NCBI RefSeq assembly: GCF_000585335.1
Contig: NZ_KK073872.1
Location: 3,153,283-3,217,282 of the forward strand
DNA from: Cloacibacillus evryensis DSM 19522
Lineage (GTDB): Bacteria; Synergistota; Synergistia; Synergistales; Synergistaceae
Reading direction: 5' to 3'
DNA: 64,000 nucleotides
Shown: positions 1 through 64,000 of the stretch, in pieces
Layout: every line of letters begins with the position of its first letter
How positions within the stretch are numbered: position 1 is the first letter of the stretch
Program-made: the position numbers and the translations under genes
The notes under the pieces: generated by a model
Told to the model about the DNA's origin: nothing
What the model saw: only the letters and a program-made list of their open reading frames with translations
Databases searched by the model: none

Positions 1-367
1 GGAGACTCGCGCCGATAATATCCGCCTCCTGAAAGGCGTCCGTGCCGATCATCGTCGTCGCCACCTGTCCGGTGATCGCCACCATCGGCGCCGAGTCAAG
101 GTTTGCCGTGGCGATTCCCGTTACAAGATTCGTGGCGCCGGGGCCCGAGGTTGCAATGCAGACTCCCGGCCTGCCGCTCGTGCGGGCGTAGCCGTCCGCC
201 GCGTGCGAAGCCGCCTGTTCGTGGCGCATCAGTATGTGGTTTAGTTTTGAATCATAAAGAGCGTCATAGAGATGGATGACCGTACCGCCCGGCAGCCCGA
301 AGACGGTGCTTACCCCTTCGTCTTCCAGCGCCTTGACGACCATCTGAGCCCCGTTCATTTTCGCCAT
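1..367 (-). CDS. ilvB: Acetolactate synthase large subunit, N-terminal part (partial)
   Basis: This is the first ~122 residues of acetohydroxyacid synthase, the thiamine-diphosphate enzyme that starts valine, leucine and isoleucine synthesis; the gene runs off the left edge. The start [11 protein letters not shown] follows AAGGAG by about ten bases. The GLPGGT segment, the [15 protein letters not shown] segment with the conserved cofactor-activating Glu, and the [13 protein letters not shown] segment are typical of the family. It is the third gene of an ilvN-ilvC-ilvB order, about 176 bp after ilvC, and a long nested inverted repeat lies in that gap. Catabolic ALS is unlikely because ilvN and ilvC are adjacent. 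Confidence 0.93.
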
Positions 368-438
368 GTAAAATGCTCCTTTTTGCTTTTTTGTTTTTCT
401 TTTTCCGTTACGTATGTGAACGGAAATTTTAGGATTAG

Positions 439-537
439 ATGGGCCAACTCCTAAGTAACTTGGCTTTGCGCCCCCGGAGCCGCACTAATGGTGCGGCGAG
501 GACGGCGCAAGGCCAAGTTGCGACGGAGATGGCCCAT
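439..537. repeat. Nested ~100-bp inverted repeat between ilvC and ilvB
   Basis: Three stacked stems can be read directly. The outer arms are 439-451 and 525-537 (12 of 13 pair), the middle arms 457-472 and 504-519 (15 of 16 pair, the exception being a possible G-U pair), and the tip is CCGCAC/GTGCGG at 480-485 and 491-496. No T-run follows on either strand, so it is not a normal terminator. It could be an mRNA-processing or stability element between ilvC and ilvB, or a small palindromic mobile element. I saw no second copy in the window. Confidence 0.8.
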
Positions 538-543
538 ATAAGC

Positions 544-1569
<1,026 letters not shown>

Positions 1570-1661
1570 TTAATTAGAATTTTATGTATATCGCTATAAG
1601 TGGGTCCGCGGATCGATAAACCGCGCCGACGAACTTAGTAGTTTCTCTGATAATACCGCCG

Positions 1662-2150
1662 CTAATTTTCAAAACCGGTGCGCGCGAGCGCCACCTGTCC
1701 CGAACCGGCCGTTTCGAGGATGCCGTACGGTTTGAGCGCCGCCATGCAGGCCTCCACCTTGCCGCGGTCGCCCGTGACCTCGAGCGTGATCGCGTCCGAG
1801 CCGAGGTCCACCACGCGGCAGCGGAAGATCTCCGCCGTCTGCAGGATGTGGGGCCGGCGTTCGACCGGAGCCATGACCTTGACGAGCGAGAGCCAGCGTT
1901 CGACGAAAGGCCCCTCCTTGGTGAGATTCTGCACCTCGATGACCTCGATCAGCTTCATCAGTTGTTTGCGTATCTGGTCATATACCCCCTCTTCGCCCTC
2001 GATGATTATCGTGAAGCGCGAAAGGCCGGGGACGTCGGTGCGTCCGACGCTCAGGCTCTCGATATTATATCCGCGGCGATAGATGAGGCTCGCGATGCGC
2101 ATGAGCACGCCCGGACTGTCCTCGGAAACGATGCTGAAAGTACTCTTCAA
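1662..2150 (-). CDS. ilvN: Acetolactate synthase small (regulatory) subunit
   Basis: This 162-residue protein is the ACT-domain regulatory subunit that confers valine feedback control on acetolactate synthase. The N-terminal ACT domain reads TFSIVSEDSPGVLMRIASLIYRRGYNIESLSVG, split here only by description, and the C-terminal half carries the usual VVDLGSDAITLEVTG region. I chose the TTG at 2150 (TTG-AAG-AGT), about ten bases after AAGGA; the longer frame starting at 2237 runs back across the attenuator and lacks family similarity. It is the first structural gene behind the leader peptide and attenuator, about 107 bp upstream of ilvC. Confidence 0.93.
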   Translation of the reverse strand: MKSTFSIVSEDSPGVLMRIASLIYRRGYNIESLSVGRTDVPGLSRFTIIIEGEEGVYDQIRKQLMKLIEVIEVQNLTKEGPFVERWLSLVKVMAPVERRPHILQTAEIFRCRVVDLGSDAITLEVTGDRGKVEACMAALKPYGILETAGSGQVALARTGFEN

Positions 2151-2246
2151 TCTTAAAACGTCCTTTCTCAAAAAACTTTTTATTGATAACCTCAGACGGC
2201 GCAAAACAGCTGGCCGATATTGCCCCGCACACCACAACTTCGCAAC

Positions 2247-2281
2247 AAAAAAAAGACCGGAACCCTCAGCGGGTCCCGGTC
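2247..2281 (-). terminator. Attenuator terminator of the ilvNCB operon
   Basis: On the minus strand the arms GACCGGGACCC (2281-2271) and GGGTTCCGGTC (2265-2255) form an 11-bp stem with one G-U pair and a five-base loop, followed directly by eight T residues (2254-2247). It lies between the leader peptide and ilvN. Ten bases of its upstream arm and loop (GGGACCCGCT, 2277-2268) are perfectly complementary to AGCGGGTCCC at 2328-2319 inside the leader-peptide gene, giving a competing antiterminator. Confidence 0.92.
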
Positions 2282-2298
2282 CGAAAGTAACGCGGCTA

Positions 2299-2391
2299 TT
2301 AAGCGCCGGCCATCTCGGGGGACCCGCTGCTAATAATGCGTACTACGACGACTATATTCGCTACGTTGGATATAAAGTGATCTCTTCGCAT
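2299..2391 (-). CDS. ilv leader peptide (attenuation control)
   Basis: This is a 30-residue open frame, ATG at 2391 and TAA at 2301-2299, preceded by AAGGGA about nine bases upstream. Its core reads NIVVVVRII, with codons ATA-GTC-GTC-GTA-GTA-CGC-ATT-ATT, so it counts charged tRNA-Val and tRNA-Ile; it has no leucine codon. It overlaps the antiterminator arm. By analogy with the classical ilv leaders, a ribosome stalled at the Val/Ile run leaves AGCGGGTCCC free to pair with the terminator arm and lets RNA polymerase continue into ilvN. The peptide itself need have no function. Confidence 0.9.
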   Translation of the reverse strand: MRRDHFISNVANIVVVVRIISSGSPEMAGA

Positions 2392-2453
2392 TGCCGCCTG
2401 TCCCTTCGCTGCCGGATTAAAAGGAAACCTGTCCTTTTTGCATATTACGGGAC

Positions 2454-2482
2454 ATAATAAAAGCACTTTCGTGAAATGTCAA
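2454..2482 (-). promoter_or_regulatory. Consensus promoter of the ilvNCB operon
   Basis: A perfect -35 box TTGACA (2482-2477) is separated by exactly 17 bases from TATTAT (2459-2454). Transcription would start near 2447, about 55 bases before the leader peptide start. No operator-like palindrome was seen over it, which fits control by attenuation. Confidence 0.88.
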
Positions 2483-2621
2483 CTATTACTTTTCCGCGAT
2501 GATTTTAATTTTTACACGGTCTTTTTTATATGGACTTAATTAAATAACGGCACAAAAGAGATCACAAACCAGAATAAAAGGCGTTCGCCCGTTTTTATAA
2601 GCATAACACCTTTTTCTGTTT

Positions 2622-3812
2622 TTAGAAACTGTCGTCTATTCGGAGCACGGCATCTTTGAGTACCTTCGCGCCGCGTATGAGATCGGCATCGCTCGTAAAT
2701 TCGTCTTTTGAGTGGCTTATGCCGTTGTGGCTCGGGACAAAGATCATCCCCGTCGGTATGACATGGGCCAGCGGAGAGGAATCATGGGACGCGCCGCTCG
2801 GCATCACCGCAGCGGAATATCCGGCCTTGCCGGCGCTCTCTTTTATCGTCTTCACGAGCCTCTCGTCAAGAAGCACCGCCGGCTTCGCGCCAAGTTTTTC
2901 TATTGATACGGAGCAGGGAGCGGATCTCTCCGCCATCGCCGAAAACTCCGAGCAGGCGCGTTCGACGGCCGCGTCGTCGATCGAACGCAGTTCAAGTACG
3001 AAGCGCGCCTCTTCCGGCACGACGCTGACGTGGCCGGGGGAGAGCTCCAAGACGCCGATATTGCAGACAAGCTCTTTTTGCCCGTCCATCCAGCCGAACC
3101 AGTTGTGGATCAGCTCCGCCGCCGCGCGCATGGCGTCTTTTCTCTCCGCCATCGGCGTGGTGCCCGCATGGTTGGCCGCGCCCTTGACGCTGACCGCCAG
3201 CCGCGTGATGCCGACGATGCCCGAGGGTACGCCGATCTCGATTCCCCGGCGTTCGAGAAAGGGGCCTTGTTCGATGTGCAGCTCGATAAAGGCCGCGTAT
3301 TTGTCCAGCTCTCCCTTGCTTTCCGCGATCGCTTTTTCGCCGACGCTGAATCGCGCGAGCTGTTCGCGCCGGTAACCGGTCGGCAGCAGTCCCGCGAAGG
3401 CGCGGCTGCCGAAGGTGCCGCCGAGCGGTTCGCCCTCTTCGCCGATGAAGGCGACGACTTCAAGGCTGTGTTTAGAGAGCTCACCGCTCTCTTTTACCGT
3501 CCGCAGAACTTCGAGCGCCGCGATTATGCCAAGCGGACCGTCGTAGATGCCGCCGTTATCCACGGAGTCAAGATGCGAGCCGGTGAGGATCGCCTTTTTG
3601 CTTTTTCCCTCAAGACGCCCGAAGAGGTTTCCCACCCCGTCAACCCGTGTCTTTAGGCCGGCTTCTTCCATTTTGCCTTTGAGCCACGCGCGCGCTTCGA
3701 GGTAGGACGTACTGTAGGCGAGGCGCTGGAGGCCGTGTCCCTCCCTCCAGCCGATTTTTCCCTGCGCGAAGAGGTCGTTAAGAAAACGGTTCTCGTTAAT
3801 GGCGGGAGCCAT
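2622..3812 (-). CDS. M20-family amidohydrolase (allantoate amidohydrolase / N-carbamoyl-amino acid hydrolase type)
   Basis: This 396-residue zinc peptidase-fold enzyme belongs to the M20 subgroup that cleaves ureido or carbamoyl groups (allantoate amidohydrolase, N-carbamoyl-L-amino acid hydrolase, ureidoglycine-type enzymes). Metal ligands can be read as H80 (GSHLDSV), D91 (YDGPLG), E125/E126 (IGEEGE), H179 (ELHIEQGP) and a late His in PSHNGISHSKDE. The start MAPAINENRF shares one base with the TAA of the upstream amidohydrolase (TAATG) and has AAGGGA eight bases before it, so the two are translationally coupled. It is the last gene of the molybdenum-hydroxylase operon. The exact substrate cannot be fixed from sequence. 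Confidence 0.85.
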   Translation of the reverse strand: MAPAINENRFLNDLFAQGKIGWREGHGLQRLAYSTSYLEARAWLKGKMEEAGLKTRVDGVGNLFGRLEGKSKKAILTGSHLDSVDNGGIYDGPLGIIAALEVLRTVKESGELSKHSLEVVAFIGEEGEPLGGTFGSRAFAGLLPTGYRREQLARFSVGEKAIAESKGELDKYAAFIELHIEQGPFLERRGIEIGVPSGIVGITRLAVSVKGAANHAGTTPMAERKDAMRAAAELIHNWFGWMDGQKELVCNIGVLELSPGHVSVVPEEARFVLELRSIDDAAVERACSEFSAMAERSAPCSVSIEKLGAKPAVLLDERLVKTIKESAGKAGYSAAVMPSGASHDSSPLAHVIPTGMIFVPSHNGISHSKDEFTSDADLIRGAKVLKDAVLRIDDSF

Positions 3813-5194
3813 TATGCTTTTCCCTTCAGCAGGCATTTGCCGTAGCCGGGTTCGCCCGTTACCTGCCCATCTTCATACACGACTTCGCCGCGCAGGATGA
3901 CTTTGTCGATCACGCCGTTGAGTTTCCAGCCGTCGAAAACTTTGGCGATGTCTTTGGCCATCGTCCGCATTTGTTCTTTTTCCACCGTGTATTCGGCTTT
4001 CGGGTCGCAGAGGACGAAATCCGCGTCGGCGCCGATCTTTATCGCGCCTTTTCGCGGATAGAGGCCGTAGGCCTTCGCGGGGTTTACCGCGATCAGTTCC
4101 GCGGCGCGGCGCAGGGAGATCCTTCCGTCCGCGACGGCCTTCATCATGAGGCCGAAGCGTGTCTCAAGTCCGGGGAAACCGGCGGGGGCGAGGAAGATGT
4201 CCTGCGGGTTGCGCTCTTTTTCTTCCACCGTGTAGGGGGCGTGGTCGCTTCCCACTGTATCTATCGTGCCGTCCTCTATATAGTCCCACATTTTTTCGAC
4301 GCGCGCCTTGTCGCGCAGCGCGGGATTGCACTTCGCATAAGCTCCGTATTCGTTGAGGGCCTCTTCCGTAAGGTAAAGGTACTGCGGGCAGGTCTCGATC
4401 CAGATCTTCATGCCTTTGGCGCGCGCGGCTTTGGCGGCCTCCACCGCCTCCGGCGTCGAGATATGGACAAGATAGAGGGGACAGTCTATCGTCTCGGCGA
4501 GACGGATGAGGCGGTCCACCGCCAGCGCTTCGGCGACGGCGGGACGCGAGGCGGCGTGGTCGCAGGGGGCGACGCGCCCCTCCCTGCGCAGCTCGGCGAT
4601 CGCTCCCGCGACGAGGTCGTTGTCTTCCCCGTGCGCCGCCATCGGCAGGCCGGTCTTTTTGACCTCTTCCATGACCTTCAGCAGTTCGTAATTCGTTTCG
4701 CTCGTGAGGCCGACGAATTCCTTTTCGCGTCCCTCCGGCGCGGCGTGGAGGAAGGTCTTATATCCCCAGACTCCCGCCTCGGCGACGCGGCCTATCTCCT
4801 CTATATGCTTGCCTCCCGCCGCGCCGAGGAAGGCGACGTCGACTATCGCCTGCTCCCCGACGGCAGCGACGCGCGGCGCGAGCGTCTCGGGACTGTACTG
4901 CGGCGGAGTGGAGATGGGATGTTCGATTATCGTGGTGACGCCGCCCGCGGCGGCGGCCGCCGTGCCCGTCACAAAGGTCTCGCGGTGCGCCCCGCCAGGA
5001 TAGCGGATATGAACATGCGGGTCTACTCCGCCTGGAAGCAGCGTCAGCCCTCCCGCGTCGATCACCCGGTCGGCCGCGGGAAATTCCTCCGCCGACCCCA
5101 GCGCGGTTATCCTGCCGTCTTCCGCCAGCACCCAACCTTTAAAATAATCATCCTCCGTGAGGATCTGCGCGTTTTTGACCAACAATCTTTCCAT
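3812..5194 (-). CDS. Cyclic amidohydrolase (allantoinase / dihydropyrimidinase-hydantoinase type)
   Basis: This 460-residue amidohydrolase-superfamily enzyme opens cyclic ureides. The binuclear metal site is visible: H60 and H62 (DPHVHIRYPG), K146 (GYKTFLH, the carbamylated lysine), H188 (AAHGED), H244 (LVHISTPEA) and D317 (SDHAPY). The combination resembles allantoinase and hydantoinase; dihydropyrimidinase and a ring-opening purine amidohydrolase are alternatives. It ends in TAATG overlap with the M20 enzyme, which would hydrolyse the carbamoyl product, and starts 38 bp after the IclR gene. Context suggests a second step after hydroxylation of a purine or other N-heterocycle by the adjacent molybdoenzyme. 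Confidence 0.86.
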   Translation of the reverse strand: MERLLVKNAQILTEDDYFKGWVLAEDGRITALGSAEEFPAADRVIDAGGLTLLPGGVDPHVHIRYPGGAHRETFVTGTAAAAAGGVTTIIEHPISTPPQYSPETLAPRVAAVGEQAIVDVAFLGAAGGKHIEEIGRVAEAGVWGYKTFLHAAPEGREKEFVGLTSETNYELLKVMEEVKKTGLPMAAHGEDNDLVAGAIAELRREGRVAPCDHAASRPAVAEALAVDRLIRLAETIDCPLYLVHISTPEAVEAAKAARAKGMKIWIETCPQYLYLTEEALNEYGAYAKCNPALRDKARVEKMWDYIEDGTIDTVGSDHAPYTVEEKERNPQDIFLAPAGFPGLETRFGLMMKAVADGRISLRRAAELIAVNPAKAYGLYPRKGAIKIGADADFVLCDPKAEYTVEKEQMRTMAKDIAKVFDGWKLNGVIDKVILRGEVVYEDGQVTGEPGYGKCLLKGKA

Positions 5195-5232
5195 AATAAA
5201 ATCGCCTCCGGCTTTGACGGCCGGACTCGATT

Positions 5233-5976
5233 TTACCGGGCCGGCGTCAGATTTTTAGTTTCTTCGATCAATACGGAGAGCCACATGTCTCTGTCTCTCT
5301 CATAGTCAAACCTCGTGCCCGCGACCGTCAGCGCCATGATCAGGTCCGTCCCGCACATGTCGATGTGAACGGATATCGCGGCGACGCCGGGATCCATCTC
5401 TTCGACCGATTCGCAATATCCCTTTTCCCTTATCTGTTTCAGATCTTCCCTCAGCAGCTTCGGGTCTGTCACCGTAAATGGCGTGAACGCCTCTAGCTTC
5501 TGAGAGAGCACCTTTTTCACAAGCGCCTCAGGAGCGTACGCCAGAAGCATCCTGCCGCTGGCCCCGGCGTGAAAGGGCTGTTCCTCGCCGATTATCGAGG
5601 CGATCCTTACAACGCTGTTCGATTCTATCTTGTGCAGACAGACCACCCGTTCGTGGTCGATAATATTGAGGAAGGCGGATTGCCCGCACCGTTTGACCAC
5701 ATTCCGCAGCACGGGATCGATCCTTTTTACCGTGTCGAGATTCACGCGCCATTCGTTGGCCAGCGAGAGGAATTTCAATCCGATATAATAATTCTTGTCC
5801 TCTTCGTCCTGATAGGCCCAGCCGATGGCGGTCAGCTCCTGCAATATGCGGTGGACCGTGCTCTTCGGCACCCCGGTAAGCTCCTCTATCTTTCTTACGC
5901 TGTGCGCCTCTTCCGAATCTTCGAGCGCCTCCAAGATCGTCAGGATCGTATCTATGGAATCAAAAAACTTTCGCAT
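5233..5976 (-). CDS. IclR-family transcriptional regulator
   Basis: This 247-residue regulator has an N-terminal winged helix-turn-helix (about residues 8-65, with TGVPKSTVHRILQELTAIGW as recognition region) and a C-terminal IclR effector domain (about 80-245, with the HAGASGRMLLAYAPEA segment). It sits inside the hydroxylase operon, 61 bp after the [2Fe-2S] subunit gene, so it is probably autoregulated. It is a clear paralogue of the IclR protein at 17252-17995 in the effector domain. It is the first candidate to bind the GGGACA-N2-TGTCCC palindromes at 9859 and 10153; that assignment is inference. Confidence 0.92.
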   Translation of the reverse strand: MRKFFDSIDTILTILEALEDSEEAHSVRKIEELTGVPKSTVHRILQELTAIGWAYQDEEDKNYYIGLKFLSLANEWRVNLDTVKRIDPVLRNVVKRCGQSAFLNIIDHERVVCLHKIESNSVVRIASIIGEEQPFHAGASGRMLLAYAPEALVKKVLSQKLEAFTPFTVTDPKLLREDLKQIREKGYCESVEEMDPGVAAISVHIDMCGTDLIMALTVAGTRFDYERDRDMWLSVLIEETKNLTPAR

Positions 5977-6037
5977 CGGTCATCCTCCCCGCCTGGCCGC
6001 TCTCCGCAACAGGCGTGGAGAATCACCGGACAGCTTT

Positions 6038-6574
6038 TTATTTGTGCTCGCAGCCGCAGGGCGGCAGGTCGTCCTGTATCCAGACGCCGTCCTCAGGATC
6101 GTCAAGAACCTCGCCGTTGGCCACGCTCATCACAGCTTTGAATATCTTATCATAACCCGTGCAGCGGCAGAGGTTCCCTGAGAGGGCCTTTCTCAGTTCG
6201 TCCATAGTCGGGTGCGGATTGCGGTCGAGCAGCGCCTTCGAGGAGAGAAGCATACCCGGCGTGCAGTAGCCGCACTGTATCGCGCCGTAGGCGACGAACG
6301 CCTTCTGGAGCGGATGAAGGGCCTTCTCGCCGCCGAGCCCCTCTATCGTCAGAATATCCTTTCCCTCGGCGTCGGTTGCGAGCATAAGGCAGGAGTTGAC
6401 GGGCCTGCCGTCAATCAGCACCGTGCAGGTGCCGCATTCGCCGCCGCCGCATCCGCACTTGGTTCCGGTAAAATGCAGATCGTCGCGCAGAAAATCGAGC
6501 AGGGTATGATTTACCGATACCTCTTTAGTCATCGCCTTGCCGTTCAGGATAAAACTTACCTTTTTCTTAAGCAT
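6038..6574 (-). CDS. Molybdenum hydroxylase, [2Fe-2S] subunit (first operon)
   Basis: This 178-residue protein is the small iron-sulfur subunit of the xanthine dehydrogenase family and passes electrons from the Mo site to FAD. The plant-ferredoxin cluster is C42-X4-C47-X2-C50-X11-C62, and the second cluster is C101-X2-C104 with C136-X1-C138 (GNLCRCTGY). It starts at MLKKKVSF, 17 bp after the FAD-subunit stop and behind AGGGGTGAGAG; an earlier ATG at 6601 overlaps the previous gene. An unusual ~38-residue tail after the second cluster ends in CGCEHK, possibly extra metal-binding residues. Confidence 0.95.
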   Translation of the reverse strand: MLKKKVSFILNGKAMTKEVSVNHTLLDFLRDDLHFTGTKCGCGGGECGTCTVLIDGRPVNSCLMLATDAEGKDILTIEGLGGEKALHPLQKAFVAYGAIQCGYCTPGMLLSSKALLDRNPHPTMDELRKALSGNLCRCTGYDKIFKAVMSVANGEVLDDPEDGVWIQDDLPPCGCEHK

Positions 6575-6591
6575 CTCTCTCACCCCTAAGC

Positions 6592-7434
6592 CTATCTGCA
6601 AAGCTCTCTCAGCAGCCCGGCCGCCGCCGCCCTGAGCATGTGGCTCCGGTACGCCGCCGAGCCGCGAACGTCGTCTATCGGCGAGGCCGCGGCGGCGACA
6701 AGCCCGGAAATCTTCTCAATATCACGCGCGGCGTCCGAACCTTCAAGCGCCCTTTCCGCTTCCGCCGCCCGGATCGGAGTCGGGGCGACCGAACCCATCG
6801 CGATACGGGCCCTCGTACAGACTCCGCCCGCGAACGAAAGGGAGACGGCCATATTCATCACCGCGATATCGGCGGCCTTGCGCGGCCCCATTTTGAAAAA
6901 CGCCTGCCTGGTATCCGCCGGCATCTTCGGGAGGCGCAGGGCCTTCAATATTTCGCCGCCCTCAAGGCAGTTCTTTCCCGGTCCTTTGAAAAAGTCTATC
7001 AGCTTCGTCTCACGCTCATGCCTGCCGTCGGTGATCACCGCGACGGCGTCCGAGACCAGCAGGCCGGGCACCGTGTCCGCACAGGGCGACGAATTGCAGA
7101 TATTGCCGCCGATGGTGCCGAGGTTGCGCACCTGCGGCGTTCCGATATTGTCCGCCCCTTCCGCGACGGAGCGCCATCCGTCATAAAACTCCTCGGATTC
7201 GGCAAGCGCCGCGATCTTCGTCAGCGCTCCGATGATGACCCCGTCGTCCGAGAAGCGCATCCCTCCAAGCTCTTCTATACCTTTAAGATTTACGACCACC
7301 GCCGGCTTTCTGACGCCGTGCTTGATCTGCACGACAAGGTCGGTGCCGCCGGCTATCGCCCGCGCGCCCTCCGCCGTCAGCAAATTGCAGGCCTCGGCGA
7401 CCGTCTTCGGCTCGTAATAATCAAACTCTCTCAT
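6592..7434 (-). CDS. Molybdenum hydroxylase, FAD-binding subunit (first operon)
   Basis: This 280-residue subunit holds FAD in the xanthine dehydrogenase / CO dehydrogenase (CoxM) family. FAD-binding motifs are AIAGGTDLVVQ (about residues 27-37) and TIGGNICNSSPCADTVP (about 108-124). The C-terminal CoxM-type domain follows. The start MREFDYYEPK lies only three bases after the stop of the large-subunit gene, and the stop is 17 bp before the [2Fe-2S] subunit, so the three subunits are co-translated. It would transfer electrons to NAD(P)+, ferredoxin or another acceptor. Confidence 0.94.
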   Translation of the reverse strand: MREFDYYEPKTVAEACNLLTAEGARAIAGGTDLVVQIKHGVRKPAVVVNLKGIEELGGMRFSDDGVIIGALTKIAALAESEEFYDGWRSVAEGADNIGTPQVRNLGTIGGNICNSSPCADTVPGLLVSDAVAVITDGRHERETKLIDFFKGPGKNCLEGGEILKALRLPKMPADTRQAFFKMGPRKAADIAVMNMAVSLSFAGGVCTRARIAMGSVAPTPIRAAEAERALEGSDAARDIEKISGLVAAAASPIDDVRGSAAYRSHMLRAAAAGLLRELCR

Positions 7435-7437
7435 AAC

Positions 7438-9771
7438 CTACGCCTCCTTCGCCCACAGCGCTTTGAGTATCTTTTCCGGCGTACAGGGAAGATCGGGAAT
7501 CCTCACCCCGCACGCGTCATAGATCGCGTTGGCGATCGCCGGAGCCACGGGGTTCGTGACTCCCTCGCCGACGCCCTTCGCCCCCAGAGGCCCCGTTGGC
7601 TCCCAGGTCTCCTCCGTGATTACCTCGACAGGCGGCATATCCATCGACGTAAGGATCTTATAATCCCCAAACTGTGCGTTGAGAGGGCGTCCGCTCTTTT
7701 TATCAAAAACGGTGTCTTCCATGAGCGCGTATCCGGCCCCCATGTGCACGCCGCCGACGATCTGCCCTTCGACGTTGTTGAGATTCATGATCGTCCCCGC
7801 GTCGGCTCCGGCGACGACCCTTACTATATCGACCTTGCCCGTGATAGTGTCTACGTCCACCTCGGCGAAAATGACCGTGAAGTGCGGCGGGCAGGCCTGC
7901 GGCCGTATTGTGGAAGTGGCGCAGACGTTGCCCCAGCCGCTGGAAATACCCTTAAGCATCACCTCTCCGACGGACCTGCTCACGCTCGGATCGGCCACAA
8001 GATAGATGCGGCTGTCTTTGATGTCGATCTCTTCCAGCCCGCAGCCGAAGACGCGCGCGCCCCATTCGATGATCTGCCCGCGGATATCCGCCGCGCATTT
8101 CGCGACCGGCTGCCCCGCGCCGTAAACACCGCGGCTCGCGTGCGTCGCGCCGTCAAAGATCGTGCAGTCGGTATCGCCGTCCTTTATATGCACGTCCTCG
8201 TAGCGCAGCCCGACGATCTCCGCGACCATCGAGCAGTAGACGCTCATGTTGCCGCTGCCGCAGTCCGCCGCCGAATTGAGGATCGTCGCCGTGCCGTCCT
8301 CGTTCATCTTGACGATCGCCCCGCTCACGTCGATGATGAACTTGTTCGGCTTCTCGGAGCCGCAGCCCGACGTATGGAAGCCGCGGGCGAGCCCGATGCC
8401 GCGTTTGATCCAGGGCTTGTCGGGATATGGCACCCGTCCGCTGCCGCGGCCCCTCTTTTCCCAGCCGATGGCAGCCGCGCCTTTTTCCAGGAGCGGCAGC
8501 GTGCCGTTTGAACGGATGGTGCTGATGACCGCCGGTCCCTGTCCGTAGAACTTATCTCCGACGGAAAGAATATTCATCTTGCGGAATTCTATCGGTTCGA
8601 TGCCGAGCCTCTCAGCCGCCTCGTCCATCAGGCTTTCCATCGCCCAGGTGGCCTGCGGGTTTCCGGCGCCGCGCATCGCCGTCAGCGGCGGCGTGTTCGT
8701 ATAGACGGCGCGCCCAGACATGCGCAGATTGGGGCACTTGTACATCGAAAGCGTGAAGCCCGCGGCGAGCATCATCTTTGAAGATCCGCTGAAAGCATAG
8801 GAGCCGGTGTCATCCGTAACATCGGCGTGAAGGGCGATGATCTTCCCCTCTTTCGTAAATCCGGCCTTGAGATCGAGGAGCATCGGGTGGCGGCCGCAGG
8901 AGAGGAACATCTCTTCGCGCGTCTTCTCCGCCTTGACCGGAGAACCGGTCCTTAAAGCGAGGAAAGCGCAGATATTTTCAATAAATCCGGTCTGGATGTG
9001 GGCGCCGAAGGCTCCGCCGAGGAATACTCGGTGGCAGGTGATCTTTGAAACGGGCAGGCCGAGGGAATAGGCGATATTCATGCGCATGGCATGGATGCCC
9101 TGCGAAGTGGCCCAGACATCAACATGCCCGTTTCCGTCGGGCACGCAGAGGACGGCGGTCCTCTCAAGCGGGGCGGGGTTCGGCTTTGAAGTACGGAAAT
9201 GCTTCGTCAATACTAAATCCGCCTCATCAAAGGCCTTTTCCACGTCTCCGATGGTGATGTCGACCGTGTCGAAGACATTGCCCCTTATATTGACCGGATT
9301 GTCGCCCTTGAGCGCCTCCTCGTGTATCACGGGCGCCTCCGGCGCAAGCGTCGATTCAAAATCCAGAGCTGACGGCAGCACCTCGTATTCAACTTTTATC
9401 TTTTCGAGGGCCGCCTCCGCCGCTTCTACCGTCTCCGCCGCCACCGCCGCCACGCGGTCACCGACATGGCGCACGTGACGCTCCAGCAGATAACTGTCCT
9501 TATACATGATCTCCGGGACATGGAGATACTGATGCATGCTCAATATCTTCGGCACATCGTCGTAGGTTATGATATCGACCACGCCCGGCACGTTCAGCGC
9601 CTCGCTTTTATCGACGCTCTTCACGACCGCGTTTGCGTAAGGGCTGCGCAGTATCTTGCAGTGAAGCATATTCGGCACATAAAGGTCGCCGGTATACTTG
9701 AGCCTGCCCATCGCCTTGAGGCGCGCCTCCTGCTTCTCCTGCCTTTTGCCAACGATCTGGAAGTTCTTCAA
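7438..9771 (-). CDS. Molybdenum hydroxylase, molybdopterin-binding large subunit (first operon)
   Basis: This 777-residue catalytic subunit of the xanthine dehydrogenase superfamily carries the molybdopterin-cytosine-dinucleotide site. Visible signatures are GGAFGAHIQTGF, AMRGAGNPQATW, the pterin-contacting region around NSAADCGSGNMSVY, and the catalytic glutamate E736 in GAKGVGEGV. It is the first gene of the operon; its start lies about 88 bp downstream of the operator at 9859-9872. Substrate is uncertain: xanthine or hypoxanthine is likely given the amidohydrolases downstream, but nicotinate, pyrimidine or aldehyde substrates cannot be excluded. The YqeB, XdhC, YedE and YedF genes nearby make a selenium-containing cofactor plausible. 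Confidence 0.93.
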   Translation of the reverse strand: MKNFQIVGKRQEKQEARLKAMGRLKYTGDLYVPNMLHCKILRSPYANAVVKSVDKSEALNVPGVVDIITYDDVPKILSMHQYLHVPEIMYKDSYLLERHVRHVGDRVAAVAAETVEAAEAALEKIKVEYEVLPSALDFESTLAPEAPVIHEEALKGDNPVNIRGNVFDTVDITIGDVEKAFDEADLVLTKHFRTSKPNPAPLERTAVLCVPDGNGHVDVWATSQGIHAMRMNIAYSLGLPVSKITCHRVFLGGAFGAHIQTGFIENICAFLALRTGSPVKAEKTREEMFLSCGRHPMLLDLKAGFTKEGKIIALHADVTDDTGSYAFSGSSKMMLAAGFTLSMYKCPNLRMSGRAVYTNTPPLTAMRGAGNPQATWAMESLMDEAAERLGIEPIEFRKMNILSVGDKFYGQGPAVISTIRSNGTLPLLEKGAAAIGWEKRGRGSGRVPYPDKPWIKRGIGLARGFHTSGCGSEKPNKFIIDVSGAIVKMNEDGTATILNSAADCGSGNMSVYCSMVAEIVGLRYEDVHIKDGDTDCTIFDGATHASRGVYGAGQPVAKCAADIRGQIIEWGARVFGCGLEEIDIKDSRIYLVADPSVSRSVGEVMLKGISSGWGNVCATSTIRPQACPPHFTVIFAEVDVDTITGKVDIVRVVAGADAGTIMNLNNVEGQIVGGVHMGAGYALMEDTVFDKKSGRPLNAQFGDYKILTSMDMPPVEVITEETWEPTGPLGAKGVGEGVTNPVAPAIANAIYDACGVRIPDLPCTPEKILKALWAKEA

Positions 9772-9858
9772 AAGATCTCACTCCTATACTCTCTTAAAAT
9801 TTTTAATCAGACCCATCGCCTTTATCAACGCTGTAAATCATTTGCGGGAAATATATTT

Positions 9859-9872
9859 GGGACATTTGTCCC
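9859..9872. promoter_or_regulatory. Palindromic operator GGGACA-TT-TGTCCC at the minus-strand hydroxylase promoter
   Basis: This perfect 6+6 palindrome matches the one at 10153-10166 except for the two central bases. It lies just downstream of the predicted minus-strand -10 box (9885-9880), that is over the start point, and 88 bp before the large-subunit gene. The placement predicts repression. A nearby IclR-family protein is the likely ligand-responsive binder. Confidence 0.8.
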
Positions 9873-9879
9873 ATAACTA

Positions 9880-9909
9880 AGTCTAATATCATTTACATCG
9901 TTTTGTCAA
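9880..9909 (-). promoter_or_regulatory. Predicted promoter of the first molybdenum-hydroxylase operon
   Basis: The -35 box TTGACA (9909-9904) is perfect. The best -10 is TAGACT (9885-9880), four of six matches at 18-base spacing, so the core promoter is imperfect. The operator starts eight bases downstream. The weak -10 may mean dependence on an activator. Confidence 0.6.
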
Positions 9910-10118
9910 TACCCCCTGATAGATAAAATTTTCGCTTAGGTCCGGCCTCTTCAGCTTTTTGTTTACCATGGACAACTTCTGATATTTTTATCCGCAAAAA
10001 ATCCGCGCCACAGCTAAATGCAATCGACTTGCATAAAGACATGACGCTGCCGGAAGCTGTTAATTTATGTGAAATTTTTTATCGTAAAAATAAACATAAA
10101 TATATTTATAAAATGCTA
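9910..10118. other. A+T-rich divergent regulatory region
   Basis: About 210 bp between the two divergent promoters, clearly A+T-richer than the flanking genes. I found no open frame and no further copy of the GGGACA palindrome. It leaves space for DNA bending or a looped repressor joining the two operators, whose centres are 294 bp apart. Confidence 0.5.
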
Positions 10119-10146
10119 TTGACAATTCTTACCGCATGGGTATAGA
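10119..10146 (+). promoter_or_regulatory. Predicted promoter of the transporter/second hydroxylase operon
   Basis: TTGACA (10119-10124) is followed after 16 bases by TATAGA (10141-10146). The start point would fall at about 10153, exactly at the operator palindrome. Confidence 0.75.
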
Positions 10147-10152
10147 GTATTT

Positions 10153-10166
10153 GGGACAGATGTCCC
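10153..10166. promoter_or_regulatory. Palindromic operator GGGACA-GA-TGTCCC at the plus-strand promoter
   Basis: This second copy of the 14-bp palindrome begins seven bases after the -10 box, the same geometry as at the divergent promoter. The flanks are also alike (TATTTGGGACA on the left). Paired copies at equivalent positions of divergent promoters argue for one regulator controlling both operons. Confidence 0.8.
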
Positions 10167-10517
10167 TTATGCATAAAAACTATCGGGGCGATATCGCAGC
10201 GGCGGCATGAAAGAAAGGAGTGAACGTAGAGCCCTGCCTCCCGGTAATTTATTTAATCATCACGAAAACAGCAAAGCTGATTTCGTATACGGATATCTCT
10301 CCCAGCAGCAGGAGGACGACGTCACATGGCAGCGGATGATTTTCCGGCAGGCATCGCCGTCGGCGTGAGAGCTTTTTCCCGGCAGGATCAGCCTCACGGC
10401 ACACTCACTGAATCATCCAAGCCGCAGCGGCAAAATTCGCGTCGTTTTGTATTAAAGGTCCGTTTTGCTTTTGGCTTAACCGAAAAAACGATCAAAAGAT
10501 ACAAGGGGGAACGCTTC
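10167..10517 (+). other. Long untranslated leader of the transporter operon
   Basis: About 350 bases separate the predicted start point from the transporter start at 10518. A 56-codon open frame (10207-10377) exists but lacks a ribosome-binding site and resembles nothing I know. The segment includes several G+C-rich stretches such as GCCTCCCGG near 10238. I looked for molybdenum-cofactor and purine riboswitch signatures and could not establish either one. Confidence 0.4.
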
Positions 10518-11813
10518 GTGATCAAGTTTATCTTATCAAGTGCCGTAGGGATATTTCTATTTTTCGCTCCTGTCTTCGGCGGTAATGTGCCGCTGGTCGC
10601 GCTGGTGGATTTTTTGAAAAAACTGCTTGGCGCGGCATGTATCAACTATCTGGTTCTGCTTTTCTGCCTTTCTCTTATCGTCACCGTGTTTTTGGGCAAG
10701 GTGATGAAGATAAAGGTATTTGCGGAATATCATAAAGAGGATGGCCTGGGAAAGATCTTTTTTTACGTACTGGCGGTAATTTTTACCGTGATGGTCATCA
10801 CCGGCAGGGGGCCGGCGCAGATACTGGATCCGAATATCGGCGGGCTCGCCCTTCCGCTTGCCGGATCCGTGATGCTCACCGTCACTTTTGCCGGCTGGTT
10901 TGTGGTAATGATCCTTAAATCCGGGATCGTTGAATTCATGGGCATCCTCATCGAACCGATGATGCGTCCTTGCTTTACGCTCCCAGGCTGCGCCGCGGTC
11001 AACGGCATCGCCTCTTTCGTCTCGGCACCGGCCGTCGGCGTGTTTATGACAGAGCAGCTCTATCGCGGGAGGGACTACACCGATAGAGAGGGACTTACCG
11101 TACTTACCTGTTTTTCCGTCTGCAGCCTCGGTTTCTTTGGCGTCCTGGTATCTCTCGGCGGCATCGAACATCTCTATGCCCAAGTAGTCATTACATCGTT
11201 CGTTCTTACGTTCGTCATCGCCGCTATCTGTGCGCGGATCCCGCCGCTCTCCGGTAAAAGGGACCATTATATCGACGGGACGGAACAGACCGCGCAGGAC
11301 CGCGTCCCGCGCAAGATCGACCACAGGTTCAGGGCCGCCGTCCAGGCGGGAATAGCGCGGTCGAAGGAGCTGGATTTTAAGGTTTTCATGGCCACACTCT
11401 GGAGCGCGATCACTTTTACGCAGAAAATCGTCGCCTATGTCGTGTCGGTCGCGATCGTAGCGCTTCTCCTCGCCGAACACACGCCGCTTTTCACATGGCT
11501 GGGAATGCCGATAATTCCCGTGCTTAAGCTGCTTCAGATACCAAATGCGGCTGAGATCGCACCGGCAACGCTGGTCGGGATCGCTGAGATCGCTCTCCCC
11601 GTGATCATGATATCGGGAAAGGGCATCGCCGAAGAGAGCATTTTCTTTATAACGGTGCTTTCATCGGTACAGATAATTTTCTTCACGGAAAGCGCAAACG
11701 CGATGCTTGAGAGCATCATTCCAGTCACGGTGCTGGATCTTATCATCTGCTTTCTCGTAAGGACGGTGATAGCAATTCCGCTTTTAGCGCTTGTATGTCA
11801 CTTTTTGTTTTAG
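10518..11813 (+). CDS. YjiH-type transporter with nucleoside-recognition (gate) domain
   Basis: This integral membrane protein has 431 residues and about ten or eleven hydrophobic segments. Its composition matches the YjiH group, in which two gate-type modules are separated by a charged cytoplasmic loop (here KRDHYIDGTEQTAQDRVPRKIDHR). The GTG start at 10518 follows AAGGGGG by about eight bases; the frame stays open upstream but that part is hydrophilic and lies in the leader. As first gene of the hydroxylase operon, 41 bp before the FAD subunit, it probably imports or exports the hydroxylase substrate, such as a purine or nucleoside-like compound. The substrate is inferred only from context. 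Confidence 0.78.
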   Translation: MIKFILSSAVGIFLFFAPVFGGNVPLVALVDFLKKLLGAACINYLVLLFCLSLIVTVFLGKVMKIKVFAEYHKEDGLGKIFFYVLAVIFTVMVITGRGPAQILDPNIGGLALPLAGSVMLTVTFAGWFVVMILKSGIVEFMGILIEPMMRPCFTLPGCAAVNGIASFVSAPAVGVFMTEQLYRGRDYTDREGLTVLTCFSVCSLGFFGVLVSLGGIEHLYAQVVITSFVLTFVIAAICARIPPLSGKRDHYIDGTEQTAQDRVPRKIDHRFRAAVQAGIARSKELDFKVFMATLWSAITFTQKIVAYVVSVAIVALLLAEHTPLFTWLGMPIIPVLKLLQIPNAAEIAPATLVGIAEIALPVIMISGKGIAEESIFFITVLSSVQIIFFTESANAMLESIIPVTVLDLIICFLVRTVIAIPLLALVCHFLF

Positions 11814-11854
11814 ATAAAACTGTCCACTGAAAGAAATAGGAGGGAGTGCTTTTT

Positions 11855-12715
11855 ATGAAGCAACTGGGTTTGAAAGAGTACCTTATTCCGGGATCACTTG
11901 AGGAGGCCGTCGGGATACTTGACGAATATCCGGGGAATATCGAGATCATCGCCGGGGGGACGGACGTCTTCGTCGACGAGCATCCGGAGCTTGACGCGAT
12001 GCTCGACATAACAAAGCTCGGACTTGACCATATCGTATTGAAAGAGGGCGTGCTTATCATTGGAAGCTGCGCCACCTACCACGACGTAATCAAGTCGCCG
12101 GCTGTTAAAGAAAATTTCAGAGCCCTGTGGGACGCCTCAAATGTCCTGGCCGACATGACGGTAAGAAATATCGCCACCGTAGGCGGCAACATCTGCTCCG
12201 CCGTCCCCTCGGGAGACGCCATTCCCTCAATGCTGGCCTGCGGCGCGGAATTCGTGCTCGTCTCAAAGAATGGGGAACGCACGGTCGGAGCGGAAGATTT
12301 TTTCATTGGCCCGCGCAAAACCGTTCTCAAGAAAAATGAGCTAATAAAGGAATTTAAAGTGGCGCTGCCCAAAGAGAGGTTCTCAAGCGCCTTTGAAAAG
12401 GTGGCGAGAAATTCCGTGGATCTCGCAAACGCTAACGTCGCCGCTTTCGTAAGCTGCGCGGAGGACAAAAGTATCGGCGATATCAGGATCGCGCTCGGCG
12501 CGGTCGCCCCGACGGTGGTAAGGGCGAAAAAGGCGGAAAAATTGATGTTGAGCAAGAGACCGGACGAGGAGCTGCTAAATGAGCTTTGCGCGGCAATACC
12601 GGAGACAATATCACCGATAACGAACATCCGCAGCACGAAGGAATACCGCACCGAAGTAACGGGCGTTCTTGTAAAGAGAGCCGTCCTGCGGGCCTACGAA
12701 TCCGCGGCGGCATAG
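11855..12715 (+). CDS. Molybdenum hydroxylase, FAD-binding subunit (second operon)
   Basis: This 286-residue CoxM/XdhB-type flavin subunit carries IIAGGTDVFVDEH (about residues 32-44) and TVGGNICSAVPSGDAIPSML (about 106-125) as FAD-binding motifs. The start is MKQLGLKEYL at 11855, with AGGAGGG upstream; an in-frame GTG at 11846 lies inside the ribosome-binding region and was rejected. It belongs to a different branch from the FAD subunit of the first operon, since the flanking sequence differs at most positions, so the operons are not a recent duplication. The [2Fe-2S] gene follows after 26 bp. Confidence 0.94.
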   Translation: MKQLGLKEYLIPGSLEEAVGILDEYPGNIEIIAGGTDVFVDEHPELDAMLDITKLGLDHIVLKEGVLIIGSCATYHDVIKSPAVKENFRALWDASNVLADMTVRNIATVGGNICSAVPSGDAIPSMLACGAEFVLVSKNGERTVGAEDFFIGPRKTVLKKNELIKEFKVALPKERFSSAFEKVARNSVDLANANVAAFVSCAEDKSIGDIRIALGAVAPTVVRAKKAEKLMLSKRPDEELLNELCAAIPETISPITNIRSTKEYRTEVTGVLVKRAVLRAYESAAA

Positions 12716-12741
12716 CGGACGGCAATCGGGAGGGGAAAAAT

Positions 12742-13227
12742 ATGGGAAAGAAATACGCCATTACTTTTACGCTCAACGGCGCGGAGCGCACGGCTGAAAT
12801 CGAGGCGGGGACGACAATGTCAACGCTTCTTAGGGAGATATTCCACCAGACGGGGACCAAGGTCGGCTGTGATATCGGCGACTGCGGGGCCTGCACGATA
12901 ATAATGAACGGCAGGGCCGTGAAGTCCTGCATTCTCCCGGCGATGAAAGCCGACGGCGCAGATATCGTGACTATAGAGGGGCTCGCGGGCAAGGACGGCC
13001 TTCATCCGCTGCAGAAAAAGTTCGTAGAGTACGCGGCCGTTCAGTGCGGCTACTGCACGCCGGGCATGATCCTCGCCGCGAAGGCATACCTTGACGAAAA
13101 TCCCGATCCGACGGAAGAAGAGGTGCGTATAGCCATCTCCGGCAACATCTGCCGGTGTACGGGATATGCGAAACCCGTTCTTGCGATACTCAGCGCCGCA
13201 GAAGAGATGAGGGGGGAAGGTAAGTAA
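12742..13227 (+). CDS. Molybdenum hydroxylase, [2Fe-2S] subunit (second operon)
   Basis: This 161-residue iron-sulfur subunit has the first cluster at C43-X4-C48-X2-C51-X11-C63 and the second at C102-X2-C105 and C137-X1-C139. The start MGKKYAITF follows GGGAGGGGA. It is the normal length for the family and lacks the Cys-containing tail of its counterpart in the first operon. Its TAA overlaps the ATG of the large subunit (TAATG), showing translational coupling. Confidence 0.95.
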   Translation: MGKKYAITFTLNGAERTAEIEAGTTMSTLLREIFHQTGTKVGCDIGDCGACTIIMNGRAVKSCILPAMKADGADIVTIEGLAGKDGLHPLQKKFVEYAAVQCGYCTPGMILAAKAYLDENPDPTEEEVRIAISGNICRCTGYAKPVLAILSAAEEMRGEGK

Positions 13228-15578
13228 TGAGCACCAAGCCAGAGGCGAAAAAAATAGAGATACCGGCCCCGGCGACATGGAGAAAGCTCAATGTCGTAGG
13301 CAAGAGCCTGCCGAAGGTCGACGTCGTGAATAAGGTCACCGGTGCGGCGGTATACACTTCGGACATATACCTGTCGAATATGCTCACGGGACACCTCGTG
13401 CGCTCGCAGCACACACGCGCAAGGATAATATCGATAGACAAAGAGGCGGCGATGAGGGTCCCCGACGTCGCGGACATCATCACCTGCTTCGACGTTCCGG
13501 ATGTGCATTTCTCCACGGCCGGCTATCCGCGCGAGACGATACTCGGGGTTTGCCCCAATGTGGACCCCAGATATATGGAAGACAGGACGCTCATGGAGCG
13601 GGAACTTCGCTACGAGGGCGAGATCGTGGCGCTCATTCTCGCGGAAAACGTTCAGGCCGCCCGCGAGGCGGAATCGCTTCTCAAGATTGAATACGAGGTG
13701 CTGCCCCACGTGGCGGACACCGCTTACGCCCTTTCGGAGGAGGCGCCGCTCATCCATGGCGGGACCGGCAAGAACGTCATTGAGACGGAGATGTCCTACG
13801 GAGACTTGGAGGAAGGTTTCAAAAAATCCACCCATATTTTTGAGGATTCCATTTCCGTACAGGGACAGCAGCATACCTGCATGGAGACCTCATGCTCGAT
13901 AGCGCAGATAGAACCGTCGGGAAAGGTCACGCTGTGGAGCACGACGCAGGTCCCGTTCCACATCAGGAGAAACATCCACGAGGTGCTCGGCATCCCGATG
14001 AGCAAAATACGCGTCATAAAGCCGGCGATCGGCGGCGGCTTCGGCGAACGCCAAATGGTCCAGAACGAGATACTGTGCGTCTATGCGGCGATGCGCACGA
14101 AACGCTCGGTGCGCATCGAGCTGACACGCGAGGAGAACATCGCCTACACTTCGCTGCGCCATCCGGCTGACATTACGCTCAAGACGGGCGTGGACGACGA
14201 CGGCAAGATACTCGCCTATCAAATGTACGTCCGTTCCTGCGCCGGCGCATACTCCGGGCACAGCAACTACGTCACCAAAGCGATGTGCACGAAAAACCCA
14301 TATAAGCTGGGAGCGATGTTTTTTCACGCCGATATCACCTTCACCAACAGGCCTGACTCCGGAGCCTACAGAGGCTACGGAAACCCGCAGATGTGCTTCG
14401 CGCGCGAATACCACTTCGACCGCATCGCGAAGGAACTGGGCATGGACCCGACCGATTTCAGAAAACGGAACATCGTGCAGGTGGGAGAGCAGAACCCCAT
14501 CGCGCTCAAGTCAGACTGGGTACTCCAGAGCAACGGATTGGAAGCCTGCATCGATGCCGGCAAAGAGGCGATAAAGTGGGACGAGCGTCGGGAACCGCAA
14601 GGCTCAAAGCGTTACGGCAAGGGGATGTCCGCCGCGCTGCACGTGACCGGCATTTCCGCGGAGCCCGACTTCTCATCCGCCACGATAAAGCTCAACGAGG
14701 ACGGTACGGTCAGCCTCCTCATCGGCTCGCCGGATCTCGGGCAGGGCAGCGATACGACTCATGCGCAGATATGCGCCGAAACGCTGGGGATCAACCTCAA
14801 AGACGTCAACGTCCTCTCCGCGGATACCGACGTGACCTCGTTCGACGGCGGAAGCTATTCCTCTCGCCAGACATTCGTCGCGGGAAACGCGATAATCCTC
14901 GCGGCCCAAAAGGTGAAGGAGCAGGTGATCAAATACGCGGCGGAAATGACGGGTCAGCAGCGTGGAAATCTTGACACCTACGACGGCTGGATCGTCCGTA
15001 AAGAAAACGGGCGCCGGGTGACGTCGATGGCGGACCTAGCCTATTTCGCGGCATACAAGGCGACAGAGCCCATCCACATCTGCGAAAGCGCCAGCTACAA
15101 CGCGCTTAACTGTCCGCCGGCATTCGCAGCCCACTTCGCCGACGTCGAGGTCGACGTTGAGACTGGCGCGGTGAAGATACTTAACTTCGTGGCGGCACAC
15201 GACGTCGGCAAGGCGATCAACCCCGACCTGGTGACTGCGCAGGTTGAGGGCGCGGCCGCGCAGGGCATCGGCTACGCGCTCACGGAAGACATGATCTATG
15301 ACGGTAATGCCAAGCTGCTGAACAACAGCTTTACCGACTATAAAGTACCGCGTTCGACCGACATGTGCCCGATAGAGGTGATCGTCGTCGAGGCTTACGA
15401 ACCGTCCGGGCCCTACGGCGCCAAGAGCGTCGGCGAAATGGCCGTCGCTCCCGTCGCTCCGGCGATAGCCAACGCCATCTATGACGCGGCGGGAATCAGG
15501 ATTCCCTCGCTGCCCTTTACAAAAGAAAAAGTGCGGGCGGCGATAAAGGAAAAAATGGCCAAAGAGAAAAAGTCATAA
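13227..15578 (+). CDS. Molybdenum hydroxylase, molybdopterin-binding large subunit (second operon)
   Basis: This 783-residue catalytic subunit has GGGFGERQMVQNE, AYRGYGNPQMCFA, a pterin-binding SPDLGQGSDTTHAQ region and the catalytic glutamate E737 in GAKSVGEMA. The YRGYGNPQ version of the active-site loop differs from RGAGNPQ in the other hydroxylase, so the two probably act on different substrates. A basic N-terminal extension of about 25 residues precedes the usual start of homology (LNVVGKSLPKVD). The gene overlaps the [2Fe-2S] gene by one base and is followed after 79 bp by yqeB. Confidence 0.93.
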   Translation: MSTKPEAKKIEIPAPATWRKLNVVGKSLPKVDVVNKVTGAAVYTSDIYLSNMLTGHLVRSQHTRARIISIDKEAAMRVPDVADIITCFDVPDVHFSTAGYPRETILGVCPNVDPRYMEDRTLMERELRYEGEIVALILAENVQAAREAESLLKIEYEVLPHVADTAYALSEEAPLIHGGTGKNVIETEMSYGDLEEGFKKSTHIFEDSISVQGQQHTCMETSCSIAQIEPSGKVTLWSTTQVPFHIRRNIHEVLGIPMSKIRVIKPAIGGGFGERQMVQNEILCVYAAMRTKRSVRIELTREENIAYTSLRHPADITLKTGVDDDGKILAYQMYVRSCAGAYSGHSNYVTKAMCTKNPYKLGAMFFHADITFTNRPDSGAYRGYGNPQMCFAREYHFDRIAKELGMDPTDFRKRNIVQVGEQNPIALKSDWVLQSNGLEACIDAGKEAIKWDERREPQGSKRYGKGMSAALHVTGISAEPDFSSATIKLNEDGTVSLLIGSPDLGQGSDTTHAQICAETLGINLKDVNVLSADTDVTSFDGGSYSSRQTFVAGNAIILAAQKVKEQVIKYAAEMTGQQRGNLDTYDGWIVRKENGRRVTSMADLAYFAAYKATEPIHICESASYNALNCPPAFAAHFADVEVDVETGAVKILNFVAAHDVGKAINPDLVTAQVEGAAAQGIGYALTEDMIYDGNAKLLNNSFTDYKVPRSTDMCPIEVIVVEAYEPSGPYGAKSVGEMAVAPVAPAIANAIYDAAGIRIPSLPFTKEKVRAAIKEKMAKEKKS

Positions 15579-15611
15579 AGCACGATATAAAGATATAAAA
15601 ACATGAGGAGT

Positions 15612-15635
15612 CGCCCGCCGCCTCTCCGGCGGGCG
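15612..15635 (+). repeat. G+C-rich hairpin between the large subunit and yqeB
   Basis: The arms CGCCCGCCG and CGGCGGGCG are perfect 9-bp complements with a six-base loop. No T-run follows, so readthrough into yqeB is expected. It may protect the upstream mRNA from 3' decay. Confidence 0.7.
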
Positions 15636-15657
15636 GCCCTTAAAGGGGGAAAGAGAG

Positions 15658-16446
15658 ATGGGCAAAAACAAACTTGCGATAGTGCGCGGGGGCGGAGACC
15701 TCGCCACGGGAGTGATATACCGGCTTTGGAGGTCAAAATTCGACGTGCTCTGTCTTGAGACGGCCCGCCCTCTTGTGGTGCGCAGGACCGTAGCCGCGGC
15801 GGAGGCCGTATTCGACGGGAAGTTTGAAATAGAGGATATGTGCGCCGTAAAGATCGGATCGCTTGCGGAATGGACCGACCGGCGCAAGGTGGCGGTGCTG
15901 GTCGACCCGGAGGGAAAATCGATCAGGGAGCTTTCTCCGTCCGTAGTCGTGGACGCGACGATGATGAAGCGTTACTCGGGGACTTCAAAAGATATGGCGC
16001 CGCTGGTACTTGCGCTCGGCCCCGGGTTCTCAGCGCCGGAGCAGGTACACGGCGTGATAGAGACGAAACGGGGACATTACCTCGGCAGGCTCATCACCAA
16101 CGGCTCCGCGATCCCCAACACGGGCGTCCCCGGGATGGAGATGGGCTACACCACGGAACGGTTGCTGCGTGCGCCCGCCGGCGGCTATGTAAAGAATGTG
16201 CGCGATATCGGCGACCACGTCGAGCGCGGAGAGCTGATCGCGGCAGTTGGCGAGGCAGAGGTCCGCGCCCAGATAAGCGGTATGCTTCGCGGCCTCATCC
16301 ACCCAAGCGTAAAGGTGGAGGCGGGGCTCAAGATAGGCGACGTCGATCCCAGAAACGTCAGGGAACACTGCTTCAGCATCACGGACAAAGCTCTGGCGAT
16401 CGCCGGCGGCGTGCTAGAGGCGATAATGGGCTTCGCCTGCCGCTGA
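15658..16446 (+). CDS. yqeB: YqeB/EF2563-family protein of selenium-dependent molybdenum hydroxylases
   Basis: This 262-residue protein opens with KLAIVRGGGDLATGVIYRL, the Rossmann-like start of the EF2563/YqeB family, and continues with the characteristic RLITNGSAIPNTGVPG and GGYVKNVRDIGDHVERGELIA regions. The family is known from comparative genomics to accompany molybdenum hydroxylases that need a labile selenium atom at the Mo site. Its biochemical role is not established, but maturation of the cofactor is the accepted idea. It lies in the second hydroxylase operon behind a GGGGGAAAGAGAG ribosome-binding region, 79 bp after the large subunit. Confidence 0.9.
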   Translation: MGKNKLAIVRGGGDLATGVIYRLWRSKFDVLCLETARPLVVRRTVAAAEAVFDGKFEIEDMCAVKIGSLAEWTDRRKVAVLVDPEGKSIRELSPSVVVDATMMKRYSGTSKDMAPLVLALGPGFSAPEQVHGVIETKRGHYLGRLITNGSAIPNTGVPGMEMGYTTERLLRAPAGGYVKNVRDIGDHVERGELIAAVGEAEVRAQISGMLRGLIHPSVKVEAGLKIGDVDPRNVREHCFSITDKALAIAGGVLEAIMGFACR

Positions 16447-16489
16447 CTTCAGGCGCGGCGGCCTTATGAAACGAAACGAGGGGCATTCG

Positions 16490-17050
16490 ATGAAGAAGAT
16501 ACTTGTCCTCAACGGGAGTCCGCAGAAAGACGACGGAACAAACATAATACTGAGAAGGCTCACCGAGGCATTAAACACCTCCGCGCCGGGTGCTGAAGCG
16601 GATAAATTTGATCTCGCCGCAAAGAAGATAAGCATCGGGCACTGCGGATACTGCGGCAAATGCAAAAGTATCAGCGGCGGCGAGTGCATATTCAACAACG
16701 CGGCCTCCGTCTTCATCAGAAAGGTATTCGTCGCCGACATTGTGGTGATAGGGACGCCGGTCTATTCGTGGGGGATCTCCTCGCAGCTCGAGATCGCGGT
16801 GAAAAAGCTCTTCGCGGAGGCGGTGGAGCTTCAGCGGCGCAGCCGCGGACTGATGCTGCTCACGGAAGATATGGAGGAACACTATAAAAAGACTTCGGCG
16901 AAGCTCGACGGGTATTTCCGCTTTGTCTCGGAACATCTGAGATGGAATTATCTCGGCTGCGTACCGTTTCCCGCCGTCGGAGGAAAGAGCGGCGACTGTG
17001 AAAGCGAGATACTGGGCAAAATAGCCGCGGTAAAAGAAAAATTGGCTTGA
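16490..17050 (+). CDS. Flavodoxin-fold iron-sulfur flavoprotein / NAD(P)H-dependent FMN reductase family
   Basis: This 186-residue protein has the FMN-binding start KKILVLNGSPQKDDGTN and a cysteine cluster CGYCGKC with a further Cys in GGECIFNN (about residues 50-68). That spacing resembles the compact Cys motif of archaeal-type iron-sulfur flavoproteins, so it may bind [4Fe-4S] plus FMN. The start at 16490 follows GAGGGGC; an in-frame ATG 24 bases earlier has no better site. As last gene of the operon it could accept or deliver electrons for the hydroxylase or for selenium/sulfur reduction. This role is inferred. Confidence 0.8.
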   Translation: MKKILVLNGSPQKDDGTNIILRRLTEALNTSAPGAEADKFDLAAKKISIGHCGYCGKCKSISGGECIFNNAASVFIRKVFVADIVVIGTPVYSWGISSQLEIAVKKLFAEAVELQRRSRGLMLLTEDMEEHYKKTSAKLDGYFRFVSEHLRWNYLGCVPFPAVGGKSGDCESEILGKIAAVKEKLA

Positions 17051-17083
17051 TTATATATTTTTTACCCATTCCAACGCCTGCTG

Positions 17084-17134
17084 CCGGAAGGGTGTCCCGC
17101 GCCAAACGCGGCCGGGGCGCCTTCCGGTTCTTTT
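17084..17134 (+). terminator. Terminator after the second hydroxylase operon
   Basis: The arms CCGGAAGG (17084-17091) and CCTTCCGG (17120-17127) close a G+C-rich hairpin with an inner CCCGCG/CGCG stem, followed by TTCTTTT. It separates the flavoprotein gene from the next IclR gene. Confidence 0.75.
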
Positions 17135-17189
17135 CACAAACAACGGGCTGGATCCACTTTGACGCGGGTTCCTTATTGATATTAACGCC

Positions 17190-17218
17190 TGACGAAATGC
17201 TCTGGACTGGGATATAAT
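17190..17218 (+). promoter_or_regulatory. Predicted promoter of the second IclR gene
   Basis: A perfect -10 box TATAAT lies at 17213-17218; the best -35 is TGACGA at 17190-17195 with 17-base spacing, which is weak. The gene starts about 27 bases after the predicted start point. Confidence 0.55.
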
Positions 17219-17251
17219 TAATTGATGCAACACAATTGAAGGAGAGAGACG

Positions 17252-17995
17252 ATGGCTGCTGCGGCTGGTGCGAATATAAAATACATGTCAAAGGTTTTCG
17301 AACTTTTTTTCCGATACAGGCTTGAGCTGTCGCTTCCCGAGACCGCGGCGCAATGCAGGACGACCGAATCTCAGGTCAAACCGATACTGGAAAAACTTGC
17401 CGAAAGGGGCTGGCTTTCCTTCTCAAAAGAAAAAAAGACATACCGCTATGGGATGATGCTCCTTCCGTTCACAAGGGAGGAGGTCATAAAGGCGGAGCTT
17501 GTACGCCAGTTCACGCCCGTAATGAAGCAGCTTTCAGAGGATTGCAGCCAAAGCGTGATGCTCAATTTTCTTGAGGGCATAAAATCCATCTGCATACAGA
17601 AGATAAATCCTAAAAACGCGATACACATCGCGGCAAGGGTCGGCAGCGAATCGCCGCTCCACGCCGGGAGCAGTTCGCGGGTGCTTCTTGCCTACGCGCC
17701 GGAGGCGGTGCGTAAAGAGGTGATGTCGTCTCCGCTCGAGAAATACACCCCCTTTACCATTACCTCTCCGGAAGAACTCAACGATTCGCTTTTTGAGATC
17801 CGCAGAACTGGCTGCTGCTGCAGCATAGAAGAACGGGACCCAGGAGCCGGAGCCGTCTCCTGCGCAATACTTGACGACAGCAACAACCTTTTGGCGGGGC
17901 TCTCGATCATCGGCACGCGCTTTGCTTATGAGACGGAAGGGGCGCTCTGGAAGGCGCTTCTTCTTGAGGCCGTCAAAAAAGTCAAACTGGCATAG
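17252..17995 (+). CDS. IclR-family regulator, paralogue of the 5.2-6.0 kb regulator
   Basis: This 247-residue protein has an IclR effector domain closely matching the regulator at 5233-5976 (HAGSSSRVLLAYAPEA against HAGASGRMLLAYAPEA, and KYTPFTITSPEEL against AFTPFTVTDPKLL). Its winged-helix region (about residues 10-60) is much less conserved, with AAQCRTTESQVKPILEKLAERGW. A CCC triplet in RRTGCCCSIEER stands where the paralogue has GYCESVEEM, which could allow metal or redox sensing. Its start follows AAGGAGAGAGACG. It has its own promoter and lies between the hydroxylase operon and the fur-like gene. Confidence 0.9.
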   Translation: MAAAAGANIKYMSKVFELFFRYRLELSLPETAAQCRTTESQVKPILEKLAERGWLSFSKEKKTYRYGMMLLPFTREEVIKAELVRQFTPVMKQLSEDCSQSVMLNFLEGIKSICIQKINPKNAIHIAARVGSESPLHAGSSSRVLLAYAPEAVRKEVMSSPLEKYTPFTITSPEELNDSLFEIRRTGCCCSIEERDPGAGAVSCAILDDSNNLLAGLSIIGTRFAYETEGALWKALLLEAVKKVKLA

Positions 17996-18008
17996 ACAAA
18001 ACAGAACG

Positions 18009-18037
18009 TTGTAACCTCAACCTGCTTGCAATATAAT
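18009..18037 (+). promoter_or_regulatory. Promoter of the fur-like gene
   Basis: TTGTAA (18009-18014) and TATAAT (18032-18037) are separated by exactly 17 bases. The -10 box forms the centre of the 33-bp palindrome. Confidence 0.85.
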
Positions 18038-18050
18038 TGCAAGCAGGTTG
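18018..18050. promoter_or_regulatory. 33-bp perfect palindromic operator over the fur-like promoter
   Basis: The arms CAACCTGCTTGCAAT (18018-18032) and ATTGCAAGCAGGTTG (18036-18050) are perfect 15-bp complements around ATA. The palindrome covers the spacer, the -10 box and the likely start point, the usual place for an autorepressor. The TTGCAAT-N3-ATTGCAA core has the dyad form of Fur/Zur/PerR-family sites but is not the classical Fur box. No T-run follows, so a terminator is unlikely. Confidence 0.88.
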
Positions 18051-18068
18051 CCGAGAGGGGGAGTTTTC

Positions 18069-18509
18069 TTGAATACGGAAAAAATCTTGAGCAGCGCCGG
18101 ACTGCGTACTACGCGCCAGCGCAGGGTCATACTTGAGCTGCTTATCCGGCATGGTTCGCCGATGTCGCACAGCGAGATTCTTTCGATGATCGACGACCAC
18201 CTGGACCGCGTCACTCTTTACCGCACGCTTGATACGCTGAAAAACTCCGGCATCGTCCATCAGGTGCAGGGCATTGACGGCGTGTGGCGCTTCTGCGCCC
18301 ACGAACAGGACACCGACGGCTGCCCCGGAGATCATCCGCATTTTCTCTGCCTCTCCTGCGGGAAGATGTTCTGCCTCCCCGGCCAGAAGATGCCGCGCGT
18401 GAACGTGCCCGAAGGAATGCATGTGGAGGGGAAGCAGCTTGTGGTATACGGCACATGTCCCGACTGCGCCGTCCAAAAGACGGAAGAAGAAAAGGAAGAG
18501 AATAAATGA
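18069..18509 (+). CDS. Fur-family metalloregulator
   Basis: This 146-residue protein has a Fur-type winged helix (about residues 8-70, with DDHLDRVTLYRTLDTLKNSGIV) and a dimerisation domain with the HPHFLCLSCGK region and a late CPDC pair, a two-CxxC structural zinc site. The TTG start at 18069 follows GAGGGGGAG; an earlier TTG at 18048 would place the ribosome-binding site inside the gene. The metal sensed cannot be read out; iron, zinc or molybdate-linked iron control are open. Its stop overlaps the next gene by four bases (ATGA). It probably binds the palindrome over its own promoter. Confidence 0.88.
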   Translation: MNTEKILSSAGLRTTRQRRVILELLIRHGSPMSHSEILSMIDDHLDRVTLYRTLDTLKNSGIVHQVQGIDGVWRFCAHEQDTDGCPGDHPHFLCLSCGKMFCLPGQKMPRVNVPEGMHVEGKQLVVYGTCPDCAVQKTEEEKEENK

Positions 18510-19552
18510 AGATCACAACGATCCCGCTGGAAGAGGCCGTCGGACTGCCGCTGGCCCACGACCTGACACAGATCGACGCGAAAAACCACAAAAAATCCGC
18601 CCGTTTTAAAAAGGGACAGGTGATAACCGAGGCCGACCTAGAGACGCTGCGCGGCATGGGACGTGAAAATCTCTCGATAATGGAGATGTCCCCCGGCGAC
18701 GTGCATGAGGATGACGCCGCCCGTCAGCTCGGCGAGGTCCTCTGCGGCGACAATCTGCGGCTGACGGAGCCATCCGAGGGACGCTGCAATCTCGTCGCCG
18801 AAAGCTCGGGGATACTCTGGTATCTCGCGGAGACGGTGAACCGCGTCAACCAGGACCCAGACTGGGTGCTTTCGGCGCTCGCGCCGCACCGCCCCGTGCT
18901 CGCGGGACAGGTGGTGGCTGGGTTCCGCATCCGCCCGCTCGTGATGGAGGACTACCGCGTGGAGCGCGCCGTCGCGGCTGTACGCGGAGGCAAACCTTTC
19001 ACGGTACTGCCCTTCAAACCGCTGAAGGTCGGACTGATAACGACCGGCAAAGAGATCGTCGACAAGAAGGTGGAGGACGCCTTTCGTCCCAAGCTGCTGG
19101 AAAAATTGTCGCGCCTCAACGGCACATTGATGGGGCAGCGCTTCCGCACCGATTCGCTTGAGCAGATAAGCGAGGCGATCGCCGCCTTCCTCAGCGAGGG
19201 GGCGGACGTGATAATCTGTACGGGCGGCATGAGCGTCGACGCGGACGACAAGACGCCGGGCGCCATTCGCAGCCGCTGCCGCAAGATCTCTTTCCAGGGC
19301 ACGCCGGCGCTGCCGGGAGCGATGCTGATGCTCGGCTGGGCCGAATCGCCTGAAGACGGACGCGACGTCGCGGTCATCGGCGCGCCGGCCTGCGTCGCCT
19401 TCGACGACAGGACGGCGCTCGATAAGCTGCTGCCCTTCGTATTCGCGGGCATGGAACCGGGAGACCTCGTGCGCCGGTGGGGCGTCGGCGGCCTCTGCGA
19501 ACACTGTCCCACCTGTCATTATCCCGCCTGTTCTTTCGCCGCGGGCAGTTAA
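18506..19552 (+). CDS. Molybdopterin-binding (MoeA/MoCF-domain) protein
   Basis: This 348-residue protein has a MoeA-like arrangement. The MoCF_biosynth domain covers about residues 172-290, with KVGLITTGKEIVDKK and ADVIICTGGMSVDADDKTPGAI, the pterin-binding signature. It is shorter than MoeA (about 400 residues), and a C-terminal CEHCPTCHYPAC cysteine cluster is unusual and may bind metal. It may insert metal, modify or hand over the molybdenum cofactor for the neighbouring hydroxylases. ATG overlaps the fur-like stop (ATGA), so both are made together. MoeA proper is less likely because of the missing C-terminal domain IV and the added Cys cluster. Confidence 0.82.
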   Translation: MKITTIPLEEAVGLPLAHDLTQIDAKNHKKSARFKKGQVITEADLETLRGMGRENLSIMEMSPGDVHEDDAARQLGEVLCGDNLRLTEPSEGRCNLVAESSGILWYLAETVNRVNQDPDWVLSALAPHRPVLAGQVVAGFRIRPLVMEDYRVERAVAAVRGGKPFTVLPFKPLKVGLITTGKEIVDKKVEDAFRPKLLEKLSRLNGTLMGQRFRTDSLEQISEAIAAFLSEGADVIICTGGMSVDADDKTPGAIRSRCRKISFQGTPALPGAMLMLGWAESPEDGRDVAVIGAPACVAFDDRTALDKLLPFVFAGMEPGDLVRRWGVGGLCEHCPTCHYPACSFAAGS

Positions 19553-19619
19553 AATTTGAGCGTTATACGCGCCGTGCGGTTTTCACCGTATAAAATATAT
19601 AAAAAATAGAGGCGATAGG

Positions 19620-20408
19620 ATGAATATCGAACTTTTAAATAAAATCAACGAAGAGGTGCAGGCGGGGAGATATGGCGTGCTCTGCACCGTGACGGGCGAG
19701 AGCGGCTCCACGCCGCGCAGCCGCGGGGCGTCGATGTGGGTGCGGCCTGACGGCAGCATCGCGGGGACGATCGGCGGCGGGCTCATCGAGTATGAGGCGA
19801 TACAGGAGGCTCTGCGGCTGATGAACAGCGGCGAGCCTTCGCGCACCTGGCATAAGAACTTGACGGAGCGCGACGGCATGGCCTGCGGCGGCAGCGCCGA
19901 CGTCTATATGGAGACGATCGGCCGCTGCGACGAGCTCGTCATCTTCGGCGGCGGCCATGTCGGGCGCGCGGTCGCCGAGCTGGGGGCATTCGCCGGCTTC
20001 CGCGTCACGGTCTGGGACGAGCGGCCGGAGTTCGCCAACGACGAACATATTCCATGGGCGCGCAACATCGCCTGCCCCATCGATAAGATATATGAAAACG
20101 GCATAACCCTCCACGAACGCAGCTACATCGTCATAATGACGCGCGGGCACGCGCTGGATGCCGAGGCCGTCGCCGTCACCGACAAAAAGCCGGGGGCCTA
20201 TTACGGCATGATCGGATCGCGCAGCAAGATAGCGACGGTGCGCAAGATGCTGCTTGAGCGCGGCGTGAGCGAGGAGCACCTCGACCGCATATACCAGCCG
20301 ATCGGGCTGCCGATCAAGGCCGAAACGCCAAACGAGATCGCCGTATCGGTAATGGCGGAGATAATAGCGGTAAAATACGGCGCCGATATCAAGAAACTGC
20401 GCGGATAG
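19620..20408 (+). CDS. xdhC: XdhC/CoxI-family molybdenum-hydroxylase maturation protein
   Basis: This 262-residue protein has both XdhC domains: an N-terminal XdhC_CoxI part with GESGSTPRSRGASMWV and GTIGGGLIEYEA plus the conserved Cys in GMACGGSADVY, and a C-terminal Rossmann part with LVIFGGGHVGRAVAEL and YYGMIGSRSKIATV. Known XdhC proteins bind the molybdenum cofactor, promote its sulfuration and insert it into xanthine dehydrogenase. In this locus it probably serves one or both hydroxylases. It lies 67 bp after the MoCF protein and has only a weak ribosome-binding site (GAGGCGATAGG). Confidence 0.93.
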   Translation: MNIELLNKINEEVQAGRYGVLCTVTGESGSTPRSRGASMWVRPDGSIAGTIGGGLIEYEAIQEALRLMNSGEPSRTWHKNLTERDGMACGGSADVYMETIGRCDELVIFGGGHVGRAVAELGAFAGFRVTVWDERPEFANDEHIPWARNIACPIDKIYENGITLHERSYIVIMTRGHALDAEAVAVTDKKPGAYYGMIGSRSKIATVRKMLLERGVSEEHLDRIYQPIGLPIKAETPNEIAVSVMAEIIAVKYGADIKKLRG

Positions 20409-20452
20409 ACAAGAAACGCATCCCAGGATCCGTTATTTACCCTTTGAGGCGG

Positions 20453-20490
20453 GACTTTCGTACTTTATAAGTATGAAAGTCTCTTTTTTC
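20453..20490 (+). terminator. Terminator after xdhC
   Basis: GACTTTCGTACTT (20453-20465) and AAGTATGAAAGTC (20469-20481) form a 13-bp stem with one mismatch, followed by TCTTTTTTC. It closes the molybdenum-cofactor block before the convergent IclR gene. Confidence 0.88.
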
Positions 20491-20592
20491 ATGCCGGGGT
20501 GAGGGCGGTCAAAGGTGAAACGCCGGCGGCGGCGCTTCACACGACGGGCGCCCGTCATACTGACGCGGCGGGATGGAATCAAGGGACGCCCG

Positions 20593-21342
20593 CTACAGTC
20601 TGGAGGAGATCTCCCTCGCCGCCGCCGCTACCTTGGCACCAAAAATGGCCGCGTCATAATCCGTGAAACGAAATGACGGCGCGGTGAGGCTGATGGCCGC
20701 CACGGGATAATTTTTTCGATTCAATATCGCCGCACCGATACAGCGGATATTTTCTTCATTCTCCTGGTTTTCTTCCGCGTATCCCTGATTTCGGAAGCGG
20801 GCTAGCATCTCTCTGAGCCTATCGGGAGAGGTCACTGTAAGCTTCGTCCTCGGCGTCATCTCCGCCCCGGCGAGATAGGCGTCCAGTTCAGCCTGCGGCA
20901 GCGCGGCAAGGATCGCGCGCCCGGCAGCGGTGCAGTAAAGCGGCAGCGCGGAGCCGAGCCGCGACCACCGCAGGACGACCGTCTGCGGGCTGTTCAGCCT
21001 GTCCGCATACTGCGCGCAGCCATGTTCGTACACCGACAGATGAACCGTCTCCTTTGATTCGTCGCGCAGCTGCCTCATATACGGCTGAGCCATCTCCGCT
21101 ATGCCCGAGGCCAGATGAAATCCGTTGCTCCACAACAGCACAGTAGGCCCCAGGCGATAGAGCCCCTCCTCCGTCTTAAGGATGACGTTGTCTTCGCAAA
21201 GAGTGTTCAGTATCCTGTGGACGGTGGCTTTTGGCATATCCAACTCCTTTGAGAGCTCGGAGATGCCGCTTGCTTTGTCGTTGTTGGCTATATAGTTCAT
21301 CAGTTTTATCGTCTTTCTCAATACGGCCACACCCTGGTCCAT
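20593..21342 (-). CDS. IclR-family regulator, likely of hexuronate/KDG catabolism
   Basis: This 249-residue regulator has an N-terminal winged helix (about residues 5-65; LDMPKATVHRILNTL) and an IclR effector domain (about 75-245). The start MDQGVAVLRK at 21342 has GGAGG eight bases upstream; an ATG at 21357 is in frame but overlaps an operator-like palindrome. It is divergent from kdgK and belongs to a different IclR branch from the two regulators of the hydroxylase region. KdgR-type IclR proteins commonly control kdgK, eda and uxu genes, which fits this position. Confidence 0.9.
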   Translation of the reverse strand: MDQGVAVLRKTIKLMNYIANNDKASGISELSKELDMPKATVHRILNTLCEDNVILKTEEGLYRLGPTVLLWSNGFHLASGIAEMAQPYMRQLRDESKETVHLSVYEHGCAQYADRLNSPQTVVLRWSRLGSALPLYCTAAGRAILAALPQAELDAYLAGAEMTPRTKLTVTSPDRLREMLARFRNQGYAEENQENEENIRCIGAAILNRKNYPVAAISLTAPSFRFTDYDAAIFGAKVAAAAREISSRL

Positions 21343-21356
21343 TCTCAATGCCTCCA

Positions 21357-21371
21357 TTCCATGTTATGGAA
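21357..21371. promoter_or_regulatory. Operator-like palindrome TTCCAT-GTT-ATGGAA
   Basis: Perfect 6-bp arms separated by three bases lie just upstream of the ribosome-binding site of the IclR gene. Autoregulation is likely. I could not find a second copy in front of kdgK or uxuB, so a wider role is open. Confidence 0.55.
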
Positions 21372-21433
21372 CAATATTCTACATAGAGTCAAAAAGCTGT
21401 CAAGCTGACTTTTTATTATTTTATAGAAAATAC

Positions 21434-21462
21434 TTGACAAACAATTATTACTTTGCTTTAAT
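21434..21462 (+). promoter_or_regulatory. Predicted promoter of the kdgK operon
   Basis: TTGACA (21434-21439), 17 bases, then TTTAAT (21457-21462). The leader would be about 237 bases long. Confidence 0.72.
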
Positions 21463-21705
21463 TAGCTCAACGATTCCGAATTACGATATACTGTTTCACA
21501 ATACAGAACATAAGGGTGCGATATGATACTCCGGCAGGGCTGCCGTCTCTTTTGGGCGTCTGCGGCGGGCTCAAACGCGATACCGGAGTAAGCGGTGAAA
21601 GTTTATATCTATGATATGACCGCAGCGCGGAGCCCCAAAAGCGGCGGCCAAGCGCACGGCAGCGATATATAAGATCACAGCCATATATTTGGGAGGCATT
21701 CAACT
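21463..21705 (+). other. Structured leader of the kdgK operon
   Basis: This leader contains a long-range complementarity: CTTTTGGG (near 21548-21555) with CCCAAAAG (near 21634-21641), extended by GCCG/CGGC, enclosing G+C-rich sequence. A partly palindromic CTGTTTCACAATACAG lies at about 21491-21506. I recognise no known riboswitch. No gene was found here. Confidence 0.4.
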
Positions 21706-22734
21706 ATGAAAAGGTACGTAACTTTTGGCGAACTGATGCTGAGACTTTCACCTCCTGGCCGCGAACTCCTCTTTCAAAGCCCGTCTCTGACGGCGACATT
21801 CGGAGGCGCCGAGGCGAACGTCGCCGTCTCTCTCGCGAACTACGGAGAGACGGTCTCGTTCGTAACGTCGCTCCCCAAGAACGCGGTGGCGGATTCGGCG
21901 CTTCGGGAGCTTCGCGGATTCGGTGTCGACACTTCGTTCATCCGGCGCGGCGGCGAGAGGGTCGGCATCTATTACGCGGAGGCCGGTTCCTGTATGAGAC
22001 CTTCGAAGGTCATCTACGACCGCGCACACTCTTCGATCACGGAGGTCTCGCCCGCGGATTTCAACTGGGAAGAAATCTTTGCCGGCGCGCACTGGTTCCA
22101 CACCACCGGCATCACGCCCGCGATCTCTGCCGGTACGGCGGCGGCGGCGCTCGAGGCGGTGAAGGCCGCCAAAAAATTCGGACTGCGGGTCTCCTGCGAC
22201 CTGAACTACAGGAAGAAGCTCTGGAAGTGGGGCAAGAGCCCGCAAGAGGTCATGACCGAGATGGCGGGCTGCGTTGACATTCTCATCGCAAACGAAGAGG
22301 ACTGTCAGAAATGCCTCGGTATCGAACTCGACGTCGACGTCACCGCCGGCAGCCTCGATTCCTCAAAATACAAGCTGCTCGCGGAAAAGATAATGAAGCG
22401 CTTTCCGAACATCTCCGCCCTCGCGGTCAGCCTCCGCGAAAGCGTCAGCGCCGATTGGAACAACTGGTCCATCGTCATGGCGACAAAGGAAGGCTTCTAC
22501 GTCAGCAAAAAATATGAGATAAGAAACATCGTCGACCGCATCGGCGGAGGGGATTCTTTCGGTTCGGGCCTCATCTGGGGGCTCAGCAACCTGGAGGGGC
22601 CGCAGGCGGCGATAGAGTTCGCGGCGGCGGCTTCCGCGCTGAAGCATACGATATACGGCGACTACAACAGGGTCACCGTGAAAGACGTGATGGCGCTCGC
22701 GGGCGGAGACGCCTCGGGGCGCGTTCAGAGGTGA
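21706..22734 (+). CDS. kdgK: 2-keto-3-deoxygluconate kinase (PfkB family)
   Basis: This 342-residue PfkB-family sugar kinase has the N-terminal TFGELMLRLSPPG and the FGGAEANVAVSLANYG substrate region, and the C-terminal ATP/anion-hole motif DRIGGGDSFGSGLIWG with its catalytic Asp. It would phosphorylate 2-keto-3-deoxygluconate to KDPG for the aldolase encoded next. GGGAGG precedes the ATG. The best match is KDG kinase from context (eda next, uxuA and uxuB downstream); other PfkB sugar kinases are possible from sequence alone. Confidence 0.9.
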   Translation: MKRYVTFGELMLRLSPPGRELLFQSPSLTATFGGAEANVAVSLANYGETVSFVTSLPKNAVADSALRELRGFGVDTSFIRRGGERVGIYYAEAGSCMRPSKVIYDRAHSSITEVSPADFNWEEIFAGAHWFHTTGITPAISAGTAAAALEAVKAAKKFGLRVSCDLNYRKKLWKWGKSPQEVMTEMAGCVDILIANEEDCQKCLGIELDVDVTAGSLDSSKYKLLAEKIMKRFPNISALAVSLRESVSADWNNWSIVMATKEGFYVSKKYEIRNIVDRIGGGDSFGSGLIWGLSNLEGPQAAIEFAAAASALKHTIYGDYNRVTVKDVMALAGGDASGRVQR

Positions 22735-22739
22735 ACACG

Positions 22740-23702
22740 ATGAACGAAACTCTTGCAAAACTTGGAAAAATCGGCCTGATACCGGTGATAAAGCTCGATT
22801 CGCCGGCGGAGGCCCTTCCGCTCGGAAAGGCGCTCGTCGCCGGAGGGCTTCCCGTGGCGGAGGTCACCTTCCGCACGGAGGCGGCGGAAGAATCGATAAG
22901 GATACTCGCGAATGAGCTGCCGGAGCTCGTGCTCGGCGCGGGGACCGTGCTGACGACGACGCAGGCCGAGGCGGCCGCCGCGGCTGGCGCGCGCTACGTC
23001 GTGACCCCCGGCTTCAACCCAAGGGTCGTCGCCCACTGCCTCGAAATGGGATTGCCGGTCACTCCCGGCGTAAATTCCGCAAGCCAGATAGAAGAGGCCA
23101 TTGAGATGGGGCTCGACGTGGCGAAATTTTTCCCCGCCGGCCCCTCCGGCGGCACGGAGATGCTCAAAGCCTTCGCGGGACCTTACGGCGGTAAGATATC
23201 ATTCATCCCCACCGGCGGCGTCGGCCCCAAAAATCTCACGGAATACCTCGCCTGCCCGAACGTCTTCGCCGTCGGCGGCAGCTGGATGGTCCCCTCCGAC
23301 GCGGTGAAGGCCGGCGACTTCGCAAGGATAGAGGCGCTCTGCCGCGAGGCGCGCCTGCTGTCGCTCGGTTTCTCGCTGCTCCACATCGGCCTCAATCCCT
23401 GCGCGGGGACGGATTCCCTCGCCGAGGCGAAGATGCTCTCGGCAATGCTCGGCATGCCCTTTAAAGAGGGCGCCGGTTCGGCCTTCGTCGGAGATTCCTT
23501 TGAATTTATGAAATCGGCGGGGCGCGGCGCGAAGGGACACATCGCCGTCGGGACACTCTCCGTCGAAAGGGCGCTCGAATGGTTCGCTGGCTTTGGCATG
23601 AAGCCCGCCGCGGAGACGATAAAGACGAAGGGGAACCATATCTCCGTCGCCTATCTGGACAACGAGATATGCGGCTTCGCCGTGCATTTTGTAAGAAAAT
23701 AG
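22740..23702 (+). CDS. eda: KDPG / 2-keto-4-hydroxyglutarate aldolase with C-terminal VOC-like domain
   Basis: Residues 1 to about 205 form a class I KDPG aldolase: VAEVTFRT contains the catalytic Glu, VAKFFPAGPSGG the Schiff-base Lys and PTGGVGPKNL the phosphate site. It cleaves KDPG to pyruvate and glyceraldehyde-3-phosphate. An extra ~115 residues (LLHIGLNPCAGTD onwards, with GHIAVGTLSVERALEWF) resemble a glyoxalase/VOC fold. The usual enzyme is about 210 residues, so this is a fusion. The ATG at 22740 follows AGAGGTG; a GTG at 22731 overlapping kdgK is the alternative start. Confidence 0.88.
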   Translation: MNETLAKLGKIGLIPVIKLDSPAEALPLGKALVAGGLPVAEVTFRTEAAEESIRILANELPELVLGAGTVLTTTQAEAAAAAGARYVVTPGFNPRVVAHCLEMGLPVTPGVNSASQIEEAIEMGLDVAKFFPAGPSGGTEMLKAFAGPYGGKISFIPTGGVGPKNLTEYLACPNVFAVGGSWMVPSDAVKAGDFARIEALCREARLLSLGFSLLHIGLNPCAGTDSLAEAKMLSAMLGMPFKEGAGSAFVGDSFEFMKSAGRGAKGHIAVGTLSVERALEWFAGFGMKPAAETIKTKGNHISVAYLDNEICGFAVHFVRK

Positions 23703-23747
23703 AGCTGAAAGCAATCGGACGTCAGGCTCGGAAAAGGAGTACCGAAA

Positions 23748-24932
23748 TTGTTAGAGGGAGTTAAGGTCTTAAGTTTTACTCATTATTTGCAGGGACCGTC
23801 CGCGGCGCAGACATTGGCCGATCTTGGGGCCGACGTGATAAAAGTTGAGTCTCCGAAAGGAGCCTATGAACGCTCATGGTCCGGCTGCAACACCTACCCA
23901 GGCGGCATCAGCATGTTCTTTTTACTCGCCAATAGAAACCAGACCTCCGTCGCGATAGATCTCAAGCGTCCCGAAGGCAGAGAAATGATTCTCAAGCTCG
24001 TGAGGGAATACGACGTGGTCATAGAAAATTTTCGAGCAGGGGTAATGGAAAAGCTCGGCCTCGGCTACGAGGATATGAAAAAAGCGAATCCGAAAATCAT
24101 ATACTGTTCGTGCTCGGGCTACGGGTCGTCCGGCCCGTACGTGAAAAAGCCCGGCCAGGACCTTTTAATACAGAGCATGAGCGGCCTTGCGGCGCTGACT
24201 GGCTCCGATCCCGAACGTCCGTCGCCTGTCGGCACGGCGATCGTAGATCAGCACGGCGCGGTGCTTGCGGCGCTGGGCGTGATCGCGGCGGTCTACGACA
24301 GGGAGCATACGGGAAACGGCCATAAGGTCGAGGCCAGCCTTCTAAGCTCTGCGCTTGATCTTCAGATGGAATCGTTAGGCTATTATATGAACGGCGGGCA
24401 TTTTACAGAACGCCCAACGAGCGGCCTGAGCACGCGTCTCCATCAATCTCCGTACGGCATATATACGACAAGCGACGGATGTCTGACGTTATCGCTTGTT
24501 CCGATAGATCAGCTCAGAGAAATATTCACCGAAGGAGCCCTCGACGGCTACACGGCGGCAGATCAAATGAATAAAAGAATAGAGTTTGACAAGATCGTCT
24601 GTGCCGAGATGAAGAAAAAAACGACGGCGGAATGGACAAAACTCTTTGACGAAGAGGGAATATGGTACGCGCCCGTCAACGAATACGATGAAGTGCTACG
24701 CGACGAACAGGTGATATACAACGGCAGCATCCTGAAGATGAAACACCCGCGCGCCGGCGAAGTCCGAGTAGTAGGGCACCCGAACAGGTACGATGGGAAA
24801 AATGCCGCGATACGCAAGCTGCCTCCGGAGCTCGGCGAGAGCACCGCGGTCGTCATGGAGAAACTCGGATATGACGCGGCGGCGATTGAGGACTTTAAGC
24901 GGCGAGGCATTGTCGCGGTAAAGGAAGTGTAG
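23748..24932 (+). CDS. Class III CoA-transferase (CaiB/BaiF family)
   Basis: This 394-residue protein has the family start LEGVKVLSFTHYLQGPSAAQTLADLGADVIKVE and later IDLKRPEGREMILKLV and DVVIENFRAGVMEKLGL. Members transfer CoA between carboxylic acids such as carnitine, oxalate, aromatic and bile acids. The TTG start at 23748 lies eight bases after AAGGAG. It starts a module of CoA-transferase, enoyl-CoA hydratase, flavoprotein and TRAP transporter that lies within the hexuronate genes. The acid activated is unknown. Confidence 0.9.
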   Translation: MLEGVKVLSFTHYLQGPSAAQTLADLGADVIKVESPKGAYERSWSGCNTYPGGISMFFLLANRNQTSVAIDLKRPEGREMILKLVREYDVVIENFRAGVMEKLGLGYEDMKKANPKIIYCSCSGYGSSGPYVKKPGQDLLIQSMSGLAALTGSDPERPSPVGTAIVDQHGAVLAALGVIAAVYDREHTGNGHKVEASLLSSALDLQMESLGYYMNGGHFTERPTSGLSTRLHQSPYGIYTTSDGCLTLSLVPIDQLREIFTEGALDGYTAADQMNKRIEFDKIVCAEMKKKTTAEWTKLFDEEGIWYAPVNEYDEVLRDEQVIYNGSILKMKHPRAGEVRVVGHPNRYDGKNAAIRKLPPELGESTAVVMEKLGYDAAAIEDFKRRGIVAVKEV

Positions 24933-24935
24933 GCT

Positions 24936-25718
24936 GTGGATTACAGAAACAAACTCGTAAAGATCGACATAGAAGGCCGAGTAGCGACCGCGTCCCTCTG
25001 CAATCCGCCGCTGAACATCCTCACGCTTGAGATGAGCGCGGAGCTGCGCGAGAGCTTCCATAAACTTGAGGAAGACGACGGCGTCCGCGTCATAATCCTT
25101 CGCGGCGACGGAGAAAAAGCATTTAGCGTTGGAGCCGACATCAAAGAATTTCCGCTCGTATGGGACGATGTGATAGGGAAAAAGCTGCTTAACGAAAACC
25201 TCGCTGTCGACGCGATAGAGCTTACAGACAAACCGGTCATTGCGGCGCTTGAAGGTAACACGCTAGGCGGAGGCTGCGAGCTGGCGATGGCGGCGGACAT
25301 TCGCTTTATGAGTGAGAAGGGGCGCATTGGCCTTCCAGAGATAAACCTCGGCGTATTCCCGGGAAGTGGAGGTCTGTTTCGTTTGGCGCGCTACGTAGGC
25401 GTCGCTAAGGCATACGAGATGCTCTACACTGGAATGATAATAGACGCGGAAGAGGCTCTGAGAATAGGGCTCGTGAACCATCTTGCGCCTTCCGGCGAGA
25501 GTCTGAAGCAAGCCGTGAAGCTGGCGCGCGTGATAGCAGACAAACCCGCGGAGGCAATAAAGCTCATCAAAAAGGGTGTCAGGGAATTATGGCAGAAGAC
25601 GACGGAAGAAAATTTCCGCCCGAATCTTGAATTCAGCAGGAGTGTATTCAAGACGGCGGACTGTGCCGAGGGCGTGGACGCTTTCATACATAAACGCACA
25701 CCGGAATTTGGGAAATAA
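24936..25718 (+). CDS. Enoyl-CoA hydratase/isomerase family protein
   Basis: This 260-residue crotonase-fold protein has the CoA-binding and oxyanion-hole regions KAFSVGADIKEFP and ALEGNTLGGGCELAMAADIRF, and LPEINLGVFPGSGG with the position of a catalytic Glu. It could hydrate, isomerise or dehydrate the CoA ester made by the preceding CoA-transferase. A GTG start at 24936 follows the CoA-transferase stop by three bases, with AAGGAAG at the end of the upstream gene. The exact reaction is not readable. Confidence 0.9.
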   Translation: MDYRNKLVKIDIEGRVATASLCNPPLNILTLEMSAELRESFHKLEEDDGVRVIILRGDGEKAFSVGADIKEFPLVWDDVIGKKLLNENLAVDAIELTDKPVIAALEGNTLGGGCELAMAADIRFMSEKGRIGLPEINLGVFPGSGGLFRLARYVGVAKAYEMLYTGMIIDAEEALRIGLVNHLAPSGESLKQAVKLARVIADKPAEAIKLIKKGVRELWQKTTEENFRPNLEFSRSVFKTADCAEGVDAFIHKRTPEFGK

Positions 25719-25743
25719 TGCGGGACAAAGAGGGCGGCGAACG

Positions 25744-27414
25744 ATGGAGATTACGACGGACGTACTTGTCATAGGAGCAGGAGGAGCCGGTTGCCGTGCA
25801 GCGATCGAAGCCGCCGACTGCGGAGTTTCCGTGCTCATTGCAAGCAAAGGAGCGCCGGGAAAGTCTGGCGCCACAGCATATCCTGTGGCCGAGATGGCGG
25901 GTTACAACGCCGGCGACGCCCGCATGGCGGGGGACACACAACGTCACTATGACGACATAATGGCGGCTGGGCGTAAAATGGCGGACGGCAGGCTGGCCGC
26001 GATAGTCGCGGCAGGCGCGCCCGGTACCGTGCGTCGTCTCGAAAAATGGGGCGTAGCCTTTGAACGGGCCGAAGGAAACTATTATATTTTTAAAAGTTGC
26101 TTCTCTAGCCATCCGCGCACACATGTCATCCGCGGCCACGGCGAGCCGATCTTGAAAGCGATGACCGGGCAGATAGCGCTCAGGCCTAATATCAAGATCG
26201 CAGAAGACTTTTGCGTTGTCGGCCTCTGCGTCTCCGACGGGACATGCGTTGGCGCGTACGGCATATGCGGCGGCGAGCTGACATTCGTAAGAGCGAAAGC
26301 CATCGTGCTTACGGCAGGTGGAGGCGGCCGCATTTTCAAGCGCAGCATGAATCCGCGGGACATAACAGGCGACGGCTATTCGATCGCCTACCGTGCCGGG
26401 GCTTCGCTTGTGAACATGGAATTTTTGCAGATAGGGATAGGCTTTTCATGGCCCGTTGAAAACATATTCAACGGATATATATGGGAGGGACTCCCGAAGC
26501 TGCTCGACGCGGACGGAAGAGATATTTTTGACGGTCTCCTGCCGAAGGGAGTGACATCCGAAGACGTAATGCACGAGCACAGGAAACATTTTCCGTTCTC
26601 AACGAGCGATGACTCGAAATACCTTGAAATAGCGGTGCATTCTGCCATAAACTGCGGACGCGGCACCACGCACGGAGGCATCCGCGCAGACCTCTCGCAT
26701 ATGACGGAAAGTCACATCAAAACCGTCAAAGACGACTGTGGCATACGTCGTATGTGGCCAATGGCACTGGAATACATGCGGACGAAAGGCGTAGATCTGC
26801 TGAAAGACGGGGCGGAGATCGCATGTTTTGCACACGCCGTCAACGGCGGTGTAAAAATAGACGAAAACGCCATGTCGGATGTCGAAGGGCTCTTCGCCGC
26901 GGGAGAATGCGCCGGCGGCCCGCACGGCGCGGACAGGCTCGGCGGCAACATGATGGTCACATGTCAGGTCTTCGGCGAAATCGCTGGAAAGAATGCTGCG
27001 GCTCATGCGCTGAGACACCGCACTCTCTGCGATGCGAACATATCGGCATCGGCAAAAAAGGACGAAGCATGGAACGCGCTCTTCAAAAGCACGGACGCCG
27101 AGGAAAAATTAGGAAGGCTCCAGGCGTCGGCGCAGAAAAACCTTCTCGTCCGTCGTACAGAGGAGGGGCTTTCTGAGCTTATATCTACGGCGCGCGAGGC
27201 GGCGAAAGAGCTGGCGGAGTCGCCGTCGTGCGACAAACCGGCTCCGAAAAATGCGGAACTTTGGCACGCCCTAACCTCGGCGGAATTGATGGCGCGGTGC
27301 GCGTTGGCAAGAAAAGAGAGCCGCGGCGCACACCACAGGGCGGACTTTCCGTTCATGGACGAAGCGCAGGGCGTCCCTATTGTTATAAACGAGAGAGGCG
27401 GGCTGCTTCGTTAA
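25744..27414 (+). CDS. FAD-dependent oxidoreductase, fumarate reductase/succinate dehydrogenase flavoprotein family
   Basis: This 556-residue flavoprotein starts with TTDVLVIGAGGAGCRAAIEAA, the FAD-binding Rossmann motif, has the SSHPRTH and HGGIRAD capping-domain regions (a His/Arg pair typical of dicarboxylate-active members) and ends its FAD domain with GLFAAGECAGGPHGADRLGGN. It lacks a signal peptide and a haem domain, so it is soluble and cytoplasmic. It may reduce the double bond made by the preceding hydratase/isomerase. Fumarate reductase, an enoate or urocanate-reductase-like role, and L-aspartate oxidase are alternatives; the last is unlikely in this context. Confidence 0.85.
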   Translation: MEITTDVLVIGAGGAGCRAAIEAADCGVSVLIASKGAPGKSGATAYPVAEMAGYNAGDARMAGDTQRHYDDIMAAGRKMADGRLAAIVAAGAPGTVRRLEKWGVAFERAEGNYYIFKSCFSSHPRTHVIRGHGEPILKAMTGQIALRPNIKIAEDFCVVGLCVSDGTCVGAYGICGGELTFVRAKAIVLTAGGGGRIFKRSMNPRDITGDGYSIAYRAGASLVNMEFLQIGIGFSWPVENIFNGYIWEGLPKLLDADGRDIFDGLLPKGVTSEDVMHEHRKHFPFSTSDDSKYLEIAVHSAINCGRGTTHGGIRADLSHMTESHIKTVKDDCGIRRMWPMALEYMRTKGVDLLKDGAEIACFAHAVNGGVKIDENAMSDVEGLFAAGECAGGPHGADRLGGNMMVTCQVFGEIAGKNAAAHALRHRTLCDANISASAKKDEAWNALFKSTDAEEKLGRLQASAQKNLLVRRTEEGLSELISTAREAAKELAESPSCDKPAPKNAELWHALTSAELMARCALARKESRGAHHRADFPFMDEAQGVPIVINERGGLLR

Positions 27415-27444
27415 GGCTTGCTTCTGCGTTATATGATAGTTTTA

Positions 27445-27466
27445 TAGGTTTTCGCATGAAAACCTA
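27445..27466 (+). repeat. Perfect hairpin before dctP
   Basis: TAGGTTTTC and GAAAACCTA form a 9-bp perfect stem around GCAT. No T-run follows on the plus strand. It may set the higher expression of the binding-protein gene by mRNA stabilisation or act as an operator. Confidence 0.6.
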
Positions 27467-27494
27467 AATATAAAAAATCAAAGGAGAAACAATC

Positions 27495-28493
27495 ATGAGA
27501 AAGACGGCATTTTTGTTTGCGGCAGTATTGGCGATAGCGGTTTTTGCGGCTTGCGGGCTCACAGCGAAAGAGGCGGGCGCGGCGGACAAGTACACACTGA
27601 AGATATCCACCTCACAAACGGATCAGTCTCTGATCTCACGTTCTTACATGATGCTTGCGGACAGACTGACGAAGAAAACGAACGGACGCCTAGACGTTAA
27701 AGTCTTCCCCTCGGGGCAGCTCGGAAATGACGAAGACGTTATCGAACAGGCGATTCAGGGAGTAGGCGTTGCCGTCAACACGGATCCCGCGAGAATGGGT
27801 ACCTATGTCAAAGAAATGGGTATCCTGATGATGGGCTACTTTGCGGATAATTATGACGAGTGCAACAAGGTCACTAAGACGAAGACCTTCAAGAACTGGG
27901 AAAACGAACTGGCGCAGAAGCACGGCATTCGTGTACTTGCGTTCAATTTCTACGACGGCCCTAGGCATTTCATGACCAATAAAGAAGTCACGAAGCCGGC
28001 AGATCTCAGTAACCTGAGGATACGTACGATAGGATCGGAAGTCTGCCTATCTTCTATCAGCGCAATGGGAGCGACGCCGATAGCCATGTCATGGGGAGAA
28101 GTCTACAACGGGATACAGTCAAAGGCTCTTGATGGCTGCGAAGCACAGAACACATCAACATATCCGTCAAGAATTTATGAAGTCTGCAAATTCCAAAGCA
28201 AGACGGGCCATTTCCAGCTCATGCAGGGCCTCATCTGCGGCGAAGTCTGGTTCAAAAAGCTTCCTGCCGATCTTCAGAAAATACTCGTTGAAACAGCCAA
28301 CGAAGTCGGCGCAGAGAGCGCAAAGCTCGTTATGACAGAAGCCGACAAATGCGAGCAGAACATGCAGAAGGCCGGCCTCAAGGTCGTAAAACCCGACATT
28401 GCGGCTTTCAAGGCAGCTATGAAACCGGCGTACGACAAGCTTGGCTATACGCAGCTCAGGAGCCAGCTTTACAAGGAAATCGGCAAAAAGTAA
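27495..28493 (+). CDS. dctP: TRAP transporter substrate-binding protein (DctP family)
   Basis: This 332-residue protein has a hydrophobic signal sequence (about residues 4-20) followed by ACGLTAKEAGAADKYTLK; cleavage before Cys20 as a lipoprotein or after GAA is possible. The mature part is a DctP-type binding protein, with VKVFPSGQLGNDEDVIEQ and the RIRTIGSEVCLSSISAMGATPIAMSWGEVY signature split by description. DctP proteins bind carboxylates, with a conserved Arg pairing with the substrate carboxyl. AAGGAG precedes ATG. It delivers its ligand to the DctQ and DctM proteins encoded next. Confidence 0.94.
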   Translation: MRKTAFLFAAVLAIAVFAACGLTAKEAGAADKYTLKISTSQTDQSLISRSYMMLADRLTKKTNGRLDVKVFPSGQLGNDEDVIEQAIQGVGVAVNTDPARMGTYVKEMGILMMGYFADNYDECNKVTKTKTFKNWENELAQKHGIRVLAFNFYDGPRHFMTNKEVTKPADLSNLRIRTIGSEVCLSSISAMGATPIAMSWGEVYNGIQSKALDGCEAQNTSTYPSRIYEVCKFQSKTGHFQLMQGLICGEVWFKKLPADLQKILVETANEVGAESAKLVMTEADKCEQNMQKAGLKVVKPDIAAFKAAMKPAYDKLGYTQLRSQLYKEIGKK

Positions 28494-28516
28494 CAACGCC
28501 GGAAAAGTTTGCGGAT

Positions 28517-28999
28517 ATGAAACAGCTCAATGCGGCAATTCTTAAAATAGAAGCTCTCATATCCAGCGCGCTGTTATGCCTCATTTCGGTCCTGGTCTTC
28601 ATTTCGGCAATGGCCAGGACCGTTGGGAGGCCCATCAACTGGGCGCAGGATGTTGCTCTTCTGGCTTTTGCGTGGCTAACGTTCATCGGGGCTGACGTGC
28701 TGGCAAGGTCCGGCAGGCTTATAAATATCGACATGCTGATATATGCGCTGCCGAAATGGCTGCAAAAAATCATTGGCATAATCTTTGATCTAATGATAAT
28801 TGCCTTCCTGCTGCTTCTGATGATAAACGGAGAACAGCTTGTTTCACAGAGCTGGAACCGACTCTTCAACACGCTGAAGATGAGCTATGCATGGTGTACG
28901 ATGGCGGTTCCCGTAGGGACGTTTCTTTTGCTTACAACGATGATCGGCAGCACGGTGAAAGATATTAAAAAACCTGTGAAGGATTGGGGGAAGAACTAA
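28517..28999 (+). CDS. dctQ: TRAP transporter small membrane subunit (DctQ family)
   Basis: This 160-residue protein has four hydrophobic segments and the DctQ landmark INWAQDVALLAFAWLTFIGADVLARSGRLINIDML. It is the small integral component that pairs with DctM. I chose the ATG at 28517, which begins MKQLNAAILK; no strong ribosome-binding site is visible there. The frame is open upstream but that part overlaps dctP. Its TAA overlaps the dctM start by one base (TAATG). Confidence 0.9.
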   Translation: MKQLNAAILKIEALISSALLCLISVLVFISAMARTVGRPINWAQDVALLAFAWLTFIGADVLARSGRLINIDMLIYALPKWLQKIIGIIFDLMIIAFLLLLMINGEQLVSQSWNRLFNTLKMSYAWCTMAVPVGTFLLLTTMIGSTVKDIKKPVKDWGKN

Positions 29000-30282
29000 T
29001 GGTATCGGCGATAGGATTTTTTATGGTATTCCTGTTCCTTGGAATGCCCGTCGCTTTCGCGATAGGTATCTCCGGCGCTATATTCTTCTTCATGACGCCC
29101 GATATCCCATGGACGATATTGGTGCAGAAGTCGCTGTCGACTACACAGTCCTTTACGATGCTCGCGATACCGCTCTTCATATTCGCGGGCAACCTGATGA
29201 ATAATACGGGGATAACCTCGCGCCTCGTAAAACTAGCAAATGTTCTTACCGGACATATGTACGGCTCGATAGGACAGGTTTCTGTCGTCCTGTCGACGCT
29301 TATGGGCGGCGTTTCAGGATCCGCCGTCGCGGATGCAGCCATGGAATGCAGAATACTCGGCCCAGAAATGACAAAGAGAGGCTATGCCCCCGGATGGGCC
29401 GCCGCCGTTAACTGCTTAAGCGGGCTTATAGTCGCTACTATACCTCCGTCTATGGGGCTAATCATATTTGGGACCGTTGGAGAGGTCTCTATCGGACGCC
29501 TCTTTGTCGCTGGTTTTGTGCCCGGTATCATAATGTGCATAACGATGATGATCGCGACATCGTGGTCGGCACGCCACTTGGGCTACAAGCCCGATCATGA
29601 CAAACCTTACCCGCTTAGCGTGATAGCTAAGGCATGTTGGGAGAGCATATGGGCGCTTATGTTCCCATTTATTCTCATTATACTGATACGCATTGGGATA
29701 ATGACACCATCAGAGTCCGGCGCTTTCGCGATTTTCTACGCTCTTGTGGTCGGCGTGTTCATCTATAAGGAACTCGACATGGAGAAGTTCAAGAAATGTG
29801 TTTTTGAAAGCGTCAAGGACCTTTCCGTCATAACGATGATCCTCGCCCTCTCCGGTATATTCAGCTACGGCGTTGTTTTTGACCAGCTTCCGCAGCAGGC
29901 CGCCGATATGCTTGTCGGATTTACCGACAGCTCCGTTGTTTTGCTGTTCAGTATCATAATTATGCTTACGATATGCGGGATGTTCATGGAAACGACGGTC
30001 ATTACCCTTATCGTCACGCCGATACTGCTTCCGGTCGTCCGCCAGTACGGCATTGACCCTGTGCATTTCGGGATAATCATGATGACGACAGTCACGATGG
30101 GATGTTCCACGCCGCCTGTCGGCGTAGCGCTGTACACCTGTTCGAGTATAATGAATTGTTCCGTACAGGAGGTTACGAAATATGCATGGCCTTGGTTTGT
30201 TGCAATATTTGTAACACTTATGATCAGCGTCTTTTGCCCAAAGCTGATCCTTTTCCTGCCGAATTTGGTCTACGGAGTATAG
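28999..30282 (+). CDS. dctM: TRAP transporter large membrane subunit (DctM family)
   Basis: This 427-residue, ~12-segment protein is the sodium-coupled transport subunit. Signatures include GMPVAFAIGISGAIFF, LAIPLFIFAGNLMNNTG and GGVSGSAVADAAMECRIL. The start ATG at 28999 overlaps dctQ and is preceded by GGGGGAAG; a TTG 15 bases upstream is less likely. The gene ends 14 bp before a strong terminator, closing the module. Confidence 0.94.
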   Translation: MVSAIGFFMVFLFLGMPVAFAIGISGAIFFFMTPDIPWTILVQKSLSTTQSFTMLAIPLFIFAGNLMNNTGITSRLVKLANVLTGHMYGSIGQVSVVLSTLMGGVSGSAVADAAMECRILGPEMTKRGYAPGWAAAVNCLSGLIVATIPPSMGLIIFGTVGEVSIGRLFVAGFVPGIIMCITMMIATSWSARHLGYKPDHDKPYPLSVIAKACWESIWALMFPFILIILIRIGIMTPSESGAFAIFYALVVGVFIYKELDMEKFKKCVFESVKDLSVITMILALSGIFSYGVVFDQLPQQAADMLVGFTDSSVVLLFSIIIMLTICGMFMETTVITLIVTPILLPVVRQYGIDPVHFGIIMMTTVTMGCSTPPVGVALYTCSSIMNCSVQEVTKYAWPWFVAIFVTLMISVFCPKLILFLPNLVYGV

Positions 30283-30295
30283 CGTGCTACAAAAC

Positions 30296-30349
30296 AAGGC
30301 TGACAACGCGATAGACCGCAAGCGTCGGTGCTGTGTCAGCCTTTATTTG
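30296..30349 (+). terminator. Terminator after dctM
   Basis: AAGGCTGACA (30296-30305) and TGTCAGCCTT (30334-30343) are perfect 10-bp complements, followed by TATTTG. The loop is long (28 bases) and may itself fold. Confidence 0.82.
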
Positions 30350-30418
30350 TAATTACATACATATACATTTGTCGGATAGGCATCGCGAAAATGAGAAAAC
30401 ATGAGAGGTGAAAATATT

Positions 30419-32053
30419 ATGGTCAAGCTTAACCTTGAAGATTTAAAGCACCGCTCCGAATGGAGCGCGGCGGGCATCGATATTCCCTCCTTTGATATAG
30501 ATAAAATGAGAGAACATACTAAGACACATCCGAGATGGGTCCACATAGGCCCCGGCAATATTTTCCGCGGCTTCATCGCCGACCTTGCCGACAGGCTGCT
30601 CGAGGCCGGAGAGATGGAAAGCGGCATCACGGTCGTCTCCACCTTCGATCAGCAGGTGATATCCCAAATATACGAGCCATACGACGATATGGCGCTGCGC
30701 GTCGTGATGACCGCTGACGGGCGCTTTTTCAAAAAAATCGTCGCCAGCGTCGGTGAAGTGCTGCGCGCCGACGGCGATTATCCCGCGGAATGGGCGCGCG
30801 CCAAAGAGATATTCGCCGACCCGGGGCTCCAGATGGTGAGCTTCACCATCACGGAGAAGGGATACCATATAAAAGGCATCTCCGGCGAATATTACCCGGA
30901 GGTCCTGGACGATTTTCGCAGCGGCGCATCCGGCGCGGCCCCGAAAAACGGCATGGCGGCCGTAGCCGCGCTGCTGCTTGAGCGGTACAAGGCCGGCGCG
31001 CATCCCATAGCGATGGTCAGCATGGACAACTTCTCGCACAACGGCGACAAACTCCTGGACTCCGTAAGCGCCTTCGCGAAAGAGTGGTGCGCGAACGGCA
31101 CGGCGCCAGACGGATTCTTCGGCTACGTCAGCGACCCGAAAAAGGTATCGTTCCCGTGGTCGATGATAGACAAGATCACCCCTCGCCCCGACGCGTCGGT
31201 CTCCAAAACGCTGAACGATCTTGGCTTCGAAAGCACGGAGCTTGTCGTCACGGACAAAAAGACGTACATCGCCCCCTTCGTCAACACGGAGGCCCCGCAG
31301 TATCTCGTCATAGAAGACAGCTTCCCCAACGGACGGCCGCCGCTTGAAAAGGCCGGCGTACGCTTCACGGAGCGCGCCACGGTAGACCTAGTGGAACGGA
31401 TGAAAGTCTGCACCTGCCTGAACCCGCTGCACACCGCGATGGCCGTATTCGGCTGCCTGCTGGGATACACCTCGATAGCCGCGGAGATGAAAGACGAATC
31501 CATCGTGCGGCTCATCAAACGCATCGGCTACGTCGAAGGCATGCCCGTAGTGGCGGATCCGAAAATATTCGTCCCCGCGGATTTCATAGCCGAAGTCATA
31601 GGGGAACGGCTGCCGAACCCCTACATCCCCGACACGCCGCAGCGCATAGCGACAGACACCTCGCAGAAGCTGCCCATCCGCTACGGCGAGACGATCAAAC
31701 ATTACATGGAGCGCCCCGATCTCGACGTGAACTCCCTGCGCGCGATACCGCTCGTGATCGCGGCGTGGTGCAGATATCTGCTCGCGCTCGACGACGAGGG
31801 CAGGCCGATGGAGCTGAGCCCCGACCCGCTCGCCGGCGAACTGCGCGAATACCTCGGAGAAGTGAGATTCGGCGACCCCGATTCAGTCGGAGAGAGCCTG
31901 CGCCCGATACTTTCAAGCGAACGCATTTTCGGCACAGACCTCTTCCGGGCCGGCCTCGCCGACAGCGTCGCCGGATACTTCAAACGCATGATCGCGGGGC
32001 CGAAAGCCGTGAGGCAGACGCTCGATGCCGAGACGGCGGCAATGAAACAGTAA
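30419..32053 (+). CDS. uxuB: Mannitol dehydrogenase-family oxidoreductase, probable fructuronate reductase
   Basis: This 544-residue polyol-specific long-chain dehydrogenase has the NAD-binding start RWVHIGPGNIFRGFIADLAD and the central catalytic region with SMDNFSHNGDKL and a C-terminal mannitol-dehydrogenase domain (NPLHTAMAVFGCLLGY). Because uxuA follows directly, D-fructuronate to D-mannonate is the likely reaction. The start MVKLNLED at 30419 follows GAGAGGTG. It is the first gene after the terminator at 30296, so it must have a promoter in 30350-30400, which I could not define. Confidence 0.88.
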   Translation: MVKLNLEDLKHRSEWSAAGIDIPSFDIDKMREHTKTHPRWVHIGPGNIFRGFIADLADRLLEAGEMESGITVVSTFDQQVISQIYEPYDDMALRVVMTADGRFFKKIVASVGEVLRADGDYPAEWARAKEIFADPGLQMVSFTITEKGYHIKGISGEYYPEVLDDFRSGASGAAPKNGMAAVAALLLERYKAGAHPIAMVSMDNFSHNGDKLLDSVSAFAKEWCANGTAPDGFFGYVSDPKKVSFPWSMIDKITPRPDASVSKTLNDLGFESTELVVTDKKTYIAPFVNTEAPQYLVIEDSFPNGRPPLEKAGVRFTERATVDLVERMKVCTCLNPLHTAMAVFGCLLGYTSIAAEMKDESIVRLIKRIGYVEGMPVVADPKIFVPADFIAEVIGERLPNPYIPDTPQRIATDTSQKLPIRYGETIKHYMERPDLDVNSLRAIPLVIAAWCRYLLALDDEGRPMELSPDPLAGELREYLGEVRFGDPDSVGESLRPILSSERIFGTDLFRAGLADSVAGYFKRMIAGPKAVRQTLDAETAAMKQ

Positions 32054-32092
32054 AAGCGTGAAAGAAAAAGTAAAAAAAGGGGGCAAAGCGCA

Positions 32093-33169
32093 ATGAAAAT
32101 GACCTTCAGGTGGTACGGCGAGAAAAACGACAGCATACCTCTGAAATACATAAAACAGATACCGGGCTGCTCCGGCCTCATGGGCTTCATCGACAAGGCC
32201 GCCGGCGCGCTCTGGAGCGAACAGGAGATCAAAGAATACGTCGACCATGTCCACGCCGCGGGGCTGGAGGTCGAAGTGATCGAAAGCGTCAACGTCCACG
32301 AGGATATCAAGCTCGGGCTGCCGTCGCGCGAAGAATATATCGACAATTACATAAAAACGATAGAAAACCTCGCGAAATACGGCGTCAAAGCGATAGTCTA
32401 CAACTTCATGCCCGTATTTGACTGGCTCCGCACAGACCTCGCGCGCGAGATCCCCGAAGACGGCTCGAACTCGCTTTACTACGACGAAGCCGAACTGGCC
32501 GGCATGACGCCCGTCGACATCGTTGAAAGCACCGCGAAAAACTCAAAAGGCTTCACGCTGCCCGGATGGGAACCTGAAAGGCTGAAAGACCTGGAGCGCG
32601 TCCTCGCGCTCTACAAAGGCGTCGCTCCCGACGACCTGCGCGCGAACTACAAATATTTTCTGGAAAAGATCGTCCCAACCTGCGAAAAATGCGGCGTGCG
32701 CATGGCCGTCCACCCCGACGACCCGGCGTGGCCCGTCTTCGGGCTTCCGCGCATAGCGCACACACAGGAAGATTTTGACAAGATCGTATCCTTCGCCGAC
32801 AGTCCTGCAAACGCGCTCTGCCTCTGCACCGGCTCGCTCGGCTCGAGCCCGGAGAACGACATCCCCGGAGCCATAAGGCACTTCGGAGAGAAAAACCGCA
32901 TCGCCTGCGTCCACGTGCGCAACGTGAAATATTTAGGCCATCGCAAATTCCGCGAGGCGGCGCACCTTTCAAGCGACGGCTCGCTCGACATGTACGAAAT
33001 AATGAAGGCGATATACGAAACGACGCCGGAGACGTACATCCGCCCCGACCACGGCCGCATGATATGGGACGAAAAGGGCCGCCCCGGCTACGGCCTCTAC
33101 GACAGAGCGCTGGGGATAGCGTACCTGAACGGCCTATGGGAAGCGCTCGATAAAGGACAGAAAAGATAA
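32093..33169 (+). CDS. uxuA: Mannonate dehydratase
   Basis: This 358-residue TIM-barrel enzyme converts D-mannonate to 2-keto-3-deoxygluconate. It starts [26 protein letters not shown], broken here after 20 in the reading but continuous in the gene, and shows [31 protein letters not shown] and CVHVRNVKY, which contain the metal-binding His and Cys residues of the UxuA family. AAGGGGG precedes the start. The product feeds KdgK and Eda encoded 10 kb upstream. Confidence 0.95.
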
Positions 33170-33184
33170 GATCGGGGCGAAAAA

Positions 33185-34264
33185 ATGAAACGTGTAAAAT
33201 ATGGCGAGATGTTCGAGCTCTTTTACTCGATAACCACAGGGCTCGGATTCACAGAAAGCAAGGCGATGACGGCCGCGGGGATATTCACAGACAACAGCTG
33301 TGACGGAGTTTATTCGCACGGGCTGAACCGCTTTCCGCGCTTCGTCTCGTATATCGAAAAGGGTGTGGTCGCCCCGTGCGCCGAGCCCGCGAAGGAAATA
33401 TCGTTCGGCGCAATTGAGCGATGGAACGGCAACCTCGGTATCGGCTGCACAAACGCATACCAGGCTATGGAACGGGCGGTGGCGCTTGCCTCCGAATACG
33501 GCATTGGCTGTGTTGCAATGAGAAACACAAATCACTGGATGCGCGGCGGCACATATGGCATTGAGGCCGCGAGCAAAGGTTTTATCGGTATATGTTGGAC
33601 AAACACCGCGGCGAACATGCCGGCGTGGGGCGCGAAGAGCTGTTCAGTCGGCAACAATCCGCTCGTCTTTGCTTTTCCGCTGAAAAGTGCGCCGATGGTA
33701 ATAGATGGCGCCCTCGCCCAATATTCCTACGGCGCTCTCGAAAGCGCGGTGATGGACGGGCGCAAACTTCCGTTCCCCGGAGGCTTTGACGCGGACGGAA
33801 GGCTCACAGACGACCCCGCCGCCATCCTCGCCACGAATAGGGTGCTCCCGATAGGTTTTTGGAAAGGCTCGGGCTACTCTCTGCTGCTTGATGTGATAGG
33901 GGCGGCACTTTCCGGCGGTTTGACCGTGCCTGATGTCGCTCGCATGGGTGACGAGATCGCATTAACGCAGGTGTTCATAGCGATAGACCCTGAAAAGACC
34001 TCAAGCCGCGAAGCGGTGGACGAGATGTCCAACAAACTCATCCGAGAATTTAAAACCGCGGAGCCAGTAGAGGAGGGAAAACCAATCTATTATCCCGGTG
34101 AAAAGGCCGCTCTTACAAGGAAAGAAAATATAAAAAACGGCATTCCCGTAAACGAGACGATTTGGGACGAAATGCTCGCAAAGGCCGCGTCGTTTCCTCA
34201 CGCGAAAAACCCGACTTCCGCGCTTGATATGTGGATGAAGATGCGTATACAATCGGCAAAATAG
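33185..34264 (+). CDS. Ldh_2-family (YiaK/YlbC-like) NAD(P)H-dependent 2-oxoacid reductase
   Basis: This 359-residue protein belongs to the malate/L-sulfolactate/diketogulonate dehydrogenase family: DGVYSHGLNRFPRFVSYIEKG, GCVAMRNTNHWMRGGTYG with the catalytic His, and WTNTAANMPAWG. Closest in feel is 2,3-diketo-L-gulonate reductase (YiaK). In this operon it probably reduces a keto sugar acid, 15 bp after uxuA with GGGGCG as ribosome-binding site. Substrate is inferred. Confidence 0.88.
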   Translation: MKRVKYGEMFELFYSITTGLGFTESKAMTAAGIFTDNSCDGVYSHGLNRFPRFVSYIEKGVVAPCAEPAKEISFGAIERWNGNLGIGCTNAYQAMERAVALASEYGIGCVAMRNTNHWMRGGTYGIEAASKGFIGICWTNTAANMPAWGAKSCSVGNNPLVFAFPLKSAPMVIDGALAQYSYGALESAVMDGRKLPFPGGFDADGRLTDDPAAILATNRVLPIGFWKGSGYSLLLDVIGAALSGGLTVPDVARMGDEIALTQVFIAIDPEKTSSREAVDEMSNKLIREFKTAEPVEEGKPIYYPGEKAALTRKENIKNGIPVNETIWDEMLAKAASFPHAKNPTSALDMWMKMRIQSAK

Positions 34265-34296
34265 GCCCGGCATCTCTCTGTGGATGCCGGCCTCTT
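34264..34296 (+). terminator. Terminator after the uxu operon
   Basis: CCGGCATC (34267-34274) and GATGCCGG (34283-34290), extended by GGCC on both sides, form a perfect stem followed by TCTTCC. The T-run is weak. Confidence 0.6.
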
Positions 34297-34361
34297 CCCG
34301 GTGGATTGAAACAGTTAGGGGACGCGCCGTGCCGCCAAATGCCGGACGGCCGCCATTTATT

Positions 34362-34910
34362 TCAATTCTTCCTGCCTCTTTTCTCCAGAGCCGCCGCTAA
34401 ACGGTCTGAAAGGACCTTTCCCAGCCAGCCGGTCAATATCCCGATCATCGCGCCGGCGAGCACGTCCGTCGGGAAATGCAGGTAGAGGTAGAGGCGCGAG
34501 AAGGCTATCAGCACCGCCAGCGCCGCCGCGGGCCGCCACCAGCGGCAGCGGCTGAAATAAAGCGCGGAGGCCGCGGCAAAGGCGGCTCCCGTATGACCGG
34601 AGGGGAATGAGAAATCACCGGGGCGCGTGACGAGCAGCTGTACGGCGGTATTAAAGTCGCAGGGGCGGGGGCGGGCCACAAACGGCTTGAGGATGCCGTT
34701 GCAGATCACGACCTCGATGATCAGGGCCAGAAGCAGCGCGCCGCCGGCCCTGCGCACGCGCCCGTTCGGAAAGAGGAGCGCCAGGACCCCCGCGGCGAAC
34801 CAGAGCAGCCCCGAATCGCCCAAGCGCGTGATCAGAGACATCAACACGTCGCCGATACCGCTGCGCATATTGCTCTGGATAAAATCCAGGAACGTAAATT
34901 CAAAGCTCAT
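34362..34910 (-). CDS. PAP2-family membrane phosphatase
   Basis: This 182-residue protein shows the three phosphatase motifs of the PAP2 superfamily: KPFVARPRP (KX6RP), FPSGHTGAA (PSGH) and SRLYLYLHFPTDVLAG (SRX5HX3D), with about five membrane segments. It would dephosphorylate undecaprenyl diphosphate or a phospholipid such as phosphatidate or phosphatidylglycerophosphate outside the membrane. It is convergent with the uxu operon and lies 222 bp downstream of the response-regulator gene, so it may be separately transcribed. Confidence 0.93.
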   Translation of the reverse strand: MSFEFTFLDFIQSNMRSGIGDVLMSLITRLGDSGLLWFAAGVLALLFPNGRVRRAGGALLLALIIEVVICNGILKPFVARPRPCDFNTAVQLLVTRPGDFSFPSGHTGAAFAAASALYFSRCRWWRPAAALAVLIAFSRLYLYLHFPTDVLAGAMIGILTGWLGKVLSDRLAAALEKRGRKN

Positions 34911-35132
34911 GGCGGATCATCCGTTCCACTCTTGAGATACGGCGCGAAACGTCCGCGCCGGCCATTTACGGCGATCGGCCTTTAAAATCGACTTTTGCAT
35001 CCTCCGCATGAAAAGCACCTCCTGTTTCCTTCTGCGGGTACAGGATAACAGGAAGTTATAAACCGGATATTTTATGAGTTTAAACAGATGATAAAATCCG
35101 CGGCGGCGTCCAGCGGGAATACGGCCCTGCCG

Positions 35133-35822
35133 TCATTGCCCCTTAAAACGGTAGCCCGCGCCCCAAACCGTCTGTATATAGCGCGGTTTGCCCGGGTCCT
35201 CTTCGATCTTTTCGCGCAGCCTGTTGATATGGACGGCCACGGTAGAGTTGTCGCCCATCGCCTCCATGCCCCAAATATTTTCGTAAAGCGCCTCGCGGCT
35301 GAATACTCGCTCCGCGTTCAGCATCAAAAAGAGCAGCAGCTCATATTCTTTGTTTTTCAGTTCCGTCTCTTTGCCCTCCACCGTCACCCGCCGCGAGGCC
35401 GTGTTCACCGCAACGCCGCCAAGCGTTATTTCCGCGGGCGCGGCCGAGGGCTGGGTCAGGCGGGCGTAGCGCGCCAGATGGGCCTTCACGCGCGCCACGA
35501 GCACGCCGGGCGAGAAGGGCTTTTCAATGTAGTCGTCGGCTCCGAGGCCCAGACCGCGGATCTTATCGATGTCCTCCTGCCGCGCGGTCACCATCAGGAT
35601 GGGGATGTCGAGCTTTTCCCGCAGCTTCCGGCAAACAGTAAAGCCGTCGACTCCGGGCAGCATAAGGTCGAGCAGGATCAGGTCGAAGCCGCCCGAAAGT
35701 CCGCGGGCCAGGCCGCTCGTGCCGTCCTGGGCGCTTTCAACGGAAAATCCGTTCAGCTCAAGGTAATCGCGTTCGATCTCCGTGATCGAAATGTCGTCCT
35801 CGATGATCAGAATTTTACTCAT
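35133..35822 (-). CDS. OmpR/PhoB-family response regulator
   Basis: This 229-residue protein has a receiver domain with acidic pocket E8-D9-D10, phosphoacceptor D52 (LILLDLMLPG), T79 and K101 (EKPF), and a C-terminal OmpR winged helix (about 130-229, ending VWGAGYRFKG). Its start overlaps the sensor kinase gene by eight bases, with the kinase upstream. Targets are not evident. Confidence 0.96.
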   Translation of the reverse strand: MSKILIIEDDISITEIERDYLELNGFSVESAQDGTSGLARGLSGGFDLILLDLMLPGVDGFTVCRKLREKLDIPILMVTARQEDIDKIRGLGLGADDYIEKPFSPGVLVARVKAHLARYARLTQPSAAPAEITLGGVAVNTASRRVTVEGKETELKNKEYELLLFLMLNAERVFSREALYENIWGMEAMGDNSTVAVHINRLREKIEEDPGKPRYIQTVWGAGYRFKGQ

Positions 35823-37260
35823 GTGCGTCTCCCTTCCCGGGCAGCCAAATCAAAATCGCCAGCCCTCCGCCGGCGGCGTTTTCCGCGCTGATGACGCCGC
35901 CCATCCGTGATATCGCCTTCGCCGCGATGGCGAGCCCCAGGCCGCTGCCCTGCCGCGGGTCGCGGCGCGCCGGGTCGCTGCGGTAAAAGAGCTCGAATAG
36001 CTTCGGCAGCGCCTCTTCGGGAACGCCGGGGCCGTCGTCAGTCATCGTCAGCAGAAAGCCTTCGCCCTCTGGCCGGAGTTCGACCGTCATGCGCCCCTGC
36101 GCGGCGGTCTTATATTTCGCGGCGTTGTCCAGCACGTTCGTCAAAACGCGGCGCAGCTCAGTGGGATCGGCGAATATCTCCGCGCGGCTGAGACTTGAAT
36201 CTATGCGCAGCCCCCTCGCCTCATACTCGCCGCCGGTCTCGCGCAAAAGCGTTTCGATCTCCTCATCGAGACGAAGCGGCCTCGGATGCACCGGGTATTC
36301 CTCCAGATCCATTTTGGAAAAGAGGAATATCTGCGAGACCATTCGCTGGATGTCCTCCGCCTTCGCCTTGATCGTCAGCAGGTATTTATGGCGCGCCTGC
36401 GGCGTCTGCGCGACGCCGTCCAACAGCCCCTCGACATAGGCCTGTATCGAGGTCAGCGGGGAGCGCAGGTCGTGCGAGATGCCGGCCATCAGCTCACGGC
36501 GGCTCTCCTCCTGCCGTTGAGTCTCGTCCACCGAGGCCTTCAGGCGTCCCGCCATCTCATTGAAGGCGTCGCAGACCGGCGCGAATTCGTCCCGTTCGTT
36601 GTAGACGATCCGGTGGTCCAGGTTGCCGTCGCGGATCTGGCAGACTCCGTCCGCCAGGATATCGAGCGGGTCGGCGATCTTTTGCAGCATGAATTTAGTC
36701 AGGAAACGGTTCGTCAGCAAGACGGACAAAAATATGGCAAAGAGCAGCACTATCGCGGCAAAGACGACGGCGGCCTTGAGAGTGGAATAGGAGAACTCGC
36801 TGTTGCTGTGAAAGACGTATATCTGCCACAGCCCCTCTTTGGCGGCCATCCTGTGAGCATAGAGGTTTCTGCCGTCGCGGGAGAGCATGCCTTCGCCCTG
36901 CAGCGCTTCGGCCGCGGAGACGAACGCCGCGTCATGCGCGGACCGGCTGCCGTAAGTAAAATAGGATTTTCCGTCCAACAGGACGGAGAGCGTCATTTCG
37001 CTGCGTTCTAGGAACCCGCTCAGCTCCCTGAGCTTATCCGCCCGTTCCCCGGGCTTTGCCCGCAGAGCCTTTTCCACCGTCTCCGAGATCGCCGCCGCGG
37101 CCTCGAAAAAGTCCTCGCTCTCCTCGAAGCCCAGGCCGGTCCCGTGCTCCACCACATACCAGATGCCGGAGATGCAGGCGACGCCGACAAGCACCGAAAT
37201 GAAGACCGGTGCGAGGATCATGCACAAATTGGAGAGAAAAAGCCGTTTTTTGATCGTCAC
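35815..37260 (-). CDS. Membrane sensor histidine kinase
   Basis: This HAMP-containing kinase has 481 residues from the GTG at 37260 (497 if GTG 37308 is used). It has a first membrane segment at about residues 10-37, a ~125-residue extracytoplasmic domain, a second segment at about 162-184, a HAMP linker, the phosphoacceptor H263 (GISHDLRSPLTSIQ), an N-box (NVLDNAAKY) and ATP-lid motifs DDGPGVP and GSGLGLAIA. It pairs with the response regulator next to it. The kinase-first gene order is less common than regulator-first. Neither start has a strong ribosome-binding site. Confidence 0.93.
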   Translation of the reverse strand: MTIKKRLFLSNLCMILAPVFISVLVGVACISGIWYVVEHGTGLGFEESEDFFEAAAAISETVEKALRAKPGERADKLRELSGFLERSEMTLSVLLDGKSYFTYGSRSAHDAAFVSAAEALQGEGMLSRDGRNLYAHRMAAKEGLWQIYVFHSNSEFSYSTLKAAVVFAAIVLLFAIFLSVLLTNRFLTKFMLQKIADPLDILADGVCQIRDGNLDHRIVYNERDEFAPVCDAFNEMAGRLKASVDETQRQEESRRELMAGISHDLRSPLTSIQAYVEGLLDGVAQTPQARHKYLLTIKAKAEDIQRMVSQIFLFSKMDLEEYPVHPRPLRLDEEIETLLRETGGEYEARGLRIDSSLSRAEIFADPTELRRVLTNVLDNAAKYKTAAQGRMTVELRPEGEGFLLTMTDDGPGVPEEALPKLFELFYRSDPARRDPRQGSGLGLAIAAKAISRMGGVISAENAAGGGLAILIWLPGKGDAHE

Positions 37261-37359
37261 CTGAGACACCCGCTTTACGCACGTTATTCCGATACATAAC
37301 GATACCACGAAATCTTAAACTGTCGATAAACTGACGGAAATTCCCGGGACAGACACATG

Positions 37360-37396
37360 AACGCCGGCCGCCCTAGCCCGCGGCGACCGGCGTTTT
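37360..37396. terminator. Possible terminator hairpin upstream of the sensor kinase
   Basis: AACGCCGG (37360-37367) and CCGGCGTT (37387-37394) pair perfectly; TTTTC follows on the plus strand only. No plus-strand gene ends here, so its use is unclear; it may be a backup for the terminator at 37419. Confidence 0.45.
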
Positions 37397-37418
37397 CATT
37401 AAAATAATCGAGACATCG

Positions 37419-37450
37419 AAAAAACGCCGCGCGTTTACCGCGGCGGCGTT
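37419..37450 (-). terminator. Terminator of the yedE-yedF operon
   Basis: On the minus strand AACGCCGC and GCGGCGTT (37450-37443 and 37430-37423) form a G+C-rich stem followed by a T-run (to 37419). It lies 43 bp after the yedF-like stop. Confidence 0.85.
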
Positions 37451-37492
37451 TTCTGAAACCTATCCTTTATCTCTTGCGGAAACGGGCAGCCG

Positions 37493-37708
37493 CTATTTTT
37501 TCGCAGTTACGGCAAACCCCGTCTCGGTCTCCTTCCACTCCGTCTTCCATCCGGCGTGCTGCGCGAAACGGATGACGTTTTCACGCGAAGTGACGGTATC
37601 GACAAGTATCTCCACGCTGCCGGAACTCATCTTGTCAAGCACCCTCTTGGTCTCTATCACAGGCTGCGGGCAGGAGAGGCCGCGCGCGTCGACGATCTTC
37701 TTTTCCAT
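37493..37708 (-). CDS. yedF: TusA/YedF-family sulfur-selenium carrier protein
   Basis: This 71-residue protein begins KKIVDARGLSCPQPVIETK with the SCPQP motif, whose Cys carries persulfide or selenium in the TusA/SirA family. It is the single-domain form; the two-domain YedF has an extra C-terminal DsrE-like part that is missing here. The gene is 12 bp after the YedE-type transporter, and in that pairing it is tied to selenium metabolism rather than tRNA thiolation. The name is assigned on context. Confidence 0.85.
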   Translation of the reverse strand: MEKKIVDARGLSCPQPVIETKRVLDKMSSGSVEILVDTVTSRENVIRFAQHAGWKTEWKETETGFAVTAKK

Positions 37709-37720
37709 CTCTAAAACCTC

Positions 37721-38803
37721 CTATGCCATCTTATTTCTGAAGCCGAATCCGACCAGCAGACAGAATATAAGCCCGATTATCGTCGCAGGCGCGCCGAAAC
37801 CGCCGATTCCGGCGCCGGAGCTCGCAAGCGAAAAGTTATGCGCGAAGGCCGCGCCCACAAGCATGCCGAGGATGAAGCTCCCCGCGTCGGAGTCGCCCTC
37901 GCCCGACATGATAAGCATCCTGCCGGGACAGCCGCCGGCCAGCGTGAAGGCGAGTCCGGAGAGCACCATGCCGAGGAAGTTCCAGAGCTGCATCGTATGC
38001 GCCACGGGCTGTCCCTCAAAACCGGCTTTGAACTGGCCGAGAGCCATGTTAGCGACAAACGCCGCGAGGATGAAGGCGGCGATGCCCTTAAACAGGTGCG
38101 GATCCCTGACCATGATCAGGTCGCGCACCGCGCCGATCGTGCAGAAACGCGTGCGCTGCGCGAGCCAGCCGACGACGAGTCCGGCGCCGAGCGAGATAAG
38201 GATGGGGGCGTGAGCCGCTCCCGGCCCCTTCTCTGAAAAGAAGATCGGGCCGGCGCCTTCGGGACCGAAGAGCGGCCTGGCAAAGAGCAGCGCGAGGATG
38301 GCCAGGGCAAGCAGCGGCATTACGAGTCCCGCCGCTTTCGGCGTGGGTCGCGCCGCGCCGAGGCTGAAGCCGTTATAGAGGAACCAGACGCCGATGCCGA
38401 TACCGGCGATCAGCCCCGCGATGCCGGCGATGGCGTTCCAGTCCCCTCCCGCGAGGCGCAGATAGGCCCGCCACGGGCAGCCGAGGAAGACGAGCGCGCC
38501 GATCATCGCGAAGAAGCCCAGCGCGAAGCGCACCATCGGCGAAGAGCCGCCGCGCGGCCTGTATTCCGCAAAGGCCAGCGCCGAAGCGAAGGCTCCGAGG
38601 ATAAAGCCCGCGATCTCAGGGCGCAGATACTGCACGACGGCGGCGCGGTGCAGACCGAAGGCGCCGGCGATATCCCGCGTGAAGCAGGCGACGCAGAATC
38701 CCATATTTCCGGGGTTCCCAAACTTCACAAGCAGCGCCGCAATGACGCCGAGGATGAGTCCGGCTATCGCCGGGCCATTCTTTGACATAAGAAAACGATC
38801 CAA
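37721..38803 (-). CDS. yedE: YedE-family membrane protein (selenium/sulfur transport)
   Basis: This 360-residue protein has about ten membrane segments and the sulf-transp (YeeE/YedE) motifs: two related halves, each with a conserved Cys environment (NMGFCVACFTRDIAG, FLGCPWRAYLRL, RTRFCTIGAVRDLIMV, LAGGCPGRMLIMSGEG). The TTG start at 38803 follows AGGAGG by eight bases, a strong site; a longer frame starting at 38884 adds a hydrophilic tail with no site. YedE next to YedF is a known marker of selenium use; thiosulfate uptake is the alternative. Confidence 0.88.
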   Translation of the reverse strand: MDRFLMSKNGPAIAGLILGVIAALLVKFGNPGNMGFCVACFTRDIAGAFGLHRAAVVQYLRPEIAGFILGAFASALAFAEYRPRGGSSPMVRFALGFFAMIGALVFLGCPWRAYLRLAGGDWNAIAGIAGLIAGIGIGVWFLYNGFSLGAARPTPKAAGLVMPLLALAILALLFARPLFGPEGAGPIFFSEKGPGAAHAPILISLGAGLVVGWLAQRTRFCTIGAVRDLIMVRDPHLFKGIAAFILAAFVANMALGQFKAGFEGQPVAHTMQLWNFLGMVLSGLAFTLAGGCPGRMLIMSGEGDSDAGSFILGMLVGAAFAHNFSLASSGAGIGGFGAPATIIGLIFCLLVGFGFRNKMA

Positions 38804-39309
38804 AATATTTACCTCCTGTTGGCTTTGATTGTGAAAAAACATAAAACGACCACGCGCCGGCAGGCGTACCGGCCGTCTCCTCACATATCAATACAGCAGA
38901 AAAGAAAAGTGTTTATCCTTTTAAAAGCGGGCATGCGGGAGGACGGCAACAGACGGCAGACTCGGTACACGAGCCGAATTAACCGATCACGTCATGACAG
39001 CCTTCCCCCTTAAAAAATTCTTTTACATAACATCTTCTCTATTATAAGCACTAACCTTATACTTTTGCAATTTGTGTCAGGAGATTGTTGTGCAAGAGCC
39101 TAAACAGCGGACGGCTGCGTTCCGCGGGCAATTATCCCGGCAAAAAATGTTCTTAAAAAGAAACATTTAATCATTATGCCTACGCAGAGAGATATAAGCA
39201 TAAAGCGCAATGTGCAGACGATAAAATAAGATTATACTTACCAATATGATGCTATGAGAATAAATAACAGGGGAAAATATAAGTCCGATGCGGGAAGGGA
39301 TGAAACAAA
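38804..39309. other. ~500-bp intergenic region before the small unknown gene
   Basis: The left part would be the 5' leader of yedE on the minus strand; GCCGG/CCGGC at 38856-38873 (minus reading) followed by a T-rich stretch looks like a weak attenuator. A second small hairpin, CTCG-GTACA-CGAG, lies near 38960-38973. I tested 38930-39020 for a selenocysteine tRNA and found no acceptor or T-arm. No gene is supported. Confidence 0.4.
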
Positions 39310-39588
39310 ATGACTGCGAGCAGAGAATCCAAGGGGCCGACAGCAAAAAGGATAAGAAGGAGTCCCGAACTGCTTATAAAAGAGCTTGATACAAAAATGA
39401 AAAAACTGGAAGAGCGGATCTATAAAAAAAATAAGGATGCGGTCCATTATATTGGCGCAGCCATTTTAAAGCGCGCCAATTTTGATTTCTCCTCTTTTAC
39501 GCACGAGGATCTGGAAGCGGTCCAAAATATGACGCCGCGCGGCGAAGCCATGATAACGGAAATCATCAAAAAAGCCAACCAGAGCTAA
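39310..39588 (+). CDS. Small basic, helical protein of unknown function
   Basis: This 92-residue frame has AAGGGA about ten bases before its ATG and a terminator 24 bp after its stop, so it is probably real. It is rich in Lys, Arg and Glu; residues 18-40 (LLIKELDTKMKKLEERIYKK) look like a coiled coil, followed by HYIGAAILKRANFDFSS. It has no signal peptide or recognisable motif. A DNA-binding or structural role is only a guess. Confidence 0.6.
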   Translation: MTASRESKGPTAKRIRRSPELLIKELDTKMKKLEERIYKKNKDAVHYIGAAILKRANFDFSSFTHEDLEAVQNMTPRGEAMITEIIKKANQS

Positions 39589-39611
39589 TGTCCCCCCATA
39601 AACCCCAGAGC

Positions 39612-39645
39612 AGAGAGAGGCGGTCCTTGACCGTCTCTCTTTGTG
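39612..39645. terminator. Terminator between the small gene and ilvA
   Basis: AGAGAGAGGCGGTC and GACCGTCTCTCT pair with a two-base bulge; TTTGTG follows on the plus strand. It may serve both converging genes. Confidence 0.7.
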
Positions 39646-39693
39646 CTTTGAGGAACCCCGGCAAACAGGTACGTCCGCAGGCCGGACGCGCCG

Positions 39694-40947
39694 CTATATG
39701 AGGAATTGGAAAAGATCGGGCTTGTCGTTTAGATATTCGTAGACGATGTTGTGCTGCTTCATTCGCTTGACAAGCGGCGCGAAATCCTCCGCGTGGCGCA
39801 GCTCGATCCCCACCACCGCGGGACCGCGTTCGCGCGAGTTTTTCTTGGAATACTGGAAGTGCGTGATGTCGTCGTCTGGGCCGAGCACCCGCTCAAGAAA
39901 TTCGCGCAGCGCGCCCGCCCTCTGCGGGAAGCGCAGGATGAAATAATGCTTCAGCCCCTGGTGGAGCTGCGAGCGTTCCTTGATCTCCTCCATACGCGTT
40001 ATGTCGTTGTTGCTGCCGCTGATGACGCAGACGACGTTCTTGCCGCGGATATCATCTTTTATATATTCAAGCGCGGAGACTGATACGGCTCCCGCGGGTT
40101 CAACGACGATGGCGCTCTCATTATAGAGGCTCAATATCGTCGTGCAGATCTGCCCCTCAGGCACCTGAACGAGGCGGTCCACCACCTCGCGGCAGATGTC
40201 AAAGGTGATGTCCCCCGCCTTGCGCACCGCGATGCCGTCCGCGAAGGTGTCTATTTCGGACAGCTCGACCGGCTCTCCCGCGTCAAAGGCCGCCTTCATC
40301 GAGGCCGTGCCGGTGGATTCCACGCCGACGACGCAGGTCTCCGGGCTGAGGCTCTTGAAGACGCTGCCGACTCCCGCCATCAGCCCGCCGCCGCCGATCG
40401 GCAGCAGGATATAGTGAAAGTCTCCGAATGCCTCGTTGAGAATATCGAGGGCCAGCGTAGCCTGCCCTTCGATTATCTGCGGATCGTTGAAGGGGTGGAT
40501 GAAGGTGCCGTTCTGCGACTCGCACCAGGCGACCGCCTCGCTGCAGGCGTCGTCGTAGGTGTCGCCCGTCAGCACGATGTTTATATTATCCTTGCCGAAC
40601 ATCTTTACCTGGTTTATCTTCTGTTTCGGCGTCGGTTTCGGCATAAAAATGGTCCCCTGGATGTCAAGCTTGTTGCAGGCGAGGGCGACCCCCTGCGCGT
40701 GGTTGCCCGCCGAGGCGCAGACGACGCCGCGCGCGAGCTCCTCCTGCGAAAGCCCGGATATCTTGTTATAGGCGCCGCGTATCTTATAAGAACGGACGAT
40801 CTGCATATCCTCGCGCTTGAGCCAGATATTGGCTCCATACCGTTCGGACAACTGGATGTTCAGCATAAGCGGCGTATTTACCACTACGCCGCTTATGCGC
40901 TGCTTTGCTTTCTGAATATCGTGAAGCTGAGGCCGGTAGTCTGACAT
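39694..40947 (-). CDS. ilvA: Threonine ammonia-lyase (short form)
   Basis: This 417-residue fold-type II PLP enzyme has the cofactor lysine K55 (SYKIRGAYN), the phosphate-binding GGGGLMAG loop and a single C-terminal ACT-like domain (about 325-417). It deaminates threonine (and serine) to a 2-oxo acid. The length and one regulatory domain match TdcB/IlvA forms with a short tail, so biosynthetic and catabolic roles are both possible. It starts nine bases after an exported-protein gene and is downstream of a cyuA-type gene, which favours amino acid fermentation as a role. Confidence 0.93.
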   Translation of the reverse strand: MSDYRPQLHDIQKAKQRISGVVVNTPLMLNIQLSERYGANIWLKREDMQIVRSYKIRGAYNKISGLSQEELARGVVCASAGNHAQGVALACNKLDIQGTIFMPKPTPKQKINQVKMFGKDNINIVLTGDTYDDACSEAVAWCESQNGTFIHPFNDPQIIEGQATLALDILNEAFGDFHYILLPIGGGGLMAGVGSVFKSLSPETCVVGVESTGTASMKAAFDAGEPVELSEIDTFADGIAVRKAGDITFDICREVVDRLVQVPEGQICTTILSLYNESAIVVEPAGAVSVSALEYIKDDIRGKNVVCVISGSNNDITRMEEIKERSQLHQGLKHYFILRFPQRAGALREFLERVLGPDDDITHFQYSKKNSRERGPAVVGIELRHAEDFAPLVKRMKQHNIVYEYLNDKPDLFQFLI

Positions 40948-40956
40948 CTTAAGACC

Positions 40957-41415
40957 CTAAAGCCTTACGTTGATGATCGCCGTGACGCCCACGCCCTTGA
41001 CGCGGCGGAAACGCTGGATCGGGTTGAGCGAATCTATCGGGATCAGCGCCGTCGCGCGGACGCTGCTGAATTCTCCCTCAAGCTGTGCCACCGCCTTGGT
41101 ACGGTCGATGGCGTCCTTGGTCGTAGCGCCGACCTGGGCGGCGCCAATACGCGTGCCGTCGCCGATCGAGACGATAGGCACCACCTTTGTGTATCCCTCA
41201 TACTTGACGCCTTTGTTGAAGGTGATCGTGTTGATGAAATCGTTCATCTGCGGCGAGATGGCCGTTACGAGCCAGCCGCCGGCGACGCCGATGGCTCCTT
41301 TCTTGAGGATGTCACCGAGGTCCAGCGCCTTTGCCGCGGGTACGGATACCACCATCACCGCGCAGATAAGCGCCGCCGCCACGGCGTTATGGATTTTTTT
41401 CTTCATCATTCTCAT
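40957..41415 (-). CDS. Exported protein of unknown function
   Basis: This 152-residue protein has a classical signal peptide (basic MRMMKKK, hydrophobic VAAALICAVMVVSV, likely cleavage after AKA). The mature part has a glycine-rich segment (GAIGVAGGWLVTAI) and repeated beta-like stretches ending in VGVTAIINVRL, resembling lipid-A-free periplasmic beta proteins but no family I can name. AAAGG precedes the ATG by six bases. It lies between cyuA and ilvA, nine bases from ilvA, so it is co-transcribed with it. Confidence 0.75.
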   Translation of the reverse strand: MRMMKKKIHNAVAAALICAVMVVSVPAAKALDLGDILKKGAIGVAGGWLVTAISPQMNDFINTITFNKGVKYEGYTKVVPIVSIGDGTRIGAAQVGATTKDAIDRTKAVAQLEGEFSSVRATALIPIDSLNPIQRFRRVKGVGVTAIINVRL

Positions 41416-41440
41416 TTCAGACCTTTCTTTTAATATACCG

Positions 41441-42770
41441 CTAATATGCTACCGAACTTGGCCTGTGTCTTTTATCGAGTATCTCGATCATGACACGGTC
41501 CACCGTTCTCATTCCCTCGCGCGATATGCGCCCGACATTTTCCACCGTCTCTTCGATCGTCTCGCCGAAAACTCCCTGCGGGACGGCAAGCTTCTGCCCC
41601 ATGAGCGCCCACTCCGCCGCGTAATAGGCTTCGGCGGCCGCGGCTCCGACCTTCAGCGCGCAGCTCTCCTTTGCCCCGTCGCAGAGCATCCCCGCGATAT
41701 TCGCAAGCAACAGGCTCATCGCGGTGCATATCTGTTCGTAGCTTCCGCCCATCAGATAGGTCATGCCCGCGGCGGCTCCCGCTCCCGCGGCGACGGAACA
41801 GCCGCAGACGGGGGAGAGGCGTCCCAGGTTATGCTTGACGAAGCTCGTCGCGATATGGCTCACGGCGACGGCCTTCGCGATCTCATCCTCGCTCTTGCCG
41901 GCCCGTTTCCCCAGCACCGCGACGGGGAGGATCGCCGTTATCCCGTGATTGCCGCTGCCGGCGCTGCTCATGACGGGAAGCAGGATGCCGGACATCCTCG
42001 CCTCCGCCGCGGCGGCGCAGGTGCTGCGTATCTCCATCGCCACGGGGATCGGGCCGCAGGCAGGGTCGATCTTAAGCAAAGAACGCCCGAACTTGCTGCT
42101 CTGAAGGCAGGCGCCGCAGCTGCTGCACTCTTCCTGAGTCTTGAAGCCGCCGTCCGCGACCCTGTAGTTCATGTTGATGCCGTCCCATATAAAACTGACA
42201 TCTTCGGCGTCGATCTCATCGGCCAGGGCGAGCGCCTCCTGCAGAGTCTGCGGGAAGCCGTCGTCAAAGCCGCTTGCAGACACACCATTGCGCTCAGCTT
42301 CAAATTTAGTTTCGTTGTCCAACACCGTTTTGACAACGTTAGAATGGCTGTTTTCGATGAGGCAGACCGCCTTGTGTCCGGGGGTGAACACTGATGCAAG
42401 CACATATACGCCGCTCCGGTCAGGATCACAATAGATGGAAACGCGCTCGTCGCGCACCCAGGCCTCGGCCTTCGCCACATCCTCAAGCGTGCTGCTGCGA
42501 AGCACCTCCAAACCTAAAGAGGCGTCGCCGCAGATCGCGCCCATCGCCGCCGCGATGGCGTTGCCGCGCGCCCCCTTCGTTCCGGGGATGCCTACCGCCA
42601 TGCCGTTTTTATAGATGCTTGAGCTGACCGTCACGCGTACCGCGGCAATATCGTCCCTGTCCGGCAGCTCCGCACAGGCGTGGGCCACCGCGAGGGGCCA
42701 CCGCCCCCGGCTCGGTACATCCCAACGCGGGTTTCACCTCATTGCGAAGAAACTCTTTTAATGTCAGCAA
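41441..42770 (-). pseudogene. cyuA: Cysteine desulfidase / serine dehydratase-like (CyuA, UPF0597 family), frameshifted
   Basis: From the TTG at 42770, six bases after AAGGAGGG, the frame reads LLTLKEFLRNEVKPALGCTEPGAVA and then breaks; the family sequence continues in the next frame from VAHACAELPDRDDIAAVRV. One extra C in the run at 42697-42694 (GGGG on the plus strand) explains the break; removing it restores AVALAVAHA, as in the family. The remaining ~415 residues are intact, with the iron-sulfur ligands in SSCGACLQ and a C-terminal PVCGCSVAAGAGAA region. The family includes E. coli CyuA, an anaerobic L-cysteine desulfidase. Either a recent inactivation, a sequencing error or phase variation. 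Confidence 0.85.
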
Positions 42771-42795
42771 TGTTTTCCCTCCTTAATTTCGATAA

Positions 42796-43221
42796 TCATT
42801 TTTTCCGGACAGTGCCGATAGATACCATGTCCCCCAGCACTACGCCTCGTTCTTTTGCCGAACGTCTGTCGTGGCTTTGAATGATGATATTCATATGGTT
42901 AGGCATATGAATATCGTCAAAGCCGACAACTTTCCCTATCAGCCTGCCTGCTATATATAAGCCATCGCCTAAGATTATATGCCCTCCCTGCAAAACTTCA
43001 AAGAAGCAGATATAACCTATTTTATTCACTTCTCCGCCAAGCTCGATGCCGTCTTCATCCGTAACTATCACCTCATGGATATCATATTTTTTCAGCGACC
43101 TTGCGTAGTGGTTTTCGACCTTCAGCTTTCTGTCATCCCTCGTCCCATCCAAAACGACGATCACCTCTCCCTCGGCATCCCTTTTAGCGTGAAAGATATC
43201 GGGGTTAAATTTTAAAATCAT
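42796..43221 (-). CDS. Conserved-looking protein of unknown function
   Basis: This 141-residue, soluble, beta-rich protein has repeated GDG/GGG-type turns (IILGDGLYIAGRLIGKVVGFDDIHMPNHMN) reminiscent of a small beta-barrel, and ends in GDMVSIGTVRKK. No signal peptide, membrane segment or catalytic motif is visible. The start has GGGTGGGATG upstream. It lies 25 bp before the cyuA start and 109 bp after the TRAP gene, with a hairpin in between. I do not recognise the family. Confidence 0.75.
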   Translation of the reverse strand: MILKFNPDIFHAKRDAEGEVIVVLDGTRDDRKLKVENHYARSLKKYDIHEVIVTDEDGIELGGEVNKIGYICFFEVLQGGHIILGDGLYIAGRLIGKVVGFDDIHMPNHMNIIIQSHDRRSAKERGVVLGDMVSIGTVRKK

Positions 43222-43275
43222 CCATCATCCCACCCTTTCCATGATCTTTAAACGGCATAACATAATATAAATCAA

Positions 43276-43301
43276 GCCCTCCTCTATGATCAAAGGAGGG
43301 C
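43276..43301 (-). terminator. Hairpin between the TRAP permease and the unknown gene
   Basis: GCCCTCCT (minus 43301-43294) and AGGAGGGC (43283-43276) are perfect 8-bp complements, followed by TTGATTTAT on the minus strand. It could reduce readthrough so that the transporter is made in excess of the downstream enzymes. Confidence 0.55.
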
Positions 43302-43330
43302 CTGCAAAAACAATTCACCGGAGAATAATA

Positions 43331-45187
43331 TTAATTGGCCGCCCGCAGTGCCTTTCCACTCTTTTTAAACTGCGCGAACATCAGCGCGAATAACATTGCG
43401 AGTCCGGCGATATCCGAGATAGTCTCCGGCACGATGAGAAGGAGTGCCGCGACAATGAACAAAGCCCGCATCGGCCATCCCATGCTGCCCTTCCAGTAGC
43501 CGATGACGCCTATCCCCAGCCCCATTATACCCATCACGCAGGTAAAAAAGACCCAGGCGATGGACGGAACAGACCCCAAGCCAAGCAGCGCGGGATTATA
43601 GACGAAGACAAACGGTATAAGGAAAAGGATTATGGCGAGACGTACCGCTTCGATGCCGGTCTCCCACAGGCCGGTCTCCGCAATACCGGCCGCCGTATAA
43701 GAGGCGATTGCGACTGGCGGCGTAATCATCGACATATTGGCAAAATAGAAAATGAACATATGAGCGACTATCGCCTCCACGCCAAGGTTCTGCATCGCCG
43801 GCGCCAGCAGCACGGCGCTCATAATATAGGCGGCGCTGGTAGGCATACCCATTCCCATGATAATTATCATAACCGTTGAGAGGAGGAGAGCCAACAACAG
43901 GCTGTTTGCGGAGAAGGAGGCGATAACGGAACTGAAACGCAGCCCCAGGCCGGTAAATACGACCTCCCCAATGACGATCCCAGCCAAAGCACAGGGAAGG
44001 GCTACTATTACGGATGCTTTTGTCCCATCGACTCCCATATCGATAATCTCTCTGATCGACAGCCGCGTATCTTTCTTGACCTGGCAAAGAAGGATGAGTA
44101 CCACGGTGGAGGCAAGAGCGGAATACATTAGCGAACGCCCCATGGCGATCAGAGAGACAAGTACGACTATCGGAAGCATAAGGTGCAGATAGCCCTTTAT
44201 TATGGCAAGGTGTTCTTTAGCGTCTATAACCTCGGGCTTTATTTCCTGCTTGCTGGCTTCAAGATGTACTTCCCAGAGCAGCGAACCGACATAAAGCAGC
44301 GCCGGCAGCGTCGCGCAGAGAATGATTTTAAAATAGGATATCCCGATCATATCCGCCATAATGAACGCCGAGGCCCCCATTACTGGAGGGATAAGCTGTC
44401 CTCCTGTACCGGCAGTGGCAAGGAGCGCCGCGCTGAATACCGGCTTGAAGCCGCCCTTTTCCATCATTGGGTATGTAATGACCCCGACGGAGGCGACATT
44501 TGCGGCGGCGCTGCCGCTGATCATCCCGAACAACCCCGACGCGAGAATAGAGGCCTTGCCCGGGCCCCCGACGGAATTACGGGTGGCGTATTTAGCAATC
44601 GAAACAAATAATTTCCCCGCCGGCGTCGCGGCCAGAAAAGCTCCGAAAATCATAAAGTAAAAGATCGTGTCCGCGGAGGCGGCTATCGGGCTCGAGAAAA
44701 TACCGCCGGTGGTCATTACTTGATTTTCCACGAAGCTGATCAGATCCACTCCAGGATGAGACAGAATGCCGGGAAGGCTTTTGCCGAAAAAGCTGTAGGC
44801 CATGAATATCACGGCGATAATCGTCATCGACCAGCCAAGGTATCGCCTGCCGGCCTCCATCAAAAGAAGAACGAGGGAAAAGGCGAAAATCTTGTCCAGC
44901 AAGAACAGGTCGTCAACGAAGGGAATCCTCTCCACGATTCTCACTGAATTTACTGCGATGTGAATCATAAACGCGAAGGTGACCAGGAAACAGGCGGCGT
45001 CAACAAACGCTGAAAGCACGGGCTTGTCCTTGATAAAAGGTTTAAGGAGGAAAACCAGCAGCAATGCAAAGCCAACATGCAGCGGTTTTATGACCATTCC
45101 CTGAACAGGTACAAAAGCTATATATATCTGCCCCGCCAGCCAGCAGAGAGAGACGATAAAGGCCAGCCGTTTACGTATATTTTCCAA
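43331..45187 (-). CDS. TRAP transporter fused membrane component (DctQM fusion, TAXI type)
   Basis: This 618-residue protein has about 16 or more hydrophobic segments. The N-terminal ~150 residues form the four-segment DctQ-like part, followed by the DctM part with GGIFSSPIAASADTIFYFMIFGAFL, GGPGKASILASGLFGMISGSAAANVASVG and GMPTSAAYIMSAVLLAPA. Such fusions occur with TAXI-type binding proteins, and one is encoded upstream. The TTG start at 45187 has AAGGAATG upstream. It imports an unknown carboxylate or amino acid-like compound with sodium or protons. Confidence 0.93.
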   Translation of the reverse strand: MENIRKRLAFIVSLCWLAGQIYIAFVPVQGMVIKPLHVGFALLLVFLLKPFIKDKPVLSAFVDAACFLVTFAFMIHIAVNSVRIVERIPFVDDLFLLDKIFAFSLVLLLMEAGRRYLGWSMTIIAVIFMAYSFFGKSLPGILSHPGVDLISFVENQVMTTGGIFSSPIAASADTIFYFMIFGAFLAATPAGKLFVSIAKYATRNSVGGPGKASILASGLFGMISGSAAANVASVGVITYPMMEKGGFKPVFSAALLATAGTGGQLIPPVMGASAFIMADMIGISYFKIILCATLPALLYVGSLLWEVHLEASKQEIKPEVIDAKEHLAIIKGYLHLMLPIVVLVSLIAMGRSLMYSALASTVVLILLCQVKKDTRLSIREIIDMGVDGTKASVIVALPCALAGIVIGEVVFTGLGLRFSSVIASFSANSLLLALLLSTVMIIIMGMGMPTSAAYIMSAVLLAPAMQNLGVEAIVAHMFIFYFANMSMITPPVAIASYTAAGIAETGLWETGIEAVRLAIILFLIPFVFVYNPALLGLGSVPSIAWVFFTCVMGIMGLGIGVIGYWKGSMGWPMRALFIVAALLLIVPETISDIAGLAMLFALMFAQFKKSGKALRAAN

Positions 45188-45330
45188 TTAAGACCATTCC
45201 TTCCAAACGATCTTGCCCTCAAATGTCACACTAGAACGGGTTCCGGGTTAAGAGACAGGGGGAAAGGCTGATTGCTGAACTCAATTCCCCCTGAGAGCTG
45301 CGCTATAAAAATTTCTTGACGAATATCGGG

Positions 45331-46326
45331 TTATTTAATATATCCTTTTTCTTTGTAATACTTCGCAGCGCCGGGGTGAAGCGGGACACCGCCAAGGTTT
45401 TCCGGATTGCCGGCTTTTGCCGGTTCAAAATCCGCGAAAGCCTTATGCCCTTTCACAAGCGCCTCCTTACCCTCGACTACGGCTTTAGTGATCTTATACG
45501 CGGTCTCGTCATCCATCTTGTCAGTGACCGTAAGCGTGGAGCGATATCCGGGCAGGACCAGGTCTGCGGTCTGTCCCTTGAAACTGTCCTTCGGGAGCGG
45601 TGACTGGGTATACCCATACTTTTCAAGTTTTTTCAGTGCACCCTTGGAAATTGTGATAAGGTCTATCTTGCCTAGCACCGCAAGCTCCGTGAAAGTCGGA
45701 TGCCCCTTGGAGAGAGCCTGGATAAAGACGTCACAGCGGCCGTCCTTTATCGCGTTCGTAATGGCCTCAAAGTCCGTATGGTCTACGGCTCCCCCCCACT
45801 TCTTGATATCGTCGTAATTCATGCCGACCGCCTCCAGCACATGAGCGGCCGAAGCCTCGCCGGTGGTGCCGCGCTGAACCGTCATCAGGCGGATCTTCTG
45901 CTTGTTCTTTACAACATCTTCCAGCGATTTGATGCCGCTGCCCCGACGCACGGCGATACCTACATAGAACTGATCCAGCCCTCCGGCCAATGTCCGAATG
46001 TTCTTTATCGGCTGTTCAAAAAGGACCTGCCCGTTCCAGGCCCAGAGGTTATTGTTATCCATCGTGAGGGCGATGTTCATCTGATTCTTGCCCATCAGTT
46101 TAAGATTGCCGATGCCTCCGGCGATCGGCGCGGCGTCTATCTTCATATCAGGATAGGCCTTCTTAACCGCGTCAGCAATGCAGGCCGCCTGAACGTACCA
46201 CGTACTGCCGACCTTATTGGAGCCGATCTTGAGGTCCTGTTGGGCGGCAAAACCGCTTGCGCACACAAAAAAGATTGTCATTACAGATGCCAAAATACCC
46301 AGAATAGCCCTATTGCCCTTTTTCAT
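45331..46326 (-). CDS. TAXI-family TRAP substrate-binding protein
   Basis: This 331-residue protein has a signal peptide (about residues 1-27, cleavage after GFA) and TAXI-family features: LKIGSNKVGSTWYVQAACIADAVKK, IAGGIGNLKLMGKNQMNIALTMDN, and a C-terminal HPGAAKYYKEKGYIK tail typical of the family. AAGGAGG precedes ATG. It delivers its ligand to the fused permease, 143 bp downstream. Characterised family members bind dicarboxylates or amino acids such as glutamate; the ligand here is unknown. Confidence 0.93.
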   Translation of the reverse strand: MKKGNRAILGILASVMTIFFVCASGFAAQQDLKIGSNKVGSTWYVQAACIADAVKKAYPDMKIDAAPIAGGIGNLKLMGKNQMNIALTMDNNNLWAWNGQVLFEQPIKNIRTLAGGLDQFYVGIAVRRGSGIKSLEDVVKNKQKIRLMTVQRGTTGEASAAHVLEAVGMNYDDIKKWGGAVDHTDFEAITNAIKDGRCDVFIQALSKGHPTFTELAVLGKIDLITISKGALKKLEKYGYTQSPLPKDSFKGQTADLVLPGYRSTLTVTDKMDDETAYKITKAVVEGKEALVKGHKAFADFEPAKAGNPENLGGVPLHPGAAKYYKEKGYIK

Positions 46327-46428
46327 AAAAATAGCCTCCTTACCCTTTTCATAATGGTGTCATTACGATTCCTTACACTTTCAAGTTCTTTTGACGCCAG
46401 CCCGTGGAAGGATTCCCGCGTTATTTCT

Positions 46429-48144
46429 TTAATAACAATATGGGATATTGTTTTCCACGGCGTTGGGAATCCAGCGCGGCACCGGCGGTACCAATTCGCT
46501 CTCATCCGGGACCCGCAGTTCGATCAGCACGGGACCGCTATATTCGATGGCCTCTTTCAGCGTTTCGCCTATCTTCGCGGGATCGTCAAGCTTGTATGCT
46601 TTCACGCCAAAAGCCCTCGCTACCCCAGCATAATCCACCGCGCCAAAATCCGTGGCGAAGAAGTCGGAACGGTAAACATGAGCCGTTTCTCCTTTGATCC
46701 AACCAAAAACATTGTTATTACAGACGATCATTTTGACATTTACGCCAAGACGGGCGTATGTCTCAAGTTCACCGCAGTTAAAATGAAAACTGCCGTCTCC
46801 TCCCATCGCGATCACGGTATGGTCGGGGTGGGCCACGGCGACGCCGACTGCGGCGGGCAGGGCGTAACCGAGCGCTCCGTTTGAATAATTTGAAAGGAAG
46901 AGACGCCCCTGTTTTGTCTGTTTTATGTAGGCGGCGGAGAAAATGCTGCCAACGCTGGGCTCTACCACAATATAGCTTTTCTCGGGCAGCAGCGCCTCTA
47001 GCTCCTTCATAAAACGCACCGGATGTATGGGAGACTGTTCGGAGCTTTCAATTCCTTTGAGTGATTCGTCAAGCGCCCTCATAGCCGGCGCCGCTTCGCA
47101 GCCGTTCTCCGCGTTGGACCTGACGCCTTCGGCCTTTATCTTCTCGACCATCATCGCCACCGTCGCCTTGGCGTCGCCTAGAAGGACAGCATCCGTGCGG
47201 TAATTGTTCCCAGCGTCCACTCCATCAATGTTAAGATATATAACCTTCAGGCCATCACTCTGTTTGGGAAGTTTCCAGGCATCCGTGCCAGCGGAGTCCG
47301 TGTTGGAACCGATGAAGAATACGAGGTCGGCCGTCTCGAGAAATTTATTCGAATAGCTCGTGCCGCCTCTGGCGCCGATCAGACGAATCGAAAGAGGGTG
47401 AGTTTCAGAGATCGTTCCCTTGCCCGTCATCGTGCAGCCGACCGGAATATTGAGCCGTTCGGCAAGCGCCCTGACTTCATCGCCGGCATCGGAGATCAAA
47501 GCGCCCTGACCGCAGACGATTACCGGGCGTTTGGCCGTGGACAGCAGTTTTATCGCTTTGTCGATCTGGGAGAAGTCCGCGACCGGACGATATGCCGGCC
47601 ATTCAGCCATGCAGGGATCAGCGTAGAGATCGTCTATCTCCGCCTCCTCCGTATATATATCCATCGGCACCCTGATATGCACCGCGCCGGGGCGGCCTGA
47701 GAGCGCGACTCTGAAGGCCCTGCGGATAAGAAACGGAATATCCTTAGCCTTCGTCACAAGGATGCTCTCTTTCGTGACGGCACTATAAAGACGGTTCTGG
47801 TCGAAACCGGAGAGCATATTTCTCTTATCGTTATTGTATGGCACATCCGAGGTGAAACATATCGTCGGAACGGCTCCTGTAAATGATTCGAGAACGCCCG
47901 GGACTGGATGCGAACCTCCTGGACTCGGCGCTTCGCTGATGCCGACCCGTCCGCTGACCTTCGCGTAAGCCTCTGCCATGTAGGCGGCAGCCCGTTCGTC
48001 ATGAGTCAGAATGTGTTCTATCTCGGCACATTTCAGCCACTCACGGTAAAATCCCAGCGTCGTCTCTCCGGGCAGGCCAAAAACATGCTTGACCCCGTGA
48101 AGCTTCAGCATTTCTAATATAATCTGCGCACCAGACATATTCAT
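46429..48144 (-). CDS. Thiamine-diphosphate-dependent enzyme (acetolactate synthase/2-oxoacid decarboxylase family)
   Basis: This 571-residue protein has the three TPP-enzyme domains: N-terminal Pyr domain with GLPGETTLGF and HDERAAAYMAEAYAKVSGR (activating Glu), a central domain, and a C-terminal PP domain with GGDGSFHFNCGELETYARL and VCNNNVFGWIKGE (the GDG-N metal site). Family members are acetolactate synthases, sulfopyruvate/phenylpyruvate-type decarboxylases and glyoxylate carboligase. GLPGE in place of GVPGG and lack of an ilvN partner argue against biosynthesis. The start MNMSGAQIIL at 48144 follows GGGGGT. It heads a probable operon with the TAXI-TRAP transporter and a cyuA-type gene. 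Confidence 0.88.
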   Translation of the reverse strand: MNMSGAQIILEMLKLHGVKHVFGLPGETTLGFYREWLKCAEIEHILTHDERAAAYMAEAYAKVSGRVGISEAPSPGGSHPVPGVLESFTGAVPTICFTSDVPYNNDKRNMLSGFDQNRLYSAVTKESILVTKAKDIPFLIRRAFRVALSGRPGAVHIRVPMDIYTEEAEIDDLYADPCMAEWPAYRPVADFSQIDKAIKLLSTAKRPVIVCGQGALISDAGDEVRALAERLNIPVGCTMTGKGTISETHPLSIRLIGARGGTSYSNKFLETADLVFFIGSNTDSAGTDAWKLPKQSDGLKVIYLNIDGVDAGNNYRTDAVLLGDAKATVAMMVEKIKAEGVRSNAENGCEAAPAMRALDESLKGIESSEQSPIHPVRFMKELEALLPEKSYIVVEPSVGSIFSAAYIKQTKQGRLFLSNYSNGALGYALPAAVGVAVAHPDHTVIAMGGDGSFHFNCGELETYARLGVNVKMIVCNNNVFGWIKGETAHVYRSDFFATDFGAVDYAGVARAFGVKAYKLDDPAKIGETLKEAIEYSGPVLIELRVPDESELVPPVPRWIPNAVENNIPYCY

Positions 48145-48206
48145 ACGCATACCCCCAATATTTTTTGAAAACTGATCATCGCCGCCCGTCATAGATGAGC
48201 AGCAAT

Positions 48207-48235
48207 AATATAAGCAAAATTTACTTTATTGTCAA
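48207..48235 (-). promoter_or_regulatory. Promoter of the TPP enzyme/TAXI-TRAP operon
   Basis: A perfect TTGACA (48235-48230), 17-base spacer and TATATT (48212-48207). Transcription would start near 48200, about 55 bases before the TPP-enzyme start. Confidence 0.87.
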
Positions 48236-48269
48236 CCACAAAAGTCTTTTCAATAATTTATTGTTTTGG

Positions 48270-48282
48270 ACATGAATCATGT
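48270..48282. promoter_or_regulatory. Palindrome ACATGA-A-TCATGT upstream of the promoter
   Basis: A perfect 6+1+6 palindrome about 35 bp upstream of the -35 box. A candidate binding site for the winged-helix/FCD regulator encoded at 48398-49120. The position upstream of -35 suits an activator. I found no second copy by its own promoter. Confidence 0.5.
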
Positions 48283-48397
48283 TACAAAAGTTTTGTGCCC
48301 AACAACGCAGAAAAGACCGCCGCTGTCGGAGCGGAGGCCTTAGACCTTGCAAAAACAGATATTCCGTAAACGGCTGTGGGGACGGTAAAAAATGTTT

Positions 48398-49120
48398 CTA
48401 TTCGAGGCGGAGCTTCTTCGCGTTGCTTATGACATCCGTAAGGTGTTTTCCCATCAGTAAAGCCGCTTTGTCCGGGTCGTGATCTTTTATCGCCTGCAAT
48501 ACTTTTTCATGTGAAACATTGACAGGCTGATTATACATTTTGAATGTCCCGATAAAGAAATCCTGCCACTGGACCGACAGACCGATCAGGTCATAAAGGT
48601 TGCTGAGGATCGAGCTGCGGGCCATCTTAATGACGGTCTTGTGAAAGGCTGCGGAATGGTCGGCATAGTTTTCATTCTTTTCCATCCCGCTGTACTGCGC
48701 CCGCACGATGTCTTCCAATTCAGCGATATCCTCCGGAGTTGCCTTGAGCGCCGCCTGATATGCAGCTTCGCGCTCGAGCGCGCGTCTCGCCGTTAAAATA
48801 TCCACCACATTATAGTTATGTATGGGGCTTTTCTCCATAAGTTTTTTCAGCGTCTCACCATATTTCTTCGTCGCCTCAAGGTTAGCAAGCCTCTCGATAC
48901 CTTTATCTGTTATGACATGCCCTTGAAACCCCTTCCGCTCGAGCATGCCTCTCTGGCGAAAAGAACGGAGCGCCCTGCCGATGCCGGCCTCGCTTATCAC
49001 TATGCCCTGCCGTTCCAGTATCTCGGCAATCGCACCCGCTCCCATAGGCGTTTCAGCCTCACGCATCATATGCAATATGGGAAACTCCAAGGGGTTGACA
49101 TTTTCTTCCACAGTCTTCAT
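48398..49120 (-). CDS. Winged-helix / FCD-domain transcriptional regulator
   Basis: This 240-residue regulator combines an N-terminal winged helix of about 75 residues (ILERQGIVISEAGIGRALRSFRQRGML then a short wing with VITDKGIERL), which looks like the NrpR/ribonuclease-R type of winged helix, with a C-terminal FadR-like FCD ligand-binding domain (ARRALEREAAYQAALKATPEDIAELE, and HSAAFHKTVIKMARSSILSNLYD). A normal GntR DNA-binding domain is missing. The start MKTVEENV at 49120 follows GGAGGAAGG. It probably controls the neighbouring TPP enzyme/TRAP genes. Confidence 0.83.
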   Translation of the reverse strand: MKTVEENVNPLEFPILHMMREAETPMGAGAIAEILERQGIVISEAGIGRALRSFRQRGMLERKGFQGHVITDKGIERLANLEATKKYGETLKKLMEKSPIHNYNVVDILTARRALEREAAYQAALKATPEDIAELEDIVRAQYSGMEKNENYADHSAAFHKTVIKMARSSILSNLYDLIGLSVQWQDFFIGTFKMYNQPVNVSHEKVLQAIKDHDPDKAALLMGKHLTDVISNAKKLRLE

Positions 49121-49173
49121 AGCCTTCCTCCAAGCCTTAAAAAAACCATCCATCGTATCAACGTTACGAGGTA

Positions 49174-49179
49174 ATTATA
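49174..49179 (-). promoter_or_regulatory. Likely -10 box of the FCD-regulator gene
   Basis: TATAAT on the minus strand (49179-49174), about 55 bases before the start. TTGCAC lies 19 bases further upstream, a poor spacing, so the full promoter is uncertain. Confidence 0.45.
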
Positions 49180-49298
49180 AAACATATAATATCTTTATGT
49201 GCAAGCATCTATTTGTGGGGTGATTCCGCCTCAGGTCATAAGGATCCGGACAATTACCTGACAAAAGTCAATTTATTTATTGAATTATTATCCCGTAG

Positions 49299-49327
49299 TT
49301 GACAAATAATCCCGGCTAATGTAATTT
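49299..49327 (+). promoter_or_regulatory. Predicted promoter of the permease-phosphoribosyltransferase operon
   Basis: TTGACA (49299-49304), 17 bases, then TAATTT (49322-49327). A TCAGGT/ACCTGA inverted repeat at 49231-49236 and 49256-49261 lies about 38-68 bp upstream of the -35 box and may be regulatory. Confidence 0.6.
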
Positions 49328-49383
49328 TATTGGCGTTTTTGCCATTTACGGCTATTTTATACGAACCTCAGGAGGCACTTTTT

Positions 49384-50496
49384 ATGGAATCATACGCAAC
49401 AGACCTACTCACCGCGCTGGCCGTCGTAATGAACGGGATACCGCAGGGGTTGCTTTCACTTTCGCTCGGCTTCGCGGCGTTCCCCACCGCGATAGCCTTT
49501 CTCATCGGAGCCGCCGGCTCGTTCGCCTTCAACTCCGTGGCTACCATATCTTTCCAGGCCGAGACTATCGCCGTCGCCGGCAAGATGGGCAGCACGCCGC
49601 GCGAGAGAATGAGCCTCGTCTTTTGGGGCGCGCTCTTCCTTCTCATCCCCTCGCTGCTCGGACTTAACGAAAAGATCGTCGAAATGATCGGCCCCGTCAT
49701 CGTCAACGCGATGATGGCCGGCGTCGGCGTCATGCTCGCGCTCGTTTCGGTCGATATGCTTGAATCCGAGAAGTATTCCGGCATTTCCTCTATGGCGGTC
49801 GCGCTCGCCACCTGGTTCGTCACCTTCGACCTCGCGAAGACGGTGATCATCTCCGTGATTGCCGCGACGATCGTTTTCAATGTGCTGAAGAAATACGGCA
49901 GGGTCGAGGTGCAGAACCTCTCCGTCGACGAGAGCCGCGAGCGGCTCACGCTGGGAAACATTGAATGGAAGATCTGGGAGCATCCCCGGATCGTCGTCAG
50001 CGCCCTCGCCCTCGCCTGCCTCAATATCGGGGCCAACATCAGCTTCGGCAAAATAACCGGCGGCATCGCGAATACCAACGCCAATATCGACCACCTCGCC
50101 ATCTATTCCTCGCTCGCCGACATGGGCTCCTCATTCTTCGGCGGCGGCCCGGTCGAGGCCATCATCTCGGGAACGGCGACGGCGCCGCATCCTGTGACCG
50201 CCTCGATCATGATGATGCTGATAATGGCGGCGATCCTCCTGCTCAAGCTGCTGCCGGTGCTTGGGAGGTATGTCCACAGCGCCGCGATATCCGGGTTCCT
50301 CTTCGTCCTCGGCGTCTTCGTCACCTTCATTTCAAACATTCAGGCGGCGATATCGCTCGCCCCGGCGGCGCAGGGCCCCTTCGGCTTCTCTCCGTGGGGC
50401 ATGGCCATCGGCGTCACCGTGATCGCCTCGGCCCGCTGGAACCCCTTTTACGGACTGCTCGCCGGCGTCGCGATAAAAATAATCTTCGGACTCTAA
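49384..50496 (+). CDS. NCS2/AzgA-like purine or pyrimidine permease
   Basis: This 370-residue protein has about 11-12 membrane segments and NCS2-like features, such as PQGLLSLSLGFAAFPTAIAFLIG and GSTPRERMSLVFWGALFL, and a FGGGPVEAIISGTATAPHP segment. It lacks the longer hydrophilic ends of typical members and is slightly short (usual 430-450). The start at 49384 follows AGGAGG. The adjacent phosphoribosyltransferase supports a purine base as substrate. Confidence 0.82.
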   Translation: MESYATDLLTALAVVMNGIPQGLLSLSLGFAAFPTAIAFLIGAAGSFAFNSVATISFQAETIAVAGKMGSTPRERMSLVFWGALFLLIPSLLGLNEKIVEMIGPVIVNAMMAGVGVMLALVSVDMLESEKYSGISSMAVALATWFVTFDLAKTVIISVIAATIVFNVLKKYGRVEVQNLSVDESRERLTLGNIEWKIWEHPRIVVSALALACLNIGANISFGKITGGIANTNANIDHLAIYSSLADMGSSFFGGGPVEAIISGTATAPHPVTASIMMMLIMAAILLLKLLPVLGRYVHSAAISGFLFVLGVFVTFISNIQAAISLAPAAQGPFGFSPWGMAIGVTVIASARWNPFYGLLAGVAIKIIFGL

Positions 50497-50510
50497 AGGA
50501 GGACAAAACT

Positions 50511-51059
50511 ATGAACGAAAGCTATACGCTGCATGTCGCGGGGCTCGTGCGCGAACTGAAGAAGGTGAGGATCGCCCCGGACCTCCGCATCGCCTCCTTC
50601 GTCATGCTCGGCGACACCCGGCTCATCGAAAAATGCGCCGACGCGCTCTATGAAAAGATAAAGGGGCTGGGGGATATAAACATGCTCGTCTGTCCCGAGG
50701 CGAAGGGCATACCGCTCACGCACGCCCTCGCTGTGCGTATGGGCGTCGATTACGTCGTCGCGCGCAAGTCGGTCAAGGGATACATGGAACATCCCATCAT
50801 CGCCGAGGTCAAATCGATCACGACCACCGAAAAGCAGGTAATCGTTATCGACGAGTTCGACGCCGCCAAACTCGACGGCAAAAAAGTATGCGTCGTTGAC
50901 GACGTCGTCTCTACCGGCGGCTCGCTGCGTTCGCTGGAAGAGGTGCTCGCAAAGACAGGCTGTACCGTGATCAGCAAAGTCGCCGTACTGCTTGAGGAGG
51001 GCGGCTATTCTAACGACGACCTCATATATCTGGAAAGGCTTCCCATCTTCAAAGATTAG
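50511..51059 (+). CDS. Purine-type phosphoribosyltransferase (adenine PRTase-like)
   Basis: This 182-residue type I phosphoribosyltransferase has the PRPP-binding signature VCVVDDVVSTGGS (about residues 126-138), VCPEAKGIPLTHALA (about 60-74) and VVARKSVKGYM, as in adenine PRTases and the AprT-like paralogues. It would convert an imported base and PRPP to a nucleotide. AAAGGAGG precedes the ATG and it starts 14 bp after the permease stop. Xanthine or orotate specificity cannot be excluded. Confidence 0.88.
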   Translation: MNESYTLHVAGLVRELKKVRIAPDLRIASFVMLGDTRLIEKCADALYEKIKGLGDINMLVCPEAKGIPLTHALAVRMGVDYVVARKSVKGYMEHPIIAEVKSITTTEKQVIVIDEFDAAKLDGKKVCVVDDVVSTGGSLRSLEEVLAKTGCTVISKVAVLLEEGGYSNDDLIYLERLPIFKD

Positions 51060-51083
51060 TAAAACTAACGTTAAAATGGCGCG

Positions 51084-51117
51084 GCCGCCCTATTTTTGAG
51101 GCGGCTTTCGCTTTTTT
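51084..51117 (+). terminator. Terminator after the phosphoribosyltransferase
   Basis: GCCGCC (51084-51089) and GGCGGC (51100-51105) pair around a ten-base loop, followed by TTTCGCTTTTTT. Confidence 0.75.
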
Positions 51118-51159
51118 CTGCTATTATAGTGAAAGGAAAAATCATCCGGGGGTACTTTC

Positions 51160-52092
51160 ATGAATAACATACAACACCTGAGATATGCGGTCGAAGTTGA
51201 AAAGACGGGCTCCATTTCACGGGCGGCGGAAAACTTATTTATGGGACAGCCGCATTTGAGCAAGGCTATCCGCGAACTTGAGGAGGATATGAATATCACC
51301 ATATTCAACCGCACCTCCAAGGGCGTCGTGCCGACGCCGCAGGGGGCGCGCTTCCTTGAATACGCGCGCAACATCCTGGTACAGATAGACGAGCTCGAAT
51401 CGCTTTACAAGCCCTCGGGAGCGCAGACCTTCAGCCTCTCGCTGCCGCGCGCGAGCTATGCCGCCTACGCCTTCACAAAATTCACACAGACCCTTGACGG
51501 GCAGGAGGCCGTAGACCTCAAATACCATGAGACGAACTCGATGCAGACCATAAAAGACGTCAGCGACGGCCGTTTCTGCCTCGGCATCGTGCGCTATCAG
51601 GACGTCCATGAAAAATACTTCCTCTCGGCGCTCGAAGAACGCGGCCTCAAATACGAAGACATTTGGGAATTTGAATACCTCGCGCTGATGTCGCGGAAGC
51701 ATCAGCTCGCGGCCGCCCCGGAGATAAGATACAGCGACCTGCGCCAGTTCACGGAGATCGTCCATGACGACAACTCCGTTCCCGCGATGCCGGTCTCGGA
51801 GGCACGGCTGCTTGCGCAGAAACATGAAAAAAAGAAAAAGATCGCCGTTTACGAACGCGGGATACAGTTCGAGCTGCTGCAGCGGCTGCCCTGTACCTAT
51901 ATCTGGGTCTCCCCGATGCCGCAGGCGGTGCTTGACTGCTTCGACCTTGTGCAGCGCCCCTGCTGCGACGCCGACAACTCCTTCCGTGACATCCTCGTAT
52001 TCCGAAAAAATTACCGTTTCAGCCGCGAGGATATGACCTTCATTGAAAAACTCAAAGAAACCGTTGCGGAAGTTTCCAATAATCTCAGATAA
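51160..52092 (+). CDS. LysR-family transcriptional regulator
   Basis: This 310-residue protein has the LysR winged helix (about residues 1-60: LRYAVEVEKTGSISRAAENLF then QPHLSKAIRELEEDMNITIF) and a substrate-binding domain (about 90-300). GGGGGT precedes the ATG. It lies upstream of and in the same direction as the enoate-reductase gene, 142 bp apart; the 25-bp dyad at 52099 in that gap is a candidate target. Confidence 0.94.
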   Translation: MNNIQHLRYAVEVEKTGSISRAAENLFMGQPHLSKAIRELEEDMNITIFNRTSKGVVPTPQGARFLEYARNILVQIDELESLYKPSGAQTFSLSLPRASYAAYAFTKFTQTLDGQEAVDLKYHETNSMQTIKDVSDGRFCLGIVRYQDVHEKYFLSALEERGLKYEDIWEFEYLALMSRKHQLAAAPEIRYSDLRQFTEIVHDDNSVPAMPVSEARLLAQKHEKKKKIAVYERGIQFELLQRLPCTYIWVSPMPQAVLDCFDLVQRPCCDADNSFRDILVFRKNYRFSREDMTFIEKLKETVAEVSNNLR

Positions 52093-52098
52093 GTAAAC

Positions 52099-52123
52099 TA
52101 TACCGATATTATGATATCGATAT
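52099..52123. repeat. 25-bp dyad element, copy 1 (upstream of the flavoenzyme gene)
   Basis: Reads TATACCGATAT-TATG-ATATCGATAT and contains the dyad CGATAT/ATATCG. It equals copy 2 at 54421-54445 at 21 of 25 positions; the four differences are confined to the central spacer. Conservation of both arms with a free centre is typical of a protein-binding site. Confidence 0.75.
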
Positions 52124-52234
52124 ACTTCAATTAGTACCTGCCATTTGTGAAAGATATGAATTAATATTCACTCCGTAGGGTAGGAAATTACGGGGCATAA
52201 TGGCCCCTATCCGCACTAAAGGGAGTGAATGAAG

Positions 52235-54208
52235 ATGAAATATCCGAAATTGTTTGAACCGGGAAAAATCGGAAATCTCACCGTTAAGAACCGCATCGTC
52301 ATGGCGCCGCTGGCAATGGGCGCCGCCGAAAAGGACCAGACCATAGGGCCGGCCTTTCTCGCCTATTTGCTGGAGCGCGCCAGGGGCGGCGTGGGAATGA
52401 TCGTACTCGAAAACACCCGCGTCGACGATCAGCACGGCGTCGCCGCCGAATGTCAGGCAAGCGTAGCTCGCGACGAACATATCGCCCCGCTCGCGGCGGC
52501 CGCCGAGGCGCTGCACAAGGAGGGCGTGGTCTTCTTTACCCAGCTCCACCACCCCGGACGCGAGACCTTTTCAAACCTCAACGTCAGCGAGCCGGTGTGG
52601 TCGTCATCCCCGCGTCCCTGCGGAGTATGTCAGCAGGAGACCCACGAGATGACGACGGAAGAGGTGGAAGAGGTGATCGCGAAGTTCACCGCGGGAGCCG
52701 TCCGCTCACAGAAGGCGGGCTGCGACGGTGTGGAACTCCACGGCGCGCACGGATATCTCATCAGCCAATTCCTCAGCCCTTATACAAACCGCCGCGGCGA
52801 CCGCTTTGGCGGCAGCTTTGAAAAGCGTTTCAACTTTGTAAAAGAGATCACCGAAGGCATTCAAAAGGCCTGTGGCAAAGACTTTCCTATCGGCATCCGC
52901 CTCACGGTCGATGAATTGCTCGCGCCAAACGGCGTGCAGGAATACCTTACGCTCGAAGAGGGCATAAAGGTCTGCCAGGCCTGCGAGAAACTCGGCATGG
53001 CCTACATCAACGTCTCCAACGGGATCTATGAATCATTCAACTCGCTCTCCGAACCGATGACCTATCCGCAGGGCTGCCGCAGCGAGAGGATACGCGCCGT
53101 AAAAGAAAAAGTCGGCATCCCCGTCATTGCCGTCAACATGGTCAAAGAACCCTGGTTTGCGGAAAAGATGCTCGAAGAGGGGCTTGTAGACTTCGTCGGC
53201 CTCGGACGCGCCGTCGTCGCCGACCCAGAGTGGGCGACGAAGGCCTTTGAGGGGCGCGAGGGCGAGATCAACCGCTGCATCTCCTGTACCTTCTGCTTCG
53301 AGACCCTCGTCTCCGACACCATCGCGGGCAAAGGCCCCGTCAAATGCGCGGTCAATCCGCGCGCGGCGCGCGAGACGCTCTATCCCGAATTTAAAAAGGA
53401 CGGCGAGGGGCGCACTGTCGCCGTCGTCGGCGCCGGCCCCGCGGGGCTCGAAGCGGCGCGTGTGCTCGCCGAACGCGGCTTTGCCCCCGTGATCTTTGAA
53501 AAAGAGGAAAAACCCGGCGGTCAGATCAACATCGCCGACAAGCCGCCGCATAAAGAAAAAATCGACTGGATCGTCGAATATGAGCTCAAGCAGCTCGCGA
53601 TGAAGGGAATATCCGTCAAAACCGGAACAGAGGCGACCCCGGAAAGCGTCAAAGCCATCGCCCCTTACGCGGTGATGATCGCGACGGGCGCGGAATCCAT
53701 CCGCCCACAGTCGATAAAGGGCGTCAACAACGCCAACGTGCTGACGGTCGACGAGGCGCTTCTCGGCAAACCGGAGATCAGCGGCAAAAAGGTACTGCTG
53801 ATCGGTTCCGGCGCCACGGGACTCGAGACGGCGGAATTCCTCTGCTCGCAGGGCAACGACGTGACGGTGGCGGAGATGCTCGACGCGATCGGCAAGGGCG
53901 TCTACGTGCAGCATTACCTTGACGCGATGGACAAACTCTCGCGCTACGACGTCAAATACCTGCCAGGCCACAAGCTGACGGAGATCACGGAAGAGGGTGC
54001 GGTGCTCGAAGACCTCAAGGAAAATAAGAACGTCGCCATAGCGGCGGACTACATAGTCCTCTCGCTCGGCGTCAGGTCAGTCAACACCCTTGAGGCCGAA
54101 TGCAAAAAATTCTGCGGCAAGACCTTCGCCGTCGGAGACGCCAGCAAACCCGGGCGCGTCGAATCGGCGGTACGCGAAGGCTTTGAAGCCGCCTGGAACC
54201 TCAAATAG
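52235..54208 (+). CDS. Enoate reductase-like NADH:flavin oxidoreductase (2,4-dienoyl-CoA reductase type)
   Basis: This 657-residue flavoprotein has an FMN-binding TIM barrel of the Old Yellow Enzyme family (about 1-345, with RIVMAPLAMGAAEK, LHHPGRETF, GVELHGAHGYLISQFLSP), a [4Fe-4S] site C348-X2-C351-X2-C354-X16-C371, and an FAD/NAD(P) domain (VAVVGAGPAGLEAARVL near 393 and LLIGSGATGLETAEFL near 520). It reduces activated C=C bonds with NADH. The start at 52235 follows GGGAGTG; an ATG at 52229 is too close to that site. The same architecture occurs in trimethylamine dehydrogenase and bile acid or cinnamate reductases, so the substrate is open. Confidence 0.92.
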   Translation: MKYPKLFEPGKIGNLTVKNRIVMAPLAMGAAEKDQTIGPAFLAYLLERARGGVGMIVLENTRVDDQHGVAAECQASVARDEHIAPLAAAAEALHKEGVVFFTQLHHPGRETFSNLNVSEPVWSSSPRPCGVCQQETHEMTTEEVEEVIAKFTAGAVRSQKAGCDGVELHGAHGYLISQFLSPYTNRRGDRFGGSFEKRFNFVKEITEGIQKACGKDFPIGIRLTVDELLAPNGVQEYLTLEEGIKVCQACEKLGMAYINVSNGIYESFNSLSEPMTYPQGCRSERIRAVKEKVGIPVIAVNMVKEPWFAEKMLEEGLVDFVGLGRAVVADPEWATKAFEGREGEINRCISCTFCFETLVSDTIAGKGPVKCAVNPRAARETLYPEFKKDGEGRTVAVVGAGPAGLEAARVLAERGFAPVIFEKEEKPGGQINIADKPPHKEKIDWIVEYELKQLAMKGISVKTGTEATPESVKAIAPYAVMIATGAESIRPQSIKGVNNANVLTVDEALLGKPEISGKKVLLIGSGATGLETAEFLCSQGNDVTVAEMLDAIGKGVYVQHYLDAMDKLSRYDVKYLPGHKLTEITEEGAVLEDLKENKNVAIAADYIVLSLGVRSVNTLEAECKKFCGKTFAVGDASKPGRVESAVREGFEAAWNLK

Positions 54209-54238
54209 ACCGCCAAGCCACATACCCATAAAAACCTC

Positions 54239-54281
54239 AAGCCCCCTGACGAAGCGTCAACACCGTCAGGGGGGCTTCATA
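54239..54281 (+). terminator. Terminator after the enoate reductase-like gene
   Basis: AAGCCCCCTGACG (54239-54251) and CGTCAGGGGGGCTT (54264-54277) form a very stable stem. The tail is CATATAT rather than a T-run. Confidence 0.75.
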
Positions 54282-54569
54282 TATCGGCCTTGCGGGCGGA
54301 CCGGCACGAAAGCCCCCGCCAGAGTCCCGGAGCTCCAGATCGCGGTATCCATGGAGCGCCCTCACGCGGCGACATCGATCGGCGGGACGCCTCTCCCTCG
54401 TCGCCGTGTTATCGCCCCGATATACCGATATCGTTATATCGATATTCAAAATACGTATCTACCAGATTTAGAGGAACCATACTAGAATATCATTGTACAC
54501 AGAGTTCCGGTCCACACACCGGATTGTTAAGATAGATGCCCCTTCATTTCAACCTCTACAAAACCCCTC
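54282..54569. other. Intergenic region
   Basis: This stretch contains the second copy of the 25-bp dyad at 54421-54445 and no supportable gene. Short open frames on both strands lack ribosome-binding sites. Confidence 0.4.
54421..54445. repeat. 25-bp dyad element, copy 2 (downstream of the flavoenzyme gene)
   Basis: Reads TATACCGATAT-CGTT-ATATCGATAT. It has the same arms as the copy at 52099-52123 and a different 4-base centre, and lies 212 bp after the flavoenzyme stop. Confidence 0.75.
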
Positions 54570-54596
54570 AAAGCCCTCCTGACGCGGGAGGGCTTT
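54570..54596. terminator. Hairpin between the flavoenzyme region and the AlbA-domain gene
   Basis: AAAGCCCTCC (54570-54579) and GGAGGGCTTT (54587-54596) form a perfect 10-bp stem with a seven-base loop. Short T-runs lie on both sides, so it may end transcription in either direction, including that of the AlbA-domain gene on the minus strand. Confidence 0.65.
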
Positions 54597-54661
54597 ACCC
54601 TTTCACCTTATGTGCCACTATAGCCCGTGATTTATTTTATTAGACGGCAATCTTTTACAAT

Positions 54662-56158
54662 TCAGTCCGTCCCCGCTAAAATATATACCCTTGATTTTCT
54701 TTCTCCGCGCTCCGCAAGCAGACCTTCCATGACCATTTCATTCAGAAGGCGTTTCGTCGTAGATTCAGCAAGGGCCAGCGCTTCGCGCGCCTCTTTATTG
54801 GATATGCTCCCGTTGTCTTTAACATAGGCGAGAACAAGCTCCTGCCTGCCGGTTTTTTTCTTTGCAATTTTATCGGCTTTTTTTATCGGCTTTTTATCGG
54901 CTTTTTTTATCGGCTTTTTATCGGCTTTTTTTATCGGCTTTTTATCGCCTCGGCGATATAGATTCACTCGAAAGGTTTCGCCTATCTCTGAAAATTCCGG
55001 CTCCGGCAGCCCGTGTTCCGCGGCGCGCTTCAAAATGCGGGGGAGCCCCGTGCCCCATTCCTCGATCAGCTCCATCCGGCTGAATATCTCCGCGATCGCG
55101 CGATTTCTGATCTTAGACCGACCGTTGATAGCTTCTTCCAGCGTCAGCCCGCCGTAAAGCATTCCCGGAGAGGTGACTTCCAGCCGGTCGTCGTAAATTG
55201 CCACCTGAACGTAAGAATCGTCCATATAATTCCTATGACAGACGGCGTTGGTAATCATCTCACGTATCGCGCCGACAGGAAGCTCATAACGCTCTTTTCT
55301 TATCAGTCCGTCGATCTCCACGCTCTGATTAATGTGTCGAAGCACGAATTGATACGCAGCCTCTATCTGTTCATATAACGGCCCTGAATATTCCTTTTTA
55401 TCAATAAAAATATCTCTGTCCATTCCTTTGAATAACGCGCACTGTATCTTAGAGAACCGAAAATAATCGCTCGTCAGCAATACAAACGCGTTACTGGCCA
55501 GTACCTTTTTATCCACTTTTTTGATTACCTTCCAGCTTAGCAGTTGCTCAATAGTGACTAGAGGAATATCCATTTTTTCTTCTTTAGAGGAGACAGCGGC
55601 CCGCATGTAGGTATACATATCATTACACAACTTATCCACCGCGCCTCCAGTAACCTGGTACCCGATGCACGCTAATTCATCCCAAGATACATTGGCACCC
55701 TCCATTTCTAATTCCCTGACTTTAGATGCATCGGCAAGCCTGGACGTCCCCGCTACTCTGACATAAGTTCCGTTTTCTTTTCCTGCCGCTTTCAGGTAAT
55801 AAGGACGGTTTGCTCCCGGATAAATTTCTATTACGACGATGCTCTTGCCATCGACCGTCTGAAAAGTGATATCGGGTATGATTTGAGGCATACAACAGTC
55901 AGAAATCGCATTGGCTACGCTGTCCATAATTTGGAAGACTGATTCTTTGTCTACACCTACCACTGTACCGCTTTCGTCATCGATTCCAATGATAAGTTTT
56001 CCGCCGCCTGTATTGGCAAAAGCGATGACCGTCTTCACGTACCGCTCGCTTTTCTTAGGGAGTTCGGACTTAAACTCGATATTTTTTGACTCTCCGTGAA
56101 AAAATTCTTTGAAACTCAGCTTCCCCACCTCACTCGTATCCATATCTCCGCTTTTCAT
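54662..56158 (-). CDS. AlbA_2 (Schlafen-like) / GHKL ATP-binding transcriptional regulator-like protein
   Basis: This 498-residue protein has an N-terminal AlbA_2 domain (about 15-130; ESKNIEFKSELPK and ANTGGGKLIIGIDDESG), a central GHKL-type ATPase-like region (about 310-400, ending EEWGTGLPRIL), a linker with the octapeptide KKPIKKAD repeated three times, and a C-terminal winged helix (about 450-498). Proteins of this build are often listed as DNA-binding or helicase-like regulators and sometimes lie in defence regions. The start at 56158 overlaps the glycosyltransferase stop (ATGA); MDTSEVG at 56143 is an alternative with a GGAG two bases away. Confidence 0.85.
   Translation of the reverse strand: MKSGDMDTSEVGKLSFKEFFHGESKNIEFKSELPKKSERYVKTVIAFANTGGGKLIIGIDDESGTVVGVDKESVFQIMDSVANAISDCCMPQIIPDITFQTVDGKSIVVIEIYPGANRPYYLKAAGKENGTYVRVAGTSRLADASKVRELEMEGANVSWDELACIGYQVTGGAVDKLCNDMYTYMRAAVSSKEEKMDIPLVTIEQLLSWKVIKKVDKKVLASNAFVLLTSDYFRFSKIQCALFKGMDRDIFIDKKEYSGPLYEQIEAAYQFVLRHINQSVEIDGLIRKERYELPVGAIREMITNAVCHRNYMDDSYVQVAIYDDRLEVTSPGMLYGGLTLEEAINGRSKIRNRAIAEIFSRMELIEEWGTGLPRILKRAAEHGLPEPEFSEIGETFRVNLYRRGDKKPIKKADKKPIKKADKKPIKKADKIAKKKTGRQELVLAYVKDNGSISNKEAREALALAESTTKRLLNEMVMEGLLAERGERKSRVYILAGTD
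54866..54947. repeat. ~24-bp tandem repeat within the AlbA-domain gene
   Basis: About three copies of a 24-bp unit made of two ATCGGC segments joined by runs of five and seven T. It encodes three KKPIKKAD octapeptides on the minus strand. Unit length is a multiple of three, so changes in copy number keep the frame. Confidence 0.85.
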
Positions 56159-57264
56159 TCTTCGCCGGCAATTCTTGCGATTATCTCGTCCGCGGCTTCC
56201 GGCCTGGCCAGTTGCTTCGCGGCCTCGCGCATCTTCTGCGCGGACTCTCCGGAAAAGAGCGCGTCGACGCTTTCGGCGGCGCGGGAGGGGCGCGGGAGGG
56301 ACCAGGCGGCGCCGTTTGCCGTCAGATAGGCCATGTTCAGCTCCTCCTGTCCCGGCACGGGGTCGATGAGCAGCATCGGCAGCCCCGCGCAGAGCGCCTC
56401 GGAGGCGGAGAGGCCTCCCGGCTTCATCACCGCGGCGTCGGCGGCGGCGTAGTAGTCCTCCATATTGGAGACGAAGCCCTCTATTCTTACGTTGTCTTTG
56501 TAGCGGAAGTATCCCTTCATCCGGCCAAGCAATCTGTGGTTGCCGCCGCAAATGACGACGACGCGCAGTTCGCGGCGGGCGGAGAGGGATCTCGCGGCCT
56601 CGAAGACGGAGCCCGCGCCGATGCCGCCGCCGCTCACGAGGATCACCCGCTCGTCCCGCGGCAGGCCGAGCCTTGCCCGCGCCGCCTCCTTTGAGGGAAT
56701 GGCTTTGAATTTCCGCGCGATGGGCACTCCGGGATCGCTCACGTTGTATATGTTTTCCGCGAAACGCTGCCGCATCGCGCGCGGGCTGCCCGCGAAGGAC
56801 CAGGCGAATTCCGCGCTGCGCTGGAAGCGGTGGCTTTCAAAGTCGGTGTCGGCGCAGTACACGGGGATATGTCCGCGTTCCATTTTCGCCAGCTCGGCGG
56901 CGCCAAAGTAGTGTGTGAAGACCGCCGCCTCGGTCCCGTTCGCGGCGAAGAGGTTCTTCAGCCGCGGCAGGTAAAGGCGGCAGAGCTTTTCGTGTACCCA
57001 TTCAAAGGCGGACGACTGCGCTCCGGGGCGGTCCGAGCCCCAGTAGAAGGCCCCCCACAGCCACGGCGCGCGGCGCGCCATCGCGACGTATCCCTCCGAG
57101 ACGGTGTATTTGAGCCACGCGGGGATGATATCCAGAACGTCGCAGCAGACGACGCGCCCCTGTGGGTTGTAGGCGAGAAAGGCCTCGCAGAGGGCGAAGG
57201 CCGCCGTCCGGTGGCCCGTTCCCTCCGAGGCGTATATCACCGCGAGAGAGTTTAATTTTTTCAT
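56155..57264 (-). CDS. GT28-family glycosyltransferase (MGDG synthase-like)
   Basis: This 369-residue protein has the MGDG-synthase N-terminal motif SEGTGHRTAAFAL and a GT28-type C-terminal domain with LVSGGGIGAGSV and a nucleotide-sugar region MKPGGLSASEALCAGLPMLLIDPVPGQEELN, read in two halves. Members make glycolipids from diacylglycerol, or act like MurG. It starts four bases inside the DHH gene (ATGA) and ends four bases inside the next gene. A diglycosyl or monoglycosyl membrane lipid role is plausible. Confidence 0.88.
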   Translation of the reverse strand: MKKLNSLAVIYASEGTGHRTAAFALCEAFLAYNPQGRVVCCDVLDIIPAWLKYTVSEGYVAMARRAPWLWGAFYWGSDRPGAQSSAFEWVHEKLCRLYLPRLKNLFAANGTEAAVFTHYFGAAELAKMERGHIPVYCADTDFESHRFQRSAEFAWSFAGSPRAMRQRFAENIYNVSDPGVPIARKFKAIPSKEAARARLGLPRDERVILVSGGGIGAGSVFEAARSLSARRELRVVVICGGNHRLLGRMKGYFRYKDNVRIEGFVSNMEDYYAAADAAVMKPGGLSASEALCAGLPMLLIDPVPGQEELNMAYLTANGAAWSLPRPSRAAESVDALFSGESAQKMREAAKQLARPEAADEIIARIAGEE

Positions 57265-58259
57265 GCAAGCCCTTTAAACAGATCGCCGAGAGTCACCTTC
57301 GGCGCGGCGTTGCGCTCCTTCTCGACACGTATCGCCGCGAGAATGGAGTCCCGCATCTGCTCCTGCGTATAGTTGCGCGGGAAGTAGAGCGCCGAGGCGT
57401 CTCCGTGGCCGCCGCCGCGGATCTTCTTACCGTCCTTCAGCAGCGCGAGCACCCTGCCCGCGAGACCGTCGCGGCTGCGCATCGAGACCGCCCAGTCGCC
57501 GCCGAGCCGTCTCGCGGCCACTGCGGCCACCTCCGGCGGGTTGTCGTCGCGGTCGAGGATGAGGCCGCAGAAATCGGAGACGTCGCCGTATTCCAGCACG
57601 CCGTCGCAGACGAAGGCCAGCTCGCCGCCGGAACGCCAGATATGCTCCTTCGCCTGCGCAAAGCGAGCCTCCTGCCGCTCCGTGAACTCCTCCGCGCCAG
57701 CCAGCTCCGCCGGTGAAAGCTCCGCGCGCGGATTATCCATCAGCCGCGCCAGCATCCCCCACTGGCCGCACATCGTGACGAGCGCCTGCCAGAGGCGGCT
57801 CTCCGGCATCTGCCCGAGCCAGAGGTCGCGGTCGTTGGCGATCTTCACCGTCGGCTCAAGCTCCGCCAATATCCGCTGAGTGCGCTCGTCCTTCGCGTTT
57901 TCGCGCAGCCACCGCCAGTAGACGAGGGCCCCGCAGTAATTCGTATCGATGACGGCCCATTTGCGGTTGCCGTATCTCTCGAAGGTGCTCTTATGGTGGT
58001 CGAAGAGGAACGGGCGGCGGGAATCGTTCCACAGCTTGTCTATCTCGTCCACCGTCTGCTCCCGCTGGCAGAAGAGGTCCAGCACGAGCGGCTCCTGACC
58101 GGCGGCGAGCGTCTCAAGGATCAGCATGTCCACGTCGCCGTAGCCGGTAAGCGATATGCGCACGAGGCGGTCGTGATGGTTGACATGCCAGGCGAGCGCC
58201 GCCGCCGCGACGCCGTCGAGATCCGTATGGCTGATTATATGAAGAAGAGGTTTATCCAT
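57261..58259 (-). CDS. DHH/DHHA1-family phosphoesterase
   Basis: This 332-residue protein has the DHH motifs ISHTDLDGVAAA (about residues 9-20), FDHHKSTF and the DHHA1 substrate motif KIRGGGHGDASA near the C-terminus. Such proteins hydrolyse oligoribonucleotides, cyclic dinucleotides or polyphosphates with manganese. The ATG at 58259 has GGAGG upstream; an ATG at 58283 lies before that site. It heads an overlapping three-gene operon. Confidence 0.9.
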   Translation of the reverse strand: MDKPLLHIISHTDLDGVAAAALAWHVNHHDRLVRISLTGYGDVDMLILETLAAGQEPLVLDLFCQREQTVDEIDKLWNDSRRPFLFDHHKSTFERYGNRKWAVIDTNYCGALVYWRWLRENAKDERTQRILAELEPTVKIANDRDLWLGQMPESRLWQALVTMCGQWGMLARLMDNPRAELSPAELAGAEEFTERQEARFAQAKEHIWRSGGELAFVCDGVLEYGDVSDFCGLILDRDDNPPEVAAVAARRLGGDWAVSMRSRDGLAGRVLALLKDGKKIRGGGHGDASALYFPRNYTQEQMRDSILAAIRVEKERNAAPKVTLGDLFKGLA

Positions 58260-58404
58260 TGTAATTCCTCCGATTTTTGTCAATAATATATCTCACAAAG
58301 AGGCTGATGTAAATTAAAAATACCGTAATAAATATCAGCGCGACAACACGGGAACGGCGGCGAAAAAACACCGGCGTTTGATCAAGGCAGAGAGGGGCAG
58401 ACAA

Positions 58405-59340
58405 ATGAAAAAGGCCGTCATAGATATCGGGACGAATTCGGTGAAGCTGACCGTCGGGGAACGTTCCCGCGAGCAGGGGATAAAAATATTGTTCGACGTC
58501 AACGTGATAACCAAACTCGGCGAGGGGATGCAAGAGAGCGGGACGCTCTCGCGGGAGGCGATGGCGCGCACGACGCAGGCCGTCGTCAAGTTCGCGGATT
58601 TCGCGCGCTCGCAGGGGGCGGAAGAGACGGTCTGCGTCGGCACGATGGCGCTGCGCACGGCGAAAAACGCCGCGGACTTCTTAAAAATGGTGCGCGAAGC
58701 GGGCGGACCGGAGGTGCGGGTCATCTCCGGCGAGGAAGAGGCGGCTCTCTCCGGCCGCGCGATGCTGAACAGCATCGAAGGCGCGGCGCGCGGCGAGGTG
58801 CTGATCTTCGACACCGGCGGCGGCAGCACGGAATTTACCCGCGTTAATAACGGCGCGCTGGAAAGCCCGGTCAGCGTGCCGGTGGGCGCGGTGACGCTGA
58901 CGGACGAAAACTTCAAAAGCTCTCCCGCCGATCCGCGGAAGGTCTGCGCCGTCGTCGCGGAGCTTGCCAAAAGATTCTCCGAAGAGGGGCTCCGACCCGG
59001 CGCGGCAATGATGATCGGCGCGGGCGGCAACGTCACCGCGATGGCATCTGTCGCCGCGGGCCTCGACGAATACGACCCCAACAAAATACACGGCAGCCGC
59101 CTCTCCCTGGAAGAGGTGATGCGCCAGACGGCGCTCTACGCGAAATGCACGGGAGACGAGCGCCGCGCGATAAGGGGGCTCTCGCCGAAGCGCGCCGACA
59201 TCATCCTCGGCGGCGCCTGCATAATCCTCGCCGCGATGGAGGCGGCGGGAGCCAAAGAGATCACCGTCAGCGACAGGAGCCTGCGCCACGAACTGCTGCG
59301 GCGGATATGCGAGGGACAGCCGGCGGAAGAGCGGCCTTAA
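58405..59340 (+). CDS. Ppx/GppA-family phosphatase
   Basis: This 311-residue protein has the actin-like ATPase-fold motifs AVIDIGTNSVKLTVG and LIFDTGGGSTEFTR, and GAGGNVTAMASVAAG. It is the short form without the HD domain and would hydrolyse polyphosphate or guanosine pentaphosphate. GAGAGGGG precedes the start. It is divergent from the DHH gene by about 145 bp. Confidence 0.92.
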   Translation: MKKAVIDIGTNSVKLTVGERSREQGIKILFDVNVITKLGEGMQESGTLSREAMARTTQAVVKFADFARSQGAEETVCVGTMALRTAKNAADFLKMVREAGGPEVRVISGEEEAALSGRAMLNSIEGAARGEVLIFDTGGGSTEFTRVNNGALESPVSVPVGAVTLTDENFKSSPADPRKVCAVVAELAKRFSEEGLRPGAAMMIGAGGNVTAMASVAAGLDEYDPNKIHGSRLSLEEVMRQTALYAKCTGDERRAIRGLSPKRADIILGGACIILAAMEAAGAKEITVSDRSLRHELLRRICEGQPAEERP

Positions 59341-59652
59341 TACAGAAATATTGCGGTTGGTATTGCTATATCCCGGTGATAAATCGATGGTGCAAGGTCT
59401 GCTGCTTCATCAGGATTTGTCACGTTCTTATGCGGAACGGCTATCTTTCAGTCTCATATTTTGCTATTGTAAAGGAACGTTTCGAGAACTTGGAGATTAA
59501 GGTTTTTCCCGGCCTCTTGTAAAATCAACAAAAATGCTGTTTAATTGAATAAATGTTAATTTCAATACAAGCGTAAATTATACCTGATCAAGAAAGCCAA
59601 AGCACAGGAACATAAGAAAAAAGGCTGCCTTTATAAGTAAGGGGGAATCTCA
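59341..59652. other. Intergenic region after the Ppx/GppA gene
   Basis: About 312 bp, A+T-rich in its right half. A cysteine-rich open frame runs from the Ppx coding region to 59522 in another frame but has no start signal. No gene or clear regulatory site was found, apart from the GGGGGAA ribosome-binding site of the next gene. Confidence 0.4.
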
Positions 59653-60357
59653 ATGAAAAAAAGCATACTTGTATATCTGATGATCGCGGTGGCTGCGCTC
59701 TTCCTGACAGGCGGCTGCTCCAATAGCGAAAGCGGCGCAGAGATAATGCTGTCGGATTATCCGCACTTTGTCGAGATCCCGCTTATCCGGCAGGGAACGA
59801 CTTATTCCTGCGGGATAGCATCCATGCACAGCCTTCTGCGATGGGCCTCCTACAACCTGGATATCAATGACGAACACCTGATGGAAGCCTGCGGCACGAC
59901 TAAGGAAAGCGGCACTGCGTACCAGCGGCTGCTCTCCTATATGCAGGAGACCGGCCGGCTGGACGCGGAATGGAAAGAAAAAATGACCCTTGAAGAGGTG
60001 AAAAATACCATCGACGCAGGCGGCGTCGTAATGATGCCGATACAGGCATGGGAATCCAAGAATAATTCCGCAGGCGAATCGACGGCATTCGAAACCGACG
60101 ACTACAAAGATTATTGGGCGGCCGGCCACTGGGTGATCGCCTGTGGCTACAACGACAGGAGCGTCCTGTTTATGGACCCGTCTACAGCCGGCTGCTATAC
60201 GCAGATGCCCTGGGGAGCGCTGGATATACGCTGGCACGACAGTCCCGACTATGAGGATGGTTCGACGACTTTTACGAAATACGAACACTGCGGCCTCGTC
60301 ATATATAAACTGGGAAGTGAGAAATACGACCCTAAGGTCGTCAAGCCTCTCGGCTGA
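59653..60357 (+). CDS. Secreted C39-like cysteine peptidase-fold protein
   Basis: This 234-residue protein has a signal peptide ending LTGGC (Cys22, possible lipoprotein) and a C39/papain-like domain: nucleophile Cys53 in TTYSCGIASMHSLLRW, His159 in AAGHWVIACGYND and Asp175 in LFMDPSTAG. It is therefore likely a membrane-anchored peptidase or a peptidase-like binding protein of the bacteriocin-processing type. GGGGGAA precedes the ATG. No bacteriocin or ABC exporter gene is adjacent. Confidence 0.82.
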   Translation: MKKSILVYLMIAVAALFLTGGCSNSESGAEIMLSDYPHFVEIPLIRQGTTYSCGIASMHSLLRWASYNLDINDEHLMEACGTTKESGTAYQRLLSYMQETGRLDAEWKEKMTLEEVKNTIDAGGVVMMPIQAWESKNNSAGESTAFETDDYKDYWAAGHWVIACGYNDRSVLFMDPSTAGCYTQMPWGALDIRWHDSPDYEDGSTTFTKYEHCGLVIYKLGSEKYDPKVVKPLG

Positions 60358-60398
60358 TACTTAATCCCCAAACGTCGATTAAGGATTTTGTAAAGCGC

Positions 60399-60427
60399 TT
60401 GACAAACATCCTCTTTTCGCATATAGT
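60399..60427 (+). promoter_or_regulatory. Promoter of the cold-shock protein gene
   Basis: TTGACA (60399-60404), 17 bases, then TATAGT (60422-60427). The leader is about 120 bases long. Confidence 0.85.
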
Positions 60428-60453
60428 TAGCTTCAGTCAGGATGAACATTTGA

Positions 60454-60519
60454 TTTCACATGTTTTTTGTAAGTCATTTGCCCGCTAAATGAGTTACAAA
60501 AGGCATGTGAAATTTTTTT
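60454..60519 (+). terminator. Long terminator-like hairpin in the cold-shock leader
   Basis: An imperfect ~25-bp stem joins 60454-60479 with 60487-60512: TTTCACATG pairs with CATGTGAAA, TTTGTAA with TTACAAA, and TCATTT with AAATGA, around a seven-base loop. Seven T residues follow directly (60513-60519). It lies between promoter and coding region, so it should terminate or attenuate. Confidence 0.88.
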
Positions 60520-60552
60520 ATCCCGAAAATATATTTGATGGAGGTACTGATT

Positions 60553-60765
60553 ATGAACAGCGGTACTGTAAAATGGTTTAACCCGGAAAAAGGCTTTGGA
60601 TTTATCTCGAACGACAACGGCGGCGAGGATGTTTTCGTCCACTTCTCAGCCATCGCGGCAGAGGGCTTCAAGTCTCTGAACGAGGGACAGAAGGTCACCT
60701 TCGAAGTAGAACCGGATCCCAAGAACAGCAAGAGAATGCGCGCGGTCAACGTTAAAGTAGCATAA
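60553..60765 (+). CDS. Cold-shock domain protein
   Basis: This 70-residue protein is a CspA-type OB-fold RNA chaperone with the RNP1 motif KGFGFI and RNP2 motif VFVHFSAI. It binds single-stranded RNA and melts hairpins. The start [10 protein letters not shown] at 60553 follows GGAGG; an earlier ATG at 60535 is not needed. It is preceded by an unusual terminator-like leader and followed by a strong terminator. Confidence 0.97.
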
Positions 60766-60779
60766 GAGGCAAACGCTTA

Positions 60780-60808
60780 CGCCCCCTCCTTTCGGAGGGG
60801 GCGTTTTT
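60780..60808 (+). terminator. Terminator of the cold-shock gene
   Basis: CGCCCCCTCC and GGAGGGGGCG (60780-60789, 60794-60803) pair perfectly with a four-base loop and five T residues follow. Confidence 0.95.
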
Positions 60809-60953
60809 GTTATACGCCGGATGAAATTGTAAGCGCGGCCGGCCGCATCTTCGCCAGCCCGCTCAAGACCGGATAACGCGCGGCGGCATGATCCTCCCCC
60901 CTCTCACGCGCCGCCTTACGGCGAACCCATCTCCTATTCGCAAACGCCGCGAT

Positions 60954-60975
60954 AAAAAAACCGGCTGAAAGCCGG
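60954..60975 (-). terminator. Terminator of the APC permease gene
   Basis: On the minus strand CCGGCT (60975-60970) and AGCCGG (60966-60961) form a short stem followed by seven T residues (60960-60954). It is about 100 bp after the permease stop. The region 60809-61074 holds nothing else that I can identify. Confidence 0.85.
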
Positions 60976-61074
60976 CGGTACGCTTGCGGCCCGTAGTTTG
61001 CAAAAGAAGCGATCGTAAGAAAACCGTAAGCTGGGAACGCGGCGGTGGATGTTTTGCTAAGCGGGCGGCGGCGG

Positions 61075-62352
61075 TTATAAAGCCGGGCCTTCCGGTTTTC
61101 GAAAAAATTCTCCGCGGTAACGAAGGAGGAAATAGGCCGCCACCGCGAGCGGGAAGAGCATATACCAGCCTGAGAAGGCAAGGACGGCGCAGGAGAGCGT
61201 CCCCGACAGAAGGCCGCACAGGCGGCCGCTCTTTGTCGGCAGCACCTTCGCCGCGGAGAACATGCCGATGGTGTAGACGAGCAGAAAGGTGGCGCTCGGG
61301 ATGCCGAGCAGGGGCTTGAGATCCCAGGACAGCGCCCAGCTCAGAAAGAGCAGGGAAAGGTTGAGCGGGACAAAGAGCCACAGCGCGCGGAACGGCGTCT
61401 TGTAGAGGGGGTGGAGCTCTCCGAAACATTTGGGAAAGTATCCCTCGCGCGCCTGCGCGTAAAAGAGGCGCGAAAAACCCGCGATGTAGGTATGGACGGG
61501 GCAGTAGCAGATGACGAAGCCGAGCAGGCCGACGAGCACCGCGGCGGGCTCCCCCCAGCGCAGTTTTATCAGCGAGATCATCGCGATGTTGGGATTGCCG
61601 CCCCTGTAGACGCCGCTGCCCACCACGACCAGCGCGATCGCGAGGTAGACGGCGTTGACGACCACGTAGGCCGCGCCAAGGCTTATCGGAATGTCACGCC
61701 GCGGGTCTCTGAATTCCTCCGCGAGGTGGCCGATCATCTCCCAGCCGAGGAAGGCAAAAAAGAGCAGCGACATCGTGTGCCCTACGGCGCCCAACCCGTG
61801 GGGCAGGAAGGGCGCGAAGTTCGCCGTCCTGATCTCGGAGAGCGATGAGAATACGACAAATATGAGTATCGAAAGGATCGCGCTGACGATAAAAAGCTGG
61901 CTCTTGCCGGAGAGCTCTATCCCACGCAGGTTCAGCGTGACCGCCGTCAGGATCAGCGCGCCGGCGGCGATGTGAGCCGCGCCCGCGCCCCAGCCGAAGA
62001 GGCTGCATAGGTAGTTGGCCCCGATGAGCGCCGTGGGCGGCAGGCCGATGGGCATCGCCGAAAATATGAGGAAACCCGTGAGCCTCCCCATGCCGGAGCC
62101 GAAGGCCTGCCGCGCGTAGGCGGCGATCCCTCCCGAGTCCGGGTAGCGCGAGGACATCTGAGCGATCGCGGCGAGCATCGGCAGAGAGATGAGCCCCATC
62201 AGCAGCCAGCTCACGAGCGAAGCGGGCCCGGCTATTTCCGCGGCGATCGCCGGAAGCACCAGTATTCCCGCGCCGATGACGGCGCCGATGGTCATCGCCG
62301 TCCCTTGAAGCCAGGTTATGCTTTTCCTAAGTTCTCCTCTGCCGCCAGCCAT
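61075..62352 (-). CDS. APC-family amino acid permease
   Basis: This 425-residue protein has 12 membrane segments and the APC start SITWLQGTAMTIGAVIGAGILVLP, with the GA[GS]I-type substrate loop, and FFAFLGWEMIGHLAEEFRDPRRDIP in segment 6. It resembles YjeH/ArcD-like transporters of neutral or branched-chain amino acids. The ATG at 62352 has GGGAG about 12 bases upstream, a long spacing. It is monocistronic, flanked by terminators on both sides. Confidence 0.9.
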   Translation of the reverse strand: MAGGRGELRKSITWLQGTAMTIGAVIGAGILVLPAIAAEIAGPASLVSWLLMGLISLPMLAAIAQMSSRYPDSGGIAAYARQAFGSGMGRLTGFLIFSAMPIGLPPTALIGANYLCSLFGWGAGAAHIAAGALILTAVTLNLRGIELSGKSQLFIVSAILSILIFVVFSSLSEIRTANFAPFLPHGLGAVGHTMSLLFFAFLGWEMIGHLAEEFRDPRRDIPISLGAAYVVVNAVYLAIALVVVGSGVYRGGNPNIAMISLIKLRWGEPAAVLVGLLGFVICYCPVHTYIAGFSRLFYAQAREGYFPKCFGELHPLYKTPFRALWLFVPLNLSLLFLSWALSWDLKPLLGIPSATFLLVYTIGMFSAAKVLPTKSGRLCGLLSGTLSCAVLAFSGWYMLFPLAVAAYFLLRYRGEFFRKPEGPAL

Positions 62353-62423
62353 TTATACCATCACTCCCTTGCCTCTAATGACGATCATACTGTGTTTTTG
62401 GTCCGCGGCATCATTAGTAGTAT

Positions 62424-62449
62424 AAGGGAGAGGCCGAAGCCTCTCCCTT
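62424..62449 (-). terminator. Terminator of the [FeFe]-hydrogenase gene
   Basis: The arms AAGGGAGAGGC and GCCTCTCCCTT form an 11-bp perfect stem around a TTCG tetraloop on the minus strand, 35 bp after the hydrogenase stop. The T-run after it is only partial (TTATACT). Confidence 0.85.
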
Positions 62450-62484
62450 TATATGACGCGCGTATTGCTGATTGTTGCGAATGG

Positions 62485-64000
62485 CTAGATCTCTCTCGGC
62501 TGTGCGCTGTAATGCGTATGGAGAAGATGGTGCGACTTCTCGCCGAGCGGTTTGCCAAGCCATTTCTCATAGAGGGCGACGATGTCGGGGTTCTTGTGCG
62601 ACTGGCGCAGCGTTTTGCACTCGTCTTCACGGTAGACGGCAGCCGTGCGGGCCGCGCGGATCTCCGCGTTGACGGGCTGGGGCTGTCCGCCCCCGCCGAT
62701 GCAGCCGCCGGGGCAGGCCATGACTTCAATGAAGTGATAGTCGGCTTCGCCGGCGCGAATTTTGTCCATGAGGATCTTCGCGTTTTTCAGCGTATGGGCG
62801 ACCGCGAGTTTGACGGTGACGGTCTGTCCGCCCACCGGAACGTCGACGGAGGCCTCTTTGATGCCCTCCATGCCGCGCACGGGCTGGAAGATGATCCCCG
62901 GGATGTCCTTGCCTTCGTTGAGGACGGCGTAGACGGTGCGGAGGGCCGCCTCCATAACGCCGCCGGTGACGCCGAAGATGACCGCGGCGCCGGTCGACGA
63001 ACCAAGCGGGCTGTCATAGTCCTCTTCGGGGAGGTTTTTGAAGTCGATGCCGGCGTTCTTGATCATGCGCGCAAGCTCGCGTGTCGTGAGAACGGTGTCC
63101 ACATCGGGTATTCCGGGATTGCTCTGGAGCTGCGGGCGCACGCACTCGGCCTTTTTCGCGGTGCAGGGCATGATGGAGACGCTGTAGATGTCCTCAACAG
63201 GGATCCCCTGCGTTTCGGGCCAGTAGGTCTTCGCGAGGGCGCCGAACATTCCCTGCGGCGATTTCGCCGTCGAGAGATGCGGCAGGAGGTCGGGATATTT
63301 GATTTCGATGAAGTTGATCCAACCCGGCGAGCAGGATGTGATCATCGGCAGCACGCCGCCGTTGACGACGCGGTCAAGGAATTCGTGTCCCTCTTCCATG
63401 ATCGTGAGGTCGGCGGAGAAGTCGGTGTCGAATACTTTGTCGAATCCGAGGCGGCGCAGAGCGGCGACCATTTTGCCGGTCACGATCTCACCGGCGGGCA
63501 GGCCGAGCGCTTCGCCGAGGGCGACGCGCGTCGCGGGAGCGGTCTGGACGATGGTGTATTTTTTCGGGTCGGCGAGGGCGGCGAAGACCTTCTCGGTGTC
63601 GTCGCGCTCACAGATGGCTGCCGTCGGGCAGACGGCGGCGCACTGTCCGCAGTATGTGCAGGCGACCTTGTCAAGTCCGTAGCCGAAGGCGGGCTCGACG
63701 ATCGTTTTGAAGCCGCGGTTCACAAAGCCGTAGACGTCAAGGCCCTGACGCTCGTGGCAGGCTCTTATGCAGCGTCCGCAGAGAATGCACTTGTTGGGAT
63801 CGCGGACAAGGCTCGGGTTGCTCTCGTCTTTCACGGCGGAGCGGGTCGCGCCCTTGTACGGGACCTCGCGGATGCCGAGGTCGGCGGCCGTCTGCTGAAG
63901 TTCGCAGTCCTGGTTCTTCTGACAGAAGAGGCAGTCCTGCGGGTGGTTCGCGAGAAGGAGCTCGACGACCGCTTTGCGGGTCTCGCGCACCTTCGGTGTG
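62485..64000 (-). CDS. [FeFe]-hydrogenase catalytic subunit (partial, C-terminal ~505 residues)
   Basis: This gene enters from the right edge without its start. Counting within the visible part, it has a His-ligated [4Fe-4S] region (NHPQDCLFCQKNQDCELQ), two ferredoxin-type clusters (CILCGRCIRACHERQG and CTYCGQCAAVCPTAAI), and the three H-cluster signatures: TSCSPGWINF, MPCTAKKAEC and MACPGGCIGGGGQP. The final tail with HLLHTHY is typical of group A hydrogenases (HndD/HydA type). An N-terminal [2Fe-2S] domain probably lies outside. It makes hydrogen from reduced ferredoxin and NAD(P)H, likely in an electron-bifurcating complex; partner genes are not in view. Confidence 0.97.
   Translation of the reverse strand, partial: TPKVRETRKAVVELLLANHPQDCLFCQKNQDCELQQTAADLGIREVPYKGATRSAVKDESNPSLVRDPNKCILCGRCIRACHERQGLDVYGFVNRGFKTIVEPAFGYGLDKVACTYCGQCAAVCPTAAICERDDTEKVFAALADPKKYTIVQTAPATRVALGEALGLPAGEIVTGKMVAALRRLGFDKVFDTDFSADLTIMEEGHEFLDRVVNGGVLPMITSCSPGWINFIEIKYPDLLPHLSTAKSPQGMFGALAKTYWPETQGIPVEDIYSVSIMPCTAKKAECVRPQLQSNPGIPDVDTVLTTRELARMIKNAGIDFKNLPEEDYDSPLGSSTGAAVIFGVTGGVMEAALRTVYAVLNEGKDIPGIIFQPVRGMEGIKEASVDVPVGGQTVTVKLAVAHTLKNAKILMDKIRAGEADYHFIEVMACPGGCIGGGGQPQPVNAEIRAARTAAVYREDECKTLRQSHKNPDIVALYEKWLGKPLGEKSHHLLHTHYSAQPREI

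Follow-up and report, generated by a model that had tools for sequence, protein, structure and literature searches.

Two perfect GGGACA-N2-TGTCCC palindromes at the predicted starts of two divergent operons in Cloacibacillus evryensis DSM 19522 are, on sequence grounds, a real operator pair. They are probably the operators of one IclR-family repressor, with IclR1, encoded in the left operon, as the most likely protein. The initial annotation had described two perfect 14-bp palindromes 294 bp apart, and this is borne out: both are exact, with a start-to-start distance of 294 bp. The relevant features, numbered within the window (the whole stretch of 64,000 nucleotides that was analysed), are as follows.

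2622-3836, minus strand: AllC-type hydantoinase/carbamoylase family amidase
3812-5194, minus strand: AllB-type amidohydrolase, above the TIGR03178 allantoinase cut-off
5233-5976, minus strand: IclR1, likely repressor, fourth gene of the left operon, recognition helix PKSTVHRIL
6038-6601, minus strand: xdhC1, 2Fe-2S subunit
6592-7434, minus strand: xdhB1, FAD subunit
7438-9771, minus strand: xdhA1, which opens the left operon and encodes the molybdenum-binding subunit of a Mo-hydroxylase; its top NCBIfam model is XdhA (NF043082) at 540 bits, under the equivalog cut-off
9859-9872, minus strand: left operator GGGACA-N2-TGTCCC, GGGACATTTGTCCC, exact palindrome, about +1 to +14 of the left promoter
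9880-9909, minus strand: left promoter-like sequence, TTGACA (9909-9904)-N18-TAGACT (9885-9880), consensus match only
10119-10148, plus strand: right promoter-like sequence, TTGACA (10119-10124)-N18-TAGAGT (10143-10148), consensus match only
10153-10166, plus strand: right operator GGGACA-N2-TGTCCC, GGGACAGATGTCCC, exact palindrome
10518-11813, plus strand: Gate-domain (nucleoside-recognition) membrane transporter, GTG 10518 start inferred from the ribosome-binding site
11846-15578, plus strand: xdhB2, xdhC2 and xdhA2, second Mo-hydroxylase
15658-16446, plus strand: YqeB, selenium-dependent Mo-hydroxylase maturation factor, above the TIGR03309 cut-off
17252-17995, plus strand: IclR2, sister of IclR1, recognition helix TESQVKPIL

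The left operon (minus strand) reads xdhA1, xdhB1, xdhC1, IclR1, AllB-type amidohydrolase and AllC-type amidase. The right operon (plus strand) runs from the Gate-domain transporter through xdhB2, xdhC2, xdhA2, YqeB, an FMN reductase, IclR2, a Fur-type regulator and a MoaB-like protein to an XdhC-type chaperone. These are divergent molybdenum-hydroxylase operons, as the initial annotation had it, except that the first gene on the right is the transporter (probably from GTG 10518), which stands ahead of the Mo-hydroxylase genes. Both Mo-hydroxylases score best on XdhA models; since these scores fall below the equivalog cut-offs, purine oxidation by the two enzymes is likely rather than shown. 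A third IclR-family gene in the window (20593-21357) is divergent from sugar-acid kinase-like and aldolase-like genes and is without the GGGACA palindrome.

The exact pattern GGGACANNTGTCCC matches the 3,488,464-bp genome twice, at this pair, and the reversed-pattern control gives no match. The looser pattern RGGWCANNTGWCCY recovers the same two sites only, and allowing one mismatch adds three further genome sites, against three in the control. That the palindromes arose by chance is scarcely credible. In themselves, perfect 6-N2-6 inverted repeats are no rarity, with 26 in the window, but GGGACA is the sole half-site among them to occur twice. A first-order model built from the window predicts 0.10 sites per genome and 1.5e-5 in the 554-bp intergenic region, both sites lie on promoters, and the site recurs at the same place in other genera. 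A one-mismatch site, GGGACACGTTTCCC, lies between two divergent reading frames (G000:C1:52095-52108) and may be due to chance. Exact matches in the seven other genomes of the family are mostly inside reading frames and were taken as chance.

Both divergent promoters have a perfect TTGACA box. The gap from the -10 box to the operator is 7 nt on the left and 4 nt on the right, or 6 nt if the right -10 box is the alternative N16-TATAGA (10141-10146). The palindromes had been placed at the predicted starts of two divergent operons, which stands, and 7-8 bases from each -10 box, which holds for the left promoter only. Transcription usually starts about 7 bases after the -10 box, so each operator is predicted to cover about +1 to +14, and a protein bound over this part of a promoter would block the polymerase. 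A terminator-like call on the left operator was rejected, being the palindrome itself near the predicted start.

We compared 188 Synergistota genomes, of which only two have a close orthologue of IclR1: G014, from the same genus (95%), and G047, from a different one (79%). A search for related loci with the IclR1 alignment gave no match in genome contigs and viral contigs. G047 retains the genes xdhA1 through AllC, which there follow genes for an aldehyde ferredoxin oxidoreductase and a sodium:solute symporter; the operon head reads TTGACA-N17-TATCTT-N6-AGGACATTTGTCCCATAA. At a distance of 259 bp there is another site, GAGACATGTGTCCG, which is decayed, and a 40-residue remnant with similarity to YqeB (blastx E 6e-4) is left between this decayed site and IclR2. 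The decayed site and the YqeB-like remnant suggest that the divergent arrangement is older than the split and that the right operon was probably lost in G047. In G076, from another family of the order, the operator is followed by an IclR2-like gene, an aldehyde ferredoxin oxidoreductase (identified by eye), a symporter, xdhA1, xdhB1, xdhC1, an IclR1-like gene, AllB and AllC; here a perfect GGGACATGTGTCCC lies about 15 bases past the -10 box of a TTGACA promoter. Three genomes (this one and two other genera) thus have a readable head of the xdhABC-IclR1-allB-allC operon, and the site is present in all three. In the orthologous operons that could be read, the IclR gene and the motif are retained together: the search upstream of them that the initial annotation had proposed finds it heading the operon in both G047 and G076. 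G072 was left out, as its operon head lies beyond the contig and the N3 site it has, GGGACACCCTGTCC, falls within the operon. In G014, xdhA1 and xdhB1 are gone, as are most of xdhC1, the intergenic region and the part of the right operon that precedes IclR2, and hence both operators. Despite this deletion, the reading frames of IclR1 (95%) and IclR2 (80%) are intact in this closest relative, alongside a leftover fragment of xdhC1 (L069:10896-13012).

The association with IclR genes extends across the phylum. A gene-blind scan of the 188 genomes for TTGACA-N12..40-GGACANNTGTCC returned nine places, eight of them at IclR genes or IclR-containing operons (in G090, for example, the IclR gene at C424:4171-4878). 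A match at G174:C7:691371 was set aside, since it falls within a reading frame and has no IclR gene close to it. Upstream regions of IclR homologues match with at most two mismatches in 16 of 38 distinct cases, where shuffles predict 0.55; for other genes at the same loci the figure is 10 of 293 (Fisher p 9e-11), and most of these ten are the same IclR operators seen from the neighbouring gene. In one supported clade of the protein tree the site stands before the IclR gene itself in 12 of 12 members, typically as AGG(A/T)CANNTGTCCC near the start codon; related sequences were left in the tree counts, and the 12 are not 12 independent events. IclR1 itself falls outside this clade. In G004, a genome of the same family, the genes beside the site are branched-chain amino-acid type ABC transporter genes. 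A sister clade, which includes the IclR gene at G000:C1:795938, has GGACA-N3-TGTCC instead, in four of five members. By this distribution the operator goes with an IclR group and not with purine genes as such, which supports the earlier proposal of one IclR-family repressor on both operons. G046 carries two AGGACANNTGTCCC sites (L132:4908-4921 and 6573-6586); they precede an IclR gene and, close by, the gene of a periplasmic binding protein, one site each, and likely mark a small regulon.

The motif had been said to match no known IclR site, a statement that needs correcting. IclR motifs fall into two classes, of which group 2 is TGRAACA-N1-2-TGTTYCA (Suvorova and Gelfand 2021, PMC8222616). 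The present site shares with group 2 its layout, the spacer of 2, the TG-R-x-ACA half-site, the position near the promoter start seen in most IclR sites and an adjacent regulator gene. As in group 2, each operon contains an IclR gene (IclR1 left, IclR2 right), and the site is conserved with its regulator, at the operon heads of G047 and G076 and throughout the related clade of 12. It differs in one base per half, an A to G change (TGGGACA here, TGRAACA in the consensus), and in its targets, which here are Mo-hydroxylase and AllB/AllC-type genes. AllR, the allantoin utilisation repressor of E. coli, is likewise an IclR-family protein, and AllB/AllC-type genes are among the probable targets here too, but its operator KTTGGAAWAWTWTTCCAAC (PMC8222616 Table 1) is unlike the present site. 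We rejected IclR1 as an AllR orthologue, as it scores 90.8 bits on NF007548 against a cut-off of 406. KdgR of gamma-proteobacteria is a further IclR-family protein with a palindromic site, RWWGAAACGNCGTTTCAKKA (PMC8222616 Table 1), built on a GAAAC-type half; half-site and targets both differ, and IclR1 falls below the KdgR model cut-off. Literature searches on IclR proteins with xanthine dehydrogenase, and on Cloacibacillus purine genes, gave nothing specific.

The operator pair is new in Synergistota, a phylum that the survey in PMC8222616 does not mention, and would be an ordinary kind of bacterial gene control. It provides a predicted regulon for an uncharacterised IclR protein of Synergistota and links, in an anaerobe, two Mo-hydroxylases with AllB/AllC-type hydrolases in what is probably a single purine/ureide pathway. 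To the IclR recognition code it contributes a variant of the half-site and a contrast in spacer length (N2 versus N3), in a phylum absent from the reference survey.

Which protein reads the operators has to be decided among the eight IclR proteins of the genome. IclR1 has both the IclR helix-turn-helix and the C-terminal effector domain above cut-off (PF09339, 49.5 bits; PF01614, 115.4 bits). Aligned with TtgV as in PMC8222616, it has canonical residues at the contact positions (P37, K38, S39, T40, H42, R43). IclR1 and IclR2 are sisters in the tree (support 95/85), with IclR2 on a long branch; the corresponding residues of IclR2 are T, E, S, Q, K and P, so that five of the six positions are changed, Lys to Glu and Arg to Pro among them. 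IclR2 matches PF01614 only, with no match to HTH_IclR. From tree and alignment, IclR2 is a fast-evolving sister of IclR1 with an altered recognition helix. The remaining paralogues differ either in the recognition helix or in the palindromes upstream of their genes. With its canonical contacts set against the altered IclR2 and these other paralogues, IclR1 is most likely the binder. The annotation of two IclR genes nearby was accurate, and of the two it is IclR1 that is the likely binder.

That IclR2 is nonetheless the DNA-binding regulator, alone or in hetero-oligomers with IclR1, appears rather unlikely: its changed recognition helix, missing HTH_IclR match and long branch tell against it, even though its gene lies in the right operon, it stays with its sister IclR1 in G014 and G047, in G076 a distant homologue directly follows the operator, and a winged helix is retained in the structure predicted for IclR2 (mean pLDDT 88). 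Another IclR paralogue acting in trans is very unlikely. The foremost candidate, G000:C1:795938, has a helix (KSTIHRVL) close to that of IclR1 and carries GGGACACTTTGTCC (GGGACA-N3-TGTCCT) about 160 bp upstream (L131:9747-9761 = G000:C1:795747-795761), so that the half-site is common to both; yet its own site has a spacer of 3, as in its clade, and no homologue passes 1e-30 in G047, which carries the N2 operator. A more elaborate scheme, in which IclR1 reads the shared operator, IclR2, with its altered helix, associates with IclR1 in a hetero-oligomer and so modulates or lifts repression, and paralogues sharing GGACA are kept apart by spacer N2 versus N3, is conceivable but doubtful. Outside the phylum, the palindrome is used by other families. 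A promoter-plus-palindrome scan of 84,980 species genomes returned 30 stretches; among those whose neighbouring gene was identified, RGGACANNTGTCCY has the same geometry relative to the promoter and stands next to TetR genes in Bacillus, Thalassospira and a Chloroflexota (by eye also in Paenibacillus, Filibacter and Undibacterium) and next to LexA-type genes in Elusimicrobia and Clostridiales (L104, L107, L108, L112, L119, L123; L105, L106, L111). These operators have a nearly identical palindrome at the same place relative to a TTGACA promoter, whereas the gene neighbours are others, the proteins are unrelated and there are often two copies. A near-identical palindrome with unrelated proteins points to convergence, and since it has arisen in several families, the sequence by itself names no family and the IclR assignment is based on comparing genomes of Synergistota. 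In principle a TetR- or LexA-type regulator with its gene elsewhere could use the palindrome here, as the occurrence of the palindrome at such genes in other phyla suggests, but this is highly improbable: the genome has no other RGGWCANNTGWCCY site, hence none before any TetR or LexA gene, and within Synergistota the site accompanies IclR genes.

With IclR1 as the preferred repressor, a dimer would place one winged helix-turn-helix domain on each GGGACA half. Bound IclR1 would block RNA polymerase at both promoters, because the operators begin 4-7 bases past the -10 box, over the predicted start, and it would repress its own gene along with the left operon. Release of the repressor by an inducer, probably an intermediate of purine or ureide breakdown, would switch on the transporter, the AllB/AllC-type hydrolases and both Mo-hydroxylases at the same time. 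Looping between the operators, which had also been proposed, would run through an IclR tetramer. IclR proteins can be tetramers (PMC8222616), and the spacing corresponds to 28.0 turns at 10.5 bp, but beyond this spacing we found no support for looping, and a literature search on IclR looping gave nothing specific. Chance alone would give such phasing in roughly one case out of three, G047, as the one relative that has both sites, carries the decayed partner at 259 bp, and most relatives have a single site; looping is thus unlikely.

The right leader is about 365 nt long (to GTG 10518); a riboswitch in it was rejected, as it gave no Rfam match and a fold z-score of -1.4. A sub-threshold SAM-alpha riboswitch match (9930-10021, minus strand; 17.6 bits, cut-off 36, E 0.29) is probably due to chance, since it lies upstream of the left promoter.
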